From Prevotella nigrescens (GTDB taxonomy: Bacteria > Bacteroidota > Bacteroidia > Bacteroidales > Bacteroidaceae): a stretch of 64,000 bases of DNA. Shown here one piece after another: positions 1 to 64,000 of this stretch. How positions within the stretch are numbered: the first letter of the stretch is position 1; each line of letters opens with the position of its first letter. The translations under genes and the position numbers were made by a program. The stretch spans positions 186,001 to 250,000 of the forward strand of contig NZ_CP133464.1 in NCBI RefSeq assembly GCF_031191185.1. The letters run 5' to 3'. The notes beneath the pieces were generated by a model. That model saw nothing but the letters and a program-made list of their open reading frames with translations, had not been told where the DNA came from and did no database searches.

Positions 1-293
1 TGGTTTCCAACGTTGCAAAAACGCAGCTCGTGGCACTTCTTTTGTCGGCTATGGTGCTGCTGATGCCCATTGTCATGCTTTCCGGAATGATATTTCCCAT
101 CGAGTCGATGCCACGTATTTTGCAGTATGTATCTGCCATAATACCTACCCGATACTACATCAGTGCAATGCGAAAACTAATGATTATGGGTGTTGGAATA
201 GAGCAAGTGTATCGCGAACTGGCCGTTCTTGTGGGCATGTTCGTCATACTTTTGTCGCTTTCGCTTGCCAAGTTCAATAAACGATTAGAATAG
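1..293 (+). CDS. ABC-2 type transporter permease, C-terminal part (5' truncated by window)
   Basis: The reading frame is open from the window edge (frame of base 3) to a stop at 291-293, so only about the last 96 residues are present. They contain three hydrophobic segments and the stretch 'SGMIFPIESMP', a typical ABC-2 permease motif before the last membrane helices. The next gene starts 6 bp later and encodes a homologous permease with the same motif ('SGLFTPTRSMP'), so the two probably form the membrane part of one drug- or lipid-export ABC transporter, with the ATPase likely encoded upstream, outside the window. The real start is not visible; an internal GTG at 30 is not a credible start. 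Confidence 0.85.
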   Translation, partial: VSNVAKTQLVALLLSAMVLLMPIVMLSGMIFPIESMPRILQYVSAIIPTRYYISAMRKLMIMGVGIEQVYRELAVLVGMFVILLSLSLAKFNKRLE

Positions 294-299
294 AAACAC

Positions 300-1385
300 A
301 TGACGCTGAAATATCTTTTACGGAAGGAATTTACCCAAATTCGTCGCAATTCGTTTATTCCCCGCCTCATCATCGTCTTTCCAATAATGGTTATGTGTGT
401 GCTTCCGTGGGTGATGAACATGGAGGTGAAGAACATCGTTGTAGATGTTGTGGACAACGACCGCACTACTACGTCGCAGCGATTGGTACACGAAATCGAG
501 GCGAGCAGGTACTTTGTCTTCCACGGACAGCAGCCTGACTACGCGTCAGCACTCGGCAACATAGAGCATTCAGAGGCTGATATGGCAGTGGTCATACCCC
601 GAAACTACAGCCACGACCTTGCCTTGGGACACATGCCTCAAGTGCTGATAGCTGCCAATGCAGTGAATGGAACAAAGGGAGCAATGGGTTCTGCCTATCT
701 GTCGCAGATTGTTCTGTCGAGCGTGATGCCCACTGCTCCAGCCATGAAGTCGAAAATCGACACGCTGTTTCTATACAACGAGCACCTTAACTACAAGCTT
801 TTCATGATTCCTGCCCTCTTTACTATCGTGCTGATGCTGATAACCGGCTTCCTGCCGACGCTGAACATAGTGAGCGAAAAGGAGACGGGCACGATAGAAC
901 AGATTAACGTTACCCCCGTAAACAAGTGGATTTTTATTCTTGCCAAGCTTGTTCCCTACTGGCTCATCGCCTTCTTCATCATCACCGTCTGCCTCGCATT
1001 GGCTTGGGCTGTATACGGTATAACCCCGGTGGGGAGTGTCGCGCTCATCTATCTGCTGGCTATGTTGCTTGCCGTTTTCTTCTCTTCGTTCGGGCTAATC
1101 ATATCCAATTACTCCGAAACAATGCAACAAGCGGTTTTGGTTATGTGGTTTTTCGTGGTCATACTTTTGCTGCTTTCGGGCTTGTTTACGCCCACCCGGT
1201 CCATGCCGCAGGCAGCTTATCTCACCACGTATGTCAATCCCGTGTGCTACTTTATAGAAGCCATGCGCACCGTGTTCATACGTGGCGGCAACCTCGGCAG
1301 CATTGCCCACCAGGTGCTGGCACTCTCCGTAATCGGACTCTTTATGGGCTGCTGGGCTGTACTGAGCTACAAGAAGAACCATTAA
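300..1385 (+). CDS. ABC-2 type transporter permease (YhhJ/DrrB-like)
   Basis: A 361-residue integral membrane protein of the large ABC-2 permease type: one N-terminal membrane helix (about residues 20-40), a large extracytoplasmic loop (about 45-160), then five hydrophobic segments from about residue 165 to the end. 'GFLPTLNIVSEKETGTIEQINVTP' region features (EKE.GT.EQ) are the hallmark cytoplasmic motif of this family. It follows the truncated permease by 6 bp and is surely cotranscribed with it. The family exports drugs, lipids or other hydrophobic molecules with a cytoplasmic ATPase; the substrate cannot be told from sequence. Convergent with the AddB-like gene. Confidence 0.9.
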   Translation: MTLKYLLRKEFTQIRRNSFIPRLIIVFPIMVMCVLPWVMNMEVKNIVVDVVDNDRTTTSQRLVHEIEASRYFVFHGQQPDYASALGNIEHSEADMAVVIPRNYSHDLALGHMPQVLIAANAVNGTKGAMGSAYLSQIVLSSVMPTAPAMKSKIDTLFLYNEHLNYKLFMIPALFTIVLMLITGFLPTLNIVSEKETGTIEQINVTPVNKWIFILAKLVPYWLIAFFIITVCLALAWAVYGITPVGSVALIYLLAMLLAVFFSSFGLIISNYSETMQQAVLVMWFFVVILLLLSGLFTPTRSMPQAAYLTTYVNPVCYFIEAMRTVFIRGGNLGSIAHQVLALSVIGLFMGCWAVLSYKKNH

Positions 1386-1489
1386 AGACAGCCGTCGGCA
1401 GGCTGTTCGGAATGTAAATATATTCCAGAAATGTGGCAATTGCATAACCGTCTGACGTACAGCGCATTAAAGTTCCTACATTTTCATAC

Positions 1490-1553
1490 GGCAAAACAGC
1501 CCCTTTTACACGGCAAAAACATGCCTTTTGCAGTGCAAAACAGCCTGTTTTGC
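1490..1553. repeat. Dispersed 22-bp-unit repeat (GCAAAACAGGCTCTTTTGC family), copy 1
   Basis: About three imperfect units, including GCAAAACAGCCCCTTTTAC and GCAAAACAGCCTGTTTTGC, the latter close to palindromic. The same family occurs at about eight other intergenic places in the window. Confidence 0.7.
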
Positions 1554-1588
1554 ATTGGAAGACAACAGGTATTGACAATGTGTGGATA

Positions 1589-1729
1589 TTAGATTGTCAT
1601 ACGGTTATCATTATTTAGGAAATCATCTGCAATCTTGGCGAATGCTTGCAGCATGGCTCTTGCGTGTAGTCTGGCAACAAAAACCTCTGCCACATCGCTG
1701 CAGACACCTGCCGTAAGGGCGATAAACAT
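1589..1729 (-). CDS. Possible small protein or gene remnant downstream of addB-like gene
   Basis: The minus-strand frame encodes 46 residues from an ATG at 1729 (…ALTAGVCSDVAEVFVARL…), a protein-like amphipathic composition rather than the low-complexity look of most chance frames here. It lies 100 bp after the stop of the AddB-like gene on the same strand. No start signal is evident, the frame continues upstream into the AddB-like gene without a stop, and no family is recognised. It may be a remnant or chance. Confidence 0.22.
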   Translation of the reverse strand: MFIALTAGVCSDVAEVFVARLHARAMLQAFAKIADDFLNNDNRMTI

Positions 1730-1830
1730 GAAATCGTTCGGGTGGTTTATGGATATGAGGGGGCAAACAAATCGACCTCTCCATGCTGCCTGCCTAAAGT
1801 GGCAATGAGGGTTGCACGGGCTGCTCACCC

Positions 1831-4692
1831 CTACCCTCGCCCGCAGAGCTGGTTGTATGGGCAGTACTCGCATATTCTCTGGTTGCCCGTGGGTACGAAA
1901 GTTTCGCTGCCAAAGAGTTCTTCCAACTTTGCCTTCAAGAAGTTTTCAAAGTCGGCTTCGTAGGCTACGGCATTCGTAACAGGCTCTCCACCCAATGTAA
2001 CAATGGGCGAATAGTGGTCGCTTCCGGCGTGTTGTATGAAGAGCAATGCCGGACTTACGGGCTTGTGGTTGGGATTGTTGTCGGCATCGTTGGTCTGTTC
2101 GATGATGCTGTACAGCACCGCCTGGAAGATGTAGTCGCTCTTATCGGTCAGTATTTTTCCCGAGTCGAATATGGCATCTACGTCCTTCAGCTGTCCTGCC
2201 ACCTTGTTTCCGGTTTTGTAATCGACCACACGGAGCTGCTCTTCGGGCGTGTTCAGCCTTATTTCGTCCAACCTGTCGACACGTCCGCCCACCGTTATGG
2301 TCTTCTGCTTTCCCCCGACATCTATTGTAAAACGCTTGTAGATGTCGAACTCGTGGCGTATTACGCGCATCGGAGAAGTACGCAAGTCGAGCTGGAGAAG
2401 GTGTCGGAGGAACTTCTCTATGACCTCTTTCTTGATGATATGCAGACCGTTCAGCTTCGGGTGGCGGGTGCTTCCGGGCTTCTGCAGGAACAGTTCGCGG
2501 GCGAAAGCCTCGCTCACCACGCTGTCTAAGGTGGCGTTTGCGTTGCCCGACGTGGGCGACTGTACCGAGCGTCCGGTCTTTAAAAGCTGTTCTATATCGC
2601 TGCCTTTAATTACCTCGCGCGGCAGAAGTCGCTCGTACATCAGCTGTGCCGCACAGTGGAAAATGTTTCCAAAGACACGTCCGTCAATGTCTTCCGTCTC
2701 GTTGTCGTCGCTTTCCGAGAGTTCGGCAACATACTTGTAGTAGAACATTACGGGGCATCGCTGATAGGTGTTGATGGCAGTTGGCGAGAAGTAGGATATG
2801 CCGTTGAGCTTCTGTAGCACCGTTTCGTCCTTCCTGATGATTGTCTTTTGCAACATTAACGGTTCCTGTCCGGCTTGCAACGCCCACTGTCTTATGTCGA
2901 GTTTGCTCTCTACCAACAGCTGCAACATGAAGCGGCTCATCTCTCCGGCACGCGTTCCTTCGGTGGAATTGTTGTACAATAGTGTTACGTTCCTGGCACG
3001 TTGGAGCAGCCGATGGAAGTAATAGCTGAACACAGACACCTTGTTGTCGATGGTGGTAAGACCGTAAGCCTTGCGCACAAAGTGGGGAATGAACGACACG
3101 TCGTTTACTCCTTTGGGCATGTTTCCCTCGTTGCAGGAGAGCACCAGCACGTTATCGAAGTCGAGATTGCGTGTTTCCAACACACCCATTATCTGCACTC
3201 CGCGCGCCGGTTCGCCGTGGAAGGGAATGGTGGTAGAGGCAATGAGCTGACCGAAAAGGCGGCGGAAGATGACGAAATCGGCTGTCAGTTCGCCCCCTTT
3301 CATCAGTTCCAACAACTTGTTAAGCAGCGTGTACATGCGGAAAGTAGATTCCTGAAAGAGCTGGTCGTGGCTCTCTGCCCCATTCATTGCGATGGTTCTG
3401 ACCGTCTCCGACAGCCATTCCACCAGTGCATCTACCGGTTTGTCCACGTGTTTCAGGCGTGTGCGTTCCACCTTAATATAGTATTGCTTCTCTACTTGCA
3501 GCTCGGCGAGCAGATTGCCGGCATCTATTCCGAGATATTTTCCGTAGGGGTGGCGCAGCACGTGCGACAGTTGTTGCAGACGGTAAGCACCTTCTTGTGC
3601 CGAATAGCCCTCGGTCTGGAGTGCTATGAGCTGCCAGACCATGGAGGTGATGGGTGTCTGCGACAGCGGATAACCCGTTGTTACGTTGAGCGTATCTACC
3701 TCGGGCGGAATGCAATGTATAACGGTTTGCAGCAGCATTTCGTTGCACATGACCACCGCCGTGCGCTTTCCTGCCTTGTAGCGCTGGTTCTCCAACAGCC
3801 ATTCGGACACGTAGCGGGCTTGCAAGTTCTCGGTCGGGGCAGACACGTAGCGTACTTCCTTGTCGGTTTCAAAGCCTGTATAAAGAGGGTTGTCGGCACT
3901 AAATTCGTTTGGAAACTTGTCCAAGCACCTGTTAATATAGGTGCCTGCCTCGTTGGTCTGCACCATATAGTAGTGGTCGTAGTCCCAGTAAAAGCGTGCC
4001 TTTCCCTCGCTTTTCAGAGCCGAGAACAGTTCTTGTTCCACCTTCTGCAGCACGTTGAAGCCCACAAAGATGTAGGTATCGTAGCGGTCGGGCAGCTGTT
4101 TTTGTTCCACGACGTCTCTGTACAGCATACCCTCGTAAGCCAAATGCTCTGCCCGAAGGCGTGCCTTGAATTCGGAATAGATATTGTACAGCTTGCTCCA
4201 AAGGTTCAGGAAGCGTTCCTTGAGTATGCTCGAATCGCCCGTGAAGTTGGCAAAAAACCTGCCGAGTTCTGCCTTTTGGTTCTCCGTAAGATAGTCTATC
4301 GTGTCCAATTCGTGCAGGTCTCGTATGTTGCGGAACACCTTTTCGGCGTCTGCCATGTTCTTGTCGATGTCGTCGAAGTCAGCCAACAGCAGCTGCCCCC
4401 AGCCGTAAAACTCGTCGAGTGTCTCGTTTCTGCCTGTCTGTTCCACATATACCCGGTGCAGAACGCACAGGCTTTTAATCGGATCGGCTATGGTCTGGTC
4501 GGACTGTTGGCGGAATAATTCGGAGATGGTAACGTACGCCGGGCTCCAGATGGGACCGTCAGCACGCTTTGCCAGTTCCTGATTGAGGAACAGAGCAGCC
4601 CGCTTATTGGGAAAGACAATGGCTGTATGGGCTAAGTCGTTGCCGTGTTTTGCTATCAAATCGTTTGCTACTTCTTGCAGGAAAGTCTTCAT
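1831..4692 (-). CDS. PD-(D/E)XK nuclease family protein, AddB-like helicase-nuclease subunit
   Basis: A 953-residue protein starting at the ATG at 4692; the frame extends to an upstream ATG at 4719 but that would overlap the preceding gene, whose stop is at 4697-4699. The N-terminal two thirds resemble an inactivated UvrD-type helicase. The C-terminal part is a RecB/AddB nuclease domain: 'INTYQRCPVMFYYKY', then 'GGRVDRLDE' and 'LRVVDYKTGNK' with the catalytic D...DxK pattern. A cysteine near residue 655 plus C941, C944 and C950 (CxxC-x5-C) match the 4Fe-4S cluster that staples AddB-type nucleases. Together with the upstream AddA-like gene it should process double-strand DNA ends for recombination in the cytoplasm. 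Confidence 0.88.
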   Translation of the reverse strand: MKTFLQEVANDLIAKHGNDLAHTAIVFPNKRAALFLNQELAKRADGPIWSPAYVTISELFRQQSDQTIADPIKSLCVLHRVYVEQTGRNETLDEFYGWGQLLLADFDDIDKNMADAEKVFRNIRDLHELDTIDYLTENQKAELGRFFANFTGDSSILKERFLNLWSKLYNIYSEFKARLRAEHLAYEGMLYRDVVEQKQLPDRYDTYIFVGFNVLQKVEQELFSALKSEGKARFYWDYDHYYMVQTNEAGTYINRCLDKFPNEFSADNPLYTGFETDKEVRYVSAPTENLQARYVSEWLLENQRYKAGKRTAVVMCNEMLLQTVIHCIPPEVDTLNVTTGYPLSQTPITSMVWQLIALQTEGYSAQEGAYRLQQLSHVLRHPYGKYLGIDAGNLLAELQVEKQYYIKVERTRLKHVDKPVDALVEWLSETVRTIAMNGAESHDQLFQESTFRMYTLLNKLLELMKGGELTADFVIFRRLFGQLIASTTIPFHGEPARGVQIMGVLETRNLDFDNVLVLSCNEGNMPKGVNDVSFIPHFVRKAYGLTTIDNKVSVFSYYFHRLLQRARNVTLLYNNSTEGTRAGEMSRFMLQLLVESKLDIRQWALQAGQEPLMLQKTIIRKDETVLQKLNGISYFSPTAINTYQRCPVMFYYKYVAELSESDDNETEDIDGRVFGNIFHCAAQLMYERLLPREVIKGSDIEQLLKTGRSVQSPTSGNANATLDSVVSEAFARELFLQKPGSTRHPKLNGLHIIKKEVIEKFLRHLLQLDLRTSPMRVIRHEFDIYKRFTIDVGGKQKTITVGGRVDRLDEIRLNTPEEQLRVVDYKTGNKVAGQLKDVDAIFDSGKILTDKSDYIFQAVLYSIIEQTNDADNNPNHKPVSPALLFIQHAGSDHYSPIVTLGGEPVTNAVAYEADFENFLKAKLEELFGSETFVPTGNQRICEYCPYNQLCGRG

Positions 4693-4696
4693 CTTG

Positions 4697-7600
4697 TTAC
4701 GCTTTAGGGTCGATTTCAACTTCGGTTACTATGTTTTTTACCACATACCACAGGTATCCCGACACATTCTTATGTCCCATGTGGGTCAGTATTTCCATGT
4801 ATCTTTGCACTTGCCTTTTGTATTCTTCCCGTTCGTTTCCGAACTTAAAGTCTACCACGACAACCTCTTTTCCGTCGGTCATTACCCTGTCCGGGCGATG
4901 TTCTTCCACCTCGTCGGTTTCTTTATTGTACTCTAATATGGTGCATTCGTTGTACAGCTGCCACCTTTTGGAGAACCATTCCTGCACCTGTGGGTGGGTT
5001 ATGGCATCTTCAATGCGGGTGCGCAGCTGTGCCGAAGTTATCTCGTCGTTGTATATGATGCCTTGTTGTTCCAGTTCGTTCAGCCTTGCCGGAATGTCGT
5101 CGGTGGTATAAATGGTAGAGAAGAGCTGGTGCAACACGTTGCCTATCTTTATGTATCGCGTTCTGTCGGAGGGGTCCACGTCTTCTCCCTTCACAAATTC
5201 CATGCTCTTGTTGCTCTGCTTAAAGCTTGCCGCCTGGGGATATGTGGCTATGCTTACAATGTGTTTGCCGGGCTTAACCAAGAACGGATTGTCTGCCGCG
5301 GTGCGCTCTTCCTCGTGCGTTGCGGGGGCGATGGCGCCGTACCGAAAGTGTATTTCGCTGCCGATGTCGTCGGGAAAGTCGAGCACGCTGCCCCGTAACT
5401 GTTCGCTAACCTGCTTCAATGCCGTTTCGATGGCATACGAACGATTGGCTGGCGGAATGCCTTTTGCAATCTTGTCGAGTGCCGACTTGCCTTGACGGGC
5501 GCCCGAAACGAACAGGTTTTTCGATGCTCTTGTAAACGCAACGTACAGCAAGTTAAGGTTGTCTACGATGTTCTGGAAGTGTTCTTCCTTGTAATCGTCT
5601 TCAAAAACCGTGCCCAGCATTTCGCTCCGCCTAAAGTTTATGGGCAGCAAAGGCAGCTTGTTGTAGGGTTCGGGCTTGCCTTCCGTTTCGCACCATAACG
5701 TGTCGGGCTTCTCCAAATCCCAGTTGCAGAAGGGTATGATGACGTTGTCGAACTCCAACCCCTTGCTTTTATGAATGGTCATGATGCGTATTCCCTCTAT
5801 CTCGTCGCTCTGTATGGTCTTGGACGAAAGGGTATTTTCCCACTCGGCAATGAAGTCGTCGATGTCCGCGGTGTGGTCGTTCAGAAAGTCGTTCAGGGTG
5901 TCGTAGAGTGTGCAAACGTACGAACTCTGCCCTTCCAAGCGGTCTAAGCCGAACAGCATGAATAGTTTATCGACCAAATCAACGATGGGCAGACCCAGCA
6001 AAAGTTCTCTGTTCTCGACATATTCCTTGGGCAATTCGCTGTCCAACTTTGCCCTTTGCCGTCGGGCAGCCATCTGTCTGCGTTGCTTCTTGTCCAAGTC
6101 TTGCCCATCGGCATCGCCGCTTTGGGTGGGCGAAACCAGCAGGTCGGTGTCGGTCAATGGCTTTTTCAGCACTTCCTGATTGTAGAGTTTCACCAACTTT
6201 CCCCTCGTCAATACGTCGTCGGGGTGGGTAAGCAGGTGCATGGCACTTACTATAATGTTTACTGCCAACGACGCATCTAAGCGGAAAGCCTCGTCGGAAA
6301 CGATGTTCATTTCGCTTCCGAAGGTTGCCAAGAGCGTGTCCACAATGTCCTGAATGTTGGTTTTCGAGCGCACCAGAATGGCAATCTTGCTTTGGTTCTT
6401 GCCGCCATAGCCGTTGGCAAACAGTGTCTTTATGGTTTCTACAAGTTCTTCCAGCACGGCGTCCTTTATGCTTCTGCCGGGGAAGAGACTTATTCTTACA
6501 TAGCCGTTGTCGGCTGTCTTGTGTGTTTTCTGCGCCACATCTTCGTATGCTTTCTGCACTATCGGGACTTTGTCTGCATCGCTTTGTTCCAGCTCTTTCA
6601 CGGTGTTGGCAATACATTCTTTCCAGAATGCGTTGTTGAAGTCGATAATCCGCTTTTCCGACCGATAGTTATAGTCGAGCGTTTCCAGCCTTATCCGTTG
6701 GTGGGCGAAGCTGTCTTCTATGCTGTTCAGTATGCCCCAGTCGCCTTGCCGCCATCTGTACACACTCTGTTTTATGTCGCCCACTATCAGGTTTTGCGAC
6801 AATTCCTGTGCCATGCAGTTGGCTAACAGCACCTTGAAGTTCTGCCATTGTATGGTGCTGGTGTCCTGAAACTCGTCTATCATGATGTGTTTCAGGCGTG
6901 CACCAATCTTCTCGAAGATGAAAGGCGTGTCGCTGTCGGCAATCAGTTCCTTCAGCAATGCCTGCGTGTTGCTAAGCATGAAGCGGTTCGAATCTTTGGT
7001 AAAGCTGTCTACGGCATCGGCTATGGCGTGCAGAAGCCGCAGCTCGGAGAGGTGCGAAAGGGTGAGACGGACAGACTGAAACTCGTTCCAGTTGTCGCGA
7101 TTGTAGGCAATCAGTTCGCTGAGCTGGGCAGAAAGTCCCTCGGCAGCCAGTGTCTGTATTATCTGCTTGTCGGCTTTTGCACATTTGGAGCTGACCCAGT
7201 TCTGTGGCGATTCGTTGGCTTTCAGCACGCCTGCCTTGGGCTGTTCGTAGGTAAGGGGCTGGGTTGCGCTCTCTGTTAGATACTTATACAGTCCGCTGCG
7301 GAAGTTGCCCGGCACGTCTTCGTTGGCTTCCCGGATAGCCTTCAGAATACTTTTCGCCTTGTCGTTGAACGTTTTCCGAATGGCGTTCCGGCGGTGGCGC
7401 AGCGTCGTTTCGTATTTCCTGAAGTCGTCGGCATCGCTCAATTTCTCTTTCAAATCGGCTTCGTGGGCTTTGTAGAAGTCCTTGAATATGTTTGCTCCGA
7501 AGCTCTTTATCTTGCCAATGATGTTCCAGCCGTTGTCGTCTTCTATGCTGTTGTCGATGTACGAGCTTATCCATTGCAGCACCGGCTGCCCCTTTTCCAG

Positions 7601-8053
7601 GCTTTCTATCATCTGGTCCACTGCCTTTTCGGTTATTTCCTCGTTGTTCAGGTCTACCCTCAGGTTGGCAGTCTGCCCCAATTCGTGTGCCAAATTGCGC
7701 AGAACTTGTTGGAAGAAGGCGTCTATGGTGAGTATCCTGAAGTTGTTGTAGCGGTGAATGAGCAGCGTAAGGACTACCCGTGCATTGTTCCTTATCACGG
7801 CATCGGGCATGTTCGTCTTCTCTTTCACCTTGTTGAAATACTGCTCCGACGACTGCAGCGAATGGGCAATGCCGTAGAGTTGCGACAGAATGCGCATCTT
7901 CATTTCCTGCGTAGCCTTGTTCGTGAAGGTTACGGCAAGTATGTGCTGATAGTTCTCGGGGTCTTTCACCAGCAGCGATATGTATTCCACGGCAAGGGTG
8001 AATGTCTTTCCAGACCCTGCCGAAGCCCTGTAAACGGTTAGATGTTCTTCCAT
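4697..8053 (-). CDS. UvrD/AddA-like DNA helicase-nuclease
   Basis: A 1118-residue superfamily 1 helicase. Visible motifs in order: Walker A 'ASAGSGKT' (10-17), 'AVTFTNKAT' motif Ia, 'MIDEFQDTS' motif II, 'VGDIKQSVYRWR' motif III, 'YNYRS' motif IV, 'TIHKSKGLEFD' motif V and 'LYVAFTRA' motif VI. The C-terminus carries a RecB-type nuclease core 'VVVVDFKFG' followed by RQV..Y. The start at 8053 is favoured over an ATG at 8443: the extra 130 residues would be translated repeat sequence, Walker A normally lies at the very N-terminus, and a good promoter lies at 8082-8113. The AddB-like gene begins 4 bp after its stop, implying translational coupling and a two-subunit AddAB-type complex. Confidence 0.92.
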   Translation of the reverse strand: MEEHLTVYRASAGSGKTFTLAVEYISLLVKDPENYQHILAVTFTNKATQEMKMRILSQLYGIAHSLQSSEQYFNKVKEKTNMPDAVIRNNARVVLTLLIHRYNNFRILTIDAFFQQVLRNLAHELGQTANLRVDLNNEEITEKAVDQMIESLEKGQPVLQWISSYIDNSIEDDNGWNIIGKIKSFGANIFKDFYKAHEADLKEKLSDADDFRKYETTLRHRRNAIRKTFNDKAKSILKAIREANEDVPGNFRSGLYKYLTESATQPLTYEQPKAGVLKANESPQNWVSSKCAKADKQIIQTLAAEGLSAQLSELIAYNRDNWNEFQSVRLTLSHLSELRLLHAIADAVDSFTKDSNRFMLSNTQALLKELIADSDTPFIFEKIGARLKHIMIDEFQDTSTIQWQNFKVLLANCMAQELSQNLIVGDIKQSVYRWRQGDWGILNSIEDSFAHQRIRLETLDYNYRSEKRIIDFNNAFWKECIANTVKELEQSDADKVPIVQKAYEDVAQKTHKTADNGYVRISLFPGRSIKDAVLEELVETIKTLFANGYGGKNQSKIAILVRSKTNIQDIVDTLLATFGSEMNIVSDEAFRLDASLAVNIIVSAMHLLTHPDDVLTRGKLVKLYNQEVLKKPLTDTDLLVSPTQSGDADGQDLDKKQRRQMAARRQRAKLDSELPKEYVENRELLLGLPIVDLVDKLFMLFGLDRLEGQSSYVCTLYDTLNDFLNDHTADIDDFIAEWENTLSSKTIQSDEIEGIRIMTIHKSKGLEFDNVIIPFCNWDLEKPDTLWCETEGKPEPYNKLPLLPINFRRSEMLGTVFEDDYKEEHFQNIVDNLNLLYVAFTRASKNLFVSGARQGKSALDKIAKGIPPANRSYAIETALKQVSEQLRGSVLDFPDDIGSEIHFRYGAIAPATHEEERTAADNPFLVKPGKHIVSIATYPQAASFKQSNKSMEFVKGEDVDPSDRTRYIKIGNVLHQLFSTIYTTDDIPARLNELEQQGIIYNDEITSAQLRTRIEDAITHPQVQEWFSKRWQLYNECTILEYNKETDEVEEHRPDRVMTDGKEVVVVDFKFGNEREEYKRQVQRYMEILTHMGHKNVSGYLWYVVKNIVTEVEIDPKA

Positions 8054-8081
8054 TCTGCCTAAGCTGTTTAAGTTCAAGCTG

Positions 8082-8113
8082 TAAAGGTAAGCATAAAAAA
8101 CGGAATATGCAAA
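8082..8113 (-). promoter_or_regulatory. Putative promoter of the addA-like/addB-like operon
   Basis: Read on the minus strand, TTTG (8113-8110), 20 bp, then TACCTTTA (8089-8082) fits the Bacteroidota pattern TTTG-N20-TAnnTTTG with one mismatch. It would give a leader of about 20 nt before the ATG at 8053 and supports that start. Confidence 0.6.
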
Positions 8114-8485
8114 CACTGTCCTTGCTTGCATATAAAATGGTTCTGCCGTCTTGCTGGCATCGACAAAATGGTTTGCTGCATGCTGTCCGCCATTGGCGCA
8201 TGCCTCTTCGGCATTGTAAAGAAAATTCTGCCAAAAAGCGATTGCCGCGGCACGGCTTTGCAAAAGTGCCCCTATCGCACGGTAAAACAGTAGGTTTTGG
8301 CGTACAAGACAACCGTTTTCGCCATGCAAGACGAAGACCTTTGCAAGGCACTGACAGCAAGGCAGTTGCGCCGTTACTGTTTTCTTTACAAACAACAAGG
8401 TTACCATGTACAGACTTCCGTCTGCCAAAAATGCAGAAGCCACGCACTGAACGGTGCGTGGCTTCGGTGTCCGGAGGTATCGAAA
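8114..8485. other. Intergenic region upstream of addA-like gene
   Basis: A gap of about 430 bp between proS and the AddA-like start. It contains a degenerate copy of the dispersed repeat at about 8257-8365 (GCAAAAGTGCCCC, GTAAAACAGTAGGTTTTGG and similar units). No gene is supported; the open frames here on both strands come from repeat sequence. Confidence 0.45.
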
Positions 8486-9967
8486 TCAGTACGAGCGGGC
8501 TATGATGACACGTTTTTTGGCAGGTCTGCCGCTTACCATGTCCACGCCTTCGGTCTGTTCGAACATGAAAGGAACGCAGCGAATGGTGGCTTGGGTGTCC
8601 TCCTTAATCTTCTCTTCGGTCTCCGTTGTACCGTCCCAGTGGCAGAGGAAGAAGCCGCCGTCCTTTATTCGTTCCTTAAATTCGTCGTAGTTGTCGCACT
8701 CGTAGATGTGTCCGTTGCGGAAGCTGAGTGCCTTCTGATAGATGTTTTCCTGAATGTCGTCGAGCAGTTTCGCAATTCTTTCTACGATGCCGTCGAACGA
8801 AACGTTTTCCTTTTCCAGCGTATCGCGGCGCATTATCTCTATGGTGTTGTTCTCCAAGTCGCGTCCGCCCATTGCCAAACGCACGGGCACGCCCTTGAGT
8901 TCGTAGTCGGCAAACTTGAAACCGGGGCGTTTGTTGTCGCTGTCGTCGTACTTCACGCTGATGCCGAGCTGTCGGAGCTGGTCGATGACGGGCTGCAGCT
9001 TCGCCGAAATGGCTGCCAACTGCTCGTCGCCCTTGAAGATTGGCACGACGACAACCTGTATCGGAGCTATCTTCGGAGGCAACACGAGCCCGTTGTCGTC
9101 GGAATGTGCCATGATGAGCGCACCTATGAGACGGGTGCTTACGCCCCACGATGTAGCCCAGACATACTCGGGCTTGTTCTCCTTATTGAGGAAAGTAACG
9201 TCGAACGACTTGGCAAAGTTCTGCCCGAGGAAGTGCGACGTGCCGCTCTGGAGTGCCTTTCCGTCCTGCATCATGGCTTCGATGGTGTAGGTGTCGAGTG
9301 CTCCTGCAAAGCGTTCGGTCTCGCTCTTCACGCCCTGCACCACGGGGACGGCGAGCCATTGTTCGGCAAAGTCGGCATAAACTTTCAGCATTCGCCTTGC
9401 TTCTTCCTCTGCTTCCTCGCGCGTTGCGTGTGCCGTGTGCCCCTCTTGCCACAGGAATTCCGATGTGCGGAGGAAGGGGCGGGTGCGCATTTCCCACCGC
9501 ATGACGTTGCACCACTGGTTGCACATGAGCGGCAGGTCGCGGTACGAGTGTATCCAGTTGCGGTAGGTGTTCCATATAATGGTCTCGCTCGTGGGACGGA
9601 TAACGAGCTCTTCGTCGAGCCTTGCGGTGGGGTCTACTTCCACTCCGCCCTCTTTCTCGTTGGCACGGAGGCGGTAGTGTGTAACCACGGCACATTCCTT
9701 GGCAAACCCTTCCACGTGTTCAGCCTCGCGGGAAAGGAAGCTCTTCGGGATAAGAAGGGGGAAATAGGCATTCTGTGCGCCCGTTTCCTTAAACATTTTG
9801 TCCAACTGTGCCTGCATCTTCTCCCATATAGCGTATCCGTAAGGCTTTATTACCATACAGCCGCGGACGGGAGACTGCTCTGCCAAATCGGCTTTCACAA
9901 CAAGGTCGTTGTACCATTGTGAATAGTTTTCTGCCCGTTTGGTAAGGTGTTTCAATTCTTTTGCCAT
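8486..9967 (-). CDS. proS: Prolyl-tRNA synthetase, ProS type 3
   Basis: 493 residues, the length of the archaeal/eukaryote-like class II prolyl-tRNA synthetase without the bacterial editing insertion. Class II catalytic landmarks are visible: '[17 protein letters not shown]' (motif 1 area), '[16 protein letters not shown]' (motif 2 area), '[10 protein letters not shown]' (proline/ATP site), and '[20 protein letters not shown]' (motif 3). The C-terminal extension is the zinc-binding-type domain of this subgroup, with the typical terminal tyrosine. It charges tRNA-Pro in the cytoplasm. It stands alone; its 5' leader has strong inverted repeats (10013-10076). Confidence 0.96.
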
Positions 9968-10012
9968 GTTCTATATAATTTTTTTACTGTTTCGTACAAG
10001 TAGGCAAATTCC

Positions 10013-10076
10013 CTAATCAAATAGGCAAATCCCCTTGTTTGATTAGTGCAATTGGCGTAATTTTGTGCAAAATTAC
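10013..10076 (-). promoter_or_regulatory. proS promoter and leader with two perfect inverted repeats
   Basis: On the minus strand TAATTTTG (10075-10068) fits the -7 box. It sits inside a perfect 20-bp palindrome GTAATTTTG-TG-CAAAATTAC (10057-10076). Closer to proS, CTAATCAAA (10013-10021) and TTTGATTAG (10038-10046) form a perfect 9-bp stem around a 16-nt loop in the transcribed leader, and TAGGCAAAT occurs twice (10001, 10022). Operator and leader-control roles are inferred. Confidence 0.45.
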
Positions 10077-10118
10077 AAAAAAATGTTGGCAAACAGCACG
10101 TCAGAACAAAAATAGTTG

Positions 10119-10126
10119 TATCTTTG
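10119..10126 (+). promoter_or_regulatory. Putative -7 box upstream of OmpA-family gene
   Basis: TATCTTTG matches TAnnTTTG; no clear TTTG is found at the usual upstream distance. It would give a leader of about 150 nt before the ATG at 10281. Confidence 0.4.
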
Positions 10127-10280
10127 CTTCGTGGTCGGCGCAGCTCCAAGGCACTGATTTTGCAGGATAACAATTACAAGTTGTTTCGTCCGGAGAGAAT
10201 GTACGACACGCTCGGACAGCATGTGCGAACAGCCGGAACAGAACATATTACAAGACAAAACGTTTTAAATTATACACATT

Positions 10281-10961
10281 ATGAAGAATTTAAAGACAAT
10301 GGCAGCTGCACTTTGCGTGGCTACGCTCGTGTCAGGCTGTGCAACAAACCAGGGAACTTACAGTGCAGGAGGTGCCGGGGCAGGTGCCGTGCTCGGCGGA
10401 ATCGTGGGCAATATCATCGGCAAGAACACCAAGGGAACAGCCATCGGAGCTGCCATCGGAGCTGCCGTGGGTGCCGGAACGGGTGCCATCATCGGCAGAC
10501 ACATGGACAAAGTGAAGGAGCAGACCCAGGCTCAGGTAGACAATGCCAAGGTTGAAACCGTGAAAGATGCCAACGGCTTGAGCTGCGTAAAGGTTACTTT
10601 CGACTCTGGAATCTTGTTCGCCACCAACAGTTCGGACCTCAACGCATCGGCTAAACACGACCTGACGAAGTTTGCCGGCGTGCTTAGACAGAACAGCGAC
10701 TGCGACGTTGCCATTCAGGGATATACCGATGCATCGGGCAACGACAACATAAACATTCCGCTGTCGGAGCGTCGTGCCAAGTCCGTATCAAACTACCTGC
10801 GCGGTCAGGGTGTGTCTTCTGCACAAATTCGCACCGTAGAAGGTCTTGGCAGTTCGAACCCAATAGAGAACAAGCGCGTCAGCCAGGCAAACCGAAGAGT
10901 AGAAGTTTACATGTACGCTTCGAAGGAAATGATTAACAAAGCCAATAATGGCAATTTGTAA
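10281..10961 (+). CDS. OmpA family lipoprotein with glycine-zipper segment
   Basis: 226 residues. A lipoprotein signal peptide ends at 'LVSGC' with C20 as the lipidated cysteine. Residues about 28-75 are a glycine/alanine-rich glycine-zipper region (GGIVGNIIGKNTKG, AIGAAVGAGTG). The C-terminal half (about 100-215) is an OmpA/MotB-like peptidoglycan-binding domain with 'GYTDASGNDNINIPLSERRA' and 'RRVEV'. Such proteins tie the outer membrane to peptidoglycan. The architecture is like YfiB/Pal-type lipoproteins. Monocistronic: a strong terminator follows at 10999-11028 and the next gene is convergent. Confidence 0.93.
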   Translation: MKNLKTMAAALCVATLVSGCATNQGTYSAGGAGAGAVLGGIVGNIIGKNTKGTAIGAAIGAAVGAGTGAIIGRHMDKVKEQTQAQVDNAKVETVKDANGLSCVKVTFDSGILFATNSSDLNASAKHDLTKFAGVLRQNSDCDVAIQGYTDASGNDNINIPLSERRAKSVSNYLRGQGVSSAQIRTVEGLGSSNPIENKRVSQANRRVEVYMYASKEMINKANNGNL

Positions 10962-10998
10962 CAGAACGCTTTTTTCTTGATTAAACTTATCTATGAAC

Positions 10999-11028
10999 AA
11001 GGCGTGTTCCACTTTCGGAACACGCCTT
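10999..11028 (+). terminator. Rho-independent-type terminator after the OmpA-family gene
   Basis: AAGGCGTGTTCC (10999-11010) pairs perfectly with GGAACACGCCTT (11017-11028) around a 6-nt loop, followed by a T-rich stretch. It lies 38 bp after the stop of the OmpA-family gene. Confidence 0.85.
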
Positions 11029-11211
11029 TCTTATATTTTCCCGAAGAGAGATTGCGGTGAAGTGTTCTTCGTGTCATCGTTTCCGAAGAACAATATAGCA
11101 CCCTTAGAATTCCAAAACCTCTGAACATCAGAGCAAATATAGCTCTTAAGGTTCTCAGAACTCCTAAAAACTCATAGAAAAAACAATATTTCCAGACTGC
11201 ACTTTCTACCC

Positions 11212-12249
11212 TTACATCAGCATCGGGACAACGAAACGTGCCAAGCAATAGCCGCCGCCGATGAGCCAGCAGTAGATGATGGCAGCCAGCAGGAAGGGCT
11301 TGAAGCCTGCCTTCTTGAACTTGTCGATGCTCGTTTCCGCACCGAGTGCCGTCATGGCCATGGTTAAAAGGAAGGTGTCCAGGGTTACAATGCCTTTCAC
11401 AACCTCTTCGGGCAGCAGGTTGAGACTGTTGAAACAGATTACGAGCAGGAACATGATGGCAAACCAAGGCACCTGTATCTTGTTCTTCTTTCCCTCTGCG
11501 CCCTCACGCTTCGCAACGTCCTTTGCCACGAAGAAGGCGATGACGAGCAGCACGGGCACCAGCATCATCACGCGAATCATCTTCACGATGATGGCACTGT
11601 CGCTTATTGCGCTGCCCATTGCGTTGCCTGCTCCCACCACATGTGCCACTTCGTGAATGGTAGAACCCGCAAAAATGCCCATCTGTTGTGCAGGCAAATC
11701 GAACACGCCCGAGCGGTAAAGAACCGGATAAAGGAACATGGAGAGCGTACCAAAGATGACCACCGTGGCAACGGCAACGGCTGTCTTGTAGGGTTTCGGG
11801 CGTATTGCGCCGTCCACGCCCATTACTGCTGCTGCCCCGCAGATGGCACTTCCGCAAGCCGTGAGCAGGGCTATGCTGCGGTCCATCTTCAGCAACCGTC
11901 CTATAAAGATGCCGAGCAAGATGGTTACCGTAACCACTATGGCATCGATGATGATGGCAGGAAGCCCTACGGCAGTGATGTCCTGGAAAGTGAGTTTAAA
12001 GCCGTAGAGAATGATGCCGAAGCGCAGAATGCGTTTGGAACAGAATACGATGCCGGGCGTCCACGTCTCCGGCAAATTGTTGCGAAGGCTGTTGGCATAG
12101 AGCATACCGAGGATAATGCCGACTATCATCGGCGAAAACGACAAAGCTTTGGCAAAGCGCATGTCGCCGATATAGAATGCCGCACACGCAAAGAGAGCCA
12201 TCAGGAGGACTCCGTGGAGCATGCTGCTCCGTTGTTCTGTAAGTTTCAT
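11212..12249 (-). CDS. YeiH/UPF0324 family putative sulfate exporter
   Basis: 345 residues from the ATG at 12249; an ATG further upstream (12351) would add 34 polar residues and pass through the putative promoter. About ten hydrophobic segments cover the whole chain, with signature stretches 'GIILGMLYANSLRN', 'LTACGSAICGAAAVMG' and 'FAGSTIHEVAHVVGAG' of the UPF0324 family. Proteins of this family sit in the inner membrane and are annotated as putative sulfate exporters, but direct evidence of substrate is thin. Divergent from feoAB. Confidence 0.9.
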   Translation of the reverse strand: MKLTEQRSSMLHGVLLMALFACAAFYIGDMRFAKALSFSPMIVGIILGMLYANSLRNNLPETWTPGIVFCSKRILRFGIILYGFKLTFQDITAVGLPAIIIDAIVVTVTILLGIFIGRLLKMDRSIALLTACGSAICGAAAVMGVDGAIRPKPYKTAVAVATVVIFGTLSMFLYPVLYRSGVFDLPAQQMGIFAGSTIHEVAHVVGAGNAMGSAISDSAIIVKMIRVMMLVPVLLVIAFFVAKDVAKREGAEGKKNKIQVPWFAIMFLLVICFNSLNLLPEEVVKGIVTLDTFLLTMAMTALGAETSIDKFKKAGFKPFLLAAIIYCWLIGGGYCLARFVVPMLM

Positions 12250-12331
12250 ATTGGTTGTTTTTATATTGTCAGTCGCCCTTGGCAAGTCCGTTTCGGGGTC
12301 TGCAAAGCGGCATGGCATGGTTGTTCGGGTG

Positions 12332-12339
12332 CAAAGGTA
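12332..12339 (-). promoter_or_regulatory. Putative -7 box of the YeiH-family gene
   Basis: Minus-strand TACCTTTG at 12339-12332 matches TAnnTTTG; no upstream TTTG at 20 bp. Leader would be about 75 nt. Confidence 0.4.
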
Positions 12340-12500
12340 CGGAAAAAACAACTATCCGGTTGTACATCATCGCAATAATTTGACAAAATCAGCAGATAAA
12401 ACAAGTGGCTGACTGCCCGGGAACGGCTGTCCTATCCCCATTATTAGGTATTTTAGCAAACTTTCGAGAGGACAGTGTACAGCCTCCGGCGATTTCTTCG

Positions 12501-12508
12501 TACCTTTG
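12501..12508 (+). promoter_or_regulatory. Putative -7 box of feoAB
   Basis: TACCTTTG at 12501-12508 matches the Bacteroidota -7 consensus and lies 18 bp before the ATG, so the leader would be very short (about 10 nt). Confidence 0.55.
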
Positions 12509-12525
12509 TCTAAAAGAACAAGAGA

Positions 12526-15063
12526 ATGAAGTTATCAGAACTGAAGACAGGCGAAGCCGGCATCATCGTGAAGGTTTCGGGACACGGAGGCTTCAGAAAA
12601 CGTATCATAGAAATGGGGTTCATCAGTGGCAAGGAAGTGAAAGTACTGCTCAATGCGCCGCTGAAAGACCCCGTGAAATACCGTATCATGGGCTACGAAG
12701 TGAGCCTGCGGCACAACGAAGCCGACCTTATCGAGGTGCAACCCATAGGCAACTCGCTGCAAGACACCACCGATAACGACAGCCAAGACACCGGCACGAA
12801 CAACGACAATGCCGGGAAGAAAACACAATATCCCACAGATTCTACTTACAATCCGCCATTGGAGGCTGACCCGTCAGACCCCTACGAGCCTACATTGGCA
12901 CCCGACGAAGAAGAAAAAAGACACAACCAACAGCTCCACACCATAAACGTGGCACTCGTGGGCAACCCCAACTGCGGCAAGACGTCGCTCTTCAACTTCG
13001 CCTCGGGGGCGCACGAGCGGGTGGGAAACTACTCGGGCGTTACCGTAGATGCCAAGTACGGCTACACCGACATGATGGGCTACCACTTTGAACTGGTAGA
13101 CCTGCCGGGCACATACAGCCTCTCGGCATACAGCCCGGAAGAGCTCTACGTGCGCAAACAGCTCGTGGACAAGACACCGGACATCGTCGTCAACGTGATA
13201 GACGCATCGAACTTGGAACGCAACCTCTACCTTACCACGCAGCTCATAGACATGAACGTGCCCATGGTATGCGCCCTGAACATGTACGACGAGGTGGAAA
13301 ACCGTGGCGACCACATAGACTATAAGAAATTGGGAATGCTGCTGGGAGTGCCCATGGTGCCCACCGTCTTCACATCGGGAAGGGGCGTCAGGGAGCTGTT
13401 CCAGACCATCATACAGAACTGCGAGGGCAAAAAGGGCGATGCACCGCTCTACCGGCACATTCACATAAACCACGGACACGAGATTGAAAACGGCATTGCC
13501 GAAATTCAGGAACACCTGAACGAGGAGTCCGACGCATCGCAAAAATACTCCACACGCTACCTTGCCATAAAATTGCTGGAGAACGACAAGGAGGCAGAAC
13601 GCCTGGTGAAATCGTTCCCCGATGCCACGGAGATAATGCAACACCGCGACGAAACCGCCAGGCGCGTGAAGGAAGAGACTGGCAAAGACAGCGAAACTGC
13701 CATCATGGACGCCAAGTACGGCTTCATACACGGAGCACTGCAGGAGGTGCACTACACCACAGGAAAGGGGAAAGATGCCTACGACACGACGCGCACGATA
13801 GACAAAATCCTGACGAACAAGTACCTCGGCTTTCCGCTTTTCTTCCTTATTCTCTTCGTAATGTTCACGGCAACGTTCAGCCTCGGGCAGTATCCCATGG
13901 ACTGGATTGATGCCGGCGTGGCGTGGATTTCGGAAGTTTTAAACAACGCCTTGCCCGACGGGCCGGTGAAAGCCATGCTCGTAGACGGAGCCATTGCGGG
14001 CGTGGGGGCTGTCATCGTGTTCCTTCCGCAAATCCTTATCCTCTATTTCTTCATCTCGTACATGGAAGACTGCGGCTACATGTCGCGTGCAGCGTTCATC
14101 ATGGACCGCCTCATGCACAAGATGGGACTGCACGGCAAGTCGTTCATTCCGCTCATCATGGGCTTCGGCTGCAACGTTCCGGCAGTCATGGCGACCCGAA
14201 CCATAGAGAGCAAGCGCAGCCGATTGGTTACAATGCTGGTTCTTCCGATGATGAGCTGCTCGGCACGGCTGCCCATTTACATCATGATAACAGGCTCGTT
14301 CTTTGCCGCCCGATACCGCTCGGCAGTCATGATGCTGCTCTATGCCATCGGCATTGCAATGGCTGTGCTGCTGGCACGGCTCTTCTCCAAGACGCTCGTA
14401 AAGGGCGAAGACACGCCGTTTGTGATGGAACTCCCACCCTATCGTTTTCCGACATGGAAGGCAATAGGGCGACATACGTGGGAAAAGGGCAAGCAATATC
14501 TGAAGAAAATGGGAGGAATCATACTCGTTGCGTCCATCATAGTGTGGGCTTTAGGCTATTTTCCCGTGCCCGACAATCCCAACTTGGGCAATCAAGCCCG
14601 ACAAGAACAGAGCTACATTGGGCAAATAGGCAAGACGATAGAACCCGTTTTCCGTCCGATGGGCTTCAACTGGCGTCTGGACGTGGGACTGTTGGCAGGA
14701 GTTGGTGCGAAAGAAATAGTGGCTTCGACCATGGGCGTGCTCTATACGAACAACGATTCGTTCGGCGACGACAACACGTACAGCGACGACAGTCATAAAT
14801 ACGAGGCACTGCGCCACCAGATGACGGCAGATGTAGCCAAACAGAACCACATCAGTTACGCGCAAGCCGAACCGCTGGCACGGCTCACAGCCTTCTGTTT
14901 CCTGCTCTTCGTCCTGCTCTACTTCCCTTGTGTAGCCACCATAGCGGCGATAAAAGGCGAGACGGGCAGCTGGAAGTGGGGCATCTTTGCTGCCGTGTAC
15001 ACCACGGCACTGGCGTGGATAGTGAGTGCCGTTGTCTACCAGGTGGGGGTGCTGCTTTTGTAG
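12526..15063 (+). CDS. feoB: FeoA-FeoB fusion, ferrous iron transporter
   Basis: 845 residues. Residues 1-75 are a FeoA/SH3-like domain ('MGFISGKEVKVLLNAPL'), residues 76-138 a charged linker, then the FeoB G domain with G1 'GNPNCGKTS' (146-154), G3 'DLPGTYS' (192-198) and G4 'NMYD' (252-255). After an insertion domain come the membrane core with Gate motifs ('SCSARLPIYIMITG', 'GCNVPAVMATR') and about ten helices. FeoAB fusions are usual in Bacteroidota. It imports Fe(II) across the inner membrane, driven or gated by GTP hydrolysis. Its 3' end faces the M16 protease gene across a pair of strong hairpins; the protease belongs to a TonB-receptor cluster that may also supply iron. Confidence 0.95.
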   Translation: MKLSELKTGEAGIIVKVSGHGGFRKRIIEMGFISGKEVKVLLNAPLKDPVKYRIMGYEVSLRHNEADLIEVQPIGNSLQDTTDNDSQDTGTNNDNAGKKTQYPTDSTYNPPLEADPSDPYEPTLAPDEEEKRHNQQLHTINVALVGNPNCGKTSLFNFASGAHERVGNYSGVTVDAKYGYTDMMGYHFELVDLPGTYSLSAYSPEELYVRKQLVDKTPDIVVNVIDASNLERNLYLTTQLIDMNVPMVCALNMYDEVENRGDHIDYKKLGMLLGVPMVPTVFTSGRGVRELFQTIIQNCEGKKGDAPLYRHIHINHGHEIENGIAEIQEHLNEESDASQKYSTRYLAIKLLENDKEAERLVKSFPDATEIMQHRDETARRVKEETGKDSETAIMDAKYGFIHGALQEVHYTTGKGKDAYDTTRTIDKILTNKYLGFPLFFLILFVMFTATFSLGQYPMDWIDAGVAWISEVLNNALPDGPVKAMLVDGAIAGVGAVIVFLPQILILYFFISYMEDCGYMSRAAFIMDRLMHKMGLHGKSFIPLIMGFGCNVPAVMATRTIESKRSRLVTMLVLPMMSCSARLPIYIMITGSFFAARYRSAVMMLLYAIGIAMAVLLARLFSKTLVKGEDTPFVMELPPYRFPTWKAIGRHTWEKGKQYLKKMGGIILVASIIVWALGYFPVPDNPNLGNQARQEQSYIGQIGKTIEPVFRPMGFNWRLDVGLLAGVGAKEIVASTMGVLYTNNDSFGDDNTYSDDSHKYEALRHQMTADVAKQNHISYAQAEPLARLTAFCFLLFVLLYFPCVATIAAIKGETGSWKWGIFAAVYTTALAWIVSAVVYQVGVLLL

Positions 15064-15110
15064 GTGCTGCGGTTTCTGCGGTGGAAGAAGGGGGTGGTTT
15101 TCCTAGAATC

Positions 15111-15143
15111 CCTAGGGTTCCTAGGAACTCTAGGAACCCTAGG
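15111..15143. terminator. CTAG-rich perfect 14-bp hairpin
   Basis: CCTAGGGTTCCTAG (15111-15124) and CTAGGAACCCTAGG (15130-15143) are perfect inverted repeats around a 5-nt loop. The surrounding 60 bp contain six CTAG tetramers. It lies 48 bp after feoAB and is a plausible terminator, though no T run follows. Confidence 0.6.
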
Positions 15144-15239
15144 AAAACTAGGGAACCTTAGAAAAAACCTATTAAAAGCTACTTTGAAAAAAGCACCCCC
15201 ATGCCCTTGAAAAACAAAACAGGCTCTTTCAGGAAACAG

Positions 15240-15272
15240 AACAGGCTCTTTTGTCGTCCAAAAGAGCCTGTT
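15240..15272. terminator. Bidirectional terminator formed by dispersed repeat units
   Basis: AACAGGCTCTTTTG (15240-15253) pairs perfectly with CAAAAGAGCCTGTT (15259-15272) around TCGTC. Two inverted units of the dispersed repeat make the stem; a further unit lies at 15216-15230. The position between the ends of feoAB (+) and the M16 gene (-) fits a two-way terminator. Confidence 0.7.
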
Positions 15273-15293
15273 TTGCCTTTGCCTTGCGGGCAT

Positions 15294-18101
15294 TCATTTT
15301 TGTGTCATCGTAACTTCTATGCAATTGTTCTGGTCGAGCAGTTGGCGGAGCGTGGTGCGAATGTCATCGCAAGTCATGCTTTCAACGATGGAACGGAAGG
15401 TGGTGTCCACGTCTATTCCGTTGAACAGGTCGCTGTAGAGCACGTATTCCCAGTAGTTGTTCATGCGCAACACCTGGTTGTAGACCTTCCGTTCGTAAGC
15501 CTTCACTTTGTCGAGGTCTTGCTGCGAGGGCCCTTCGGTCGCCATCTTGTGCAGTTGTTCGTACACGATGGGTATCAGCTCGTGGTACTTCTGCGGGTCG
15601 GTCTGGAAGGCAATGCGCAGCAATGCCTCGTCGTCGGGGTGGTGCTGCAGGTCGCCCGACACCTGTACGCTGTAGGTGCCGCCCTTCTCTTCGCGCACCT
15701 TGTCGGTGTAGACGATGCGCAGGAGCTGCCCTATGGCGTCCATCAGCAGTTCGTTGCGGTTGCTGTATTCCATTTTTCCTTTTATCACGATGGTGGTGAT
15801 GGCTGTCGGCGTGGCTTGTTCCTTGTGGAAGACGTACGTCTTCTTGCCATCGACGAGCCTTGCGCCGTGTGTACCAATGCCTTCCGTGCGATTGTTGGAA
15901 GGCAGCACTGCCATATACCGGCAGAGCAATGGGCGGAGCTTGTCGAGGTTGATGTTGCCCGTAAGAATAAGCTTGAAGTCGGCTGCGCTGGCAAACCGTT
16001 CCTTGTAAATCTGCATGATGCGGTCGTAGCTCACCTTCTTCAGCCGTTCCTTGTCCATCGATGCCAGGCGGTCGGTGCCGTATGCCACCTTGTGGAGGGT
16101 GTCGTTGTATGCCAACATCGGGTTTACGTGGGCGTTGGTCAGGAATGCTTCCTGCTGTTCCATCAGGCTCTTGAAGGCTTGCGGGTCTTTCCGTGGCTGC
16201 GTAAAGTAGAGGTAGACCAGTTCCAGAAGGGTCTCGGTGTCCTTCACGTTGGAAGTTCCCGTCATGCCTTCCGTGTCGTCGTCGATGTAAGGAGCCACGG
16301 TTGCGGTCTTCCCAGCCAGCATCTTCTCCAGCGCAAGGTCGTCGTACTGCCCCACTCCACCGATGGTTGCGCCAGCCATAAGGTAGGTCAGGTTGGGCAT
16401 GTCGGCATCGGGGTAGAGGTTCTTTCCGCCCATGCTGAAGAGCTTCAGGTTCACCTCGTCGGGCTCGAAGTCGGTTTGTCGCACATAAACTTTCATTCCG
16501 TTGGAGAGCGTCAGCTCGGTGTAGCCAAACTTGTAACTGCGTTCCGACACGATGCTGCCTGGCTTTGGCAGGTTGGTTACAAGGCTGTCGCCCAACGCCT
16601 TTGCCTCGTGGTAGGGGGTATATTTCCGTGTCTGGGCTTCCAAGATGTTTTTTTCGATGGTGGCATTGGCAGGCATCTCAAACCCTTCCTTGGCAGGGCC
16701 GAAGAGCGTAACCACCTGATTCTGATTGGTTATTATGTCCTTTGCCAACGCATTGATGTCGGCAAGAGTAACCGATTTGTCGAGTTTCCGCACCAGTCCA
16801 AGCTCGTATTCGGGTTCCAAGATGGGCGTTTCTTCGAGGAAATTCTGCACGCAGGCTTCCACAAACTCGCCATTGCGACGGTTGGTGCGGTCGTTATAGC
16901 CATTCTCTGCAAACGACAGCATCTCGGCTTTTCCCCGTTTCAGCTCTTCGGGAGTGATGCCGTTGGCGCGTGCGCGCTCCACTTCGCCCACCAGAAGGCG
17001 TATTCCTTCGAGCACCCTGCCCTCCTTCAGCACGCCCGAAAGCTCGAAAACGTCTTTCGTGGACGCCAGGAAGAAGTTGCCGTCGCGCACCGATGCCGAT
17101 ATGAAAGGAGCGTCGGCAGCTCTGGCAAGTGCTTCCAAGCGGTCGTTTACAGCCATTCGCAGAATGCTTGTCTTGTAGTCGTCGGCATAGTTCCGCAGGG
17201 TGTTGCGCTCGGCTTTCGGCGTTATGTCGCGCTTCATGTATAGTGTGAAGTTCACGGTAGGCTGCTCCTTGTCAGTTGCCGTGTACAGTATCATCTTCCT
17301 GTTGTCGCCCACGGGGTAGTAAACACGCCGTTCAGGATTTGGAGGCAGGGGTATGTTGCCAAACATCTTGCGTATCTTCGTCTCCATTCCGTCCTCGTCT
17401 ATGTCGCCCACAACGATGATTGCCTGCAGGTCGGGGCGGTACCATTTGCGGTAATAGTCGCGCAAGTCGTTGTAAGGAAAGGTTCTTACGATGTCCATAT
17501 TGCCGATGGGCATGCAGTCGGCATACTTCGTTCCGGCGTAGATAACGGGCATGGACTGTTCTGCAAGGCGCTGCATTGCCATGCCGGTGCGGCGTGTCCG
17601 CCATTCCTCTTCTATCACTCCGCGTTCCTTGTCAATCTCCTTGTCGGTCAGAAGCAGGTCGTGGCTCCAGTCGTGGAGTATGAGCAGGCACGAGTCGATG
17701 ATGCCTTCGCGTGTTACGGGTGCTGCCAATATGTTGTAGACGGTCTGGTCCACGCTGGTGTAGGCGTTGAGATTGGCTCCGAACTTGATGCCAACGCTCT
17801 CGCACCACTTCACGATTCCCGGACGAATGGAGTCGCCGGGGAAGTGGCGCGTGCCGTTGAATGCCATGTGTTCCAGGAAGTGTGCCAGTCCGCGCTGGCG
17901 TGGTTCTTCGAGTATGGAACCTACTTTCTGGGCGATGTAGAAGTCTGCCACGCCCTTTGTCTGGCTGTTGTGGCGTATGTAGTAGGTCATTCCGTTGGGC
18001 AGAACCCCCTTGCGTATGGTCTTGTCGGTGTCCAGCCTGCCCTCTTGTGCGTAGACGTTGCAGGCTATGAATACTGCAACGATGGTGAGAAAATGTTTCA
18101 T
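15294..18101 (-). CDS. M16 family zinc metallopeptidase (pitrilysin type), periplasmic
   Basis: 935 residues, the full two-half M16 length. A signal peptide (residues 1-19, ending 'NVYAQ') directs it out of the cytoplasm. The inverted zinc motif HxxEH is present as 'HFLEH' (H74, E77, H78), and the third ligand lies in 'ERGVIEEEW' downstream. The second half has the inactive M16 domain. Last gene of a minus-strand cluster with a TonB receptor and two lipoproteins. M16 enzymes cut peptides and small proteins inside a closed chamber; FusC of Pectobacterium does this to ferredoxin imported by a TonB receptor. Processing of an imported peptide or protein here is inferred from the neighbours. Confidence 0.93.
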   Translation of the reverse strand: MKHFLTIVAVFIACNVYAQEGRLDTDKTIRKGVLPNGMTYYIRHNSQTKGVADFYIAQKVGSILEEPRQRGLAHFLEHMAFNGTRHFPGDSIRPGIVKWCESVGIKFGANLNAYTSVDQTVYNILAAPVTREGIIDSCLLILHDWSHDLLLTDKEIDKERGVIEEEWRTRRTGMAMQRLAEQSMPVIYAGTKYADCMPIGNMDIVRTFPYNDLRDYYRKWYRPDLQAIIVVGDIDEDGMETKIRKMFGNIPLPPNPERRVYYPVGDNRKMILYTATDKEQPTVNFTLYMKRDITPKAERNTLRNYADDYKTSILRMAVNDRLEALARAADAPFISASVRDGNFFLASTKDVFELSGVLKEGRVLEGIRLLVGEVERARANGITPEELKRGKAEMLSFAENGYNDRTNRRNGEFVEACVQNFLEETPILEPEYELGLVRKLDKSVTLADINALAKDIITNQNQVVTLFGPAKEGFEMPANATIEKNILEAQTRKYTPYHEAKALGDSLVTNLPKPGSIVSERSYKFGYTELTLSNGMKVYVRQTDFEPDEVNLKLFSMGGKNLYPDADMPNLTYLMAGATIGGVGQYDDLALEKMLAGKTATVAPYIDDDTEGMTGTSNVKDTETLLELVYLYFTQPRKDPQAFKSLMEQQEAFLTNAHVNPMLAYNDTLHKVAYGTDRLASMDKERLKKVSYDRIMQIYKERFASAADFKLILTGNINLDKLRPLLCRYMAVLPSNNRTEGIGTHGARLVDGKKTYVFHKEQATPTAITTIVIKGKMEYSNRNELLMDAIGQLLRIVYTDKVREEKGGTYSVQVSGDLQHHPDDEALLRIAFQTDPQKYHELIPIVYEQLHKMATEGPSQQDLDKVKAYERKVYNQVLRMNNYWEYVLYSDLFNGIDVDTTFRSIVESMTCDDIRTTLRQLLDQNNCIEVTMTQK

Positions 18102-18176
18102 ATCTGTTTTTATATGTTGCTTTTAATGTTTCGTCTTGATTCCGGCTGCACCTTGCCTTGCCGCCTGCTGTGCCGT

Positions 18177-19433
18177 CTAAGGCTTTTTCAGGCAAGATGG
18201 AACGGCATTGGGCAGGAAGTCGTCGGTGGAGTTGTTGGTGTCAATCCACTTCCTTCCGTCCTTCTTTCTGATGACTGCCTTGTTGTAGCGGGACTCGTCG
18301 AAGTCCACAGTTCCGCAGTAAGTGAAGCCCTTGTCGAGCATCGGCGAGATGATGTTCCACTCGTGTGCGGTGGGCACGGCAAGGTTCACGGCATCTACAA
18401 TCCATGCGTTGGGCATGAAGTATTCGTATTCGTCCATGGGCACGACGATGTCGCCCTGCCTGAATATGTAGCCGAACTTGTAGCGATACTTCGCCGTATA
18501 GGTCTTCCGGTCTGCCATTGGGCGAGCCAGTGCGTAGCTTTTCACGCCCCGGGTGTGCATTACAAACGTTCCGCTGAAGTTGGCATACCAGTTGGAAAGG
18601 TTGGGTACCTTCGGGTTGTCCTGGTCGCCTTCGGGGTTCGAACCCTTATCGTAGATTTCGAAATTGGCTTTGCGCAGGTCGAAAGAGTTGGGGTTTACGG
18701 CTCGATGGTCTATGGCAGTGAGTGCCATGAGCAGTTCTTCGCCGGGCTTGACGGGTACGTCGTGCCCTGTGCCGGGAATGACATAGATGGCTGAGATGGT
18801 CATTGCCTCGTCCATGATGTCGGGCTGATAGTCGTGCTTGTCGTCGCTGGTGAAGAACGATTCCACGAAGGCGATGCCGTCGGCATACAGCGTCGTGTCG
18901 CTGTTGTTGCCTATCTTGAAGTACTGGTCGTCGGTGTACATGAACCCGTCGGGCGTTGTCGTGCCGGTAAAGAATATTTCTGATATGACGAATCCCTCCT
19001 GTGCGGAATACACGTTGAGGGCTATCTCGGTGGTGGAGGTGGTTTCTGCCGCGCCAATGGCTACGTTCTCTCGTGCAGCCTTCACCTTTGCGGCAATGTC
19101 CTGACCGTTGAGCCGATAGCCGATGATGCCTTTCACGGCAATGTTGTAGCTGCCTTCGGGCAGCGATATGTCGGCTGCAAAGCCTTTGCCGGACGGCTGG
19201 AAGTTCGCTACAGTGTATTTCCTGCCGGTCTGAATGTTGGTCAGCACTGCCGTTCCCTCGCCCAGTGTCGCTCCGTTTATGTTGAGCGGCATGTTGAGAG
19301 AGAGGCGGTGGCTCACCATTTTCGGTTCCGCTACATCGTCCTTGTACTTGTTGCACGACCACATTGCCATGCAGAGGAGGGCGAAGATGACCGGCACTGC
19401 GTTCCAATCATGCCTGAATTTGCTTGTGTCCAT
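18177..19433 (-). CDS. DUF4876 domain surface lipoprotein
   Basis: 418 residues with a lipoprotein signal ending 'AMWSC' (C27). Residues about 40-150 form a beta-rich domain ('TAVLTNIQTGRKYTVANFQ', 'LPEGSYNIAVKG') and the rest a larger domain with 'FISEIFFTGT'-like text and 'YFKIGNNSD', both features of DUF4876 proteins found beside TonB receptors in Bacteroidota. Probably exposed at the cell surface as a partner of the receptor; function unknown. It starts 32 bp after the beta-barrel gene and ends 75 bp before the M16 gene. The N-terminal domain is homologous to the small lipoprotein at 21090-21467. Confidence 0.8.
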   Translation of the reverse strand: MDTSKFRHDWNAVPVIFALLCMAMWSCNKYKDDVAEPKMVSHRLSLNMPLNINGATLGEGTAVLTNIQTGRKYTVANFQPSGKGFAADISLPEGSYNIAVKGIIGYRLNGQDIAAKVKAARENVAIGAAETTSTTEIALNVYSAQEGFVISEIFFTGTTTPDGFMYTDDQYFKIGNNSDTTLYADGIAFVESFFTSDDKHDYQPDIMDEAMTISAIYVIPGTGHDVPVKPGEELLMALTAIDHRAVNPNSFDLRKANFEIYDKGSNPEGDQDNPKVPNLSNWYANFSGTFVMHTRGVKSYALARPMADRKTYTAKYRYKFGYIFRQGDIVVPMDEYEYFMPNAWIVDAVNLAVPTAHEWNIISPMLDKGFTYCGTVDFDESRYNKAVIRKKDGRKWIDTNNSTDDFLPNAVPSCLKKP

Positions 19434-19465
19434 TGTTCTGTTGTATTGCTGTATTTACTTTTTCG

Positions 19466-20974
19466 TCAGAATGTTACGCCAACGGTGGCATTCGTTTCCA
19501 CCTGATGGAGGAAGGAAGAGTGGCTGTAGGCGAAGGTTGCCCTGAGGAAAATGCCTGCGCCCTTCCACTGTTTCGGGTGATGGTAGACGGCACACTGCGT
19601 TCCCATCTCCCAGAGGTGGGCGGTCTTGGCGGCGTAGGTGTCGTTCACCAGCTGCGTTATCTGCCTGTCCATGATGGCATAGGGCATGACTATCCGCCTG
19701 GAACTGTTGTGGAAGCAGGCTGCATCTGCGTTCCATTCCAGCAGCCACTGTGCGCTGCGACGCCACAACCATTGCCAGCCGAGCCGTCCGTAGGTCTTCG
19801 TGAAAGCCATTTCGCGTTTCAGGTCGATGTATTCCGAATGGTCGTCGAGCCAGCCCAACCTTGCGTGGAGCATGAATTGGGACTGCCTTCCGATGCCTAT
19901 TGCTCCGCCAACGTGGTAGTCTGACTTGCGACTGCGGAACATCGACAGCGTCATAAGCGACTTGTATTCGGTGCTCGACGAGCTTCCTGCAATGTGTTCG
20001 TTGCCCCGGCGGTGCTCCATGTTCCAGCCCGAGTAAGCCGCCCACCGCATTTTTCCCTCGTGTTTCCAGCCTGCCTGCATGGTAGTGGTGCTCACTTCCA
20101 ATCGTGTTATGGGCAGTGCGTTCAGCTCGGTGAGTATGTTGTTGTAAGGCATATAGCTGCCTTCGATGGACAGATATGCCCCACTTGCATCTAAAGGCGA
20201 CAGCTGCAGGTCGGCAATTGCGCCCGTCCCTTTATAGTAAGAGGAGCGGACAGCCCCTGCAAAGCGCACATAGTTGGTTCCGAGTCCCGTCATGTGGTAT
20301 TCGGGAACGACGCCCAGCGGATTGTAGAAGTCTACGTTGTTGGTCTGCTTATAGGTGCGCATGCCTATTCCTGCCCCCATGTTGTAGTTTCCATAAGCAC
20401 GAGCCAGCCCGATGCGGAGGGTCAGGTCGGTGGCTATTCCTCGCGGTCTGGGGTCGATGGTGCGGTATTCGTGTTCTGCCCTGAAGTCTATTTCTGCCCC
20501 GAAGGTCCATTGCTTCAGCTTCACGGCATAGCCTCCGCCGAAGGCGTATTGCTCGTTTTGCAGGTCTCCGCCGATGGTATCTGCCATGACGTAGGGATAA
20601 AGCTGGTCGTAGTCGGAGGTGGAATTGAAGCGTATGTTGCGCTTCCTGCCCGTCTGATAGGACGCCCCGCCCCACACGGTGGTGTTCGGACTGAGCTTCA
20701 GATAGGAGCTTACGGCAATGTTGCCCAGCGTGTGTCCGTCGCCCGTTTGGGCTTGTTGCGGTTTGTTGGCTTGCCTGTAACTTACGTTCAGGTACATTTC
20801 CGACAGCGAAGTGGTGTAGGCAGCGTGCATGAAGGCGGGGTTGTGCAGTGCGTTGCCCAGTATGTTTGTCCAGCCGTTGCGGTGCTCGGCTGTTGCGGTG
20901 GTGTCCCTGTCTTGTGCCATTGCAGGCGAAAGCAGCAGACAGCAGCAGGCGGTTATCAGTAGTCTTCCGTTCAT
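19466..20974 (-). CDS. Outer-membrane beta-barrel protein (DUF6850-like)
   Basis: 502 residues with a clear signal peptide (1-21, ending 'SPAMA'). The mature chain alternates aromatic and polar residues in short strands, has 'NPAFMHAAYTTSLSEMYLNVSY' near the start like FadL-like or PorP-like barrels, and ends in 'TVGVTF', a terminal phenylalanine typical of outer-membrane barrels. The match to DUF6850 rests on its place between a TonB receptor and a DUF4876 gene and on general pattern. Likely an outer-membrane channel or structural partner of the receptor. Confidence 0.7.
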   Translation of the reverse strand: MNGRLLITACCCLLLSPAMAQDRDTTATAEHRNGWTNILGNALHNPAFMHAAYTTSLSEMYLNVSYRQANKPQQAQTGDGHTLGNIAVSSYLKLSPNTTVWGGASYQTGRKRNIRFNSTSDYDQLYPYVMADTIGGDLQNEQYAFGGGYAVKLKQWTFGAEIDFRAEHEYRTIDPRPRGIATDLTLRIGLARAYGNYNMGAGIGMRTYKQTNNVDFYNPLGVVPEYHMTGLGTNYVRFAGAVRSSYYKGTGAIADLQLSPLDASGAYLSIEGSYMPYNNILTELNALPITRLEVSTTTMQAGWKHEGKMRWAAYSGWNMEHRRGNEHIAGSSSSTEYKSLMTLSMFRSRKSDYHVGGAIGIGRQSQFMLHARLGWLDDHSEYIDLKREMAFTKTYGRLGWQWLWRRSAQWLLEWNADAACFHNSSRRIVMPYAIMDRQITQLVNDTYAAKTAHLWEMGTQCAVYHHPKQWKGAGIFLRATFAYSHSSFLHQVETNATVGVTF

Positions 20975-20989
20975 TCCGTATATATAAAG

Positions 20990-21066
20990 AGGGGTTTTTG
21001 CTTACCCAAAGAGTGGGTTTTGTCCACCAAAAGGGTGGGTTTTGCTTACCAAGGGGTGGGTTCTGT
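20990..21066. repeat. Three tandem 22-bp units inside the TonB-receptor operon
   Basis: Units CTTACCCAAAGAGTGGGTTTTG, each about 22 bp, are repeated three times with changes. They differ from the GCAAAACAGGC family (core AAAGGGTGGGTTTTG) but have the same unit length and layout; a related copy lies at 44567-44690. Confidence 0.7.
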
Positions 21067-21089
21067 GTACATGATGACAGTTCCCGTGC

Positions 21090-21467
21090 CTACATGAAGA
21101 TGATTTTCGTACTTATCTGCGTGGGGTGTGCAACAATTTCCACATAGTTTTCCGAAGCTCTGTAATACTTTACGTGTTCTGTTCCGTCTGCCATTCGGTA
21201 GCGCAGCGTACCTTCGGCATCGAGCATATACGAACCACGCAGCACGTCGAGGGCGGCAGTGGTGCCCCTGAATGCCGATACGGTGTAGCGGCGACCGTCA
21301 GAGAGGTTCTTCAGAACCACCGTTCCTTGCATTTCCACAGGCACGATGGTGTCGGGAACTTGCAGCGTAACGACGGCTTGCGTGTAGTAATCGTCGTATT
21401 TCTGTCCGCAGCTTGCTGCAGCGAACGGCAGCATGAGCACGGCTATCAGGTAGGACAAGTATTTCAT
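21090..21467 (-). CDS. Small lipoprotein, stand-alone N-terminal domain of a DUF4876-type protein
   Basis: 125 residues with a lipoprotein signal ending 'AAASC' (C20). The mature part aligns by eye with residues about 40-140 of the DUF4876 lipoprotein two genes downstream: 'TVVLKNLSDGRRYTVSAFRG' against 'TAVLTNIQTGRKYTVANFQ', and 'LRGSYMLDAEGTLRYR' against 'PEGSYNIAVKGIIGYR'. So it is a paralogous single-domain version. 57 bp after the TonB receptor gene on the same strand and probably cotranscribed. Likely a surface accessory of that receptor; function unknown. Confidence 0.75.
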   Translation of the reverse strand: MKYLSYLIAVLMLPFAAASCGQKYDDYYTQAVVTLQVPDTIVPVEMQGTVVLKNLSDGRRYTVSAFRGTTAALDVLRGSYMLDAEGTLRYRMADGTEHVKYYRASENYVEIVAHPTQISTKIIFM

Positions 21468-21524
21468 TATGGTGTTCGTTTTAAATTCTTTGCGGCTGCG
21501 CGCAGGGTGCGTTTCCGCCTGACT

Positions 21525-24248
21525 TTATAGTTTTACGTTCATTTCAAGTCCGAAATAGGGGGTTACGTATCGGCGTACAACGAAGCTGTTGCGTTCGTAG
21601 TCGGGGTGTATGTCCCACAGTTTGTTTACGAAGAGTGCCACCATGAGCCTGTTGTTGAAGAGCTTCTTGGTAGCCTTGAGGTTCAAATCCATGCTGAAGG
21701 GCACGGTCTGGCGGCGAAACATGCCGTCGGTATAGGTGCGGACAAGGTGCTGCAGGTACGTGTCGTGCGCATCGGCTTCGGTGTATGGGTGTATGTTTCC
21801 GTCCCTGTCCATGTACTGCAGCGGCGCATTTTCCTTGCGCATGGACTGTTCGGCAGTGAGCCACACGCACTGTGCCGACAGCGAGAAGCCCAGCTTGAGC
21901 TTCGGAATGGTGGTGTCGAAGGTGAAGTTGGTGTTTACCATCTCCCTGATAAAGCCGTCGTCGTCCTTGTATATGCCCACTATTTCGAGCGGTTCGCCCC
22001 CTATCGTCTTGGAGGGCTTGTACATTATGGGCTGCGAATTGTGGTATTCGGTGCGGAACCACGCCCCCGTTACGGTGAGGCGGGTGTTGATTATGGGGAA
22101 GCGAACGGTGGAGAGCACCCACTCCAATCCCTTTTTGTAGGTGCGGCTGCCGTTGGAAGCGTGCTCGTAAGCCCGCATGACGTTCCTTGCCTTATAGGGC
22201 AACGCATTGATGTCGGGGCGACTTGTGAGTGCGTCGGGGTCTATTCCTGATGCGTCGAACTCCTTGTAGGCGTATGGCGCATAGACGTCCATGGTGCGGA
22301 AACCCGACTTCATGTCTTCCACGAAACAGGTTACGGTGAGACGGTTTCCGCCCCACTCCACATCCGTCTTGGCTTCCCACTTCAGATTTCGGGCTGCCTT
22401 CAGTTCCGTATTGGTGGGATCGACGACGTAGGTCTGCAGGTACATGCGCCTGTATTCGGGCTTTTCGTGATAGTAGTTAAGCTCCACAATGTCCATGTAG
22501 GTGGGTTCGGGGTAGAGCAGGTCGATGGTTGGGAACATGCTTTGCCAGCCTATGCCGCCCGAAAGGCTCACCGTCATGGGGTTGTGGCACAGGTTGAACG
22601 ACGGAAAAGTCCACCCTACATTCAGCCGTGGGTCTACATTCACCTTATTATATATGGCAAAACGTTTACTTATACCCGGCATTGTTTCGGCTCGCACGCC
22701 CATTTCTATGTCTAATTTGTGGTTTCCTATGCCCTTGCTAAGGGTTTCTTCCACGTAAGCAGCCAGCATTTGCGACGCCGGAATGTCGGCATATCGGCGC
22801 GGACGATACGATGCTCCCGTGTAGACAGGGTGCAGACGGTCGAATATCTGTCCCTCGCCAAGGTTGCGGTCCATCTGGTAATCGACACCCACGAGCAGCG
22901 TGTTGGACAGTCCCCTGACGGGTGCGCTGAAGCTGGCGTTGGCTTTCAGGTACAGGCTGACGGGCTTTCCGTCTACCGTATGGGTGGCAGTGTATTTGTA
23001 AGGAGCTATCAGCACGGCATCGCTTTCGCCGTTGGTCATGGTCATGGCAGCAGGTGTGTCGCCGTCCAGCTGTACAAGTTTGGTGCGCTCCAGGCGGTTC
23101 CGCTCGTACGAGAACGATGCCGACAGCCCGGCACTCTTGAAGAAAAGTCGCTCGTTGTTGCTGCCCATGCTGAACGAAAGGCTTGCGGCATATCGGTTGT
23201 ACTTGGACTTGTATCTGTCTGTTCCGCCATGGTTGAACTGGGGGTCTGCCTTGTCGTTGTCGAACGAGCCGCCATAGTCCATGTTGAACGAGCCGTTATA
23301 GTCCATCGCTTCGGTGTGCCACCGCTTGTTGAGACGTGCCGAAAGCGTGATGCGCTGATAGGTTTCGAGCAGGTTGCGGGGTTCTGCCTTGTTGTCGAGA
23401 TAGTCGGCACTGAGGTTGAGCGAGAGTTTCTTGGATTGCCATTCAAACGCCTTGGCAAGATAGAACAGCTTGCTGTCCATGTCTGCCTTGAACCTTGCAG
23501 AGAGGTCGTTGCCGCCTTTGCGCCGCTTCACCTTGACCAATCCGCTGGTAAGGTCGCCGTACTGTACGGACGGAATGCCGCGCACGATGGTTACTTCCTG
23601 TATGTCGTCGGTGGAGATGGTGCGCATATCGACACCTGCATTGGCGAAGTTCCGCTTGCCCGAGGTGCGGTCCACTGCGCCCGAAAGGTACTGCATGTTG
23701 CCGTTTACGCTCACGGGTGCACCGTCGATGATGAAGCGCGTGCCCAACGAAGAGGTGTTGTACTGGTCGCTGGCTATGGGTACTTCGCGCAGGTTTATGG
23801 TGTTGGGCACGTTGAGATGGGGGTCGTGGGCACGTCCGCCGGGCAGCAGTTCCAGCAAGTCGGAGAAACTTGAGGGTTGCAGATGCTCCATGGCTTGCCG
23901 GCTGATGGTGGAAACGCTGGACAAGCCGTGCCCTTCCTGCGCGGTAACCACCACTTCCTGCAGGCTGCTCACGTCTACCGACAGATAGTAGATGCCTTGC
24001 TGCTTGGGCGTTACCTGTATGGACTTGTAGCCGATATACGATATTCTGACGGGCTTGCTGAAGCCTTCAGAGAGTACGAAACAGCCGTTCTGGTCGGTTA
24101 CGGCAACTATCTTCTTCGTGCCAACTGCCATGACCGTCGCACCGATGACGGGCTGGTGCGTGCCGCTTTCCAGCACCTTGCAGCGCATCTGTGCCTGCAG
24201 CTGACCGAAAAGCAGGCATGCGAAGAGTGTCAACAAGAGTCTTTTCAT
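21525..24248 (-). CDS. TonB-dependent receptor with carboxypeptidase-regulatory-like N-terminal domain
   Basis: 907 residues from the ATG at 24248, which is directly followed by a signal peptide ending 'LQAQ'; the longer frame to 24305 adds only non-signal residues. Residues about 22-105 form the CarboxypepD_reg-like domain ('GATVMAVGTKKIVAVTDQNG'), 115-240 the plug ('TIVRGIPSVQYGDLTSGLV'), the rest the 22-strand barrel ending 'YFGLEMNVKL'. No SusD partner follows, so it is not a standard glycan system. It heads a cluster with a small lipoprotein, a barrel, a DUF4876 lipoprotein and an M16 protease, which points to peptide, protein or metal uptake. Substrate unknown. Confidence 0.93.
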   Translation of the reverse strand: MKRLLLTLFACLLFGQLQAQMRCKVLESGTHQPVIGATVMAVGTKKIVAVTDQNGCFVLSEGFSKPVRISYIGYKSIQVTPKQQGIYYLSVDVSSLQEVVVTAQEGHGLSSVSTISRQAMEHLQPSSFSDLLELLPGGRAHDPHLNVPNTINLREVPIASDQYNTSSLGTRFIIDGAPVSVNGNMQYLSGAVDRTSGKRNFANAGVDMRTISTDDIQEVTIVRGIPSVQYGDLTSGLVKVKRRKGGNDLSARFKADMDSKLFYLAKAFEWQSKKLSLNLSADYLDNKAEPRNLLETYQRITLSARLNKRWHTEAMDYNGSFNMDYGGSFDNDKADPQFNHGGTDRYKSKYNRYAASLSFSMGSNNERLFFKSAGLSASFSYERNRLERTKLVQLDGDTPAAMTMTNGESDAVLIAPYKYTATHTVDGKPVSLYLKANASFSAPVRGLSNTLLVGVDYQMDRNLGEGQIFDRLHPVYTGASYRPRRYADIPASQMLAAYVEETLSKGIGNHKLDIEMGVRAETMPGISKRFAIYNKVNVDPRLNVGWTFPSFNLCHNPMTVSLSGGIGWQSMFPTIDLLYPEPTYMDIVELNYYHEKPEYRRMYLQTYVVDPTNTELKAARNLKWEAKTDVEWGGNRLTVTCFVEDMKSGFRTMDVYAPYAYKEFDASGIDPDALTSRPDINALPYKARNVMRAYEHASNGSRTYKKGLEWVLSTVRFPIINTRLTVTGAWFRTEYHNSQPIMYKPSKTIGGEPLEIVGIYKDDDGFIREMVNTNFTFDTTIPKLKLGFSLSAQCVWLTAEQSMRKENAPLQYMDRDGNIHPYTEADAHDTYLQHLVRTYTDGMFRRQTVPFSMDLNLKATKKLFNNRLMVALFVNKLWDIHPDYERNSFVVRRYVTPYFGLEMNVKL

Positions 24249-24342
24249 CTTATGTTGAATGTCTTTTAATTTTAAAAGACACCGAAGTTTCCATGCGAGG
24301 AACACACGGAAACTTCGGGATTTACTGTGTACGAAGATGCTG

Positions 24343-25461
24343 TTACCTGATTACTACTTTCTTTCCTCCGTGAATGTAGATGCCCTTCTGTGTGGGTTTA
24401 GCCACTCGGCGACCGTTCAAGTCGTACCAGACATTGTCGGCTGCGTGGCTGATGGTGGCTGTGTTGATGCCGGTTGCGTCGTCGCCGTCAAACGCTTGCC
24501 ACGTAAAGAAGTCCATGGTGCCGGTTGCCTGCTTGGGTGTCCAGCCGCGTTCTTTCACCGCCTTGGCTTGTGCTACGGTCAGAGCGTTCTTCTCCTTGTC
24601 GTAAAGCTTGTTGTAAACGCAGAACTCGCGTTCGGTTCCTTCGGTCTCTTTCACAAGCGAAGCTATCAGCTTGTCCATCGAATTGCCACTTATCTTGTTG
24701 CCCCAGCAGGAAAGAAACTCTATTTTTTCGTTGTTGGCAACGTCCAGATCGGCAAGGCTGTTCTTGCTGCATTCCAAGCGTTCCAGCTTGGTATTCTTCG
24801 AAACATCGAGCTTTTCCATTCCGTTTCCGTTCACCCAGAGTTCCTCGAGGGCGGGAAGTTTCGTAACGTCGATGGAGCTGAGGTTCTGGTTTTCGCCCAC
24901 GTTGAGCGAGGTGAGGTTAGGATTGTTGCTCAGGTCGAGCGCCGTAATCTGTGTTCCCTGCAGCGATATTCCCGTGAGCTTCGGGGTGTTTTCCAGACTG
25001 ACGGTGGCGAGTTCCTTGCAGTTGCTTGCCCAGAACACCTTCAGTCTCGGTGCATTCGACAGGTCGATGCTCGTGATGGGGTTCTCGTTTACACGGAGTT
25101 CGTACAGCTCGGTTGCCTTGCTCACATCTATATAAGTAACGCCCTGCCCCACTATGGAAAGATAGTCTACGTCGCCATGTATGGTAATTTCGGGACCGTC
25201 TGCCGTCATGACGACTTTGTTCCCTGCCGCAGTAACGTTGTTGGCACCGTCTACCGAGAAGTTGTCGCCGTAGACGGGACTGTTGTCCAGGGCGTCCCCG
25301 TCTTCGTCCCATCCGCCAAAAATAAACATCTCCATCTTTATTTTCTGACCTTTCGACGCATTTGTCTTAATCTTTATAACACCGTTTCCCACTGCTGCCA
25401 TGGCATTGGTGAACGACAACAGCAGACCACACACGAACAATAACAAGTATTTTTTATTCAT
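24343..25461 (-). CDS. Secreted leucine-rich repeat protein with C-terminal sorting-like tail
   Basis: 372 residues. A signal peptide covers residues 1-22 ('LLSFTNAMA'). Residues about 105-265 are six to seven leucine-rich repeats of about 21 residues with the pattern 'L..LDLSNNPNLTSLNVGEN', the BspA/internalin-like type. The C-terminus 'WYDLNGRRVAKPTQKGIYI' plus a basic end resembles the short type IX secretion tails seen in Prevotella. Likely a cell-surface or secreted binding protein. It lies 94 bp upstream of the TonB receptor on the same strand and may start that operon. A promoter is seen at 25511-25541. Confidence 0.85.
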   Translation of the reverse strand: MNKKYLLLFVCGLLLSFTNAMAAVGNGVIKIKTNASKGQKIKMEMFIFGGWDEDGDALDNSPVYGDNFSVDGANNVTAAGNKVVMTADGPEITIHGDVDYLSIVGQGVTYIDVSKATELYELRVNENPITSIDLSNAPRLKVFWASNCKELATVSLENTPKLTGISLQGTQITALDLSNNPNLTSLNVGENQNLSSIDVTKLPALEELWVNGNGMEKLDVSKNTKLERLECSKNSLADLDVANNEKIEFLSCWGNKISGNSMDKLIASLVKETEGTEREFCVYNKLYDKEKNALTVAQAKAVKERGWTPKQATGTMDFFTWQAFDGDDATGINTATISHAADNVWYDLNGRRVAKPTQKGIYIHGGKKVVIR

Positions 25462-25510
25462 AAGAATTACTTTTAGATTTTGTTTTATAACGTTTAATTT
25501 TTTGTGGGTG

Positions 25511-25541
25511 CAAAGTTACTTAGAGATTGAAAAATGTACAA
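25511..25541 (-). promoter_or_regulatory. Putative promoter of the LRR/TonB-receptor cluster
   Basis: Minus strand TTG (25541-25539), 20 bp, TAACTTTG (25518-25511). Leader of about 45 nt to the ATG at 25461. Confidence 0.55.
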
Positions 25542-25569
25542 TACCCAAAATTAGGTAAAATTACAGATT

Positions 25570-25658
25570 GCAAAACAGGCTGTCTTGCCGCCCAAAACAG
25601 GCTCTTTTGCCTTCCAAAATGCCTTGTTTTGCCGCACCAAAACAGCCCTTCTGCTTTT
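25570..25658. repeat. Four tandem 22-23 bp units of the GCAAAACAGGC family
   Basis: Units begin CAAAACAGGCTGTCTTGCC, CAAAACAGGCTCTTTTGCC, CAAAATGCCTTGTTTTGCC and CAAAACAGCCCTTCTGC. They follow head to tail with no spacer, between the divergent-to-same-strand genes at 25461 and 25711. Confidence 0.8.
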
Positions 25659-25710
25659 CACCGACCATCATTTCCTTCCCACCTGCCACGCTCCGCCGCA
25701 CGCCAAGCCA

Positions 25711-26133
25711 CTACATCTGCCGCACCCTCCGCCGCTTGATGTCCAGACGCATGGGGTGCAGAATGCGCTGCTGGTGGTACAACAGCATGTAGCGTTCCAC
25801 GATGGGACGCACCCGAATGTTCTTTCGCGCACGTATCTTGTCCAGCACGCCCGACGGATTTGCAGGCGGAACGACATTCAGCACCCTGCAAATGCGGCGC
25901 ACGATGTTGCAGAAACTCAGCGGAATGCCACGGGCATCGAGCAGCAAGCCCGTCTCCCAGACAAGGTGCGACAGCTCCACGAGGTCGGTCTTCGTGCTCG
26001 TCCACCGCAGCCCCTCCACCGTTTCGTGGTTCAACAACTCCGAAAAGTCTGCCACTATCATGGCTTTCATCTTCGCTACATCGTCGCTCTGCCAGCGACA
26101 ATCGCCCACATGGGTCTTCGAAAGTAACTTCAT
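25711..26133 (-). CDS. Small RteC-like protein
   Basis: 140 residues from the ATG at 26133 (a start at 26160 is less likely). The middle 'LRWTSTKTDLVELSHLVWETG' resembles the C-terminal core of RteC, where 'W..SKT.L.EL' precedes a predicted helix, and 'RARKNIRVRPIVERY' resembles its basic end. RteC regulates conjugative transposon excision in Bacteroides; short proteins with only this core are often found at mobile loci or as orphans. No element is visible beside it. DNA-binding is inferred from the basic C-terminus (about ten Arg/Lys in the last 25 residues). Confidence 0.55.
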   Translation of the reverse strand: MKLLSKTHVGDCRWQSDDVAKMKAMIVADFSELLNHETVEGLRWTSTKTDLVELSHLVWETGLLLDARGIPLSFCNIVRRICRVLNVVPPANPSGVLDKIRARKNIRVRPIVERYMLLYHQQRILHPMRLDIKRRRVRQM

Positions 26134-26574
26134 AATACGTAAAAAGTGGTTTGATGGCAACCGAAAATAAAACGAATTATATCCTCTAAATTGCCTGAAA
26201 TATAAATTAAGGTTAATAACTCCCGTCGCAACCGCACTGCATGGGTTCTGCCAAACAGGCGGTGTAACTTCGCAAAACTCTCTCTACAACAAGTCGTTAG
26301 CCATTCCTACGGCTCGTATTCGGTACAAAAATACAAAGCAAGTGTGCAATAAATGTTCAATCGAAAAAATTGTTTTGTTAAACTTACGTAAATATATTGT
26401 TTTGCGAAGTAAACTCTTCTGAATTTCCAGATACATGCCATTAAAATATAAGAAAGTAGTTGCAGGGTTTCAAAAAAAACTGTAAATTTGCCTAAGAAAT
26501 AGGCTGTTCGCAATAGAAAATACATATTCTGAAGAGCCATCAAGACAATTCTAACAATTTATAAAACTAAAATT
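26134..26574. other. AT-rich intergenic region with RidA promoter
   Basis: No gene is supported in this 440 bp gap. A minus-strand frame at 26307-26543 has low-complexity, hydrophobic-aromatic composition typical of AT-rich non-coding DNA. The ridA promoter lies at 26460-26490. Confidence 0.5.
26460..26490 (+). promoter_or_regulatory. Putative ridA promoter
   Basis: TTG at 26460-26462, 20 bp, TAAATTTG at 26483-26490. Leader of about 80 nt. Confidence 0.6.
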
Positions 26575-26949
26575 ATGAAAGTTGTAAACACAAACAAAGC
26601 TCCCAAAGCCATCGGCCCATACAGCCAGGCAATCGAAGCAAACGGACTAATCATTACTTCAGGACAGCTGCCCATCGACCCGGCAACCGGAGAATTTGCC
26701 CCCGGCGGCATCAAGGAGCAGACCAGACAGTCGCTCACAAATGCGAAAGCTATCCTTGAAGAAGCGGGCATCGGACTCGGAAACGTAATGAAAACCACCG
26801 TGTTCCTCTCGGACATGAACGACTTTGCTGCCATGAACGAGGTGTACGCAGAGTTCTTCAGCGAACCCTTCCCGGCACGCTCGGCTATCGCAGTAAAGAC
26901 TTTGCCGAAGAATGCGCTCGTGGAAGTGGAGTGCATCGCAGCAAAATAA
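26575..26949 (+). CDS. ridA: RidA family reactive enamine/imine deaminase
   Basis: 124 residues, standard for the YjgF/YER057c/UK114 family. Motifs 'APKAIGPYSQAIEANGLIITSGQLP', cut here as the family N-terminal signature, 'TNAKAILEEAG', and the terminal 'PARSAIAVKTLPKNALVEVE' with the catalytic arginine (in PARSA) are visible. The enzyme hydrolyses 2-aminoacrylate and related enamines made by PLP enzymes, preventing damage. Monocistronic, with a promoter upstream and a long-loop terminator at 27008-27082. Confidence 0.95.
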   Translation: MKVVNTNKAPKAIGPYSQAIEANGLIITSGQLPIDPATGEFAPGGIKEQTRQSLTNAKAILEEAGIGLGNVMKTTVFLSDMNDFAAMNEVYAEFFSEPFPARSAIAVKTLPKNALVEVECIAAK

Positions 26950-27007
26950 ACTCCTGAAACGTTCCGCGCAAGGAACAAACATAGTAAAGATATTATTCCT
27001 TTCTTTT

Positions 27008-27082
27008 GAAGGCAGGCAGCGAAACTCCCACTGTGTTTATTTGATTTTTATAAAAACGAGGAAGCTGTCTGCCTTCGTCTTT
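27008..27082 (+). terminator. Candidate terminator after ridA
   Basis: GAAGGCAGGCAGC (27008-27020) pairs with GCTGTCTGCCTTC (27064-27076), 13 bp with one G-T pair, around a 43-nt loop, then GTCTTTTTCC. The large loop lowers confidence. Confidence 0.5.
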
Positions 27083-27101
27083 TTCCTATTTATAAGAAAC
27101 G

Positions 27102-27203
27102 ACGTTGCAGAAAAATATCTAAAAGGATTGTCTGCAATGAGTTTTACAATTCAAATCTAACAAAACAACGTTGCAGAAAAATATCGAAAAGGATTGTCTG
27201 CAA
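27102..27203 (+). repeat. Two 36-bp direct repeats before a small membrane-protein gene
   Basis: 27102-27137 and 27168-27203 are identical at 35 of 36 positions (ACGTTGCAGAAAAATATC…, ending GGATTGTCTGCAA), 66 bp apart. Each copy can fold by pairing GTTGCAG with CTGCAA(C). The second copy ends 21 bp before the ATG at 27225. Confidence 0.85.
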
Positions 27204-27224
27204 CCTAATTCATAGCGACAAAAT

Positions 27225-27584
27225 ATGAAAAAAATCAGCTCAGTCTTCAACATCTGCTTCACCGTCTTCCTATTCCTGTTTGCACTCGAACCCATTCTCG
27301 GCTCGTACGCCCCGTACTGGTACGCCATGTACGCGCTTATTGCAGTGGGAATTGTCGTCCTGCTTACCACCATAATCAATGGTTTCAGGAAGAAAATTTT
27401 TCCCCTTAAGCAGTTCACAAAGATAGATGCCACATCGTATATTCTACCATTTATATCTGTCTTAGGCATATTCATCAGTCTTGAATACGACACGAGTTTT
27501 TTGGATTTCTGGATATTTATGCTGATTTTAGATGTGCTTCCCATTGCCGTAACCATCTTCTGGAAACCTAAAAAACACCACTGA
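27225..27584 (+). CDS. Small four-helix membrane protein, unknown
   Basis: 119 residues with about four hydrophobic segments (10-28, 33-52, 72-86, 95-111) and basic ends (FRKKIF, KPKKHH). No family is recognised. The first segment could be a signal anchor. It starts just after a pair of 36-bp direct repeats and stands alone; downstream is the long gene-free repeat region. Codon use is compatible with a real gene (G/C-ending codons such as CTC, TAC, GCC in the first half). Confidence 0.6.
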   Translation: MKKISSVFNICFTVFLFLFALEPILGSYAPYWYAMYALIAVGIVVLLTTIINGFRKKIFPLKQFTKIDATSYILPFISVLGIFISLEYDTSFLDFWIFMLILDVLPIAVTIFWKPKKHH

Positions 27585-27691
27585 TTTTATCCCAGACACC
27601 GTATTCCGCCCACCCGAACGCTCTCGGTTACGCCCCCGAATGCTGCCAGCTGCACCTCTGGACGGCACAAACTGCCTTCCCAAACGCCACC

Positions 27692-28262
27692 TGCGACAAA
27701 TAGGGAGGGTCGCAATGGCGTTTTGTTAAAATCATCATTACAGCAGAAAGGAATATCCCCCGCACTAAAAACACAACTCCATCGGTCAACTTAGAGTATC
27801 ATTTTCTTAATCATTATAATAGATTATATAGGGAAAGCCCAACTGCCTGATGCTCAATTATCCCAGCTTCCGACCTGCGACAGATACGGAACTTGCCGGC
27901 GACAGATAGGGAAAGGCGCTCCGACAGAATAGTAATGTGTCGCCGACAAATAGGTAACTCGCCGCCATATCGGCACGACAGAAAGGGAGAATGACTGCGA
28001 CAGAATGGGAATTTTTCACTTTTTTGACGCCGAAAACCTGTCGATGAAGTGCCCAAAACACTACTTTTCATTTCTAAAATCCTCTTCCCTACCCCATCGC
28101 CTGACCGTGTTTTCTCTTTGGAATGTGCTTCCATAATTTGTATTTGTATATCTGTAACTAATTGATAAAGTGATTAATACACATTCATAAATATTTATTG
28201 CGACACAAAGGGAATAATATTTAAAACCATAAAATAAGCTCTTTAACGACAGATGGGGAAGA
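27692..28262 (+). repeat. Cluster of TGCGACAAATAGGGAA-type motifs, plus orientation
   Basis: At least nine related sites: 27692 (TGCGACAAATAGGGAG), 27876, 27898 (GGCGACAGATAGGGAAAG), 27918, 27942, 27973, 27996 (TGCGACAGAATGGGAA), 28198 and 28246. The constant parts are CGACA and AGGGAA; spacing between sites varies. Confidence 0.75.
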
Positions 28263-28304
28263 ATTATCAATCCAGCACGCCTTTCTTATGGCTTCATAGG
28301 CTTT

Positions 28305-28680
28305 TCATTGCACCGCATTTGCCGTTAGAACGTGATTTGAAGTGAAGCCTTGCATTGTCTGGCAGTTTGTTCATTACACCGCATTTGCCGTTGGAAACAT
28401 GATTAATCAAGCCCTTACGACTCCTGCAGACGGTCTGCAACGTCGCTGCGCACAGCCACTGTAAAAGCGTGATTTACCACGTTCCCCATCTCCTTCCTAC
28501 TCCTTTCTTTTTGTCTCTCTGACGGTTCTCCCGTCTCCTCCTACTCTTTTCATTTCGTCTCTCTGACCGTTTCCCCGTCTCCTCTTAGCTTTTCTATTGA
28601 ACTCACTGACTGTTAGGGACATGATAAATCAAGCCCCTGCGCCTCCTGCGAACGTTCTGCAACGTCGCTGCACACCCCTC
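28305..28680. repeat. Block of degenerate direct repeats
   Basis: TCATTgCACCGCATTTGCCG occurs at 28305 and, with one change, at 28370. A unit of about 60 bp beginning ACATGATTAATCAAGCCC and containing CTGCAACGTCGCTGC occurs at 28398-28458 and 28619-28679. Between them are about three imperfect 44-bp units (TTTTGTCTCTCTGACGGTT type, 28487-28617). Confidence 0.65.
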
Positions 28681-28746
28681 GACATATTTCAGCTCGCCCG
28701 ACAATCCAAATCGTTTGAATTTCTTTCGCATTCTGTTCGGGTTTTC

Positions 28747-29370
28747 TTTCCCAATTTGTCGCCTACTTATTAAAATGCAGGACTTCCCTTTTTGTCGTAC
28801 CATACTTCCTTTTCCGCTTTTTGTAATCTTACTAATTTGTCGCGCATTACTACCCTATTTCTTTTCAGAACGACTGCAATCGTACTGAAAAAGGCTATCT
28901 GCAAACGTATAAATGGCTGTTTTCTGTGCGACAAATTAGGAACAAATATCGCTCAAAATGTCTCTTTCATTCATCATTTAAGTTGCTAATACACAACGAA
29001 ATATATCCGACAAATTGCAGAAGAACTTAAACGATTTACAAAACTTTTCACTTTTTTGTCGCCGTTCGCCTTTAATTAACCCCTTATTTACTATGTAAAT
29101 CAGCTTGTTACGACCATATTTACATAGCTAAAATATATATTCCCCATTTGTCGCACGTGTGTTTTGCATCATATTTCTTCCCATTTTGTCGCCCCAGACT
29201 GCCACTTTTATTTATTGGCGACAATTTTACTACTCTCCCATTTCGTTTTTTCCATATTTTGTCTGCGGCTCCCCCACCCCATCGCTGCAATTGTTTTCTG
29301 TTTCTCTTTCCTTTTTCTTAAAAAATATCGGTGTATTTTTCTCCTCAAAATATCTTCCGTTTTTGTCGCC
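28747..29370 (-). repeat. Cluster of TGCGACAAATAGGGAA-type motifs, mostly minus orientation
   Basis: Inverse sites read TTCCCNATTTGTCGC on the plus strand: 28747, 28783, 28829, 29140 (TTCCCCATTTGTCGCA), 29177 and 29354; plus-orientation sites lie at 28927 and 29006. Orientation therefore switches between the two clusters. Confidence 0.7.
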
Positions 29371-29433
29371 CAAACTTTTGGGTTTCCAAAATGAGGTTGC
29401 AGTTTTCTTATTTTCTGTTCCCAATTTCCGATT

Positions 29434-29500
29434 TGCAAAACAGGCTCTTTTGCCGACCGAAACAATGCCTTTTGCATTGCAAGACAGCCTCTTTTGTTTT
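29434..29500. repeat. Copy of the GCAAAACAGGC 22-bp repeat family
   Basis: Three head-to-tail units beginning GCAAAACAGGCTCTTTTGCC, GAAACAATGCCTTTTGC and CAAGACAGCCTCTTTTG. Confidence 0.75.
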
Positions 29501-29550
29501 TCCAGAGCCTTCACCTGTGGCAGTAGACTTTGTTCTGTCCTTTCCCAATT

Positions 29551-29655
29551 AATTTGTCTGTTGTTTTATAAAGCTCTGTCTGTTGCCTATAAAACTTTGT
29601 CTGTTGTTTTATAAAGCTCTGTCTGTTGTCTTTTATAAACTTCATTTGTTGTTTG
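29551..29655. repeat. Tandem array of TGTCTGTTGTTTTATAAA units
   Basis: Alternating units of about 24 and 20 bp (TTTGTCTGTTGTTTTATAAA, TGTCTGTTGCCTATAAA) repeat about five times; the two 24-bp units are identical over TTTGTCTGTTGTTTTATAAA and the following GCTC. Confidence 0.75.
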
Positions 29656-30179
29656 CGCCACCTGCTGTATGGAATATCTATACAGATGAATGTGCATGTC
29701 ATGTCTGCCACTTTCTCTGTTATAAATATGCTGCATTTCCGAATAACGATACGTTTTAATAAATTGGAAATTATTTTCTTATTTCGCTTATTTGTTGCTT
29801 GCACGATGTGAAAGAGTGCTACGCATCATATATTTTTCTGTTCCTGCTCTCGGTGTGAGGGCATCGCCAACATGCCCGATGTATGCCTGCAGTGCGCAAG
29901 GTGATTTTTTTGTTGCATTGGCAGCCTATTCTTAGGAACTGTAAGGGTCTGTTCTGTGCCACCTGCAGGCTTGCAATGCCCCATCTATTTCGCACAACAG
30001 TTTCTTACCTGAATATAAACGATTTGTTTCCTCTATGTGTTCGGTACGATGAAACACTCCCCCACTGCATTACGATTGCCAAAAAATGTTTCACTCTTTC
30101 CATATCCTTTCTATTACTTTTCTTATTTCCAGTCTGCCCTTTCTCCTCCAGCCTGATTGCAAAAGGCACAAAAATGCAC

Positions 30180-30889
30180 AATAAAGAAATACATACGTTT
30201 GTATAAAGATAAAGCCAAAGAAACATAAATATATAAAAACAAATAAACAAAAAGATAAATTTAGCGTTGCGAATAAAAATATATTGTAACGTTATATCTA
30301 TTGAAGTTGAAATATAAATATATAAAAACAAAGAAACAAAACAGTATTAATATAAAATAAGATTTCTACTTTTGTATTGTATTTTATAAAAAACTAAAAA
30401 CGTTTTGTTATTTAAATGTTTTGTCGTAAATTTGTAATTGTATGATGAATACCATTGCTATGTTTTTATATAAATATATCTTTGGTTGTCTGAATATGCT
30501 TTCTTGCGTTGCACTTGCGATACTGGCGTTCGCAAAAAGACTTGCTAACATGCTGTGTTTCAAAATATAGAGTAAATATATATAAATATAAATACTGTGC
30601 GTTCGCCGCTTTTCTGTTTCGCTTTGGTGTATGTGTTGCGTTCTTTGAATATATGTTTGATTATGTAATAGTGTACTTCTGTAAATATATAAATATAGAT
30701 TTAGTCTTTTGTCTGGATAGGTATAATCAGATAATAACTATATCTTTAAATATGTTTATAGTGCATAATATAAGTACAAACATACTATAAAATATAAACA
30801 AACAAACACTTGTATACGTAGAAAGGTAAAGAGTTGATAATATTTAAAAGTAGTAATGTAAAGACGTATAACTATAAATATATAAAAAT
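30180..30889. other. Very AT-rich tract with recurrent AAATATATAAAAA words
   Basis: Words such as ACATAAATATATAAAAACAAA recur at about 30220, 30310, 30575, 30685 and 30870, the last directly before the ATG at 30890. Related words precede the genes at 31914, 32676 and 40283. Could be promoter, centromere-like or bent DNA; not resolved. Confidence 0.5.
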
Positions 30890-31576
30890 ATGAAGATAAA
30901 TGCATTTGAAATAACACCTCGTCGAGTTGCAATACTCGGCTGGTCGGTGTGCTTGTGTGTGGTATTCTTGTTGCTGCAGTTCTCCGAAAACTACGGACAA
31001 CATATTGATGAGCTGTCTGCCGACGGCTTCAGTGTGGCGAGTGCAGCCCCCGACGTGTCGCCCTTGTTGCGCATTTGTGGGGTGGCAGTGGCGCTTTGCT
31101 CTGTTGTTGCGTGGGAACAGCTTCGCCATGCTTTGCTCAAAGCCAACCATTACTGGCTGCAACTGATGCAGATTGTGGTGATGGTGCTCACCGTTCTCGG
31201 GGCTGCGGTTGCCATAATGCCCTCTGGTGCAACGCAAACGGCTGCCGGTGCAACGCTGTTGAGTGGTTTTGGCAAGTTCCAGATGGCGTTACCATTCTAC
31301 AACGACATGGCTATTGGAGTGGCAAGTCTGTGTTTGGGCATTGGGATAGCCCGGAAGTTTGGTGGCAGGATACGCCTTTACGGCATTGTGCTTGCCGTTC
31401 TGCCGGTGCTGTCGATGCTGGTTGGCGAGTTCTACACCTATTTATATACGAGCGTCGGCGGACTCACTTTGCCTGAGTTGGAGAACTATCGGGTTGTAAA
31501 ACTGATTGTTCAGTTGTGCATTCAGGTTGTTTTGTGGGTGTTGCTGTACAGGAGTTTCGCTTCAAACGAAGATTAG
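30890..31576 (+). CDS. Five-to-six-helix membrane protein of unknown function
   Basis: 228 residues with hydrophobic segments at about 14-32, 58-75, 92-112, 137-155, 163-182 and 205-222, and a short polar loop (33-57). No family recognised. First of four plus-strand genes ending with ParA and a DUF3408-like protein, each preceded by an AT-rich leader with the ATATATAAA word. The gene's normal base composition in contrast to its leader shows it is a real gene. Whether it works with ParA is unknown. Confidence 0.65.
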   Translation: MKINAFEITPRRVAILGWSVCLCVVFLLLQFSENYGQHIDELSADGFSVASAAPDVSPLLRICGVAVALCSVVAWEQLRHALLKANHYWLQLMQIVVMVLTVLGAAVAIMPSGATQTAAGATLLSGFGKFQMALPFYNDMAIGVASLCLGIGIARKFGGRIRLYGIVLAVLPVLSMLVGEFYTYLYTSVGGLTLPELENYRVVKLIVQLCIQVVLWVLLYRSFASNED

Positions 31577-31913
31577 ATGGAGTGGGGGAGTGCAGATATG
31601 CTTAGGGATATTCGGTTTCATAGCAATCGCAGAGAGAATAAGCCACCTGTGAATAACAGCCTTTATAGGAATGGGAGATGCTGCACTTACCAGACAGAAA
31701 GGTAAATACAAAGATACAAGAATACCTTTAAAGGTAAATGGAAAGATAATTATAGACGTATAAACATAAATATATAGAATATTGATAAGCAACGATTTGC
31801 AATGTGTTTAGATATAAATAGATGTGTAAACGTAATTATATAAAAATGCACAAAGGCTTCTAATGGAGCTTTGCAAGGTGCAAATTGATGTGTTAAAGTA
31901 ATGGTATAGAAAT
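31577..31913. other. Intergenic region with AT-rich leader words
   Basis: Contains GACGTATAAACATAAATATA at about 31752 and GTGTAAACGTAATTATATAA at about 31823, close to words in the 30.2-30.9 kb tract. A short minus-strand frame here (31562-31792) is not supported. Confidence 0.4.
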
Positions 31914-32609
31914 ATGAAGAAGTTTGTGATAGACCATTTCGACCTACGTTCGAAAGAGTTGAAGTTGCTCACTGTGTTGGAATATATATTTATGTTCTGC
32001 ATTGTGGGGCTGAGTCTTGTGTTGGTGAACCAGTCCGGCGAGAAGCTCACGGAAGGCAGCGTGTCGGTTTCCGATGCTGTTTCCATAACGTGCGAAGCCC
32101 TGATGTATCTGTGCGTTGTGTCGCTGTTGGCACTTTTGCACCGTGGTTTAGGCAGGGTAGGGCGTGTAAATCGTGTCAGTATGTGCCGCGATGCGTTAGC
32201 CTTTGCCATTGCTTCGGGTGTGGTTTATGTGGTTTTGGGCAAGTTGTTGTTGTTCTGTTACAACACCGAAGCGTTTCCCGATTTGCTCGATTGGGCGGTT
32301 TTCTTGACCAAAACCATATTCTTAGGATTGATGATAGGCATATTTGGGTGGATTTATTCCAACGGCAGCAGCCACATACGGCGTTGCATTCGTCGTGCGC
32401 TCTTTGTTGCCTTGCTTGCCGTCGGTCTTGTTTTCTTTTCAACTTATCTGTTCCTGCTCGGTCTGCCCGGCCTTATAATAGCCGTTCCGGTCATGCTCAT
32501 GCTTGCGGCATGGGGCTGTAGTTTCGTCATGCTCAGCAAGATGTTGAAGTATGGCGGAACCGCTTCGGCATTGTCCGACACTGAAATCGACGATGCAGCA
32601 GGACAATGA
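31914..32609 (+). CDS. Multi-pass membrane protein of unknown function
   Basis: 231 residues with about six hydrophobic segments (18-40, 58-77, 93-112, 126-146, 160-180, 184-206), an acidic C-terminal tail ('SDTEIDDAAG') and a basic loop 'RVGRVNRVSMCRD'. It is comparable in size and layout to the protein at 30890 but no clear sequence identity is visible. 66 bp upstream of parA. Function unknown. Confidence 0.65.
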   Translation: MKKFVIDHFDLRSKELKLLTVLEYIFMFCIVGLSLVLVNQSGEKLTEGSVSVSDAVSITCEALMYLCVVSLLALLHRGLGRVGRVNRVSMCRDALAFAIASGVVYVVLGKLLLFCYNTEAFPDLLDWAVFLTKTIFLGLMIGIFGWIYSNGSSHIRRCIRRALFVALLAVGLVFFSTYLFLLGLPGLIIAVPVMLMLAAWGCSFVMLSKMLKYGGTASALSDTEIDDAAGQ

Positions 32610-32675
32610 CCAGACAACAAACAAAGCGATAGAATTTTACGAAACAAGCAATATAACATATAAATATAACAAGGT

Positions 32676-33335
32676 ATGAAAAATATTAAAGTAGTATTTG
32701 CCAACCAGAAAGGTGGAGTAGGGAAGAGCACGCTGTGCATGCTGTTTGCCAATTACTTGAGCTGGAAGGGCAAACCCGTGTGTATCATCGACACCGACCT
32801 GCAGAAAACCATTCTGATGCAGCGGCAGAAAGATGTTCAGATCTACGAGGGCGAAGAGCCATACAGTGTGCAGAGCTTCGACGTAAGTGCCCCCGAGCTG
32901 ATGCAGCAGCTCATGGATTCGGCTTCAGAGGTGGAAGGCTACGTGCTGTTCGACTCTCCCGGCAACGTAAGCGAGGACGGACTGGTGCCTCTCTTCACCA
33001 ATGCCGACTACATTGTGTGCCCTTACGAGTACGAAGACAAGACGTTGGATTCCACGGGAATATTCGTTCAGGTCATCAATGCGCTCAAGGACGTAAACCC
33101 GGACATGCACGCTCAAATCTTCTTTGTGCCCAACCGGATAGACCCCCGCATCGGTACTTCCGACGAGCAGCGCATGTGGAGCGACACCAACGACATCTTC
33201 TCGCAGATTGGAAAGGTTACGCCGATGGTGAACAGCCGTGCCACGCTGAAGCGCATAAACACCTTCGAGCTGCTTGCCACGCAGCGCGAGGCGGTGAAAG
33301 GGGCATTCGAGTACATGATAAAGCGAATGAAGTAG
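32676..33335 (+). CDS. ParA family ATPase
   Basis: 219 residues. Deviant Walker A 'KGGVGKST' (12-19), Walker A' region 'CIIDTDLQKT' and Walker B 'YVLFDSPGN' define the ParA/MinD ATPase fold. There is no N-terminal helix-turn-helix, so it is the small ParA type, and no ParB is adjacent. In Bacteroidota such short ParA proteins are common in conjugative elements and plasmids beside DUF3408 proteins, as here (next gene 153 bp downstream). Roles in DNA or complex positioning are known for the family; the cargo here is unknown. Confidence 0.92.
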   Translation: MKNIKVVFANQKGGVGKSTLCMLFANYLSWKGKPVCIIDTDLQKTILMQRQKDVQIYEGEEPYSVQSFDVSAPELMQQLMDSASEVEGYVLFDSPGNVSEDGLVPLFTNADYIVCPYEYEDKTLDSTGIFVQVINALKDVNPDMHAQIFFVPNRIDPRIGTSDEQRMWSDTNDIFSQIGKVTPMVNSRATLKRINTFELLATQREAVKGAFEYMIKRMK

Positions 33336-33487
33336 GCAGGTCTTACAATCGTATCTGCCTTGGGTTCAGCGTGTTGCCAACTTCACATAGTGAAGATTAG
33401 GCGATGGGACAGAACCTGTTCCGGCAGACGAACGATGCCCATTCAGGAAGTGGAACAGACGATAACAACAAAAAACAACATACTATT

Positions 33488-34012
33488 ATGGTAAAGAAAA
33501 AGACGAAAGTGATAATGCCAGGCGGTATTTCTGGATTAGTAAACAGAATGCAAGGTGTAGAGAAGCCGGCGGTATCGGCACCTGCCGAGCCCGAACCCGT
33601 CGAGGAGGTAGTGGCAGAACCCGAGCCCGTCTGGGAGCCGGTGCACCACGAGCCTGCCCTCCACACCAAGCCGGCAGCACCTGCCGACGAGAAGGACCGC
33701 TCGGCTCCGGCTGCCAAGAAGTTGCCAAAAGCCGAGGGAAAGGAGCTTGCCCGCGAGTACACGCTGCAGCAGGGCGACACCACGGACAGCTGGCAGATGT
33801 TTTTGGACTTGGCTAAAGAGTACAAGCTGCGCGACTCCAAGCTTGCCACGGTGTACATAGACTCCGACCTGAAGAGTGTGCTCGACAGGCTGAAGTCTGC
33901 CAACAGCATCAAGATGCCGTCTACGGCGCTGCTCAGTTCCATTGTTGCCCGTTTCGTTTTCGACCACGAAAAGAACATAAAGGAAGCCATCTACGGCGAC
34001 AGTCTGCTGTAG
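33488..34012 (+). CDS. DUF3408-like accessory protein downstream of parA
   Basis: 174 residues from the ATG at 33488 (an ATG at 33404 in frame would add 28 polar residues; the AAAGAAAAAG-rich start at 33488 looks more natural). A basic N-terminus ('VKKKTKVIMPGG') is followed by a disordered Pro/Glu/Ala-rich linker (about 28-75) and a compact C-terminal domain with 'LATVYIDSDLKSVLDRLKS' and 'STALLSSIVARFVFDHEKNI', the layout of DUF3408 proteins encoded after ParA in Bacteroides conjugative elements (ribbon-helix-helix-like). Probably a DNA-binding partner of ParA. Confidence 0.55.
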   Translation: MVKKKTKVIMPGGISGLVNRMQGVEKPAVSAPAEPEPVEEVVAEPEPVWEPVHHEPALHTKPAAPADEKDRSAPAAKKLPKAEGKELAREYTLQQGDTTDSWQMFLDLAKEYKLRDSKLATVYIDSDLKSVLDRLKSANSIKMPSTALLSSIVARFVFDHEKNIKEAIYGDSLL

Positions 34013-34438
34013 AAGCTTTCGGGTGTCTGGGGTTGTCAGGTGTTCCATGGGGGCTTAGAGCGCACGGGAAGCACGGAGGTTATGGTTTCCTTCAGGCATT
34101 CTGCCCCCATCGGGACACTCTCGGAAGTGGACATTCCTGCTTGTAGCAAGGTGTTTGCTGCCATGTAGGGGCGTGATTTTTCGCGCCCTACACTCTGCAG
34201 ACAGCTTGCTCTGCGCTGCAAACACCTGCAAACAGGTCTATAAAAAAAGATGCCAAGGCCTCACGGTCTCGGCATCTCTCCTGATCCATTATGGACCATT
34301 CCTTGAATAAAATTTTCTTTTCCTATAACTTTGTACTGTTCTTTTCTAATCTGAAATGCTGATGAAGTCTGTGAGAAGAGACCTCGCCATCTCTACCGCC
34401 CATGGACGGTGTGAGACAGCAGAAGCCAGAAGTTAGGT
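34013..34438. other. Intergenic region between convergent genes
   Basis: Holds a GTAGGGGCGTGATTTTTCGC stretch at about 34166 with an inverse GCGCCCTAC, an imperfect palindrome, and a minus-strand terminator at 34242-34276. No gene supported. Confidence 0.5.
34242..34276 (-). terminator. Rho-independent-type terminator for the minus-strand secreted protein gene
   Basis: Read on the minus strand: GATGCC (34276-34271), loop region with further pairing (GAG/CTT), GGCATC (34254-34249), then seven T (34248-34242). It lies 160 bp after the stop of the gene at 34439. Confidence 0.75.
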
Positions 34439-35686
34439 TTATTTCTTCATCATCAGTATGGTGTTTCCTGCCTGCTGAACGTCATTCACGTCCGTGCGTC
34501 CGCCTGTGGCTGTGCTGTCTGCCTTGCCATCGATGCGGTTGTTGCGTGCGGCAGGCTTTGCTTGCTGTTGCGACTGGTCTATAATCTTGCTTACGTTTCC
34601 GGTGTATTCCATCTTCACGGTCTTGCCTTCGGGCGTTTTCCAGTTGCCCTTGAAGGTAATGTCGCCATTGTTCTGTGTAACGGTGATGGTTCCTCCGTTG
34701 AAAAGTCCGAACGCTTCGCCTCCCTGTCCGTCGAACTCTTTGTAGTACGAACCCACGGGATAAGTTGTGCCGCCGCGCTTGAACATGGTTCCGCCAACGT
34801 ACTTTCCCTTTTCGTAAACGGCTCCTGCAACCGGCATCACCACGTCGTAGGTGCCCACGATGGTGTTGATGTCCATCGGAACTTTATATTCTGTCAGCAG
34901 CACAAGGTTCAGATACTCGCCTGCTCCCACTATAAATCCTTCGTCGTCGGTGTCGCAATTCAGGAAGGTAATCGTGTAGTCGCAATACGTATCGGTTGCC
35001 TTTACGTATCTGCCCGACATGGTTCGCGGCACGAAGTTCACGTCTTCGGTGATGGTCTGGTAGCCGGCGGCTGGGTCTTTGTTCACGAACTCCAGCTTGC
35101 CGTCGTATGCAAAGCGCACCTTTCCGTGGTCTCTGAGTTCCCCTTCCACCAGCAGCTTGTACGTTCCGTCCGTCCGCCGTTCCACATTGAGGTTGCAGAT
35201 GGCAAGCGAATCGAGAAATCCGTCCACCTGTCCGTCGGCGTTCACCTTGTTGGTTTCTATGTAGACGCTCTGCTTTCCGTACACTCCTGCCTTTCCGGTG
35301 CTGTTTACAAGCTTGTAGGTTCCGCCCGGCAGGGCTGCGCCGGCTGGGTTTTGCGATGGCTTTGCGAGCACGGTCAGCCTGATGTCGTGCTTGTTAATCT
35401 CGGTTGGCAGTCCGCCTTTCGACAACTTTCCGTCGCACAGGTGCAGCGTGTATGCGGCTAATTGCTCCGACACGGCACCGTAATACAGGTTGTAAGTGTT
35501 GGTTGCAGCCACGTCGGCGTAGAAGCTGTTGTCCGAATTGCTGAAAGTTACGTCCTTGACGTCGTTGCAGGGATATTCTTTCACCTCGCCCGACTTCATC
35601 GTTACCTTCATTGTCCAGTTGTCTTGTGCGTGCATCGTTGTTGCCATACAGCATGTGGCAATGGTCGCTAACAGGATTTTTTTCAT
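34439..35686 (-). CDS. Secreted protein of unknown function
   Basis: 415 residues from the ATG at 35686, directly followed by a signal peptide (1-20, ending 'TTMHAQ'); the longer frame to 35740 adds non-signal residues. Residues 24-50 'MKVTMKSGEVKEYPCNDVKDVTF' form a short module common at the start of Prevotella secreted proteins and also seen in the nuclease at 38327. The middle has repeated beta-strand-like segments ('GGTYKLVNSTGKAGVYG', 'VGTYDVVMPVAG'). The C-terminal 45 residues are polar and low in complexity and lack the sorting tail. Function unknown. Confidence 0.75.
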   Translation of the reverse strand: MKKILLATIATCCMATTMHAQDNWTMKVTMKSGEVKEYPCNDVKDVTFSNSDNSFYADVAATNTYNLYYGAVSEQLAAYTLHLCDGKLSKGGLPTEINKHDIRLTVLAKPSQNPAGAALPGGTYKLVNSTGKAGVYGKQSVYIETNKVNADGQVDGFLDSLAICNLNVERRTDGTYKLLVEGELRDHGKVRFAYDGKLEFVNKDPAAGYQTITEDVNFVPRTMSGRYVKATDTYCDYTITFLNCDTDDEGFIVGAGEYLNLVLLTEYKVPMDINTIVGTYDVVMPVAGAVYEKGKYVGGTMFKRGGTTYPVGSYYKEFDGQGGEAFGLFNGGTITVTQNNGDITFKGNWKTPEGKTVKMEYTGNVSKIIDQSQQQAKPAARNNRIDGKADSTATGGRTDVNDVQQAGNTILMMKK

Positions 35687-36059
35687 AAAGTTATAGTTCT
35701 TCTTCTTTTCTTCAATCCTTTTGATTCCTTGCCTCCGCAATGCTCAGGCAGGCTTGTCGCTGCAATGTTGCTTGGCGGGAACGTTCTCTTAATATACTTT
35801 CGTTCAGTTGTTTTTTGCGCGGAGGGAGAACTTCGCTCTTGTTGCGAGTGCTCCTCCTGTTTTTACACACATCTTAATTAGGCTACAAAGAAACATTTTT
35901 TTATTTGGAAAAGCAAATGTACGATGTTAAAAAACATTAACTCTTCTGCATTTGTGCTGTCCGTGCCGTGCGTCCAAATCTGCAGGGTGGCAGGTGTGCG
36001 GCGTGTGGAGTGGGGGAGGGCACTTCTTCCCCGGTTTTTCAATACCCATTGTATTGCCG

Positions 36060-36140
36060 TGCAAAAGAGCCTGTTTGGGGCTTTAAAAGGGGCTGTTTTG
36101 CATGGCGAAAGCGGCTGTTTGGCAAAATGGCTTTTGTTTA
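36060..36140. repeat. Copy of the GCAAAACAGGC 22-bp repeat family, reverse orientation
   Basis: Units GCAAAAGAGCCTGTTTGGG, AAAAGGGGCTGTTTTGC, GCGAAAGCGGCTGTTTGGC and CAAAATGGCTTTTG follow head to tail. Confidence 0.75.
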
Positions 36141-36255
36141 AGGCAGACCATCTGCCCCAACAATCAGGGGACATTGTGCAGGTTACGGCGAACAGTTGAA
36201 GCTGAATTTTCTTTTTATTTTTTTATCTTTTTTTTTCTAATTCATAAATAATGAT

Positions 36256-36263
36256 TACCTTTG
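36256..36263 (+). promoter_or_regulatory. -7 box upstream of the secreted-protein/nuclease cassette
   Basis: TACCTTTG; the upstream TTTG is not clear in this T-rich tract. Leader about 95 nt to 36363. Confidence 0.5.
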
Positions 36264-36362
36264 TACACCGAAACTGTAAATCAGGTAGCCTTGGCTATTA
36301 ACTTAAATGCGTACTAATATAGAGCAATACATTATTTATAATAAACTTAATTTATAACAACT

Positions 36363-38096
36363 ATGAAGCGAATTTTACGTTTTTTCGTGCTCATTTCCGT
36401 GCTCGTTCTGCCGTTGCAGGGATTTGCAGACACGGCTACATTCGACTTTAGCACCGATGAGGGGCTAAAAACCTTGGGAATTGCTAAACCTGACCCAAGC
36501 AAGGCGACAAATCTGACGAAACCAGCCTATACTGTGGGCAGTGTCAGTATGTCGTGTACCAATGGAAGTATGCCTACGCGCGTATGGAATGCTAAAGGCG
36601 ACACCGAACTGCGATTCTATAAGAAAGGTGGCAGCATCACTTTCAGCGTGCCCGAAGGACAGCATATTACGGCTGTCGTCTTCACAGGGACACTGAGTAG
36701 TACGGTCAGTACGGGAAAGCTCAGCGGTATGCAATGGACCGACAATGGTACGACCACCCATTCGGTAACCTTTACTGCAACCGATAAGAACTACATCAAG
36801 CGTATCGTCATCACCTATTCGGCTGCCCAGCCGGAGCAACCTGTATTCACGGTGAACAGCATTAAGGAACTTAAAGCATTGAAGAGTGGCAGCCGTGCCA
36901 CGCTCTGCCTGACCGACGGAGATGAGGGCAGTATGGCGCGTGTGCTCTGTGTGCACGGCACGGGCGATACGCAGGAAGCCTATGTGCGCGACTGTACGGG
37001 TGCCGTGTGCTTCTGTGGTATCAATCCCAATGTGCCTTTTGCCTGCAACCAGCACATGGCTGGCAAGATAACGGGCGAATATGTAATGGAGAACGGCGTG
37101 CCACGTTTCAAGGCTGTAAGTGCCCTGACCAACACAACGCTGCTCGCCATTGCAGACCCTGTAATGGAAAAAGAGGTGCAACCGAAGGAGATAGAGGCTG
37201 CCGATTATGCCGCCAACGTTGCCGATTGGGTTAGTCTGAAGAACCTGCATGTCGCTGCCGACGGACGCTCTACGCAGGAGGGCATCACCGTGCACAACCG
37301 TTTTGGCATCACAGCCGACAAGGATAAGTATGTTGCGCCCTATGCCGGAGCCATCATCGACATGGCAGGCATTGCCGTGCCTGACGGCGACAAGAAGGAA
37401 ATCAGCCCCTTGTTTGGAAACAACCGGCGTCCCATAGTCTTCGTGATTGACGAGGGAGAGGCGTTCGTTTCGCCCCGGCAAGACATGCCTGATGTGGCTG
37501 TGCGCCTGAATCGTACGCTCACTTCAGACCATTGGAACACCTTCGCCGTGCCATTCGACATCGAGGCGGAAAACCTGAAAGACGCCCAGATAGCCAAGTT
37601 TACCGGCAACATGGAGGGCAGCACGATGATTTTCGAGAGCGGACAGACCCGCATCGAGGCTGGTATGCCCTATCTTGTGAAGTGGAACATGAAAAATCCA
37701 ACCTACGAGAGCGTAACCCTCAAGGCTGCGAAAGCCCAGACCGTAAGTTCAGCCGACAAGCAATACAGCTTCGTGGCAACCTATAGTCCAGCCACGCTCG
37801 CCCTCGACAAAACGGAACGTTACCTTGGTTCGGACGGCAATCTCTATTATCCCACAGGTTCGGACGGGCAAGCCAACCGCCTCAAGGGATTGCGCGCCTA
37901 TTATCGAGTTCCTGCCACGGCAACTGCCAAGATAGCCTTCTCCGGCGAAACCACAGGCATTACGCTTCTCAAGGAGCAAAGTCAGCCTTGCCGTTTCAAG
38001 GTGTACAACCTCAATGGTCAGTACCTCGGCAACAGTCTGAACGGCTTGCCAAAAGGGCTCTACATCGTAAACGGCCGCAAGGTAATCATCAATTAA
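36363..38096 (+). CDS. Secreted protein with OB-fold-like region and C-terminal sorting-like tail
   Basis: 577 residues. Signal peptide 1-22 ('LVLPLQGFA'). Residues about 25-165 look like a beta-sandwich domain ('ATFDFSTDEG', 'SITFSVPEGQHITAVVFTG'). Residues about 170-320 ('KALKSGSRATLCL', 'EAYVRDCTGAVCF') resemble OB-fold regions of secreted Bacteroidota nucleases. The end 'VYNLNGQYLGNSLNGLPKG' plus 'YIVNGRKVIIN' is the short sorting-like tail. It heads an apparent operon with a 60-residue peptide and a DNA/RNA endonuclease, so nucleic-acid binding at the cell surface is a reasonable but unproved guess. Confidence 0.75.
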   Translation: MKRILRFFVLISVLVLPLQGFADTATFDFSTDEGLKTLGIAKPDPSKATNLTKPAYTVGSVSMSCTNGSMPTRVWNAKGDTELRFYKKGGSITFSVPEGQHITAVVFTGTLSSTVSTGKLSGMQWTDNGTTTHSVTFTATDKNYIKRIVITYSAAQPEQPVFTVNSIKELKALKSGSRATLCLTDGDEGSMARVLCVHGTGDTQEAYVRDCTGAVCFCGINPNVPFACNQHMAGKITGEYVMENGVPRFKAVSALTNTTLLAIADPVMEKEVQPKEIEAADYAANVADWVSLKNLHVAADGRSTQEGITVHNRFGITADKDKYVAPYAGAIIDMAGIAVPDGDKKEISPLFGNNRRPIVFVIDEGEAFVSPRQDMPDVAVRLNRTLTSDHWNTFAVPFDIEAENLKDAQIAKFTGNMEGSTMIFESGQTRIEAGMPYLVKWNMKNPTYESVTLKAAKAQTVSSADKQYSFVATYSPATLALDKTERYLGSDGNLYYPTGSDGQANRLKGLRAYYRVPATATAKIAFSGETTGITLLKEQSQPCRFKVYNLNGQYLGNSLNGLPKGLYIVNGRKVIIN

Positions 38097-38130
38097 GACA
38101 AAGAACACTATCGTAAAGAAAAAACTCTAT

Positions 38131-38313
38131 ATGGCTCCAGCCATCATGAACATACTCATCACCACGGCAGACCTTATCATGAGCAGTTCTGACGTGAATG
38201 CCGGTGGAACGCAGGTAGCAACCGGAAACGACCACGGAAGCGGCAACGCATGGGAGGACGGTTGTGCCAAGGACGGCTTCTGGAGCATGGACGATAATAA
38301 TAACCTAAATTAA
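38131..38313 (+). CDS. Small acidic/glycine-rich peptide between secreted proteins
   Basis: 60 residues from the ATG at 38131. The frame continues upstream as GTA AAG AAA AAA CTC TAT ATG, that is (V)KKKLYMAPAIMNI, which resembles the start of the abundant short Bacteroidales peptides (MKKxYxAP…, hydrophobic patch, 'LIMSSS', then Gly/Asp-rich tail). A GTA start would be unusual, so the true start is uncertain. The tail 'GNDHGSGNAWEDG' fits that peptide class. 34 bp after the secreted protein and 13 bp before the nuclease, clearly in the same operon. Function unknown. Confidence 0.6.
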   Translation: MAPAIMNILITTADLIMSSSDVNAGGTQVATGNDHGSGNAWEDGCAKDGFWSMDDNNNLN

Positions 38314-38326
38314 GGAGGACGATAAA

Positions 38327-39412
38327 ATGAAGAAAAGTGTATTTATTTTGCTGGCACTGCTACTGGGCATGACGGCTACGGCGCAGACCCAAAAGCAGAA
38401 ACTCACCATTACTACAAAGCGCGGCAAGGTGCACACCTACGTTATGGGCGAGTCTATGGACAGTCTCCGTATCCTCAACGATGTGGGCATCAAGGTGTAT
38501 CCCAAGGGAACAAAGGTGTCAAAAGACTATCTTTTCTCGCAGATAACCTACACGCTGACCAACGAACCCACTCCTACCCCCGACCCATCGGGCAAAAACG
38601 CCAACCGTAACACCACTGCCGACTTGAAAAAGAACCCGCAGGGGTGGCGATTGGAGTTCCCACGCTTCTATCAGGGAACTAACAAGACCTACGAGATTAC
38701 TCATTTCACCACCGAGAACGGGAAGCGAATGAACAACTATTCCGTAGAGTGGGACGCCAAACTCAAGGCTAACCGCTGGACCTGCTACGAGATGTACGAC
38801 AAAATGATGCAGAAGAATGTGAAGCGTAAAAACGAGTTCAAGCCGGATCCCGATATCCCATCGGACATGCAGACAACCCTTAAAGATTACAAAGGCAGTG
38901 GATTCGACCGTGGACACCTCTGTCCGTCAGACGACAGATGCTGCTCTCAAGCCATGAACGACCAGACTTTCTACCTGAGCAACATGCAGCCCCAAGTACA
39001 TGGACACAACGGTGGCGTATGGAAGAACCTCGAAGAGAAGGTGCGTGCATGGGCTGGCAAGTGCGACACACTCTATGTGGTCAAGGCTGCCACCATCGAC
39101 AAGGCAGAGTATATCTGTAACAAGAAAGACCTCAACGAGATTGCCGAGAAAGAGGGCAAGCCAGCAGGCAGCCTTCATTTCCCCGGCATCGTGCCCAAAT
39201 ACTTCTATATGGCACTGTTGGCTTACGACAAGAAGACCAATACCTATCGTGCCCTCGGCATCTGGTCGCCCCACTACAAGAAGAGCAAGTACGACTATAT
39301 AACCATCGAGGAACTCCAGAAGCGCACTGGTATCGACTTCTTCTGCAACCTCGACGATAGCATAGAGAAGGCTGTAGAAGCTACCGTAGACTCCGATTAC
39401 TGGGAAAAGTAA
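38327..39412 (+). CDS. Secreted DNA/RNA non-specific endonuclease (NUC1 family)
   Basis: 361 residues. Signal peptide 1-20 ('GMTATAQ'). Residues 24-80 repeat the short module 'LTITTKRGKVHTYVMGESMDSL' also seen in the protein at 34439. The catalytic domain (about 100-350) contains 'DRGHLCPSDDR' (DRGH at 194-197, catalytic His197) and 'SNMQPQVHGHNGGVWKNLE', which provides the metal-binding Asn and the conserved Glu. It cuts DNA and RNA outside the cell or in the periplasm using Mg2+. Such nucleases help oral Bacteroidota degrade neutrophil DNA traps and obtain nucleotides. A pair of hairpins follows at 39456-39537. Confidence 0.93.
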   Translation: MKKSVFILLALLLGMTATAQTQKQKLTITTKRGKVHTYVMGESMDSLRILNDVGIKVYPKGTKVSKDYLFSQITYTLTNEPTPTPDPSGKNANRNTTADLKKNPQGWRLEFPRFYQGTNKTYEITHFTTENGKRMNNYSVEWDAKLKANRWTCYEMYDKMMQKNVKRKNEFKPDPDIPSDMQTTLKDYKGSGFDRGHLCPSDDRCCSQAMNDQTFYLSNMQPQVHGHNGGVWKNLEEKVRAWAGKCDTLYVVKAATIDKAEYICNKKDLNEIAEKEGKPAGSLHFPGIVPKYFYMALLAYDKKTNTYRALGIWSPHYKKSKYDYITIEELQKRTGIDFFCNLDDSIEKAVEATVDSDYWEK

Positions 39413-39455
39413 AGCCACTTCCTGCTTTCTCTTTTTGAGGAAAGAAGTAAGAAAA

Positions 39456-39537
39456 GATAGCCTTTCCCCTTTTAGACGATAAGGGCAAGGCTATCGGACA
39501 GGAGATAAACACCAACCGTAAGTGCTTATCTCCTGTC
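39456..39537 (+). terminator. Two consecutive hairpins after the nuclease gene
   Basis: GATAGCC (39456-39462) pairs with GGCTATC (39489-39495) with further CCCTT/AAGGG pairing; immediately after, GACAGGAGATAA (39497-39508) pairs perfectly with TTATCTCCTGTC (39526-39537). Terminator function is likely for at least one. Confidence 0.6.
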
Positions 39538-39659
39538 TTCGTGTTTGCAAACGTGAATGGATTACGAATAAACTTGGATTTACCCATGCTTTACGGACAC
39601 TTATTGCTTATGGAAAAGCGGAACAGCGGAAAACACAAATAACTTGGAAGACTATATTT

Positions 39660-39980
39660 ATTCCAAAGGGATAACCCTCGCCGCACCAAAGCCATGTACC
39701 GGCAGCACGCTTTCTTCGGAACTGTCTGCAACGCATTTGCCCCCATAAAGGTGGGCAAGTTGCCTGCAATGCCACGGAGCCGGCAGGCGGAACGGCAGAA
39801 TTTGCGGACAGAAAGCCGTAATGCGGCAGTACGCTCTTCGGAGCATCAGAACAGAACCTAACTGGTTTAGGTCGGCGCTGCAAACCATTCCGTGGTTCAA
39901 CCGACCTTATCCTCTCTCATAAATCCGTTTGGGGAGAAGTGTGGAAATGCGAAAGCTGCCTGCACTTCTCCTTTTTTTAT
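39660..39980 (+). ncRNA. Candidate structured non-coding RNA
   Basis: A GC-rich island of about 300 bp in AT-rich surroundings, ending in a textbook terminator (39933-39980). Visible pairings: TTGCCC/GGGCAA around 39735-39755, CTGTC(tGCA)/(TGCg)GACAG closing a multibranch (39726 with 39804 region), AGGTCGG/CCGACCT enclosing AACCA/TGGTT (39868-39908), and ACCTAA/TTAGGT (39858-39874) that would compete with it. GGCAGYACGCT…TTCGGA occurs twice (39701, 39825). No known RNA family was recognised (it does not show RNase P, tmRNA or SRP landmarks). A minus-strand frame of 80 residues (39658-39900) is the alternative reading. Confidence 0.4.
39933..39980 (+). terminator. Rho-independent terminator
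   Basis: GGAGAAGTG (39933-39941) pairs with CACTTCTCC (39963-39971) and is followed by seven T. No protein gene precedes it on this strand for 500 bp, which is the main reason to propose an RNA gene upstream. Confidence 0.8.
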
Positions 39981-40282
39981 GGTCGCATGCGCACGGTTCG
40001 GAAAGGGCGTGCCACATTTTCGGCAGCGCATCGGCATAACAACGGCTGCACAACAAAACCTGCAGTGCCGTGTAAAAATGCTACTAACACACTACCCACG
40101 TTACTACCCACAAGATGCTTGACATGGCTTTTGCGATGTTGTACCTTTGCAAACGTAAACAGACAGCAACGCCAAACATACGTGAAACAGACGGAATGGC
40201 TACACCATATTTATATATATAGTTGGTCAGACATATAAAAACGTATTGGCAAAGGTATAAAAACATATAACGAGACAAAAAT
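39981..40282. other. AT-rich leader of the M15 peptidase gene
   Basis: Contains ATTTATATATATAG at about 40209 and two ATATAAAAACGTAT / GTATAAAAACATAT words before the ATG at 40283, like the leaders of the ParA-region genes. A putative -7 box (TACCTTTG) lies at about 40143-40150. Confidence 0.45.
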
Positions 40283-40717
40283 ATGAAATTAACATTAGAC
40301 GAACATTTATCACCCCATTTCACGGTGGGCGAATTCTTTCGGTCGGGAACGGCAATACGGCTGGGCATAGACAACAATCCCGATGCGCACCCCGGAGAAG
40401 GCATCAGCACGGCGGAGGTGATGGAAAACTTGCGTGCACTGTGCACCGAAGTGCTCGAGCCGCTGCGGAGAAGGGTGGGGCGCGTGATTGTAACAAGCGG
40501 CTATCGCTGTCAGGAACTGAACAAGGCGGTGGGCGGTGTGTGGAACTCGCAGCACCTGAAGGGCGAGGCTGCCGACATATTCGTACCCGACACGGCAACG
40601 GCAATGCGCTACGGACACATTCTGGAACGCCATTCGGCAGTGCAGCAACTGCTGTTGGAGCCAATGGGAATACAACAAAAACGATGGATTCACGTGGGTT
40701 TCAGGCGGTCGGAATAG
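40283..40717 (+). CDS. M15 family D-Ala-D-Ala carboxypeptidase-like peptidase
   Basis: 144 residues, the single-domain M15 type common in phages and mobile loci of Bacteroidota. Zinc-ligand motifs are visible: 'SGYRCQELNKAVGG', then 'SQHLKGEAADI' (H91 and D98) and 'WIHVGF' (H137). The N-terminus 'HFTVGEFFRS' is the family's start. There is no signal peptide. Such proteins cleave peptidoglycan peptides. It is followed by an HU-like gene and the smalltalk peptide, a recurrent gene group in this phylum. A single TGCGACAAATAGG-type motif lies right after its stop (40725-40740). Confidence 0.88.
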   Translation: MKLTLDEHLSPHFTVGEFFRSGTAIRLGIDNNPDAHPGEGISTAEVMENLRALCTEVLEPLRRRVGRVIVTSGYRCQELNKAVGGVWNSQHLKGEAADIFVPDTATAMRYGHILERHSAVQQLLLEPMGIQQKRWIHVGFRRSE

Positions 40718-40842
40718 TCCTTCCGGCGACAAATAGGTAAGATTTCAGCCCGCAGGCTCCACACCGTGGGCACACCTTATGACATGTGAAGAAACATGCA
40801 GGTGGGTTGTCCATCTGCACAAATAGAATAAATCAATCATTT

Positions 40843-40857
40843 TTTTATTAACCTTTA
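40843..40857 (+). promoter_or_regulatory. 15-bp element upstream of the HU-like gene
   Basis: TTTTTATTAACCTTT ends 13 bp before the ATG at 40871; the identical 15 bp lie before the smalltalk gene (41526-41540). Possible promoter or leader control element. Confidence 0.5.
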
Positions 40858-40870
40858 AAATTTAAAAGTT

Positions 40871-41359
40871 ATGTCAATCAAGTACAAAATGTATCAGTTG
40901 AACAACACGAAGAGTAAGTATCACAAGTATTGGTACGCCCGTACAGCTTACATGGGCACCATCGGCACCCGCCAGCTGGCTGTACGCATCAGCGACCGCT
41001 GTACGGTTACCGAGCCGGACATACTCGCTGTGCTCAGCGCACTGGTAAGCGAGATGTCGCACAACCTGCAGAACGGAATGCGAATCAAGCTCGACGGATT
41101 CGGAACTTTCAAACTCGCCATCAGCTCTACGGGTTCCAAGGAGCGCAAGGACTTCGTTGCCGCAAAGCAAATAAGATGTCCGCACGTCCTGTTTCAGCCC
41201 GAAACACACGTCGGAGCCGACAAGGTGCGTGTTAAAAACTTCGTTACGGGCGTGAAGGTAGAGGAACTTGCCACCTACATTGGCACCAAGAAAAAGAAGG
41301 ACGACACCAATCCTTCAGGCGGAGGGGCAACTCCCGGAGGCGGACAGCAACACCCATAG
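40871..41359 (+). CDS. HU family DNA-binding protein (HU-like, extended)
   Basis: 162 residues. The N-terminal 120 residues match the Bacteroidota HU-like/HIG type ('YKMYQLNNTKSKYHKYWYA', 'SEMSHNLQNGMRIKLDGFGTF', 'ETHVGADKVRVKNF'), larger than classical HU and without its full beta-arm pattern. A lysine-rich and then glycine-rich tail follows ('GTKKKKDD', 'GGGATPGGG'). Likely binds and bends DNA. Preceded by the shared 15-bp element TTTTTATTAACCTTT at 40843-40857. Confidence 0.85.
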   Translation: MSIKYKMYQLNNTKSKYHKYWYARTAYMGTIGTRQLAVRISDRCTVTEPDILAVLSALVSEMSHNLQNGMRIKLDGFGTFKLAISSTGSKERKDFVAAKQIRCPHVLFQPETHVGADKVRVKNFVTGVKVEELATYIGTKKKKDDTNPSGGGATPGGGQQHP

Positions 41360-41405
41360 GCTGGCAAGACAGCCTGCCTTGGTGGGCAAATAGATTTTCA
41401 GGGTA

Positions 41406-41491
41406 TCTCAGTTTCCCAGTAATCCCCATGGAAACCGGGAAACTTGAGACCCTGTACCTTGGAAACGTCTGGGAAAGTTAGGCTTTCCAAG
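41406..41491 (+). other. Two hairpins in the HU-smalltalk intergenic leader
   Basis: TCTCAGTTTCCC (41406-41417) pairs with GGGAAACTTGAGA (41437-41449, one bulge). CTTGGAAA (41458-41465) pairs with TTTCCAAG (41484-41491). No T run follows either, so they look like leader structure rather than a terminator. Confidence 0.5.
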
Positions 41492-41525
41492 ACACCTGTG
41501 AACGCCCACCTCTCCCGCAAAACAC

Positions 41526-41540
41526 TTTTTATTAACCTTT
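41526..41540 (+). promoter_or_regulatory. 15-bp element upstream of the smalltalk gene
   Basis: TTTTTATTAACCTTT, identical to 40843-40857, ends 15 bp before the ATG at 41556. Confidence 0.5.
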
Positions 41541-41555
41541 TAAGACCAAGAAATT

Positions 41556-41648
41556 ATGAACAAGAACAAATGGAAATTCATCGTACAGCTCATGCTTTCA
41601 GTACTCACTGCCATCGCAACAACGTTGGGAATGGGGTCTTGCATGTAA
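41556..41648 (+). CDS. Smalltalk family small membrane peptide
   Basis: A 30-residue peptide from ATG 41556 to TAA 41646-41648: a short polar start (MNKNKWKFIVQ), one hydrophobic helix ('LMLSVLTAIATTLG') and the end 'GMGSCM'. This matches the small Bacteroidota family called smalltalk, which has the same length, the ATTLG stretch and terminal SCM. It usually lies near HU-like and amidase/peptidase genes as here. Function unknown. A lipobox-like C29 is present but too close to the end for a lipoprotein. Confidence 0.85.
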   Translation: MNKNKWKFIVQLMLSVLTAIATTLGMGSCM

Positions 41649-41754
41649 ACCAGAACACCCATCAAGGAACTTGGAATATCGTTTGTTAATCAATTGTACT
41701 GATTATATGACGATGTGCAAATACTTGAAACACAATGTCCTACCAGCCATGTCT

Positions 41755-42232
41755 GCCGACAGGTTGGTAGGTTGTTGCCGACAAGAAAGGAAGAATGCTC
41801 CGACAAGCGCGTAGGTTTGATGCGACAAACAGGGAATGTATATCAGGAAAAAACGACACATTGGGAGGTCGGCAGCGACCGTAAGGGAAGTTGTCCGCCT
41901 TTCAATCGTCTTTCGAACGGATTTCTTTGCTGTTCCCGAAGTGTTCCGCTTGCAATTCACAAGCCATGGTTCCATTAATCGATTGCCGTGCTCCTGCCAG
42001 TCAATGCAGCTGGTGTTGCACGGCAATTTTTTTTGTTTCGGACAACTGTCTGGTGCATAGCATGTTGCAGCAATATGCATGACACGCGGCAAGACAGCGG
42101 CAACAAATAGGGAATATGTTTGGAAATGCACGACAAAAAAACTGCGACAAAAAGGGAAAAACCTTTGTGCAACATGGCAAAACCATCTGTATGGGCTTGC
42201 CTTTAACACAAGTTTTCACTTTTTTGTCGCAG
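41755..42232 (+). repeat. Third cluster of TGCGACAAATAGGGAA-type motifs
   Basis: Sites at 41755, 41777, 41799, 41821 (TGCGACAAACAGGGAATG), 41851, 42099 (GGCAACAAATAGGGAATATG) and 42143 (TGCGACAAAAAGGGAAAA). The first five are spaced close to 22 bp, about two helix turns. The inverse tail CACTTTTTTGTCGC at 42217 also occurs near 28018 and 29048. Confidence 0.75.
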
Positions 42233-42458
42233 TTTATATATTTATATATTAGACAGACAATGGGGCGAAATGCTTGTAGAAGTTAGTCGTCTGAAGCTTG
42301 GTTTGAACATGGTAGTGTCTTTCCGGGGTTCTCAAATGCCTGTCTGAATTTGTTGTGTTCGCTTGTTTCTATGTTGCAGAACACGTTTTGCCCACCCCAT
42401 TCGGGCACTCCTGTCCTTCAACTTCATCAATCTCATAGTCATCTAACTGGCATTTGCG

Positions 42459-42560
42459 CCTTGTCGCAAGGTTTCTTGCCATTTCGCTAAACCATTAGAA
42501 CCTTACGCTAAAGGTTTGTTTCTTACAATAAATAAAAGGCGTTTACACCTTGTCGCAAGG
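42459..42560. repeat. Repeated CCTTGTCGCAAGG mini-hairpin
   Basis: Identical 13-bp palindromic words at 42459-42471 and 42548-42560, each preceded by TTtRCRC and followed by GTCTTtCcGCC-like sequence. Confidence 0.6.
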
Positions 42561-42749
42561 TCTTTCCGCCTTTTCTGCAAATCATCGTGCCTTTCGAACA
42601 AGGCATTCCGATTTTTTCTTTTGCGGCTTCTTGGTCTTCTCACAAGATTCGGAAGCCTCTCTTTTTAACATTACTATTCTTTTATCTTAAACCTTATAAT
42701 CTTTGTCTTGAACCTAACAATGTCTTGTCTCAGGCGTCTTTGCCTTATG

Positions 42750-43181
42750 TTACGACACCTCTTCCTTCCTTTTTCTCTGGCAATCGGCACATACTCCCTT
42801 GTAGTACAGCTGGGCATCGTCTATGCTGAACCCTTCAATGGCGGTACTTTGGGGTGTGGGCGGCTGCATGTCGGGCATGTCGAACACCCGTCCGCATACT
42901 TTGCAAGAGAAGTGTGCGTGTGGTGTGGTGGTGCCGTCGTAGCACACGTGGTGCTCGTCTATGGTAATCATAAGTGCGCCGCCTTTCTCCGAGAACATTC
43001 TTAATGTGTTGTAGATGGTGGTGCGACTTACTGTCGGAATGCGTTTTTTAAGTTCCATGAATATCTCATCGATTGTGGGGTGGGTAGGGTGTGTCAGCAG
43101 ATAGCGCATTATTTCAATGCGCTGCAATGAGGGCCTGATACCACAATCGAGCAGCTTTTGATAAGCTGGATCTATATACAT
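42750..43181 (-). CDS. Fur family regulator, PerR-like
   Basis: 143 residues from the ATG at 43181 (the frame's earlier ATG at 43211 lies downstream of only part of the promoter and is less likely). Winged helix 'HPTIDEIFMELKKRIPTVSRTTIYNTL' then a dimerisation domain with 'TPHAHFSCKVCGRVFDM' and a second CxxC 'CADC' near the end, which form the structural zinc site. H34, H88, H90 and D101 line up with the regulatory metal ligands of PerR. Together this favours a peroxide-sensing repressor. Promoter at 43209-43240. Confidence 0.88.
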   Translation of the reverse strand: MYIDPAYQKLLDCGIRPSLQRIEIMRYLLTHPTHPTIDEIFMELKKRIPTVSRTTIYNTLRMFSEKGGALMITIDEHHVCYDGTTTPHAHFSCKVCGRVFDMPDMQPPTPQSTAIEGFSIDDAQLYYKGVCADCQRKRKEEVS

Positions 43182-43208
43182 AATTATTTCGCATTTAAAA
43201 TCTCGTTG

Positions 43209-43240
43209 CAAAGATACGCAATACTTGTGGAAATACCAAA
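43209..43240 (-). promoter_or_regulatory. Promoter of the PerR-like gene
   Basis: Minus strand TTTG (43240-43237), 20 bp, TATCTTTG (43216-43209); leader of about 20 nt. A full consensus match. Confidence 0.75.
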
Positions 43241-43435
43241 CAAAAAACAGTTAAAAATATCTGTTTTACTCATTAATGAGGATAAAAGACGGCAGAAATT
43301 GCCACTTTTCTGGAAGTTTTGCGTAATTTTCCCGTGTAATGGGAGTGTGATTTTTCAAGTTTGCAGACGTTTCTCTTGTGTTCCGTTGGTATGCTGATGG
43401 CTGTCCGGGGCGTGTTTTCCCGGGTGTTGTCCGCA

Positions 43436-43798
43436 TCATTCCTGTGCAATGATGGCGGCGAGGTCGGGTGGTGTGGGGAACGATTTGCAGTTGATGTGTT
43501 CCATCTGTTTCCGTCCGTTTTCGGTTATGCTGCACCGCTGGCACCGGCTGTCGTGTTTGCAGGTCTGGCGTTTCAGGTATCCTTTCCGTTCGAGTGCGGC
43601 GATTACTTTCGATGCATTGGAGCGTGTAAGCCCCATCTCGCAGGCTATTTCGCCTGCGAGAAGGCTTTCTGTGTTGGCGAGCATGCACAGCAACATGAGT
43701 TCGTTTATGTTCATGTTGAACGTGTCTTCCAGTGCCCGCTCAAACTCTATTACTGCCCGGAAGATGGCATGCACCTTGTGAATGCAGTGGTCGTCCAT
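43436..43798 (-). CDS. MarR family regulator, cysteine-rich
   Basis: 120 residues. The winged helix is clear: 'AGEIACEMGLTRSNASKVIAALERKGYL' and a wing whose usual 'D.RD.R' appears as 'CKHDSRCQRCSITENGRK'. Seven cysteines (5, 38, 53, 80, 86, 89, 104) are unusual for 120 residues; three flank the wing, where OhrR/MgrA-like redox switches or a metal could act. It begins 17 bp after the thioredoxin-like gene and is surely cotranscribed with it. Two matching palindromes flank the shared promoter, so autoregulation is likely. Confidence 0.85.
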   Translation of the reverse strand: MDDHCIHKVHAIFRAVIEFERALEDTFNMNINELMLLCMLANTESLLAGEIACEMGLTRSNASKVIAALERKGYLKRQTCKHDSRCQRCSITENGRKQMEHINCKSFPTPPDLAAIIAQE

Positions 43799-43815
43799 GC
43801 GTTTTCTGCTGTATC

Positions 43816-44304
43816 TTACTGTTTCAGGAGGGTTTCCTTAATCATCTGTTCCAGCTCGTTCTTGGCGTGTGCGCCTACCGACATGGTCGGCTTTCCCGTC
43901 TTCGGAATGAACAGCAGCGATGGTATTGAGCGGATGTTGAACAGTGCGGAGAGTTCTTGGTTCTTGTCTACGTCCACCTTGTACACGTCTATCTTGCCGT
44001 CGTACTGCCGTGCTATCTCTTCGAGAATGGGGGCTGTGGCTTTGCACGGACCGCACCAGGTGGCATAGAAGTCTACTATTGCGGGCTTGTCGCCCTTGAA
44101 GTTCCATGCGTCTCCGGCTGTCTTGTAGTCCATTATTTTCTCTCTGAACGTCGTTTCGTCGATTTCCATTGTCTTCATTTTGTTTCCTTTCTTTGTCTGA
44201 ACCGTCTCCGGTTGTTTGTTTTCTGTTTTGTTCTTTGCTGTCGTGTTGCAGCTTCCGAGTGTGAAGACTGCTGCTGCAGCGAGCACGAAAATGTTCTTTC
44301 TCAT
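43816..44304 (-). CDS. Thioredoxin-fold lipoprotein
   Basis: 162 residues. A lipoprotein signal ends 'TLGSC' (C19), a charged linker follows (20-45), then a thioredoxin domain with 'DFYATWCGPCK' (WCGPC at 83-87) and cis-Pro 'SIPSLLF'. The active site is the classical reducing type. As a lipoprotein it would act in the periplasm, in keeping oxidised or damaged cysteines reduced. First gene of a two-gene unit with the MarR regulator. An internal ATG at residue 43 could make a cytoplasmic form, but the signal sequence argues against it. Confidence 0.9.
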   Translation of the reverse strand: MRKNIFVLAAAAVFTLGSCNTTAKNKTENKQPETVQTKKGNKMKTMEIDETTFREKIMDYKTAGDAWNFKGDKPAIVDFYATWCGPCKATAPILEEIARQYDGKIDVYKVDVDKNQELSALFNIRSIPSLLFIPKTGKPTMSVGAHAKNELEQMIKETLLKQ

Positions 44305-44404
44305 TGTTTTCTTCTTGTTTTCGTTCTACATTTGTTTTCTTTCTGCTTTCTGTTATCCTTTCTTTTTTGTTGTCATTGTTCCTGTCTTGTACAGTGTCTT
44401 ATAT

Positions 44405-44471
44405 GTTTCCGTTGGAAACTAATGCAAAGATAGGCACTTTATCTGACTCCTACAAATTTCCAATGGAAATT
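44405..44471 (-). promoter_or_regulatory. Thioredoxin-marR promoter flanked by two TTTCC-N3-GGAAA palindromes
   Basis: Minus-strand TTTG (44456-44453), 20 bp, TATCTTTG (44432-44425). GTTTCC-GTT-GGAAAC (44405-44419) overlaps the predicted start point and AATTTCC-AAT-GGAAATT (44455-44471) overlaps the TTTG box. Centres are 51 bp apart. These look like paired operators, most simply for the MarR protein of the same unit. Confidence 0.7.
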
Positions 44472-44835
44472 ATATTGCGCTGTAACTTTATTTAACTTAC
44501 GATAGCATATATTGGGTGGAATGTTGCTGCATCGTTTGTCTTGTGTGGCGGTGGGGTGGGAGTGTGAGCCTGAAACCCACCTTTTTGCCTTGCGAAAGGG
44601 TGGGTTTTGGCGTGCAGAAAGGTAGTTTTTGGAAGGCAAAAAGGTTTTTTTTGAAAAGCAGCGGATTGCCTTTCGCAAGATGCTGGCGTTTAGACGATTA
44701 CATGTTCCGACAGATAGAGGAAAATAGAGTTCATGGAAAAATAGGGAGACCAAGGTTTCCATGCGCCTTGGAATCCCTATAAAAAAAATCAAAACAACGA
44801 AAATATGTATGGCTTTTACAGCCATTTATGTGCGT
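44472..44835. other. Intergenic region with variant repeat
   Basis: Besides the thioredoxin promoter region, this stretch carries the variant repeat at 44567-44690 and no supported gene. Confidence 0.5.
44567..44690. repeat. Variant 22-bp repeat (GGGTGGGTTTTGG type)
   Basis: Units such as GCGAAAGGGTGGGTTTTGG, GCAGAAAGGTAGTTTTTGG and GCAAAAAGGTTTTTTTTG run head to tail; the same GTGGGTTTTG core is in the array at 20990-21066. An inverse CAAAACCCACC-like word (AAACCCACCTTTTTGCC) starts the copy. Confidence 0.65.
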
Positions 44836-45657
44836 CTACTGCTTCGCCATCTTCTTGCCGTTTACTATATAAATGCCTTTCGGAAGACGGTTCCAGTCGT
44901 TTGACAAGCGTCGTCCGTCGATGGAGAACACACCTTGCTGTGCAGTGTCTGTGTTGGTTGGAGTCTGTATTGCGGTCGGATCCTTGGTTATCACCACCTT
45001 GCTTTTCACCATCTCGCCGTTGTTCATCACGCAATGTTTCGCTGCATTGAATTCTGCGCCAGCCGGTTGCGTGATGTTGCAACCTATCAGCGTGAGCGAT
45101 GCAAAGTCGCGAATGGATCCTCTCTTCGTGCCTTCGGCTGTTACTGTGGCATGGTTGATTGTCAGGTTTTCGCTTGTACTGCTGTTTCCCGATATGCCGT
45201 ACATGCTGCTTTTGGCGTTTACGGTGCAGTTGTCTATGGTAAGGTTGGTTTCAATGGCATAGAAAGCGCAGTCGCTCAGGCTCTCTGCGTTGAGTGTGCC
45301 GCCCCCCGTGATGACCAGAGCTTCCCTGAATCCGATGGCAGCTTTCTTTGCTTTCAGGTTATTGACGCCAATGAGCCTTATTGCCAGCCCCTTGACTTCG
45401 GAATAGATGCCGTGCCCCTCTTCAATGTCTATCATGGCATTCTGCAGTGTGAGAACCTTGGTTGCGGGGTCGTATTTCACGGTTCCGCTGACGCCTTTGA
45501 TTACGGAAAGGTCGTTGCAATTGTCGGCAGTAACCTTTATGTCTCCTATTTCCAACAGTTCCTCAGACTGTGCCTTTGCCGCCGTAGGCAATGTGAACAA
45601 TGCAATGAACAGTGCGGCTGTGGCTGTGTGCATGCTTTTTGTCAGGTTAATCCTCAT
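44836..45657 (-). CDS. Secreted beta-helix-like protein with C-terminal sorting-like tail
   Basis: 273 residues. Signal peptide 1-29 ('LPTAAKA'). The middle (about 40-225) alternates short strands such as 'LTLQNAMIDIEEGHGI', 'LAIRLIGVNNLKAKKAA', 'VITGGGTLNAESLSDCA', 'LTIDNCTVNAKSSMYGI', which looks like a right-handed beta-helix or similar solenoid. The end 'VFSIDGRRLSNDWNRLPKG' plus 'YIVNGKKMAKQ' is the short tail also seen in the proteins at 24343 and 36363. Likely surface-bound or secreted; function unknown. A promoter lies at 45774-45804. Confidence 0.78.
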   Translation of the reverse strand: MRINLTKSMHTATAALFIALFTLPTAAKAQSEELLEIGDIKVTADNCNDLSVIKGVSGTVKYDPATKVLTLQNAMIDIEEGHGIYSEVKGLAIRLIGVNNLKAKKAAIGFREALVITGGGTLNAESLSDCAFYAIETNLTIDNCTVNAKSSMYGISGNSSTSENLTINHATVTAEGTKRGSIRDFASLTLIGCNITQPAGAEFNAAKHCVMNNGEMVKSKVVITKDPTAIQTPTNTDTAQQGVFSIDGRRLSNDWNRLPKGIYIVNGKKMAKQ

Positions 45658-47145
45658 GGTTGTTCGTGCCTCCCTGCTTCAACTCTCTCGGAGCAACACC
45701 GTTTCGGAGGCGTGGGTGTTTGGTGATTGGTTAATTATTCTTCCGTTTTCACGCAGTACTATGTGATATTCTGCAAATTTAGTTCTTTTATTTTACATTG
45801 TCAAGTGTTTTCCAATATTTTCTTGTTGTTTGTAAATTATAGCTTCAATAAGATGGTCAGACATATCATTTTTACCTGCATTAAGATACATGTTTCTGAT
45901 TAGGACGTGATGAATCGCGCCCCTACGGCTGCGAACGGGCATTCCACGCATAGCCGACATGCTGCTTTCCTCCATTTTACAGTATGCATAGACCTCTCGA
46001 GATTTCTATAATGACCTCTGCAACTTGCACAAACAAAAAGGGGACACAACCGAAGCTGCGCCCCCACACCGTTTTTTCAGTGTCAATTAAATTTAGTAAT
46101 GAAATACGCGGTGTATGTTTTTACCCGCTCTGCCGTGCTTTTTACGGCACGACATTTTCCTTCTTGTTTGTCGCTTCTGTTTCCAGACAAATGGTAAACC
46201 GTTCTTTTCTTCTTCTTCGAGAAGTATATTTTGTTGCCGAGGGCAAGTCTCTGCAAGCGTGAATTTACTTTTTTTGCTTGATGGGAACATTCTTTCCTGA
46301 TGTGGCGTGTGTTGTTTCTCGACTGTTCGGGTTAAGTTTCGATGGCATTGTACTGTACTTTCTATATGCTCTTGTTGTGGGAATTGCGCACCTGGCACAG
46401 TGCAATAAGGGCTTAAAAATCGTATGAATTAAGACAAAACTCGCTGCTTCCGCAGACAATTCGCATTCTTCTTTCTTGTCCGAAAGACAATTGCCGTGCC
46501 TGGCGGACACAGGTTCTGTGCTGCCTGCAGCAGTTTTCAACCCACCCTGCAGAGGTATTTCAACTTTTCATATTTGCCATGGCACCCTGCAATCTCTGCG
46601 TTGCATGGCTGCTTCAAGGTTTCTCATGTCCCCTCTCCGTGCTGTTCCGAGTTCCTCCGAAAAGCGTCTCCCCTGTTTAAAAAATCCCTGTCGGGCTGTG
46701 TATTCGGCAGAGACGGGGACTCCTTATATATACTAATAGATTTAACAACTCGTCTCGTCTACCTCTTACAGGTACTGCAAAGATAGAGCATTTATTTGGT
46801 ATTGTCAAATAAAAATCGTCTTTTTTTTCTACTTTTTTTACTGTGTGCCCGAACAGTATCTTGCTTTTGGTGCAACAATACCATGTATATATCATGGTGT
46901 TTTATCGACAAACAATAATTAATTATCGGAAAGAAAGAAAATTTTTCGTATTTTTCTGCTGTAATTTGTTGTTTTATAAAAAATAATACCTACTTTTGTA
47001 AACGAAAAATATACCCATATCAAACCAATACAAAATATTGTACTATCTTGAGAATATGCTTTCAGGAGCGATTAACGCTATTCTTAAATTTGCAGAATAA
47101 CCGCAAATTTTAAAGAAAACGTTTTGTTTGTTTCATAATTTTATC
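45658..47145. other. 1.5 kb intergenic region, no supported gene
   Basis: Contains the -7 box CAAATTTA (minus strand TAAATTTG, 45781-45774) with CAA 20 bp further for the gene at 44836. A minus-strand frame at 45793-45891 (protein-like 'KNDMSDHLIEAIIYKQQENIG') may be a small gene remnant. GTGATGAATCGCGCCCCTAC at 45908 resembles GATAAATCAAGCCCCTGC at 28623. Otherwise nothing recognisable. Confidence 0.45.
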
Positions 47146-47153
47146 TATTTTTG
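47123..47153 (+). promoter_or_regulatory. Promoter of the AAA ATPase/RloB unit
   Basis: TTTG (47123-47126), 19 bp, TATTTTTG (47146-47153); the ATG at 47172 is about 12 nt after the predicted start of transcription. Confidence 0.7.
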
Positions 47154-47171
47154 CAAAAATACTACGACGTT

Positions 47172-48458
47172 ATGATTATAGAATTTAGCGTAAAGAACTA
47201 TCGTTCCATAAGAGATTTGCAGACAATCAGCTTTAAAGCAACTGGCTTGAAAAGTCCTGCTGGCAGCGACATTGATGCAGATAATATTGTTAAAAGCAAT
47301 GGCGTGTCGCTCTTAAAGACGGTTGGTCTGTACGGAGCGAACGCCAGTGGCAAGTCGAACATGCTGATGGCGTTAAGTTATTTTACACGTGCAGTAAGCA
47401 CGTTGGCTACAGATTCAAGACTTATAAGACCACTTTACGACCCGTTTCTCTTCGAAACGTCCAACGAAGGTTGCTTTTTCCAAGTCGTATTATTATTGAA
47501 TGGCAAGAAGTATCGATATGGTTATGTAGTGAATAAGCTCGATAATGCATCAGGAAATGCTGATTTTAACGGTGTTAAAATAGAAAGCGAGTGGCTCTAT
47601 GGCAACATAGATAAAAACATGAAACGCCTGTTTTTGCGTGTAGGCAACGAGGTGAAGGAGAACAATCTTCCCACTTCAGAGGGAATGGTTATACCCACCA
47701 AGCTGCCCTATCCGCACACATTGTTCCTCGTTCACGCCACTGCTTTCGATGCAAAGGGTATCCCTGAGCAAATAGTTAGCTACTTAAAACGTCGTATAAT
47801 CGGCAATATTGTATATAAAGAAATGTTCAGAGGAGTTTCAATAAATGCGATAAAAGAATCAACACCATTGTTTCTTTCCTTTCTGAAACGATTCAATATG
47901 AAATACGATGACATTGAATTGATAGACGATGAAAGTTATGCTGATGTTCAGTATTTGGGCTTTCCATCGAACAAAGTGTTGTTGAAAAGAACTACTCACA
48001 ATGGCAATAATAAGACGTTGTCAATGAATCTTGAGTACAGAGAGTCGGCAGGGAATAAGAAAATCTTCGATTTGGCAGGGCTACTTCTTGTGGCATTCAT
48101 TTCGGAAGACGATCCATTCTTACTTATTATCGACGAGATAGACAGTAATTTCCACCCTTCCTTGCTCATCAAATTGATAAAAATGTTCAACGATCCTAAG
48201 ATAAATAAAAACAATTCGCAGCTGTTGTTCACCAGCCACGATACCAATTTGATGTCTCCCTCCATTATGCGTCGCGACCAATTCTACTTTGCCGAGAAGC
48301 AGGAAGATGAATCTACGCGACTCTATTCGTTAGCCGATTTGCGCGGAATACGCAACGATGCCGACTTCGCAAAGCAGTATCTTGCAGGCTATTACGGAGC
48401 TTTACCTGTGTTAAACGACTATACCGAGGCGGAGGAAAACGAGAATGGAAAACAATAA
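47172..48458 (+). CDS. AAA15-type ATPase (RloA-like), candidate defence protein
   Basis: 428 residues from the ATG at 47172, which begins the canonical 'MIIEFSVKNYRSIRDLQTISF' N-terminus of ATP-binding OLD/RloA-like proteins; a 7-residue longer start is less likely. Walker A 'GANASGKS' (55-62), ABC-like Walker B 'LLIIDEIDSNFHPSLL' and the switch 'LFTSHDTNLMS' are intact. The RloB-family gene overlaps it by 14 bp, so the two proteins are made together. By analogy with ATPase-plus-TOPRIM two-gene systems it would sense phage activity and release or activate the partner. Base composition is more AT-rich than the surrounding chromosome. Confidence 0.88.
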   Translation: MIIEFSVKNYRSIRDLQTISFKATGLKSPAGSDIDADNIVKSNGVSLLKTVGLYGANASGKSNMLMALSYFTRAVSTLATDSRLIRPLYDPFLFETSNEGCFFQVVLLLNGKKYRYGYVVNKLDNASGNADFNGVKIESEWLYGNIDKNMKRLFLRVGNEVKENNLPTSEGMVIPTKLPYPHTLFLVHATAFDAKGIPEQIVSYLKRRIIGNIVYKEMFRGVSINAIKESTPLFLSFLKRFNMKYDDIELIDDESYADVQYLGFPSNKVLLKRTTHNGNNKTLSMNLEYRESAGNKKIFDLAGLLLVAFISEDDPFLLIIDEIDSNFHPSLLIKLIKMFNDPKINKNNSQLLFTSHDTNLMSPSIMRRDQFYFAEKQEDESTRLYSLADLRGIRNDADFAKQYLAGYYGALPVLNDYTEAEENENGKQ

Positions 48459-49164
48459 ACAACCGTGGGAGCTGCGTTCGGACGACGTTCGCAAAGAAGA
48501 TAAGCTTGCTACTTTCATCATCTTTACCGAAGACAAAACGTCTGAAAGGTTATATTTCGAATCGTTTCAGACAAGTAACTTGAAAATCAATGTAGTAGAA
48601 AATCAAAAGAGTAAAATGGAAAATGTCTTCAGGGCAATAAAGTATTGCGAACAGAAGAAGGCTTTCGACAAAGGAATACATGTGTGGTGCGTGTTTGATA
48701 GAGACTTTAACGGCAATCCAGGAATACTCGATAAAGCTGAAATATCGTTTGATGAATCGCCACATACAGCCAAAAGGAATAACATAAAAGTAGCGTGGAG
48801 CAACGATAGTTTCGAGCTTTGGATACTGCTACACTATGAAGATGTAGACCCAAAAGAACCCTTACTGCGCAGTAAATACTATGAACGACTGACCGAAATT
48901 CTGAAAGCAGATACAAAAATAAATAGTGATTTTTGTGTAGCGATAGGAAATGGAACCTTTAACTATTACGACGATATTAAGAGTTTGAACCCCTTTAAAA
49001 ATTACATTTTGCCCATACTGCAAGACAAAACACGCCGGACAGCAGCAATAGAACGTGCAGAAAAATTAGAAAACCACCACACAACCCACACCGACAAGCC
49101 CCACGAAATGTGCCCATGCACCATGGTTCACCATTTAGTGAAAGAACTTTTGGATAATCAATAG
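48445..49164 (+). CDS. RloB family protein, TOPRIM-like
   Basis: 239 residues. The N-terminal half has the RloB/TOPRIM layout: 'FIIFTEDKTSERLYFESF' with an acidic E29/E34 pair and 'HVWCVFDRDFNGN' with D85 and D87 as the DxD. Further on 'WSNDSFELWILLHYEDVD' is the typical RloB signature, then a C-terminal helical part ending in a His-rich stretch. RloB proteins occur next to RloA ATPases and in restriction loci; a metal-dependent nuclease role is likely by fold but not shown. Overlaps the ATPase gene by 14 bp. Confidence 0.85.
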   Translation: MENNKQPWELRSDDVRKEDKLATFIIFTEDKTSERLYFESFQTSNLKINVVENQKSKMENVFRAIKYCEQKKAFDKGIHVWCVFDRDFNGNPGILDKAEISFDESPHTAKRNNIKVAWSNDSFELWILLHYEDVDPKEPLLRSKYYERLTEILKADTKINSDFCVAIGNGTFNYYDDIKSLNPFKNYILPILQDKTRRTAAIERAEKLENHHTTHTDKPHEMCPCTMVHHLVKELLDNQ

Positions 49165-49226
49165 TACTTTTCGGCAGAATCGGTATATATTTAATAACAA
49201 TAACGACATAATCATGAGTAGATTAA

Positions 49227-50348
49227 ATGATGAAAAAAATATTATTTTTATTACTGTTGCCAACATTGCTCAATGTTGTATATGGCTGCAAAGGCGGAGG
49301 AATACTTAATGCAAATGCAAATATGGAAAAAACGTATAATGGATATGAATTGAAGTTCATTGCATTTAAGGTGTATAACGCTGGTCTTGTTTCTGAGAAG
49401 AGCAAGGATTTATTAAATCTTTTCAAAGATATGCGTATGACTATCATCAGAGATACGCTTATAATTAACGGTGACAATAAGATCGTTTTTAGTGTTCAGC
49501 AGGCAGATTCCAAACAATTTTATAATCATCGTTATGGAATATCAAATTTCTATGCAAAGGAACTTGATAAATTGGGATATAAAGATGGTAGTAACACCAT
49601 AACCTTTTTAAAGCCTGAGGATTATGCCGGGCAAGAAACTTGGAGTCGCAACTATACAGATATGTTAGGATTGGGTGTCATTGCCGGAAAATATATTTTC
49701 TTTCCTTGCATTCTCTCCGATAATGATGAAGAGAACGCCATGCTTATCTACGAGATACCTCATGGAGTTAAGCTCTCTAACGCTGTTGATAGAAGAGGCG
49801 ATAGCAGTGATGTAGATTCAATACAAATCTTAGGAACATCATCTGAAAATTTCTTTGATGGGAAAGACATTAGCATAGATAAGTTTGGAATTGATACTAC
49901 AAAAATAATGTTTGATGAATATACCTTGCCGGGAGCAAATATAGAAAATGTAACAGATAAGGTAAAAACAATCATTATCAATGGGAAGAAGATGCCATTT
50001 AAGGACTATATAAATTCGTGTGTGAACGCAATCTTTCCGTTACCAAGCTATCAAGGATATGACATTTTTATCATATACTTTGAATATGGAGATAGTGAAT
50101 ATTGGGAAATGTGTATATCTGATAAGGGAATTATAAATGGAGATACTCAAAAAATGACAGTGCATTACACGTGGGATGATTGGGGAGATGAAAATCAAGA
50201 AAATGCAGATTATAGTAAGATTAGTTTCCAAATTTATCCGAATTATGTAATGTGCCTAAAAGGAGAAAAGCGAGAAAGCGGGAAAACAAAAGAGCATAGA
50301 AGATACTATCGCATCAATTCAAAAGGTAGCTTTGAAGAGATAAAATAA
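49227..50348 (+). CDS. Lipoprotein of unknown function next to the RloA/RloB pair
   Basis: 373 residues (a start 3 bp later is equally possible). Lipoprotein signal ending 'NVVYGC' (C21). The mature protein is AT-rich in codon use, has no recognised domain, and contains beta-strand-rich segments such as 'IIINGKKMPFKDYI' and 'YEIPHGVKLSNAV'. 62 bp downstream of RloB, same strand. May be a cargo gene in the same acquired segment rather than a part of the defence system. Confidence 0.65.
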   Translation: MMKKILFLLLLPTLLNVVYGCKGGGILNANANMEKTYNGYELKFIAFKVYNAGLVSEKSKDLLNLFKDMRMTIIRDTLIINGDNKIVFSVQQADSKQFYNHRYGISNFYAKELDKLGYKDGSNTITFLKPEDYAGQETWSRNYTDMLGLGVIAGKYIFFPCILSDNDEENAMLIYEIPHGVKLSNAVDRRGDSSDVDSIQILGTSSENFFDGKDISIDKFGIDTTKIMFDEYTLPGANIENVTDKVKTIIINGKKMPFKDYINSCVNAIFPLPSYQGYDIFIIYFEYGDSEYWEMCISDKGIINGDTQKMTVHYTWDDWGDENQENADYSKISFQIYPNYVMCLKGEKRESGKTKEHRRYYRINSKGSFEEIK

Positions 50349-50446
50349 TGTATCTTGGTGATGGGTGGTTGGTTCAACGGCTACCCACCTATACAAAATA
50401 TAATGCTACAAAAATATGTAATAACACAAATTAGGAGGAATTAATT

Positions 50447-51286
50447 ATGAAATTATTAAATATCTTATTTTATCTTTTATTCTTCTATTCATGCAGCAAT
50501 GCACAAAAATGGTATGACATAAAAGACAGCAACAACCATTCCTTTGTAGGAAATTGGGAGCAATTGACAATTACAGACAATGGAGACACCGTAATATACC
50601 ATGCTTGTTTTGATGTAGCACACAAAATAAATGTCGATACAATAAAAAAAGAACTTTTTGTGCAGTACGATATGGAAGATGTACATTATCCCATAGACAC
50701 AGTACATTTAGAAAAAGACGAGTTTATCATATCTTTTGTCAATAACATTTGCACACCATTCAGATGTAAGATAATAGATCAGAATAAAGCTTTATGGACA
50801 TATAAGTATATGGAAGATGGCGAAGTGTATCATAATTACTTTACCAATGAGAAGAGATATTTCAAAGAAATAAAGGAAAAGTACGATGACCAAGAACCAG
50901 AAGAAAGCCCCACACCTATCGTAGCCGTTCAAAATCACAAATGGTTCGGTGAATACGAATACTTCATCTCAGATACGACCGTTGTTCCCTCGCCTTTCAT
51001 AGAGTACACATTGAGCATTGCGGCTGACCAATGTGTATTCAGCGGTAATGGGCATATGACTGCCTTTGAAATCCAATGCAGTGTAAAAACAGAAACGAAA
51101 GACAAACTCTCCCTTGATTTTGTCAAATCGCTGTCGGAAGATACACTGATGCCCAATATTGACAGAAACGTTTCACCCACAGTGAATTTATATTACAGGA
51201 AAGGAAAATACTATCTGGAAAGTCCGTTTATCAGCAATACTGAAGGCAAAAAAAATGTAAAAATAGAATGTAGAAAAATAAAATAA
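50447..51286 (+). CDS. Lipoprotein of unknown function
   Basis: 279 residues with a signal peptide and lipobox 'LFFYSC' (C16). Two halves: residues 20-145 with 'FVGNWEQLTITDNGDTVIY' and residues 165-275 beginning 'HKWFGEYEYFISD' and containing 'YTLSIAADQCVFSGNGH', a pattern like small lipocalin-like Bacteroidota domains (possibly DUF5991). It follows the previous lipoprotein by 98 bp and shares its AT-rich codon use. Function unknown. Confidence 0.65.
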   Translation: MKLLNILFYLLFFYSCSNAQKWYDIKDSNNHSFVGNWEQLTITDNGDTVIYHACFDVAHKINVDTIKKELFVQYDMEDVHYPIDTVHLEKDEFIISFVNNICTPFRCKIIDQNKALWTYKYMEDGEVYHNYFTNEKRYFKEIKEKYDDQEPEESPTPIVAVQNHKWFGEYEYFISDTTVVPSPFIEYTLSIAADQCVFSGNGHMTAFEIQCSVKTETKDKLSLDFVKSLSEDTLMPNIDRNVSPTVNLYYRKGKYYLESPFISNTEGKKNVKIECRKIK

Positions 51287-51621
51287 ATCCTTGGTACTTT
51301 TAATGCTTGGCAAGGACAAAACCACATAATCTCATTGAGTATATTCCATTACAACAAGGGATAACATAAAAATACTTGTTTATAGGAAACGAGAAAACAG
51401 AAGACCGAGGGGGAAAAACTCAACTTTTCTACGCCGAAAGAAGAGTTCTTCGGGTTTTATTCTTAATTTTACATTTGCTGGTAGACTCTACGGAAGAGAG
51501 AAAATGCTGCCAACCTATACATCACTGCCCCAACATTTTTGCACAATACCTTCTGTTTGCACTCTTTTTTTTCGTACATTTGCAATCTGAAACGGATTGT
51601 TCCGACTGCCGAAACAAGCTT
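51287..51621. other. Intergenic region with tamB promoter
   Basis: A -7 box TACATTTG is at 51575-51582 with TTTG 15 bp upstream (51556-51559). The frame of tamB stays open upstream to 51376 but this part is leader. Confidence 0.5.
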
Positions 51622-54600
51622 ATGCACTTACGGAAATCGAAGAAATGGCTGGCTGCCATAGTGTTAGCACCCATTTCGTTGTTTATGTTCTTGCTCGTTC
51701 TTCTTTACTTGCCACCTGTTCAGAACTGGATTGTAAAGAGGGTGGCAGACTATGCTTCGAAGAAAACGGGAATGGAAATATCGGTCGGACACGTTTCGCT
51801 CAGCTTCCCACTCGACCTGAAATTGGAACAGGTAATGGCACTGCGACCCGACGACAGCATTCCGCAAAGGCGCGATACCGTGGCAGATGTAAAGGAGCTT
51901 GTGGTTGATGTGCAACTGATGCCGCTATTTAAAAGTAGGGTAGAGATAGACCAACTTACCTTCAAGGGGCTGAAGGCAAACACCATGAACTATATCGGCG
52001 ACTTGCAGATACGGGGCAACTTGGAACGGTTGCACGTTGTTTCGCACGGCATAGACCTTGAAAATTCTACTGCGTTGCTCAACAATGCCGACGTGCAGGG
52101 GGGCTTTCTTGACATCGCCCTTAACGATACAATGCCGAAAGACACCACTAAAAAGAAAACCATTTGGAAGATAAACATCGACAAACTGAACCTTTATCGC
52201 ACCAATTTCCGACTGCACATGCCGGGCGATTCGATGGTGATAGATGCCAATTTCCACAAGGCAGCAGCACAAAATACCTCCATTGACCTATATAATAAGG
52301 TGTACCGAGTGGACGGAATAGCTTGGCAGGGTGGGTCGTTGACATACGACAAGACCTTTGTTCCACGCATGCGGCACGGTTTCGATGCTGCCCACATTGC
52401 GCTGAACAAGCTGAACATGGGGGTAGATTCGCTTTCGTACGACTCTACCGGAGTTTCCGTCAATGTCAGGACAGCCAATTTCACAGAACAAAGTGGACTG
52501 ATAGTGAACGACTTGCGCACACGCTTTCGCCTCGATAGCACCCATTTCTATCTGCAACCGTTCTATCTGCGCATGCCCCAAACCGAACTGAAGGGTGGCG
52601 TGGCAATGGCTTTGAATGCCTTTAGTGCAATAAATCCCGGACAACTTGCCGTCTCGCTGAATGGTTTCGTGCGCATCAACGACCTGCAGCCACTGCTGTC
52701 GGGCAGCGTTCCAACGAGGTTCTTGCACGCCATTCCGACTGAACGGATAGACGTGAACGGCTCGCTGCGAGGCAATATGCGCAACTTAATCTTGCAAAAG
52801 CTACGCATCGGCATGCCGCAACACTTCGCCTTGAAGGTGAATGGGCGGATATCGAACCTGCAAAGTCCGAAAAACCTGTCGGCAAACCTTGCCTTAGGCG
52901 GCAGTTTGCGCGACATTCGCTTTGTTAAACGCCTGTTGCCCAAGAGCATAGGCAATACGATTAAAATTCCGACAGGCATCGACTTCAATGCGAAAGTCAG
53001 GGCACAAGGAACGCAATACCATGCCGACATGCTGCTGTACGAGGGCGGAGGCAATGTAGCCGTAAAGGCAGACTTCAACAAGAGCAGCCAGACCTACAAC
53101 GTAACAGCCCGTGCTGTAAACCTCCAGCTGCAACACTTCGTTGCCAAAACGGGGCTGTACCCCTTCACGGGCATGGTTTCGGTTTACGGACGAGGGCTCG
53201 ACGTGCTCAGTCCGAAGTCATCGTTGCGCCTGAAAGCAAACATAACGCAGTTCCGTTTCGGCAATTATGTGCTCAACGGCATTAACGGCGACATCGCGAA
53301 ACGAGGCGAGACAACCACTGCACGCATCGTCAGCACGAACCCAATGCTGGGCGGCGACTTCACATACAGCGGCAAACTGTCGGCTAAAAACGTGGACGGA
53401 CACTTGCGAGGGTGGTTCCGTCGTGTCGATTTAAGGCAACTTGGCGTAATGAAAGACCCCTACGTGGTGTCTGCATGGGTAGATGTTGATGTGCGCTCCG
53501 ACCTGAAAAACCACCACTACATAAGCGGACCGCTGCACCAACTCGTGCTTACAAGCGTGCATAAGCATGGCGAACAGCACCTTGCAGCAGGCAATTTAGA
53601 CATTACGGCAAGCATAAACGGAGCCAAGACTGCCGCCCACGTCAATGGAAAGTTAGACTATGCCAACCTGAAAGGCTTGAGACTGATGGACAAACCCTAC
53701 GTTCTGGGCACCGAAGCCAACCTTGCCTTCCGCTCCGACCGACCGAAACACTACACCGTGGAGGGCTATCTCGGCAAACTGAAGCTCGACGAACATCGTG
53801 GCGGAAAGGCTGTTTCACTCTTCAATGGCGACCTAAACGTACACGCAAGCATGGCCGGGAAACTGCTGAATGGCAGTGCCAACGGTATTGTACGCCATGC
53901 CGACCTCTACCAATTAGGCTTTGTAGACAAGCCTTTCGCCTCTAACTGTGCACTGAACATAGAGTTTGACACCGACATGGCAGCCAAACTGATGGTGCGT
54001 GGAATGCTTGGCAACCTGCAAGTGCAAGCCGACAACAAACAGTTTAGCCCCGGCGACGTTACCATAGACATGCTGAGCCGTGCCGATACCACCCACGCCG
54101 TGATTGAAGGAGGCGATTTTGCACTGAACACCGACTGGCATGGCAGCTATCAGCACGTGCTGAAGGCAGGCAAGCGCATAGCCACCGACTTGCAGAAGCA
54201 GATAGACAATAAACGAATAGACCAGACTTCGCTGCAGAAATTGCTCCCCATGGGACGCCTGAAACTTGTCAGTGGCGAAGGCAACCTGTTCAGCAAACTG
54301 CTCGAACAGCAGGGTTATGTGTTCAAGACTGCCAACATAGACCTCACCTCATCACCCTCAAAGGGACTCAACGGCAACATTGTTGTAGACTCGTTGGTGT
54401 ACAACGACATGCACGCCGACTCGCTGATAGTGGACCTTACCACCAACGACACCGGACTGAACTACGACCTGCAGGTGCTGAACAACGCCAAAAACGACTA
54501 TCCCTACAAGGGTTACGTGCACGGCTCGTTCTTCGACCGCGGGCTCAACACCTCCATCTTGATTACCGACATGGCTGATAAAACCGCCCTTGCACTATCT

Positions 54601-56736
54601 GCACAGGCTGCAATGCAAGGGCAGGGCATCAATCTTTCGCTTACTTCTGCACAGGCAATATTGGGCTACAAGACATTCAATGTAGAGCCAGACAACTATT
54701 TATATATAGGCAGGAACAAACGACTGAAAGCCGAAATGCGACTGCTTGCCGACGACGAGGCAGGCCTACACCTATACAGCGACGACACCGATTCTACCTC
54801 GTTGCAAAACTTCACCCTCTCCATCAACAAGTTCGAACTTAGTCAGCTCATGGCAGTGCTGCCCTTTGCACCACGCATTTCGGGCGAACTCAATGGCGAC
54901 TATCACGTCATTCAAACCACGTCAGACCTTACTGTGTCCAGCGACATGGCAATAAAGAACATGGTGTACGAACTGAACGGCATGGGCGATGTGGGGGCAG
55001 AGTTCGTCTATATGCCTAAAGGCGATGGCACACACTATGTAGATGGCACCCTGACAAGGAACGACAGAGAGATAGGAAGGCTCTCCGGCGTGTACGACAG
55101 CAAGGGCAAGGGCAGTCTCGACGCGGAGTTTACGCTCGAAAAATTCCCCCTTAGCTACATCAACGGTTTCGTTCCCGACCGCATCATAGGACTGCACGGA
55201 ACAGGCGAAGGTACGCTTGCCATGCAAGGACCGCTAAAAAATCTCGACATAAACGGAGAGATATACCTCGACTCTTCGTATGTTTTCAGCGAACCATACG
55301 GTGTCAAGCTGAACTTCGCAAACGACCCCGTGCTCATCAATCACAGCCGTGTGGAGTTCGAAAACTTCGAGGTTTTCGCTTCCAACAAGGCTCCGCTCGA
55401 CATCTCCGGCTACTTAGATTTCTCCAATTTCGACCGTATGAACACCGACTTACGCATGCGGGCGCGCAACTTCCAGGTGATTAATGCAAAGGAGAACATG
55501 CGCTCTGAAGTGTTCGGAAAAGCATTTGTAAACTTCGACGGAGATCTGCAGGGACCGCTGTCGTCGCTCCAGTTAGATGGAAAAGTGGACGTATTGGGCA
55601 ATACCGACATAACCTACGTGGTGCGCGATGCACAGCTTGCCAACGACAACGAGCTGGAAAACCTCGTTACTTTCACCAATCTTAACGACACGACCAGGGA
55701 CGTCGTGAAGCGACCGGACATTCAAGGACTGGGCATGAAGCTGCGTGTCGAGGTGGACAACGAGGCACACATCGTCTGCGCACTCGACCCGGAGCGTTCC
55801 AACTATATAGATATTGTGGGCGGAGGAACCCTGAACATGGAGTACGACCCCACCAACGGACCACGCCTGAGAGGTCGTTACACCATAAGCGACGGTCAGA
55901 TGAAGTACTCGCTGCCCATCATTCCGCTGCGCACTTTCCACATAAAGGAAGGCAGCTATGTAGAGTTTACGGGCGACCCAACCACGCCGACGCTCAGCAT
56001 TACGGCTACCGAATGCGTGCGGACGAGTGTGTCTGACGGGACGGGGAACGGCAGAATGGTAGACTTCGATGCCGGTGTCCGACTGTCCAAACGCTTCCCC
56101 AATCCCGGTGTAGAGTTCATCATACAGGCTCCGGAAGACCAGGACATGCAGGGGAAACTAAGTTCCAAGAGTGTGGAAGAACGCTCCAAACTTGCCGTTA
56201 CCATGCTTGCTTCGGGCATGTATTTCGACGGTTCCAACAATTCAACCGCCAATACAGCCATGAACAGTGCCCTCATGGGCTTCCTGCAAAGTCAGGTAAA
56301 CTCCATAACGGGGCGTGCCCTGACCTCCATGGGTGTGGACCTTACAGCCAACATGGAGAGCACTGCCGACGCATCGGGCAGTCTTCACACCGACTATACT
56401 TTCAAATTCTCCAAACGATTGTGGGACAACCGTCTCCGTATAATCATGGGCGGACGCGTCTCCACAGGCTCCCAGGTGTCGGAACAGAACGGTGCCTTCT
56501 TCGATAATCTGTCGTTGGAATATCGCCTGAACCGCCAGGAGACACAGTATCTGAAGCTTTATTACGAGCGGGAAGCCTACGACTGGCTCGAAGGAAACCA
56601 GGGAGAGTTTGGCGTCGGCTTCATGTGGCGACGCAAGTTGCAGCATTTTAAGGACATCTTCCGCTTTAAAAGCAAGAAAGAACAGCCACCACAGCGCGAC
56701 AGCCTAATTAATTTTGTAAATGGAAAGAAACAGTAG
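51622..56736 (+). CDS. TamB/AsmA-like translocation and assembly protein
   Basis: 1704 residues from the ATG at 51622, which is directly followed by a basic stretch and one N-terminal membrane helix ('WLAAIVLAPISLFMFLLVLL'); the longer frame from 51376 lacks any start signal and crosses the promoter. The long middle is made of repeated amphipathic beta-strands (Asp/Asn-rich turns) forming the lipid-conducting groove; the last 400 residues are the TamB domain ('VNIDG'-like repeats, 'DYTFKFSKRLWDNRLRIIMGG'). It spans the periplasm and works with TamL, encoded next and overlapping by 17 bp. Function: outer-membrane lipid and protein homeostasis. Confidence 0.92.
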   Translation: MHLRKSKKWLAAIVLAPISLFMFLLVLLYLPPVQNWIVKRVADYASKKTGMEISVGHVSLSFPLDLKLEQVMALRPDDSIPQRRDTVADVKELVVDVQLMPLFKSRVEIDQLTFKGLKANTMNYIGDLQIRGNLERLHVVSHGIDLENSTALLNNADVQGGFLDIALNDTMPKDTTKKKTIWKINIDKLNLYRTNFRLHMPGDSMVIDANFHKAAAQNTSIDLYNKVYRVDGIAWQGGSLTYDKTFVPRMRHGFDAAHIALNKLNMGVDSLSYDSTGVSVNVRTANFTEQSGLIVNDLRTRFRLDSTHFYLQPFYLRMPQTELKGGVAMALNAFSAINPGQLAVSLNGFVRINDLQPLLSGSVPTRFLHAIPTERIDVNGSLRGNMRNLILQKLRIGMPQHFALKVNGRISNLQSPKNLSANLALGGSLRDIRFVKRLLPKSIGNTIKIPTGIDFNAKVRAQGTQYHADMLLYEGGGNVAVKADFNKSSQTYNVTARAVNLQLQHFVAKTGLYPFTGMVSVYGRGLDVLSPKSSLRLKANITQFRFGNYVLNGINGDIAKRGETTTARIVSTNPMLGGDFTYSGKLSAKNVDGHLRGWFRRVDLRQLGVMKDPYVVSAWVDVDVRSDLKNHHYISGPLHQLVLTSVHKHGEQHLAAGNLDITASINGAKTAAHVNGKLDYANLKGLRLMDKPYVLGTEANLAFRSDRPKHYTVEGYLGKLKLDEHRGGKAVSLFNGDLNVHASMAGKLLNGSANGIVRHADLYQLGFVDKPFASNCALNIEFDTDMAAKLMVRGMLGNLQVQADNKQFSPGDVTIDMLSRADTTHAVIEGGDFALNTDWHGSYQHVLKAGKRIATDLQKQIDNKRIDQTSLQKLLPMGRLKLVSGEGNLFSKLLEQQGYVFKTANIDLTSSPSKGLNGNIVVDSLVYNDMHADSLIVDLTTNDTGLNYDLQVLNNAKNDYPYKGYVHGSFFDRGLNTSILITDMADKTALALSAQAAMQGQGINLSLTSAQAILGYKTFNVEPDNYLYIGRNKRLKAEMRLLADDEAGLHLYSDDTDSTSLQNFTLSINKFELSQLMAVLPFAPRISGELNGDYHVIQTTSDLTVSSDMAIKNMVYELNGMGDVGAEFVYMPKGDGTHYVDGTLTRNDREIGRLSGVYDSKGKGSLDAEFTLEKFPLSYINGFVPDRIIGLHGTGEGTLAMQGPLKNLDINGEIYLDSSYVFSEPYGVKLNFANDPVLINHSRVEFENFEVFASNKAPLDISGYLDFSNFDRMNTDLRMRARNFQVINAKENMRSEVFGKAFVNFDGDLQGPLSSLQLDGKVDVLGNTDITYVVRDAQLANDNELENLVTFTNLNDTTRDVVKRPDIQGLGMKLRVEVDNEAHIVCALDPERSNYIDIVGGGTLNMEYDPTNGPRLRGRYTISDGQMKYSLPIIPLRTFHIKEGSYVEFTGDPTTPTLSITATECVRTSVSDGTGNGRMVDFDAGVRLSKRFPNPGVEFIIQAPEDQDMQGKLSSKSVEERSKLAVTMLASGMYFDGSNNSTANTAMNSALMGFLQSQVNSITGRALTSMGVDLTANMESTADASGSLHTDYTFKFSKRLWDNRLRIIMGGRVSTGSQVSEQNGAFFDNLSLEYRLNRQETQYLKLYYEREAYDWLEGNQGEFGVGFMWRRKLQHFKDIFRFKSKKEQPPQRDSLINFVNGKKQ

Positions 56737-59158
56737 ACATGCTCACAGCCACCTTGTTACCCCTCGTGGCAGTTTGTTTTGCACAGCAATGGTATTGCTG
56801 TTGGTGCTCACGGCAATGCTTTCGGCATGCAGCACCACCAGTGCCTTGCCCGAAGGCGAGCAGCTTTACACGGGCATGACCCCCACCGAATACACCAACT
56901 ACACCAAAAACGCACACTTCAAAGCCGTGCGGGAAGAACTCGACATCGTGCTTGCCACAAAGCCAAATGCATCGCTTTTCGGCAGTCCGTCGCTGAAGTC
57001 GCCCTTCCCCGTGGGCTTATGGGTGTGGAATGCCTTCTCGCCCGACACCACACGGTTTGGCCGCTGGATAACAAGAGCGTTCGGTTCGCGCCCCATCACC
57101 TTGTCGAACGTGTCGCCAGACCTGCACGCTACCGTGGGCGAAGGACTGTTGAACAAGCGCGGATACTTCGATGGGAAGATAACATACCAATTGGTTCCGC
57201 AGAGGAACAAGAAGAAAATAAAACTTAAATATACCGTGAACATGGGACATTTGTGGACCATAGACAGCCTGCAATATGTAGATTTCCCACCCGATGCCGA
57301 CAGTCTGATAAGGGCAACACGCCCCGATGCCGCCATAAAAGACGGCGACCCGTTCGACGTAGCCACGCTCGAGCAAGAACGCCAGCGCATCACGACCCTC
57401 TTTCGCAACAACGGCTACTACTATTACAAGAACAACGACGCCAGCTATTTGGCCGATACAACCATCGTTCATGGGAAAGCTGTAACACGGTTGCAGCTTG
57501 CCGACTCTGTAAGTCCTGCCGACTTGCGCAAGTGGCGCATCGGAAACATTACGGTAAATCTGCAGAAAACCTTTATGGAAGAGCTGCACCAGCATCGCAA
57601 GAAGCGTGGTTTCGACCTTAACTTCAACGGCAGGCACTCGCCATTGCGAGGCAGGGTGATTGCCAACGACCTGCAATTCCGCCCCGGCGACCTGTACCGG
57701 CAAGCCAAGCACACCGAGACAATGGAACGCCTGAACGCCACGGGACTGTTTACAGGGTCTAACATTTCTTTCAAGCCAAGCAACCAGACGGACACCTGCA
57801 GCACGCTCGACGTAACGCTGGACTTCCTTTTCGACCGTCCCTACGACTTTTACATAGAAACCTACGGACGCGGAAGGACCACCGGAAAATATGGTCCTGA
57901 ACTTGTGGTTGGTTTTGCCAAGCGCAACGCTTTCCGTGGTGCCGAACTGCTGAACGTGCGTTTGCACGGAGCCTACGAGTGGGCATCGAAACGCAGCGAC
58001 GATGCCGGCACCACCGGACGCATCAACGACTACCAGTACGGCGCGGAGGTAAGCCTGCAGTTTCCACGTTTTCTCAATCCGTTCAAGACACCTCCGCGCA
58101 TCATGCGCGAACGCATGCAGCGGCGCGAGGCAGCCGCCATGGCTGCGGGCAAGCCCCTGCCGCCGAATGCACCACGCACCTATTTCGAGACGCCGATGAC
58201 CACCCTGAGCGCTTCTACCAACGTTATCAAGCGTGCACTCTACTTCAAACGCCACGTGGTGGCAGGCGAAATAACCTACAGCTGGGCACCCAGCGAGCGC
58301 CACTCGTTCATTTTCAAGCCCCTGTCGCTCACCTACGAGTACATGAGAAGCGTAACCGACCGCTTTAAGGCACTCACCGACAGCGTGCCATACCTTGAAG
58401 TTTCCATGGCAGACCAGTTCATTCCGAAAGCCTTGTTCCAGTACACGTACCAGAGTCCGAGGGAATATGCCAACCCGATACGCTGGTGGTCCACCCTGAG
58501 CGAAGCCTCCAACCTGCTCGCCTTGGGTTATCTGGCAGGCGGAGAGAAGTGGAACAAGCGGGGAAAGACGATGTTTAAAAATCCGTTTGCGCAGTTCGTG
58601 AAGATTGAAACCAACTTTACGAAGCTCTGGACACTTGGCGGCAAGTCGTCCGTTGCAGCCCATGCCAATGCAGGCGTGATATGGGCGTATGGCAACAGCA
58701 GGTTTGCACCCTATTCAGAACAGTTCTTTGTGGGCGGAGCAAACAGCGTCAGGGCTTTCAACGTGCGCGAGATAGGTCCCGGCACTTACCGTTCGGCATC
58801 GCTCGGACGGTCGTATGTGGAGCAGACGGGCGAAGTTAAGGTGCAGGCAAACGTGGAGTATCGGCCTCATTTGGTGGGAAGCCTGTACGGAGCACTCTTC
58901 CTCGACGCCGGCAACGTGTGGACGTTGCACAGCGACAGCAGCCGTCCGGGGTCGCAGTTCCACTTTACCAACTTCTTCAAGGAACTGGCTTTCGGCACGG
59001 GGGTAGGCATTCGCTACGACATCGGCTTCTTCATGCTCCGCCTGGATTGGGGCATTGGTCTGCACGTTCCTTACGAAACGGGTCGCAGCAGGCTCTACAA
59101 CATTCGCCACTTCCGCGATGCACAAGCCCTGCATTTAGCCATCGGACTGCCATTCTGA
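56720..59158 (+). CDS. tamL: TamL, lipoprotein BamA/TamA family outer-membrane protein
   Basis: 812 residues. Unlike proteobacterial TamA it has a lipoprotein signal ('AMLSAC', C37), as in TamL of Bacteroidota. POTRA-like domains follow (about 55-330, 'GNITVNLQKTFMEELHQHRK', 'GRVIANDLQFRPGDLYR'), then a BamA-type barrel with 'VGGANSVRAFNVREIGPG' carrying the VRGF-like loop motif as VRAF, and a terminal 'HLAIGLPF' with C-terminal Phe. The start overlaps tamB by 17 bp, indicating coupling of the two subunits. A strong terminator follows at 59262-59300. Confidence 0.93.
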   Translation: MERNSRHAHSHLVTPRGSLFCTAMVLLLVLTAMLSACSTTSALPEGEQLYTGMTPTEYTNYTKNAHFKAVREELDIVLATKPNASLFGSPSLKSPFPVGLWVWNAFSPDTTRFGRWITRAFGSRPITLSNVSPDLHATVGEGLLNKRGYFDGKITYQLVPQRNKKKIKLKYTVNMGHLWTIDSLQYVDFPPDADSLIRATRPDAAIKDGDPFDVATLEQERQRITTLFRNNGYYYYKNNDASYLADTTIVHGKAVTRLQLADSVSPADLRKWRIGNITVNLQKTFMEELHQHRKKRGFDLNFNGRHSPLRGRVIANDLQFRPGDLYRQAKHTETMERLNATGLFTGSNISFKPSNQTDTCSTLDVTLDFLFDRPYDFYIETYGRGRTTGKYGPELVVGFAKRNAFRGAELLNVRLHGAYEWASKRSDDAGTTGRINDYQYGAEVSLQFPRFLNPFKTPPRIMRERMQRREAAAMAAGKPLPPNAPRTYFETPMTTLSASTNVIKRALYFKRHVVAGEITYSWAPSERHSFIFKPLSLTYEYMRSVTDRFKALTDSVPYLEVSMADQFIPKALFQYTYQSPREYANPIRWWSTLSEASNLLALGYLAGGEKWNKRGKTMFKNPFAQFVKIETNFTKLWTLGGKSSVAAHANAGVIWAYGNSRFAPYSEQFFVGGANSVRAFNVREIGPGTYRSASLGRSYVEQTGEVKVQANVEYRPHLVGSLYGALFLDAGNVWTLHSDSSRPGSQFHFTNFFKELAFGTGVGIRYDIGFFMLRLDWGIGLHVPYETGRSRLYNIRHFRDAQALHLAIGLPF

Positions 59159-59261
59159 GGCGTAACCATTCTGCAAAACATTTTCCGCTTTGCAACGGCT
59201 TCATTGTCAGCGGTTTGCAATATACACACCTTGGTGCTGCAAAAGGCACTGTTTGGGCGTG

Positions 59262-59300
59262 CAAAAGGCACTGTTTTACGTTCCAAAACAGTGCCTTTTG
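59262..59300 (+). terminator. Terminator of the tamB-tamL unit, made of repeat units
   Basis: CAAAAGGCACTGTTTT (59262-59277) pairs perfectly with AAAACAGTGCCTTTTG (59285-59300) around a 7-nt loop, 16 bp, followed by TATTTTTG. A further unit of the dispersed repeat lies just upstream (59240-59255). Confidence 0.8.
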
Positions 59301-59366
59301 TATTTTTGTTCTGTTAATTTTCTTTAATAATTCCGTGTTTTCCATGCAACATTACAATATTTATCA

Positions 59367-59374
59367 TATCTTTG
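59367..59374 (+). promoter_or_regulatory. Putative -7 box of the SPFH operon
   Basis: TATCTTTG; no clear TTTG partner 20 bp upstream. Leader of about 48 nt to 59429. Confidence 0.5.
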
Positions 59375-59428
59375 TGATATTAAAATGATATTACTGTAAA
59401 TACAATAGACAATTTAAACGATACAACT

Positions 59429-60394
59429 ATGGAAAAGAAAGAATTTGCCTTTAAGGGCGTGGTACAGAATGGTTTTGTAATGCTTGCACTGACGCTTGCA
59501 TTGCTCTTGTGTGGCATAGCCAGTGCAATATATGGCTTCGTGCTGATTGGCAACGACCAAAATGGCGGCTTGTTGATTGGTGCTGCTGTGGCTATGCTGG
59601 TTCTTTTTGTCATGTGTCTTTACGGTTTCGTGAAGATAGAACCCAACGAAGCCCGTGTAATGATGTTCTTCGGACAATACAAGGGCACTTTCACAACGGT
59701 GGGTTTCCACTGGGTGAATCCCTTCATAACCACCAAGCGACTGTCGTTCAGGGCACGCAACATAGACGCTGCCCCCATCAAGGTGAACGACAAGACGGGC
59801 AACCCCGTCATGATAGGCATGATGCTGGTGTGGCGATTGAAGGATACGTACAAGGCAATCTTCGAAATCGACTCCGAGACAATGGCTACCTCGGTCGATG
59901 AAGGCGGCGAGGCACCTGCCGTAGGCAACATCATGATGGCGTTCGAACGCTTCGTGCGCATACAGGGCGACGCTGCCCTGCGCCATGTGGCAGGGCAATA
60001 CGCCTATGACACCACCGACGACGAGCACGAGACACAGACCCTCCGCGACAACAGCGAGGGGATAAACAAACTGCTGGAACAGACGCTCGACGAACGGTTG
60101 GACATGGCTGGAATAGAGATTATAGAGGCGCGCATAAACTATTTGGCATACGCTCCCGAGATAGCAGCCGTGATGTTGCGCCGCCAGCAGGCTTCTGCCA
60201 TCATCTCGGCACGCGAAAAAATCGTGGAAGGAGCTGTTTCCATGGTAGACATGGCACTGAAGAAGCTCGACAAGGAGAACGTTGTCGTGTTGGACGACGA
60301 CAAGAAAGCTGCCATGGTAAGCAACCTCATGGTGGTGTTGTGCAGCGAAAGTGCCACACAGCCCGTGGTAAACTCGGGTACGCTTAACATGTAG
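59429..60394 (+). CDS. SPFH/stomatin-type membrane protein
   Basis: 321 residues. Two N-terminal hydrophobic segments (about 12-34 and 45-65) precede an SPFH (band 7) domain beginning 'VKIEPNEARVMMFFGQYKG' and containing 'TGNPVMIGMMLVWRLKDTYKA' and 'RQQASAIISAREKIVEGAV'. SPFH proteins form large rings in membranes and mark microdomains; the function here is unknown. Next come an Arc-type protein and a two-helix membrane protein on the same strand, a set that seems to be an operon closed by a terminator at 61242-61272. Confidence 0.9.
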   Translation: MEKKEFAFKGVVQNGFVMLALTLALLLCGIASAIYGFVLIGNDQNGGLLIGAAVAMLVLFVMCLYGFVKIEPNEARVMMFFGQYKGTFTTVGFHWVNPFITTKRLSFRARNIDAAPIKVNDKTGNPVMIGMMLVWRLKDTYKAIFEIDSETMATSVDEGGEAPAVGNIMMAFERFVRIQGDAALRHVAGQYAYDTTDDEHETQTLRDNSEGINKLLEQTLDERLDMAGIEIIEARINYLAYAPEIAAVMLRRQQASAIISAREKIVEGAVSMVDMALKKLDKENVVVLDDDKKAAMVSNLMVVLCSESATQPVVNSGTLNM

Positions 60395-60501
60395 TTGTGA
60401 GTCTGCAAGGGCACTCTGCCTACACCTTATATATATAAAGGGGAGGCGGACAACACGCCCATGTGCGGCAAGAGGCGTTGCAGACACAAACCGAAACGTA
60501 G

Positions 60502-60726
60502 ATGGCAAAGAAAGAAACAAACAATAAAAGCTTCATTCTCAGGGTAGATGCCGACACGATGAGCGCGATAGAGAAGTGGGCAGCCGATGAATTCCGCTCG
60601 ACCAACGGACAGTTGCAGTGGATAATAACCGAGGCACTGCGAAAGGCACGCCGTCTGCCGAAGCAGCAACCCAAGAACAAAGGCAAAGAAAAAACAACGA
60701 ATGACGAGAATGAAAACACCGATTGA
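60502..60726 (+). CDS. Arc-like ribbon-helix-helix DNA-binding protein
   Basis: 74 residues. 'KSFILRVDADTMSAIEKWAADEFRSTN' is the ribbon-helix-helix core with 'GQLQWIITEALRK' as the second helix. A basic, disordered tail follows. Such proteins usually bind operator DNA as dimers of dimers. Its 3' end overlaps the next gene by 26 bp. In Bacteroidota similar Arc proteins are often paired with SPFH genes; whether it regulates the operon is unknown. Confidence 0.85.
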   Translation: MAKKETNNKSFILRVDADTMSAIEKWAADEFRSTNGQLQWIITEALRKARRLPKQQPKNKGKEKTTNDENENTD

Positions 60727-61192
60727 AAACCTCCGATTGCCCAGAACAGGCAAATCGACACTATACGAAGTCATGTCGGCAGCAATCCTTCTGCTTGCAT
60801 GGATAGCGGGAATTGTAGCCACCAGCAACCACAAGACATCTGGAAGAATAGTTATCCTACTCATTGTTTTCTCTGTTATTGTGGCATTAATGCACTACTG
60901 CTCGTATCGCCCGACGATGCCTTGGGCTCGCAACAGCTTCCAGCCCACAACCGTGCGGCAAGCTAAGGTGGCGTCAAGGTACTACCGTGTGTTTGCCATA
61001 GAGATGGCTCTGTTCTGTCTAATTATAATTCTTTTCGACCTGTTAGACATGAGAGACTCGTTGCCTTCTCGTGCTTTAGGATCTGTTTTCTTCGTTTTTG
61101 TAATGATAACATATAATTCCGCCTCCCGAAAACTAATGCGGGTGCGCAATGCCGAGCGGGAGCAGCGGCAACAAAACGGGCACGGAAAGTAA
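60701..61192 (+). CDS. Membrane protein of unknown function in the SPFH operon
   Basis: 163 residues with about four hydrophobic segments (22-41, 46-65, 95-114, 122-138) and charged ends; the C-terminal tail 'RVRNAEREQRQQNGHGK' is basic. An alternative start at residue 4 exists. The overlap with the Arc gene points to translational coupling. No family recognised; a partner of the SPFH protein is plausible. Confidence 0.7.
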   Translation: MTRMKTPIENLRLPRTGKSTLYEVMSAAILLLAWIAGIVATSNHKTSGRIVILLIVFSVIVALMHYCSYRPTMPWARNSFQPTTVRQAKVASRYYRVFAIEMALFCLIIILFDLLDMRDSLPSRALGSVFFVFVMITYNSASRKLMRVRNAEREQRQQNGHGK

Positions 61193-61241
61193 CCGATGGA
61201 GACTAATGGACAAAATTGGAAAAGTCTTTTAAAAAAACAAG

Positions 61242-61272
61242 ACAGGCTCTTTTACACTGCAAAAGAGCCTGT
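61242..61272 (+). terminator. Terminator of the SPFH operon, made of inverted repeat units
   Basis: ACAGGCTCTTTT (61242-61253) pairs perfectly with AAAAGAGCCTGT (61261-61272) around ACACTGC, then a T-rich stretch. Same repeat units as at 15240-15272. Confidence 0.8.
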
Positions 61273-61478
61273 TTTGATTTCTTGTACGTTTACTTTGTCC
61301 TATGTTTGCAGTTTTTCAGGAAGTTCAGAACTGTTGGAAGTCATAGGTATTCTATATTTTCCATAAGGTTTCTATGTATCTTTGTTCCTATGGCTTCAAT
61401 GTGTTCATGTTTTCTTGAAAGTTGTTTTGTCCTTCCATTTCATTTTTCAGGAAGCGGCAAGCAATTTCTTTGGCAAAG

Positions 61479-61511
61479 TTGATATGGTTTAAAAATAAGT
61501 GGTTACCTTTG
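61479..61511 (+). promoter_or_regulatory. Putative promoter of the glycosyltransferase gene
   Basis: TTG (61479-61481), 22 bp, TACCTTTG (61504-61511); leader of about 55 nt. Confidence 0.55.
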
Positions 61512-61571
61512 CAAGCCAATAACAAACCTGTGTTGGCGGACGGACGATAAGGTGGAATATCGGTTCGCAAT

Positions 61572-62612
61572 ATGGTATTATCAGACAGAAAAGCAATGGG
61601 TGTTACTTTCTACAGAGAACTCTATTACACGCTGAATAGTGGAAAAAACTCTAAACTTAAATATTACATAACTTCCTATTTGTGGGTTCTTATGCCCCAC
61701 TTCGTACTCTTGTTGTTACGTAAAGTGCTGCTGTACAACGTGCAGAGACGCAGCGACTGGGACGAAATAAAGGCGCGCATAGACTACTACAACAAGCTGG
61801 GCAAATCCGAAATAGACCTTTCGGCGTTTCGGCAGAAAGCCATCATGCTTGCCGAACAGCAGAAAACAAGTCAGTCGGTGTATTATTTGGACTCGTTCCG
61901 CTATGCAAAATCGTTCCCATTGTGCCGGAAATGGTGCTTGCAACCGGGCGACGTAACATGCGTGCCCGATGTTCCTTCCATCGTGAAAAGTCGCCCCATT
62001 GCCGGCAACAACGCCAATTCGGTGTTGCTGAAGCTCGACCGGGTGCGCCATTTCCTGTTCGTAAACGACAGCAAGAAGTATTGCGACAAAATGAACAAGG
62101 TGCTGTTCCGTGGACTAATCGGGCAGTTCGACAGCCACAGTCTGAAGCAAAATCGCTACGACTTTGTGCAAAAATTCTTTGGCAATCCGCTCTTCAACAT
62201 CGGCGTTATCGACAAAAGTTTCCCGCAATGGCATACCCCCAAAATGACGATAGGCGAGCATTTAGACTATAAGTTCGTGATGGCGTTGGAAGGAAACGAC
62301 GTAGCCAGCAACCTGAAATGGATAATGTCGTCGAACTCAGTCGCCGTAATGCCGCGTCCCAAATACGAAACGTGGTTTATGGAAGGCACGCTGATACCCA
62401 ACTATCACTACATAGAAGTGGCTTCCGACTATTCCGACTTGGAAGCAAAAATAAACTATTACATTCAGAATCCCCACGAAGCCGAAGCCATAATAGCCCA
62501 CGCCCATGCCCACGTAGCCCGCTTCTGCAATCCCCTTCGCGAGTACATCGTGTCGCAACTCGTTCTGTCCAAGTATTTTGAAGAGACCGCCGGGGCAGGA
62601 GAAACCCAATAA
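61572..62612 (+). CDS. Glycosyltransferase, family 90-like (lipopolysaccharide/capsule type)
   Basis: 346 residues. The C-terminal half has the CAP10/GT90 signature: 'KFVMALEGNDVASNLKWIMSSNSVAVMP' and 'ETWFMEGTLIPNYHYIEV' followed by 'SDLEAKINYYIQNP', the nucleotide-sugar-binding region. Near the middle 'KSRPIAGNNANSVLLKLDRVRHF' fits the family's donor-binding arginine. The N-terminus has one hydrophobic patch (34-52) but no signal peptide, so it is likely a cytoplasmic face enzyme of surface-sugar synthesis. Standing alone, its acceptor is unknown. Confidence 0.78.
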   Translation: MVLSDRKAMGVTFYRELYYTLNSGKNSKLKYYITSYLWVLMPHFVLLLLRKVLLYNVQRRSDWDEIKARIDYYNKLGKSEIDLSAFRQKAIMLAEQQKTSQSVYYLDSFRYAKSFPLCRKWCLQPGDVTCVPDVPSIVKSRPIAGNNANSVLLKLDRVRHFLFVNDSKKYCDKMNKVLFRGLIGQFDSHSLKQNRYDFVQKFFGNPLFNIGVIDKSFPQWHTPKMTIGEHLDYKFVMALEGNDVASNLKWIMSSNSVAVMPRPKYETWFMEGTLIPNYHYIEVASDYSDLEAKINYYIQNPHEAEAIIAHAHAHVARFCNPLREYIVSQLVLSKYFEETAGAGETQ

Positions 62613-62682
62613 GTCCGTCAGCCGCAATGGTGCAAGGTCGTTGGCATGGCTGCACATGCGAAGGCGAAAATGGCAGGACAGA

Positions 62683-62714
62683 TTTGCAATAATCGGTGAA
62701 AAATAGTATATTTG
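62683..62714 (+). promoter_or_regulatory. Intact promoter in front of a gene remnant
   Basis: TTTG (62683-62686), 20 bp, TATATTTG (62707-62714), a full consensus match with the frameshifted frame 62727-62886 just downstream. Confidence 0.65.
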
Positions 62715-62726
62715 CAGCAGCTATAG

Positions 62727-62886
62727 AGACAAAAGGACAGCGCACACATACAAAAAGCCTTGGACATAGTGTTTAATTCGGATACCTATCAGAAGTTGCT
62801 CAACGACAAAACAAGATTGTATTACCAAAGTGCGTTATGTATTTTCGTATCTGCAGCACGAATTGGAAACCGGTAAGGTGGGCTGA
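62727..62886 (+). pseudogene. Frameshifted remnant of a small protein gene
   Basis: One frame reads '…ALDIVFNSDTYQKLLNDKT' and 'RLYYQSA' up to about 62834; after one extra base (GCGTTATG where GCG TAT GTA would keep frame) the next frame reads 'YVFSYLQHELETGKVG' to the TGA at 62884-62886. Both parts look like one coding sequence, of the kind found as short C-terminal partners in DUF3791/DUF3990-type cassettes (an impression, not a certain match). No in-frame ATG exists after the upstream TAG at 62724, so the 5' end is also lost or uses another start. Confidence 0.55.
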
Positions 62887-63180
62887 AAAGAACGGAAACG
62901 CTGCCTTGCCATGAATGAACGGCAACGCCCAACAGCCTTTAGCAACCAACTATACAGCCAAGACTTACAAAATGTAGGACACAAATAGCGATTTGGTTCC
63001 CATTTGTTTGTAAGTTTGAAACAATATTTATACTTTTGCAAATGACGACAGCCATTTCTCAACAAATGGCAAAATAAAAGCATATATCGCCTTACACCTT
63101 AATTAATATAGGCGTTGGAGAAGGCGAAAGACCAGAGAGCTACGAAACAATCTAATCATTAATATTTAAACATAAGCACG
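62887..63180. other. Leader and promoter of the last gene
   Basis: No gene. The promoter lies at 63007-63038, and the transcribed leader is about 135 nt long. Confidence 0.5.
63007..63038 (+). promoter_or_regulatory. Promoter of the last secreted-protein gene
   Basis: TTTG (63007-63010), 20 bp, TACTTTTG (63031-63038), a good match to the Bacteroidota pattern. Confidence 0.65.
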
Positions 63181-64000
63181 ATGAAAGGACTTTACACTAC
63201 ACTTCTCGCAGCCATTGCCCTGCTTGTTGCAATGCCTGTGAATGCACAAACAGAATACCAATTGTACGGACACCTTGTGGGTGTGAACGAAAACAACGGC
63301 ATCTACAAGTTCACGACGGAAGCTACTTCGCCACTTACAGCGGTTCAGAAAATACCCTATTCGCCCGACTATGGCATCGTAAAGGTGAAAGACCGCTACT
63401 TTTTCTTCGTGCTCGACGACTCGGGTTACGGTGTAGAAATGTATATGTACATCTACAACGCCAACGATTTTACTTTCATTACACGCCATAAAGTGCCTAC
63501 CGATATGGTGTCTATAGGCTGTCCTATCGCATACGACGAGAAGACGGACAAGGTGTATTCTGTCTACAAAGACGGCAGCACCTACAAGCTATGCACCCTT
63601 AACCTTACCAAACACGAACGCAACGAGGTGGGCACACTGGGCAACAACTTCCTCGCAATAACCTTCAACAAGGAGGGAAAGCTCTACGGCATCAACTCGG
63701 CAGGTAGGGTTGGAGAGATTTCAACCGCCGACGCCACCTTCACCGAGATACTTTCAACGGGTATGAATCCGCACTATCAGCAGTCGGCAGCTTTCCCTGC
63801 AAACGACAACAACACAATGTATTGGGCTGCCACGCTCGACGATTGGGGCGGCACTCTGGGCATTTACAAGATAGATTTAAAAGCCAAGACCAGCACAATG
63901 CTGCGCGAATTCAAGCACGAAGAGGAATTTGGCTGTCTTTGGGTGGGCGATAAAGTGGTGGCACAAGGTGCTCCTGCCGCATCGACCGACCTTGCTGCCG
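63181..64000 (+). CDS. Secreted beta-propeller-like protein, 3' truncated by window
   Basis: The frame from ATG 63181 is open to the window end (273 complete codons seen). A signal peptide is clear (1-22, 'LLVAMPVNA'), then 'QTEYQLYGHLVGVNENNGIYKF'-type sequence. The chain has repeats of about 45-50 residues built from 'G..Y.I...' strands and turns ('NKEGKLYGINSAGRVGEISTAD', 'TLGIYKIDLKAKTSTML'), as in beta-propeller or PQQ-like surface proteins of Prevotella. The C-terminus is outside the window, so a sorting tail cannot be judged. Confidence 0.75.
   Translation, partial: MKGLYTTLLAAIALLVAMPVNAQTEYQLYGHLVGVNENNGIYKFTTEATSPLTAVQKIPYSPDYGIVKVKDRYFFFVLDDSGYGVEMYMYIYNANDFTFITRHKVPTDMVSIGCPIAYDEKTDKVYSVYKDGSTYKLCTLNLTKHERNEVGTLGNNFLAITFNKEGKLYGINSAGRVGEISTADATFTEILSTGMNPHYQQSAAFPANDNNTMYWAATLDDWGGTLGIYKIDLKAKTSTMLREFKHEEEFGCLWVGDKVVAQGAPAASTDLAA

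Follow-up and report, generated by a model that had tools for sequence, protein, structure and literature searches.

A predicted AbiL abortive-infection gene pair before tamB in Prevotella nigrescens

The two adjacent genes found at positions 47,172 to 49,164 of the window (the whole 64-kb stretch of Prevotella nigrescens DNA that was analysed) almost certainly form, judging by their sequences, an AbiL module, a system that already has a name. The first gene, abiLi, encodes an ABC/AAA ATPase and the second, abiLii, a protein of the RloB family. We assign the pair to AbiL because the proteins match the PADLOC AbiLi and AbiLii profiles and Pfam RloB, and because the pairing is kept elsewhere: an AbiLi-type ATPase, an AbiLii/RloB partner and adjacent, co-inherited genes with the ATPase first were all found. 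As in the AbiL system first described in Lactococcus lactis, the genes are adjacent, the ATPase comes first and both profiles are matched; the pair differs in its Bacteroidota host and chromosomal setting, the likeness to the lactococcal system being one of profiles and the anti-phage role being predicted. With less assurance, we consider it reasonably probable that the pair works as a chromosomal abortive-infection module of the AbiL type, in which AbiLi would release a nuclease upon infection, placed at a site of defence exchange and accompanied by two passenger lipoprotein genes.

The gene abiLi (47,172 to 48,458; 428 residues, AAA_21/AAA_15 according to Pfam) and abiLii (48,445 to 49,164; 239 residues, RloB family according to Pfam and AbiLii according to PADLOC, a putative TOPRIM-type nuclease toxin) lie on the forward strand, like all features given below. 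They overlap by 14 bp (48,445 to 48,458) and both frames are intact, just as a preliminary description of this DNA had read them. That description also placed a consensus promoter ahead of the pair, and by pattern search we located a match to TTTG-N19-TAnnTTTG, the Bacteroidota-type promoter consensus, at 47,123 to 47,153, leaving 18 bases before the ATG of abiLi; the window holds 16 matches to this pattern against a mean of 2.5 in shuffles. The AT-richness of the segment, likewise reported earlier, is real and comes in two steps, the GC content being 40.9% in abiLi and 39.0% in abiLii and falling to 33.6% and 34.5% in the two lipoprotein genes that follow. The 1.5-kb gap upstream of abiLi is AT-rich too (39.7% GC), and the flanks stand at 52-56% (tamB/tamA) and 48-53% (four upstream genes). 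The codons had been called unlike those of the flanks. This is clear to the right, where third-position GC is 0.64-0.69 in tamB/tamA, but not to the left, where the upstream thioredoxin gene has the same value as abiLi (0.47). Repeats flanking the insert were limited to chance-like families of 16-29 nt, and no tRNA or Rfam family was detected in the 64-kb window at default cut-offs.

Genome comparison identified tamB (51,625 to 56,736), which lies outside the system, as the conserved right flank of a variable site. In G084, which ranks among the two closest genomes in a comparison of tamB, the same place is occupied by type II restriction-modification, with a match to a type II restriction enzyme and D12 methyltransferases. 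Because restriction-modification is found in this one relative where AbiL sits here, the spot before tamB is probably a defence-exchange site, as far as sequence comparison can tell. No empty site before tamB was found: G084 has other cargo, and the P. falsenii contigs are interrupted after abiLii, before tamB is reached. In a PADLOC comparison of 64 proteins encoded next to AbiL at 22 other loci, at least two matched type I restriction profiles and other flanking proteins matched single defence profiles among the matches listed; these are raw counts from the best 25 of 137 families at E <= 1e-10, without a background rate, and no enrichment is claimed.

AbiLi matched the PADLOC AbiLi profile PDLC02335 over residues 1-423 (E 7.7e-80, 266 bits) and, weakly, the other AbiLi profile PDLC02336 (E 4.5e-7). 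The Walker A and Walker B motifs pointed out in the preliminary description held up in the alignment, which places Walker A (GANASGKS, residues 55-62) at 47,334 to 47,357, the ABC signature region (ESAGNK, residues 291-296) at 48,042 to 48,059 and Walker B (D321-E322) at 48,132 to 48,137. G55, N57, G60, K61, S292, G294, D321 and E322 were invariant in 50/50 rows, and S62 and H356 were kept in 49. In a fold search, the AbiLi model (pLDDT 83) resembled the ATPases of Rad50, Septu/retron PtuA, OLD and GajA, although the TM-scores, normalised by query length, were modest (0.34-0.49). When the AbiLi profile was compared with solved structures, retron and Septu PtuA came out best (E 6.9e-8 and 7e-7), and SMC and others also matched. 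The likeness to OLD/Gabija GajA and to Septu/retron PtuA lies in the predicted ATPase fold, and for PtuA also in sequence profile. According to the available part of PMC10440598, GajA differs in carrying ATPase and TOPRIM in a single chain, and Septu in having an HNH partner.

AbiLii matched Pfam RloB (PF13707, E 2.2e-34, above cut-off) and PADLOC PDLC02337 (E 5.1e-25, the best stretch being profile positions 25-87 of 170). The residues singled out earlier were nearly invariant: D85 and D87 occur in 51/51 rows, while E29 is missing from one row and E34 from three, in an alignment that includes the query, the query's own copy and one probable duplicate. Moreover, E124, W126 and H130, within ELWILLH (48,814 to 48,834), were kept in all 51 rows and are invariant in further alignments, which also reproduced the near-invariance of the four acidic residues and of the ATPase motifs. 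In TOPRIM domains, a glutamate follows strand 1 and a DxD motif follows strand 3. In the AbiLii model (pLDDT 87), E29 comes right behind predicted strand 1 (E29 to E34, 48,529 to 48,546) and D85-R86-D87 (48,697 to 48,705) closes predicted strand 3, so that AbiLii appears to fit this layout. A Foldseek comparison of the model with solved structures gave no match at E <= 0.001, and no obvious TOPRIM nuclease stood among the 50 matches listed. Against solved structures, the single sequence had no relative at E <= 10, and the profile reached only E 0.045 at best, mostly with calmodulins. AbiLii is placed in the RloB family, and RloB is related to OLD_TOPRIM by HHpred, in the portion of PMC10440598 at hand.

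We propose that AbiLi, as an ABC ATPase, would assemble into a complex, sense a phage product and restrain AbiLii. Upon infection, AbiLii would be released as a TOPRIM-type nuclease that requires metal and whose target would most likely be RNA, and its activity would halt growth before the phage matures. Such a release controlled by AbiLi, drawn by analogy from published AbiL and PARIS work, is plausible but falls somewhat short of probable, and RNA as the substrate is less assured still. In PARIS, AriB is sequestered by AriA and cleaves tRNA-Lys on release, as excerpted from PMC11455837. In its most specific form, in which AbiLii would be an RNA (tRNA/rRNA) nuclease of its own TOPRIM-like subfamily with ExWxxxH, held by AbiLi and released by phage, and the tamB spot an exchange site in this Prevotella branch, the proposal is tentative. 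AbiLii could alternatively be a DNA nuclease like the OLD and Gabija enzymes, which cut DNA (PMC12409363, in part), and the AbiLi model does resemble OLD and GajA ATPases among others; we regard this as unlikely, though it is the most serious competitor, the effector being small and separate as in PARIS, where it is tRNA that AriB cuts. The labelling data pointing to translation in the accessible text of PMC10440598 concern another AAA-paired toxin and therefore do not decide between RNA and DNA.

Co-inheritance of ATPase and RloB, raised earlier as a check, was borne out. An AbiLi-type ATPase lies directly upstream of RloB on the same strand at 103 of 108 related loci, and four of the five loci without it sit at contig ends. 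On viral contigs, the ATPase is present at 36 of 39 RloB loci, and AbiLii was found in annotated plasmids (6 records) and phages (1 record). The P. nigrescens genome itself also holds an RloB remnant, with no adjoining ATPase. The pair might be a plain toxin-antitoxin or maintenance pair with no anti-phage role: the C. algidicarnis TOPRIM_OLD(D44):AAA(D29) pair, alike by description in having an ATPase and a RloB-homologous toxin, is among the validated pairs in which the AAA protein neutralises the toxin (PMC10440598, in the part seen). In the available text of PMC3985639, AbiLii from F. nucleatum is toxic in E. coli, which favours the release proposed above. Its AbiLi did not neutralise it, however, and AbiLii from L. 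lactis is not toxic there; both findings weigh against that proposal, and AbiLi does not serve as an antitoxin in every case. The retention of the ATPase on viral contigs and the restriction-modification genes at the same site in G084 argue against a mere maintenance role, which we hold to be improbable. Moreover, AbiL was reportedly described, going by the title of Deng 1999, as a phage abortive-infection system.

The preliminary description had taken the pair for a PARIS-like system based on RloB. What stands is an antiphage-type pair of an ABC ATPase and a separate TOPRIM-like protein, a two-gene logic shared with PARIS (AriA/AriB); what falls is the affiliation, the system being already named AbiL. 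The AriA profile does match the ATPase (82 bits, E 2.2e-23), but far below the 266 bits of AbiLi, and PARIS membership was rejected. Solved AriA chains reached only E 0.012 with the AbiLi profile, behind PtuA, and AriA is absent from the 50 fold matches listed for the AbiLi model. AriB we take to be a DUF4435 protein; no DUF4435 was found among the Pfam matches of AbiLii, and hhalign against 18 DUF4435 domains gave a probability of 0.3%, obtained without a positive control. A PARIS variant in which RloB replaces AriB beside an AriA-like ATPase, triggered by phage anti-restriction proteins, is therefore distinctly improbable, even with the restriction-modification genes that occupy this place in a related genome.

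Downstream of the AbiL pair, inspection by eye shows a lipobox-like start in each of the two lipoproteins. Lipoprotein 1 (49,227 to 50,348) belongs to a separately mobile block (49,224 to 50,381) that stands alone in G147, another Prevotella, with 94% DNA identity over 1158 bp, between insertion-like 472-bp repeats that are 94% alike. Lipoprotein 2 (50,447 to 51,286; C-terminal DUF5991, Pfam E 9.9e-21) has only partial relatives, all away from AbiL. Neither was matched at the other AbiL loci that were fetched, and 96 of 108 loci extend 1.2 kb or more beyond RloB, so the recurrence with RloA and RloB that had been looked to as a check did not appear. Of the two roles suggested earlier, passengers or an outer-membrane part, the second was rejected, and the lipoproteins are most likely independently acquired passengers unrelated to the AbiL pair. 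A four-gene defence system with lipoproteins at the envelope, e.g. as phage sensors or receptor blockers, is very improbable given this lack of recurrence, the lone copy in G147 and the further fall in GC, although all genes share one strand, only 62 bp without a promoter match of the tested type separate abiLii from lipoprotein 1, and all four proteins are 100% identical and in the same order in another P. nigrescens record.

Since AbiL is already named and the lipoproteins are most likely passengers, the find is largely ordinary. It settles the candidate as a member of a known family and provides a Prevotella AbiL pair that is intact and full-length, with its conserved residues mapped. Neither the trigger nor the substrate of any AbiL was found stated in the parts of the AbiL literature at hand (no statement on AbiL was found in PMC10568477, and AbiL is absent as a whole word from PMC13096335), which makes E29, E34, D85, D87, E124, W126, H130 and Y174 useful targets. 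The presence before tamB of AbiL in this species and of restriction-modification in a relative suggests where more defence genes may be found. If the proposal holds in its most specific form, RNase release of the PARIS type would be a general design that has arisen with different effectors.

Reading of the window sequence confirmed four intact genes at the coordinates assigned to them in the preliminary description. On the forward strand, the ATPase gene abiLi (47172-48458) overlaps by 14 bp the RloB-family gene abiLii (48445-49164), and the genes of lipoprotein 1 (49227-50348) and lipoprotein 2 (50447-51286) follow. A Bacteroidota-type promoter match is found on the same strand at 47123-47153, separated by 18 bases from the start codon of abiLi. 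The proposal that these genes form an AT-rich insert was retained only in part: GC content is indeed lower than in tamB and tamA (52-56%), but it falls in two steps, 39-41% for the AbiL pair and about 34% for the lipoprotein genes, instead of being uniform. At third codon positions, abiLi has the same GC content as the upstream thioredoxin gene. Elsewhere in the window, the lowest of the 1-kb steps is 30001-31000 (28.6% GC), and a ParA-like gene, recognized by eye, is located about 1.7 kb past it, at 32676.

To identify the pair, both proteins were compared with profile collections. AbiLi matched Pfam AAA_21 and AAA_15 and, in PADLOC, the AbiLi profile (E 7.7e-80, 266 bits), the runner-up being AriA with 82 bits. 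AbiLii matched Pfam RloB (E 2.2e-34), and its sole PADLOC match was the AbiLii profile (E 5.1e-25), the best stretch covering profile positions 25-87 of 170. The NCBIfam search gave no match above cut-offs. A PARIS-like pair, as first suggested, is disfavored by the gap between the AbiLi and AriA scores and by the comparison of AbiLii with 18 DUF4435 domains, which gave a profile probability of 0.3% in a run made without positive control. The same genome also encodes a DUF4435 protein (E 4e-55; L180, G000:C2:440881-441615), of a family that we take to be the AriB type. Prevotella nigrescens FDAARGOS_1486 encodes all four proteins at 100% identity, and the four genes and tamB/tamA follow the same order there, on a record of 568 kb that is listed as a plasmid (NZ_CP082843.1); as it carries tamA and tamB, this replicon is possibly a second chromosome.

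Within the genus, 17 of 150 genomes (own included) contained relatives of RloB; other searches gave 4 loci in the genome collection, 39 on viral contigs and, with the Pfam model, 119 positive genomes among 393 of the order. At the order level, the best-scoring 30 loci returned and 19 lower-ranked, hand-picked ones were taken. An AbiLi-type ATPase gene was located directly upstream of RloB on the same strand at 103 of 108 loci, all selected via RloB and not via the ATPase, and not all independent since some viral contigs are near-copies; the expected co-inheritance of the pair was borne out. The two genes overlap at 57 loci, an upper number as each gene was taken to begin at the earliest start codon in its frame. 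Of the five exceptions, four (L090, L143, L162, L165) are at the end of a contig, and in the fifth (L101) a transposase-like ORF (170-1339, by eye) directly precedes an uninterrupted RloB gene. The 108 loci leave out the window's own copy (L109), L007, a presumed duplicate of P. falsenii L003 (12827 bases each, equal identities), and L112. The latter (L112:4518-4928, G000:C2:1678532-1678966) is a 137-aa RloB remnant of the own genome matching only Pfam positions 62-195, with no ATPase neighbour and a dnaN-like gene nearby (by eye); counted as a miss, it gives 103/109.

Next, conserved residues were sought in alignments of AbiLii (51 rows, each longer than 170 aa) and AbiLi (50 rows). In AbiLii, W81, D85, D87, E124, W126, H130, A201 and L231 were invariant, E29 and Y174 were present in 50 rows and E34 in 48. 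In more distant sets, D85, E124, W126, H130, Y174 and A201 were still invariant, and E29, E34 and D87 were invariant or conserved in at least 90%. The invariant residues of AbiLi (G55, N57, G60, K61, S292, G294, D321 and E322) all remained so in a more distant set. The predicted AbiLi model (mean pLDDT 83) gave 76 Foldseek matches at E <= 0.001, and the 50 listed, whose query-length TM-scores span 0.34-0.49, are heads of Rad50 and other SMC-type proteins, PtuA of Septu and of retrons, OLD and GajA. In the AbiLii model (mean pLDDT 87), E29 follows strand 1 and D85xD87 ends strand 3, the layout of TOPRIM domains, which have a glutamate after strand 1 and DxD after strand 3. Since this model had no Foldseek match at E <= 0.001, the TOPRIM assignment rests on the motif, on the order of the structural elements in the prediction, and on the HHpred relation of RloB to OLD_TOPRIM stated in the accessible part of PMC10440598.

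Of the two readings put forward for the lipoproteins, passengers or an outer-membrane part, the former is the supported one. Among 161 fetched loci, some of them not AbiL loci, matches were found only in L026/L056, L028/L057 and L029/L058, which were fetched for the lipoproteins. No other AbiL locus had one, and at 96 of the 108 loci the sequence continues for 1.2 kb or more downstream of RloB. Lipoprotein 1 occurs in 2 of 150 genus genomes (own and G147); a sample of 301 genomes at family level likewise gave two (own and G712, the latter over residues 186-373 at 61%). In G147 (L056:8019-10144), block 49224-50381 is found at 94% DNA identity between two 472-bp repeats, which are 94% alike, each contain a 114-aa ORF and were taken by eye as insertion-sequence remnants. 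Neither AbiLi nor AbiLii was detected by tblastn in the 19 kb around it; the AbiLi-like ATPases of G147 and G712 are on other contigs, except for one weak G147 match that is about 27 kb off. Lipoprotein 2 (DUF5991) has only partial relatives, in G137 and G147.

The tamB flank (51625-56736) is best shared with two genomes, G084 and G017, each at 76% DNA identity. In G084, a related Prevotella, identity begins at window position 51565, and the cargo before tamB (L079:5880-9331) is a type II restriction-modification system, a single case in one relative. It comprises a 475-aa protein, without Pfam match, that hits a profile for type II restriction enzymes (E 1.9e-71), a D12 methyltransferase of 322 aa (E 1.3e-132) and another methyltransferase, split between two ORFs (106 and 228 aa). 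In G017, taken as P. falsenii, identity to the window's genes is 75% for abiLi and 77% for abiLii; one contig stops just past abiLii and another starts just ahead of tamB, which fits AbiL lying at the same place without proving it. The fetched stretches of both genomes lacked the genes that stand to the left of the pair in the window.

Deng 1999 is said to be the founding AbiL paper. Among the matches listed by literature searches on RloB, RloA and AbiL, for which most subscription journals lie outside the search, this locus was absent, and a search of the same reach for AbiL in Prevotella found none. In the accessible text of PMC3985639, F. nucleatum AbiLii halts E. coli growth and is not neutralised by F. 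nucleatum AbiLi; L. lactis AbiLii causes no E. coli growth arrest. The available part of PMC10440598 describes AbiL as working via the toxic effector AbiLii and lists RloB-type and other toxins as neutralised by AAA partners. For PARIS, the portions available of PMC11455837 and PMC12409363 describe AriB as sequestered by an AriA ring and, once released, cutting tRNA-Lys. By analogy with these published systems, AbiLi would restrain AbiLii, a putative nuclease, and then release it; the substrate and the trigger are what we infer. As AbiLii matches its profile only in part and the TM-scores are no more than modest, our confidence in both of the following readings is slightly lowered. Altogether, the pair is very likely a chromosomal AbiL-type module, with restraint and release of a nuclease as its proposed mechanism, which is a little less likely than not; the module probably sits at a defence-exchange site before tamB, and the two lipoproteins are most likely passengers acquired independently. 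More tentatively, and with the odds rather against it, AbiLii may be an RNA nuclease of its own TOPRIM-like subfamily, held by AbiLi and released upon phage infection, with the place before tamB serving as a site of defence exchange throughout this branch of Prevotella.
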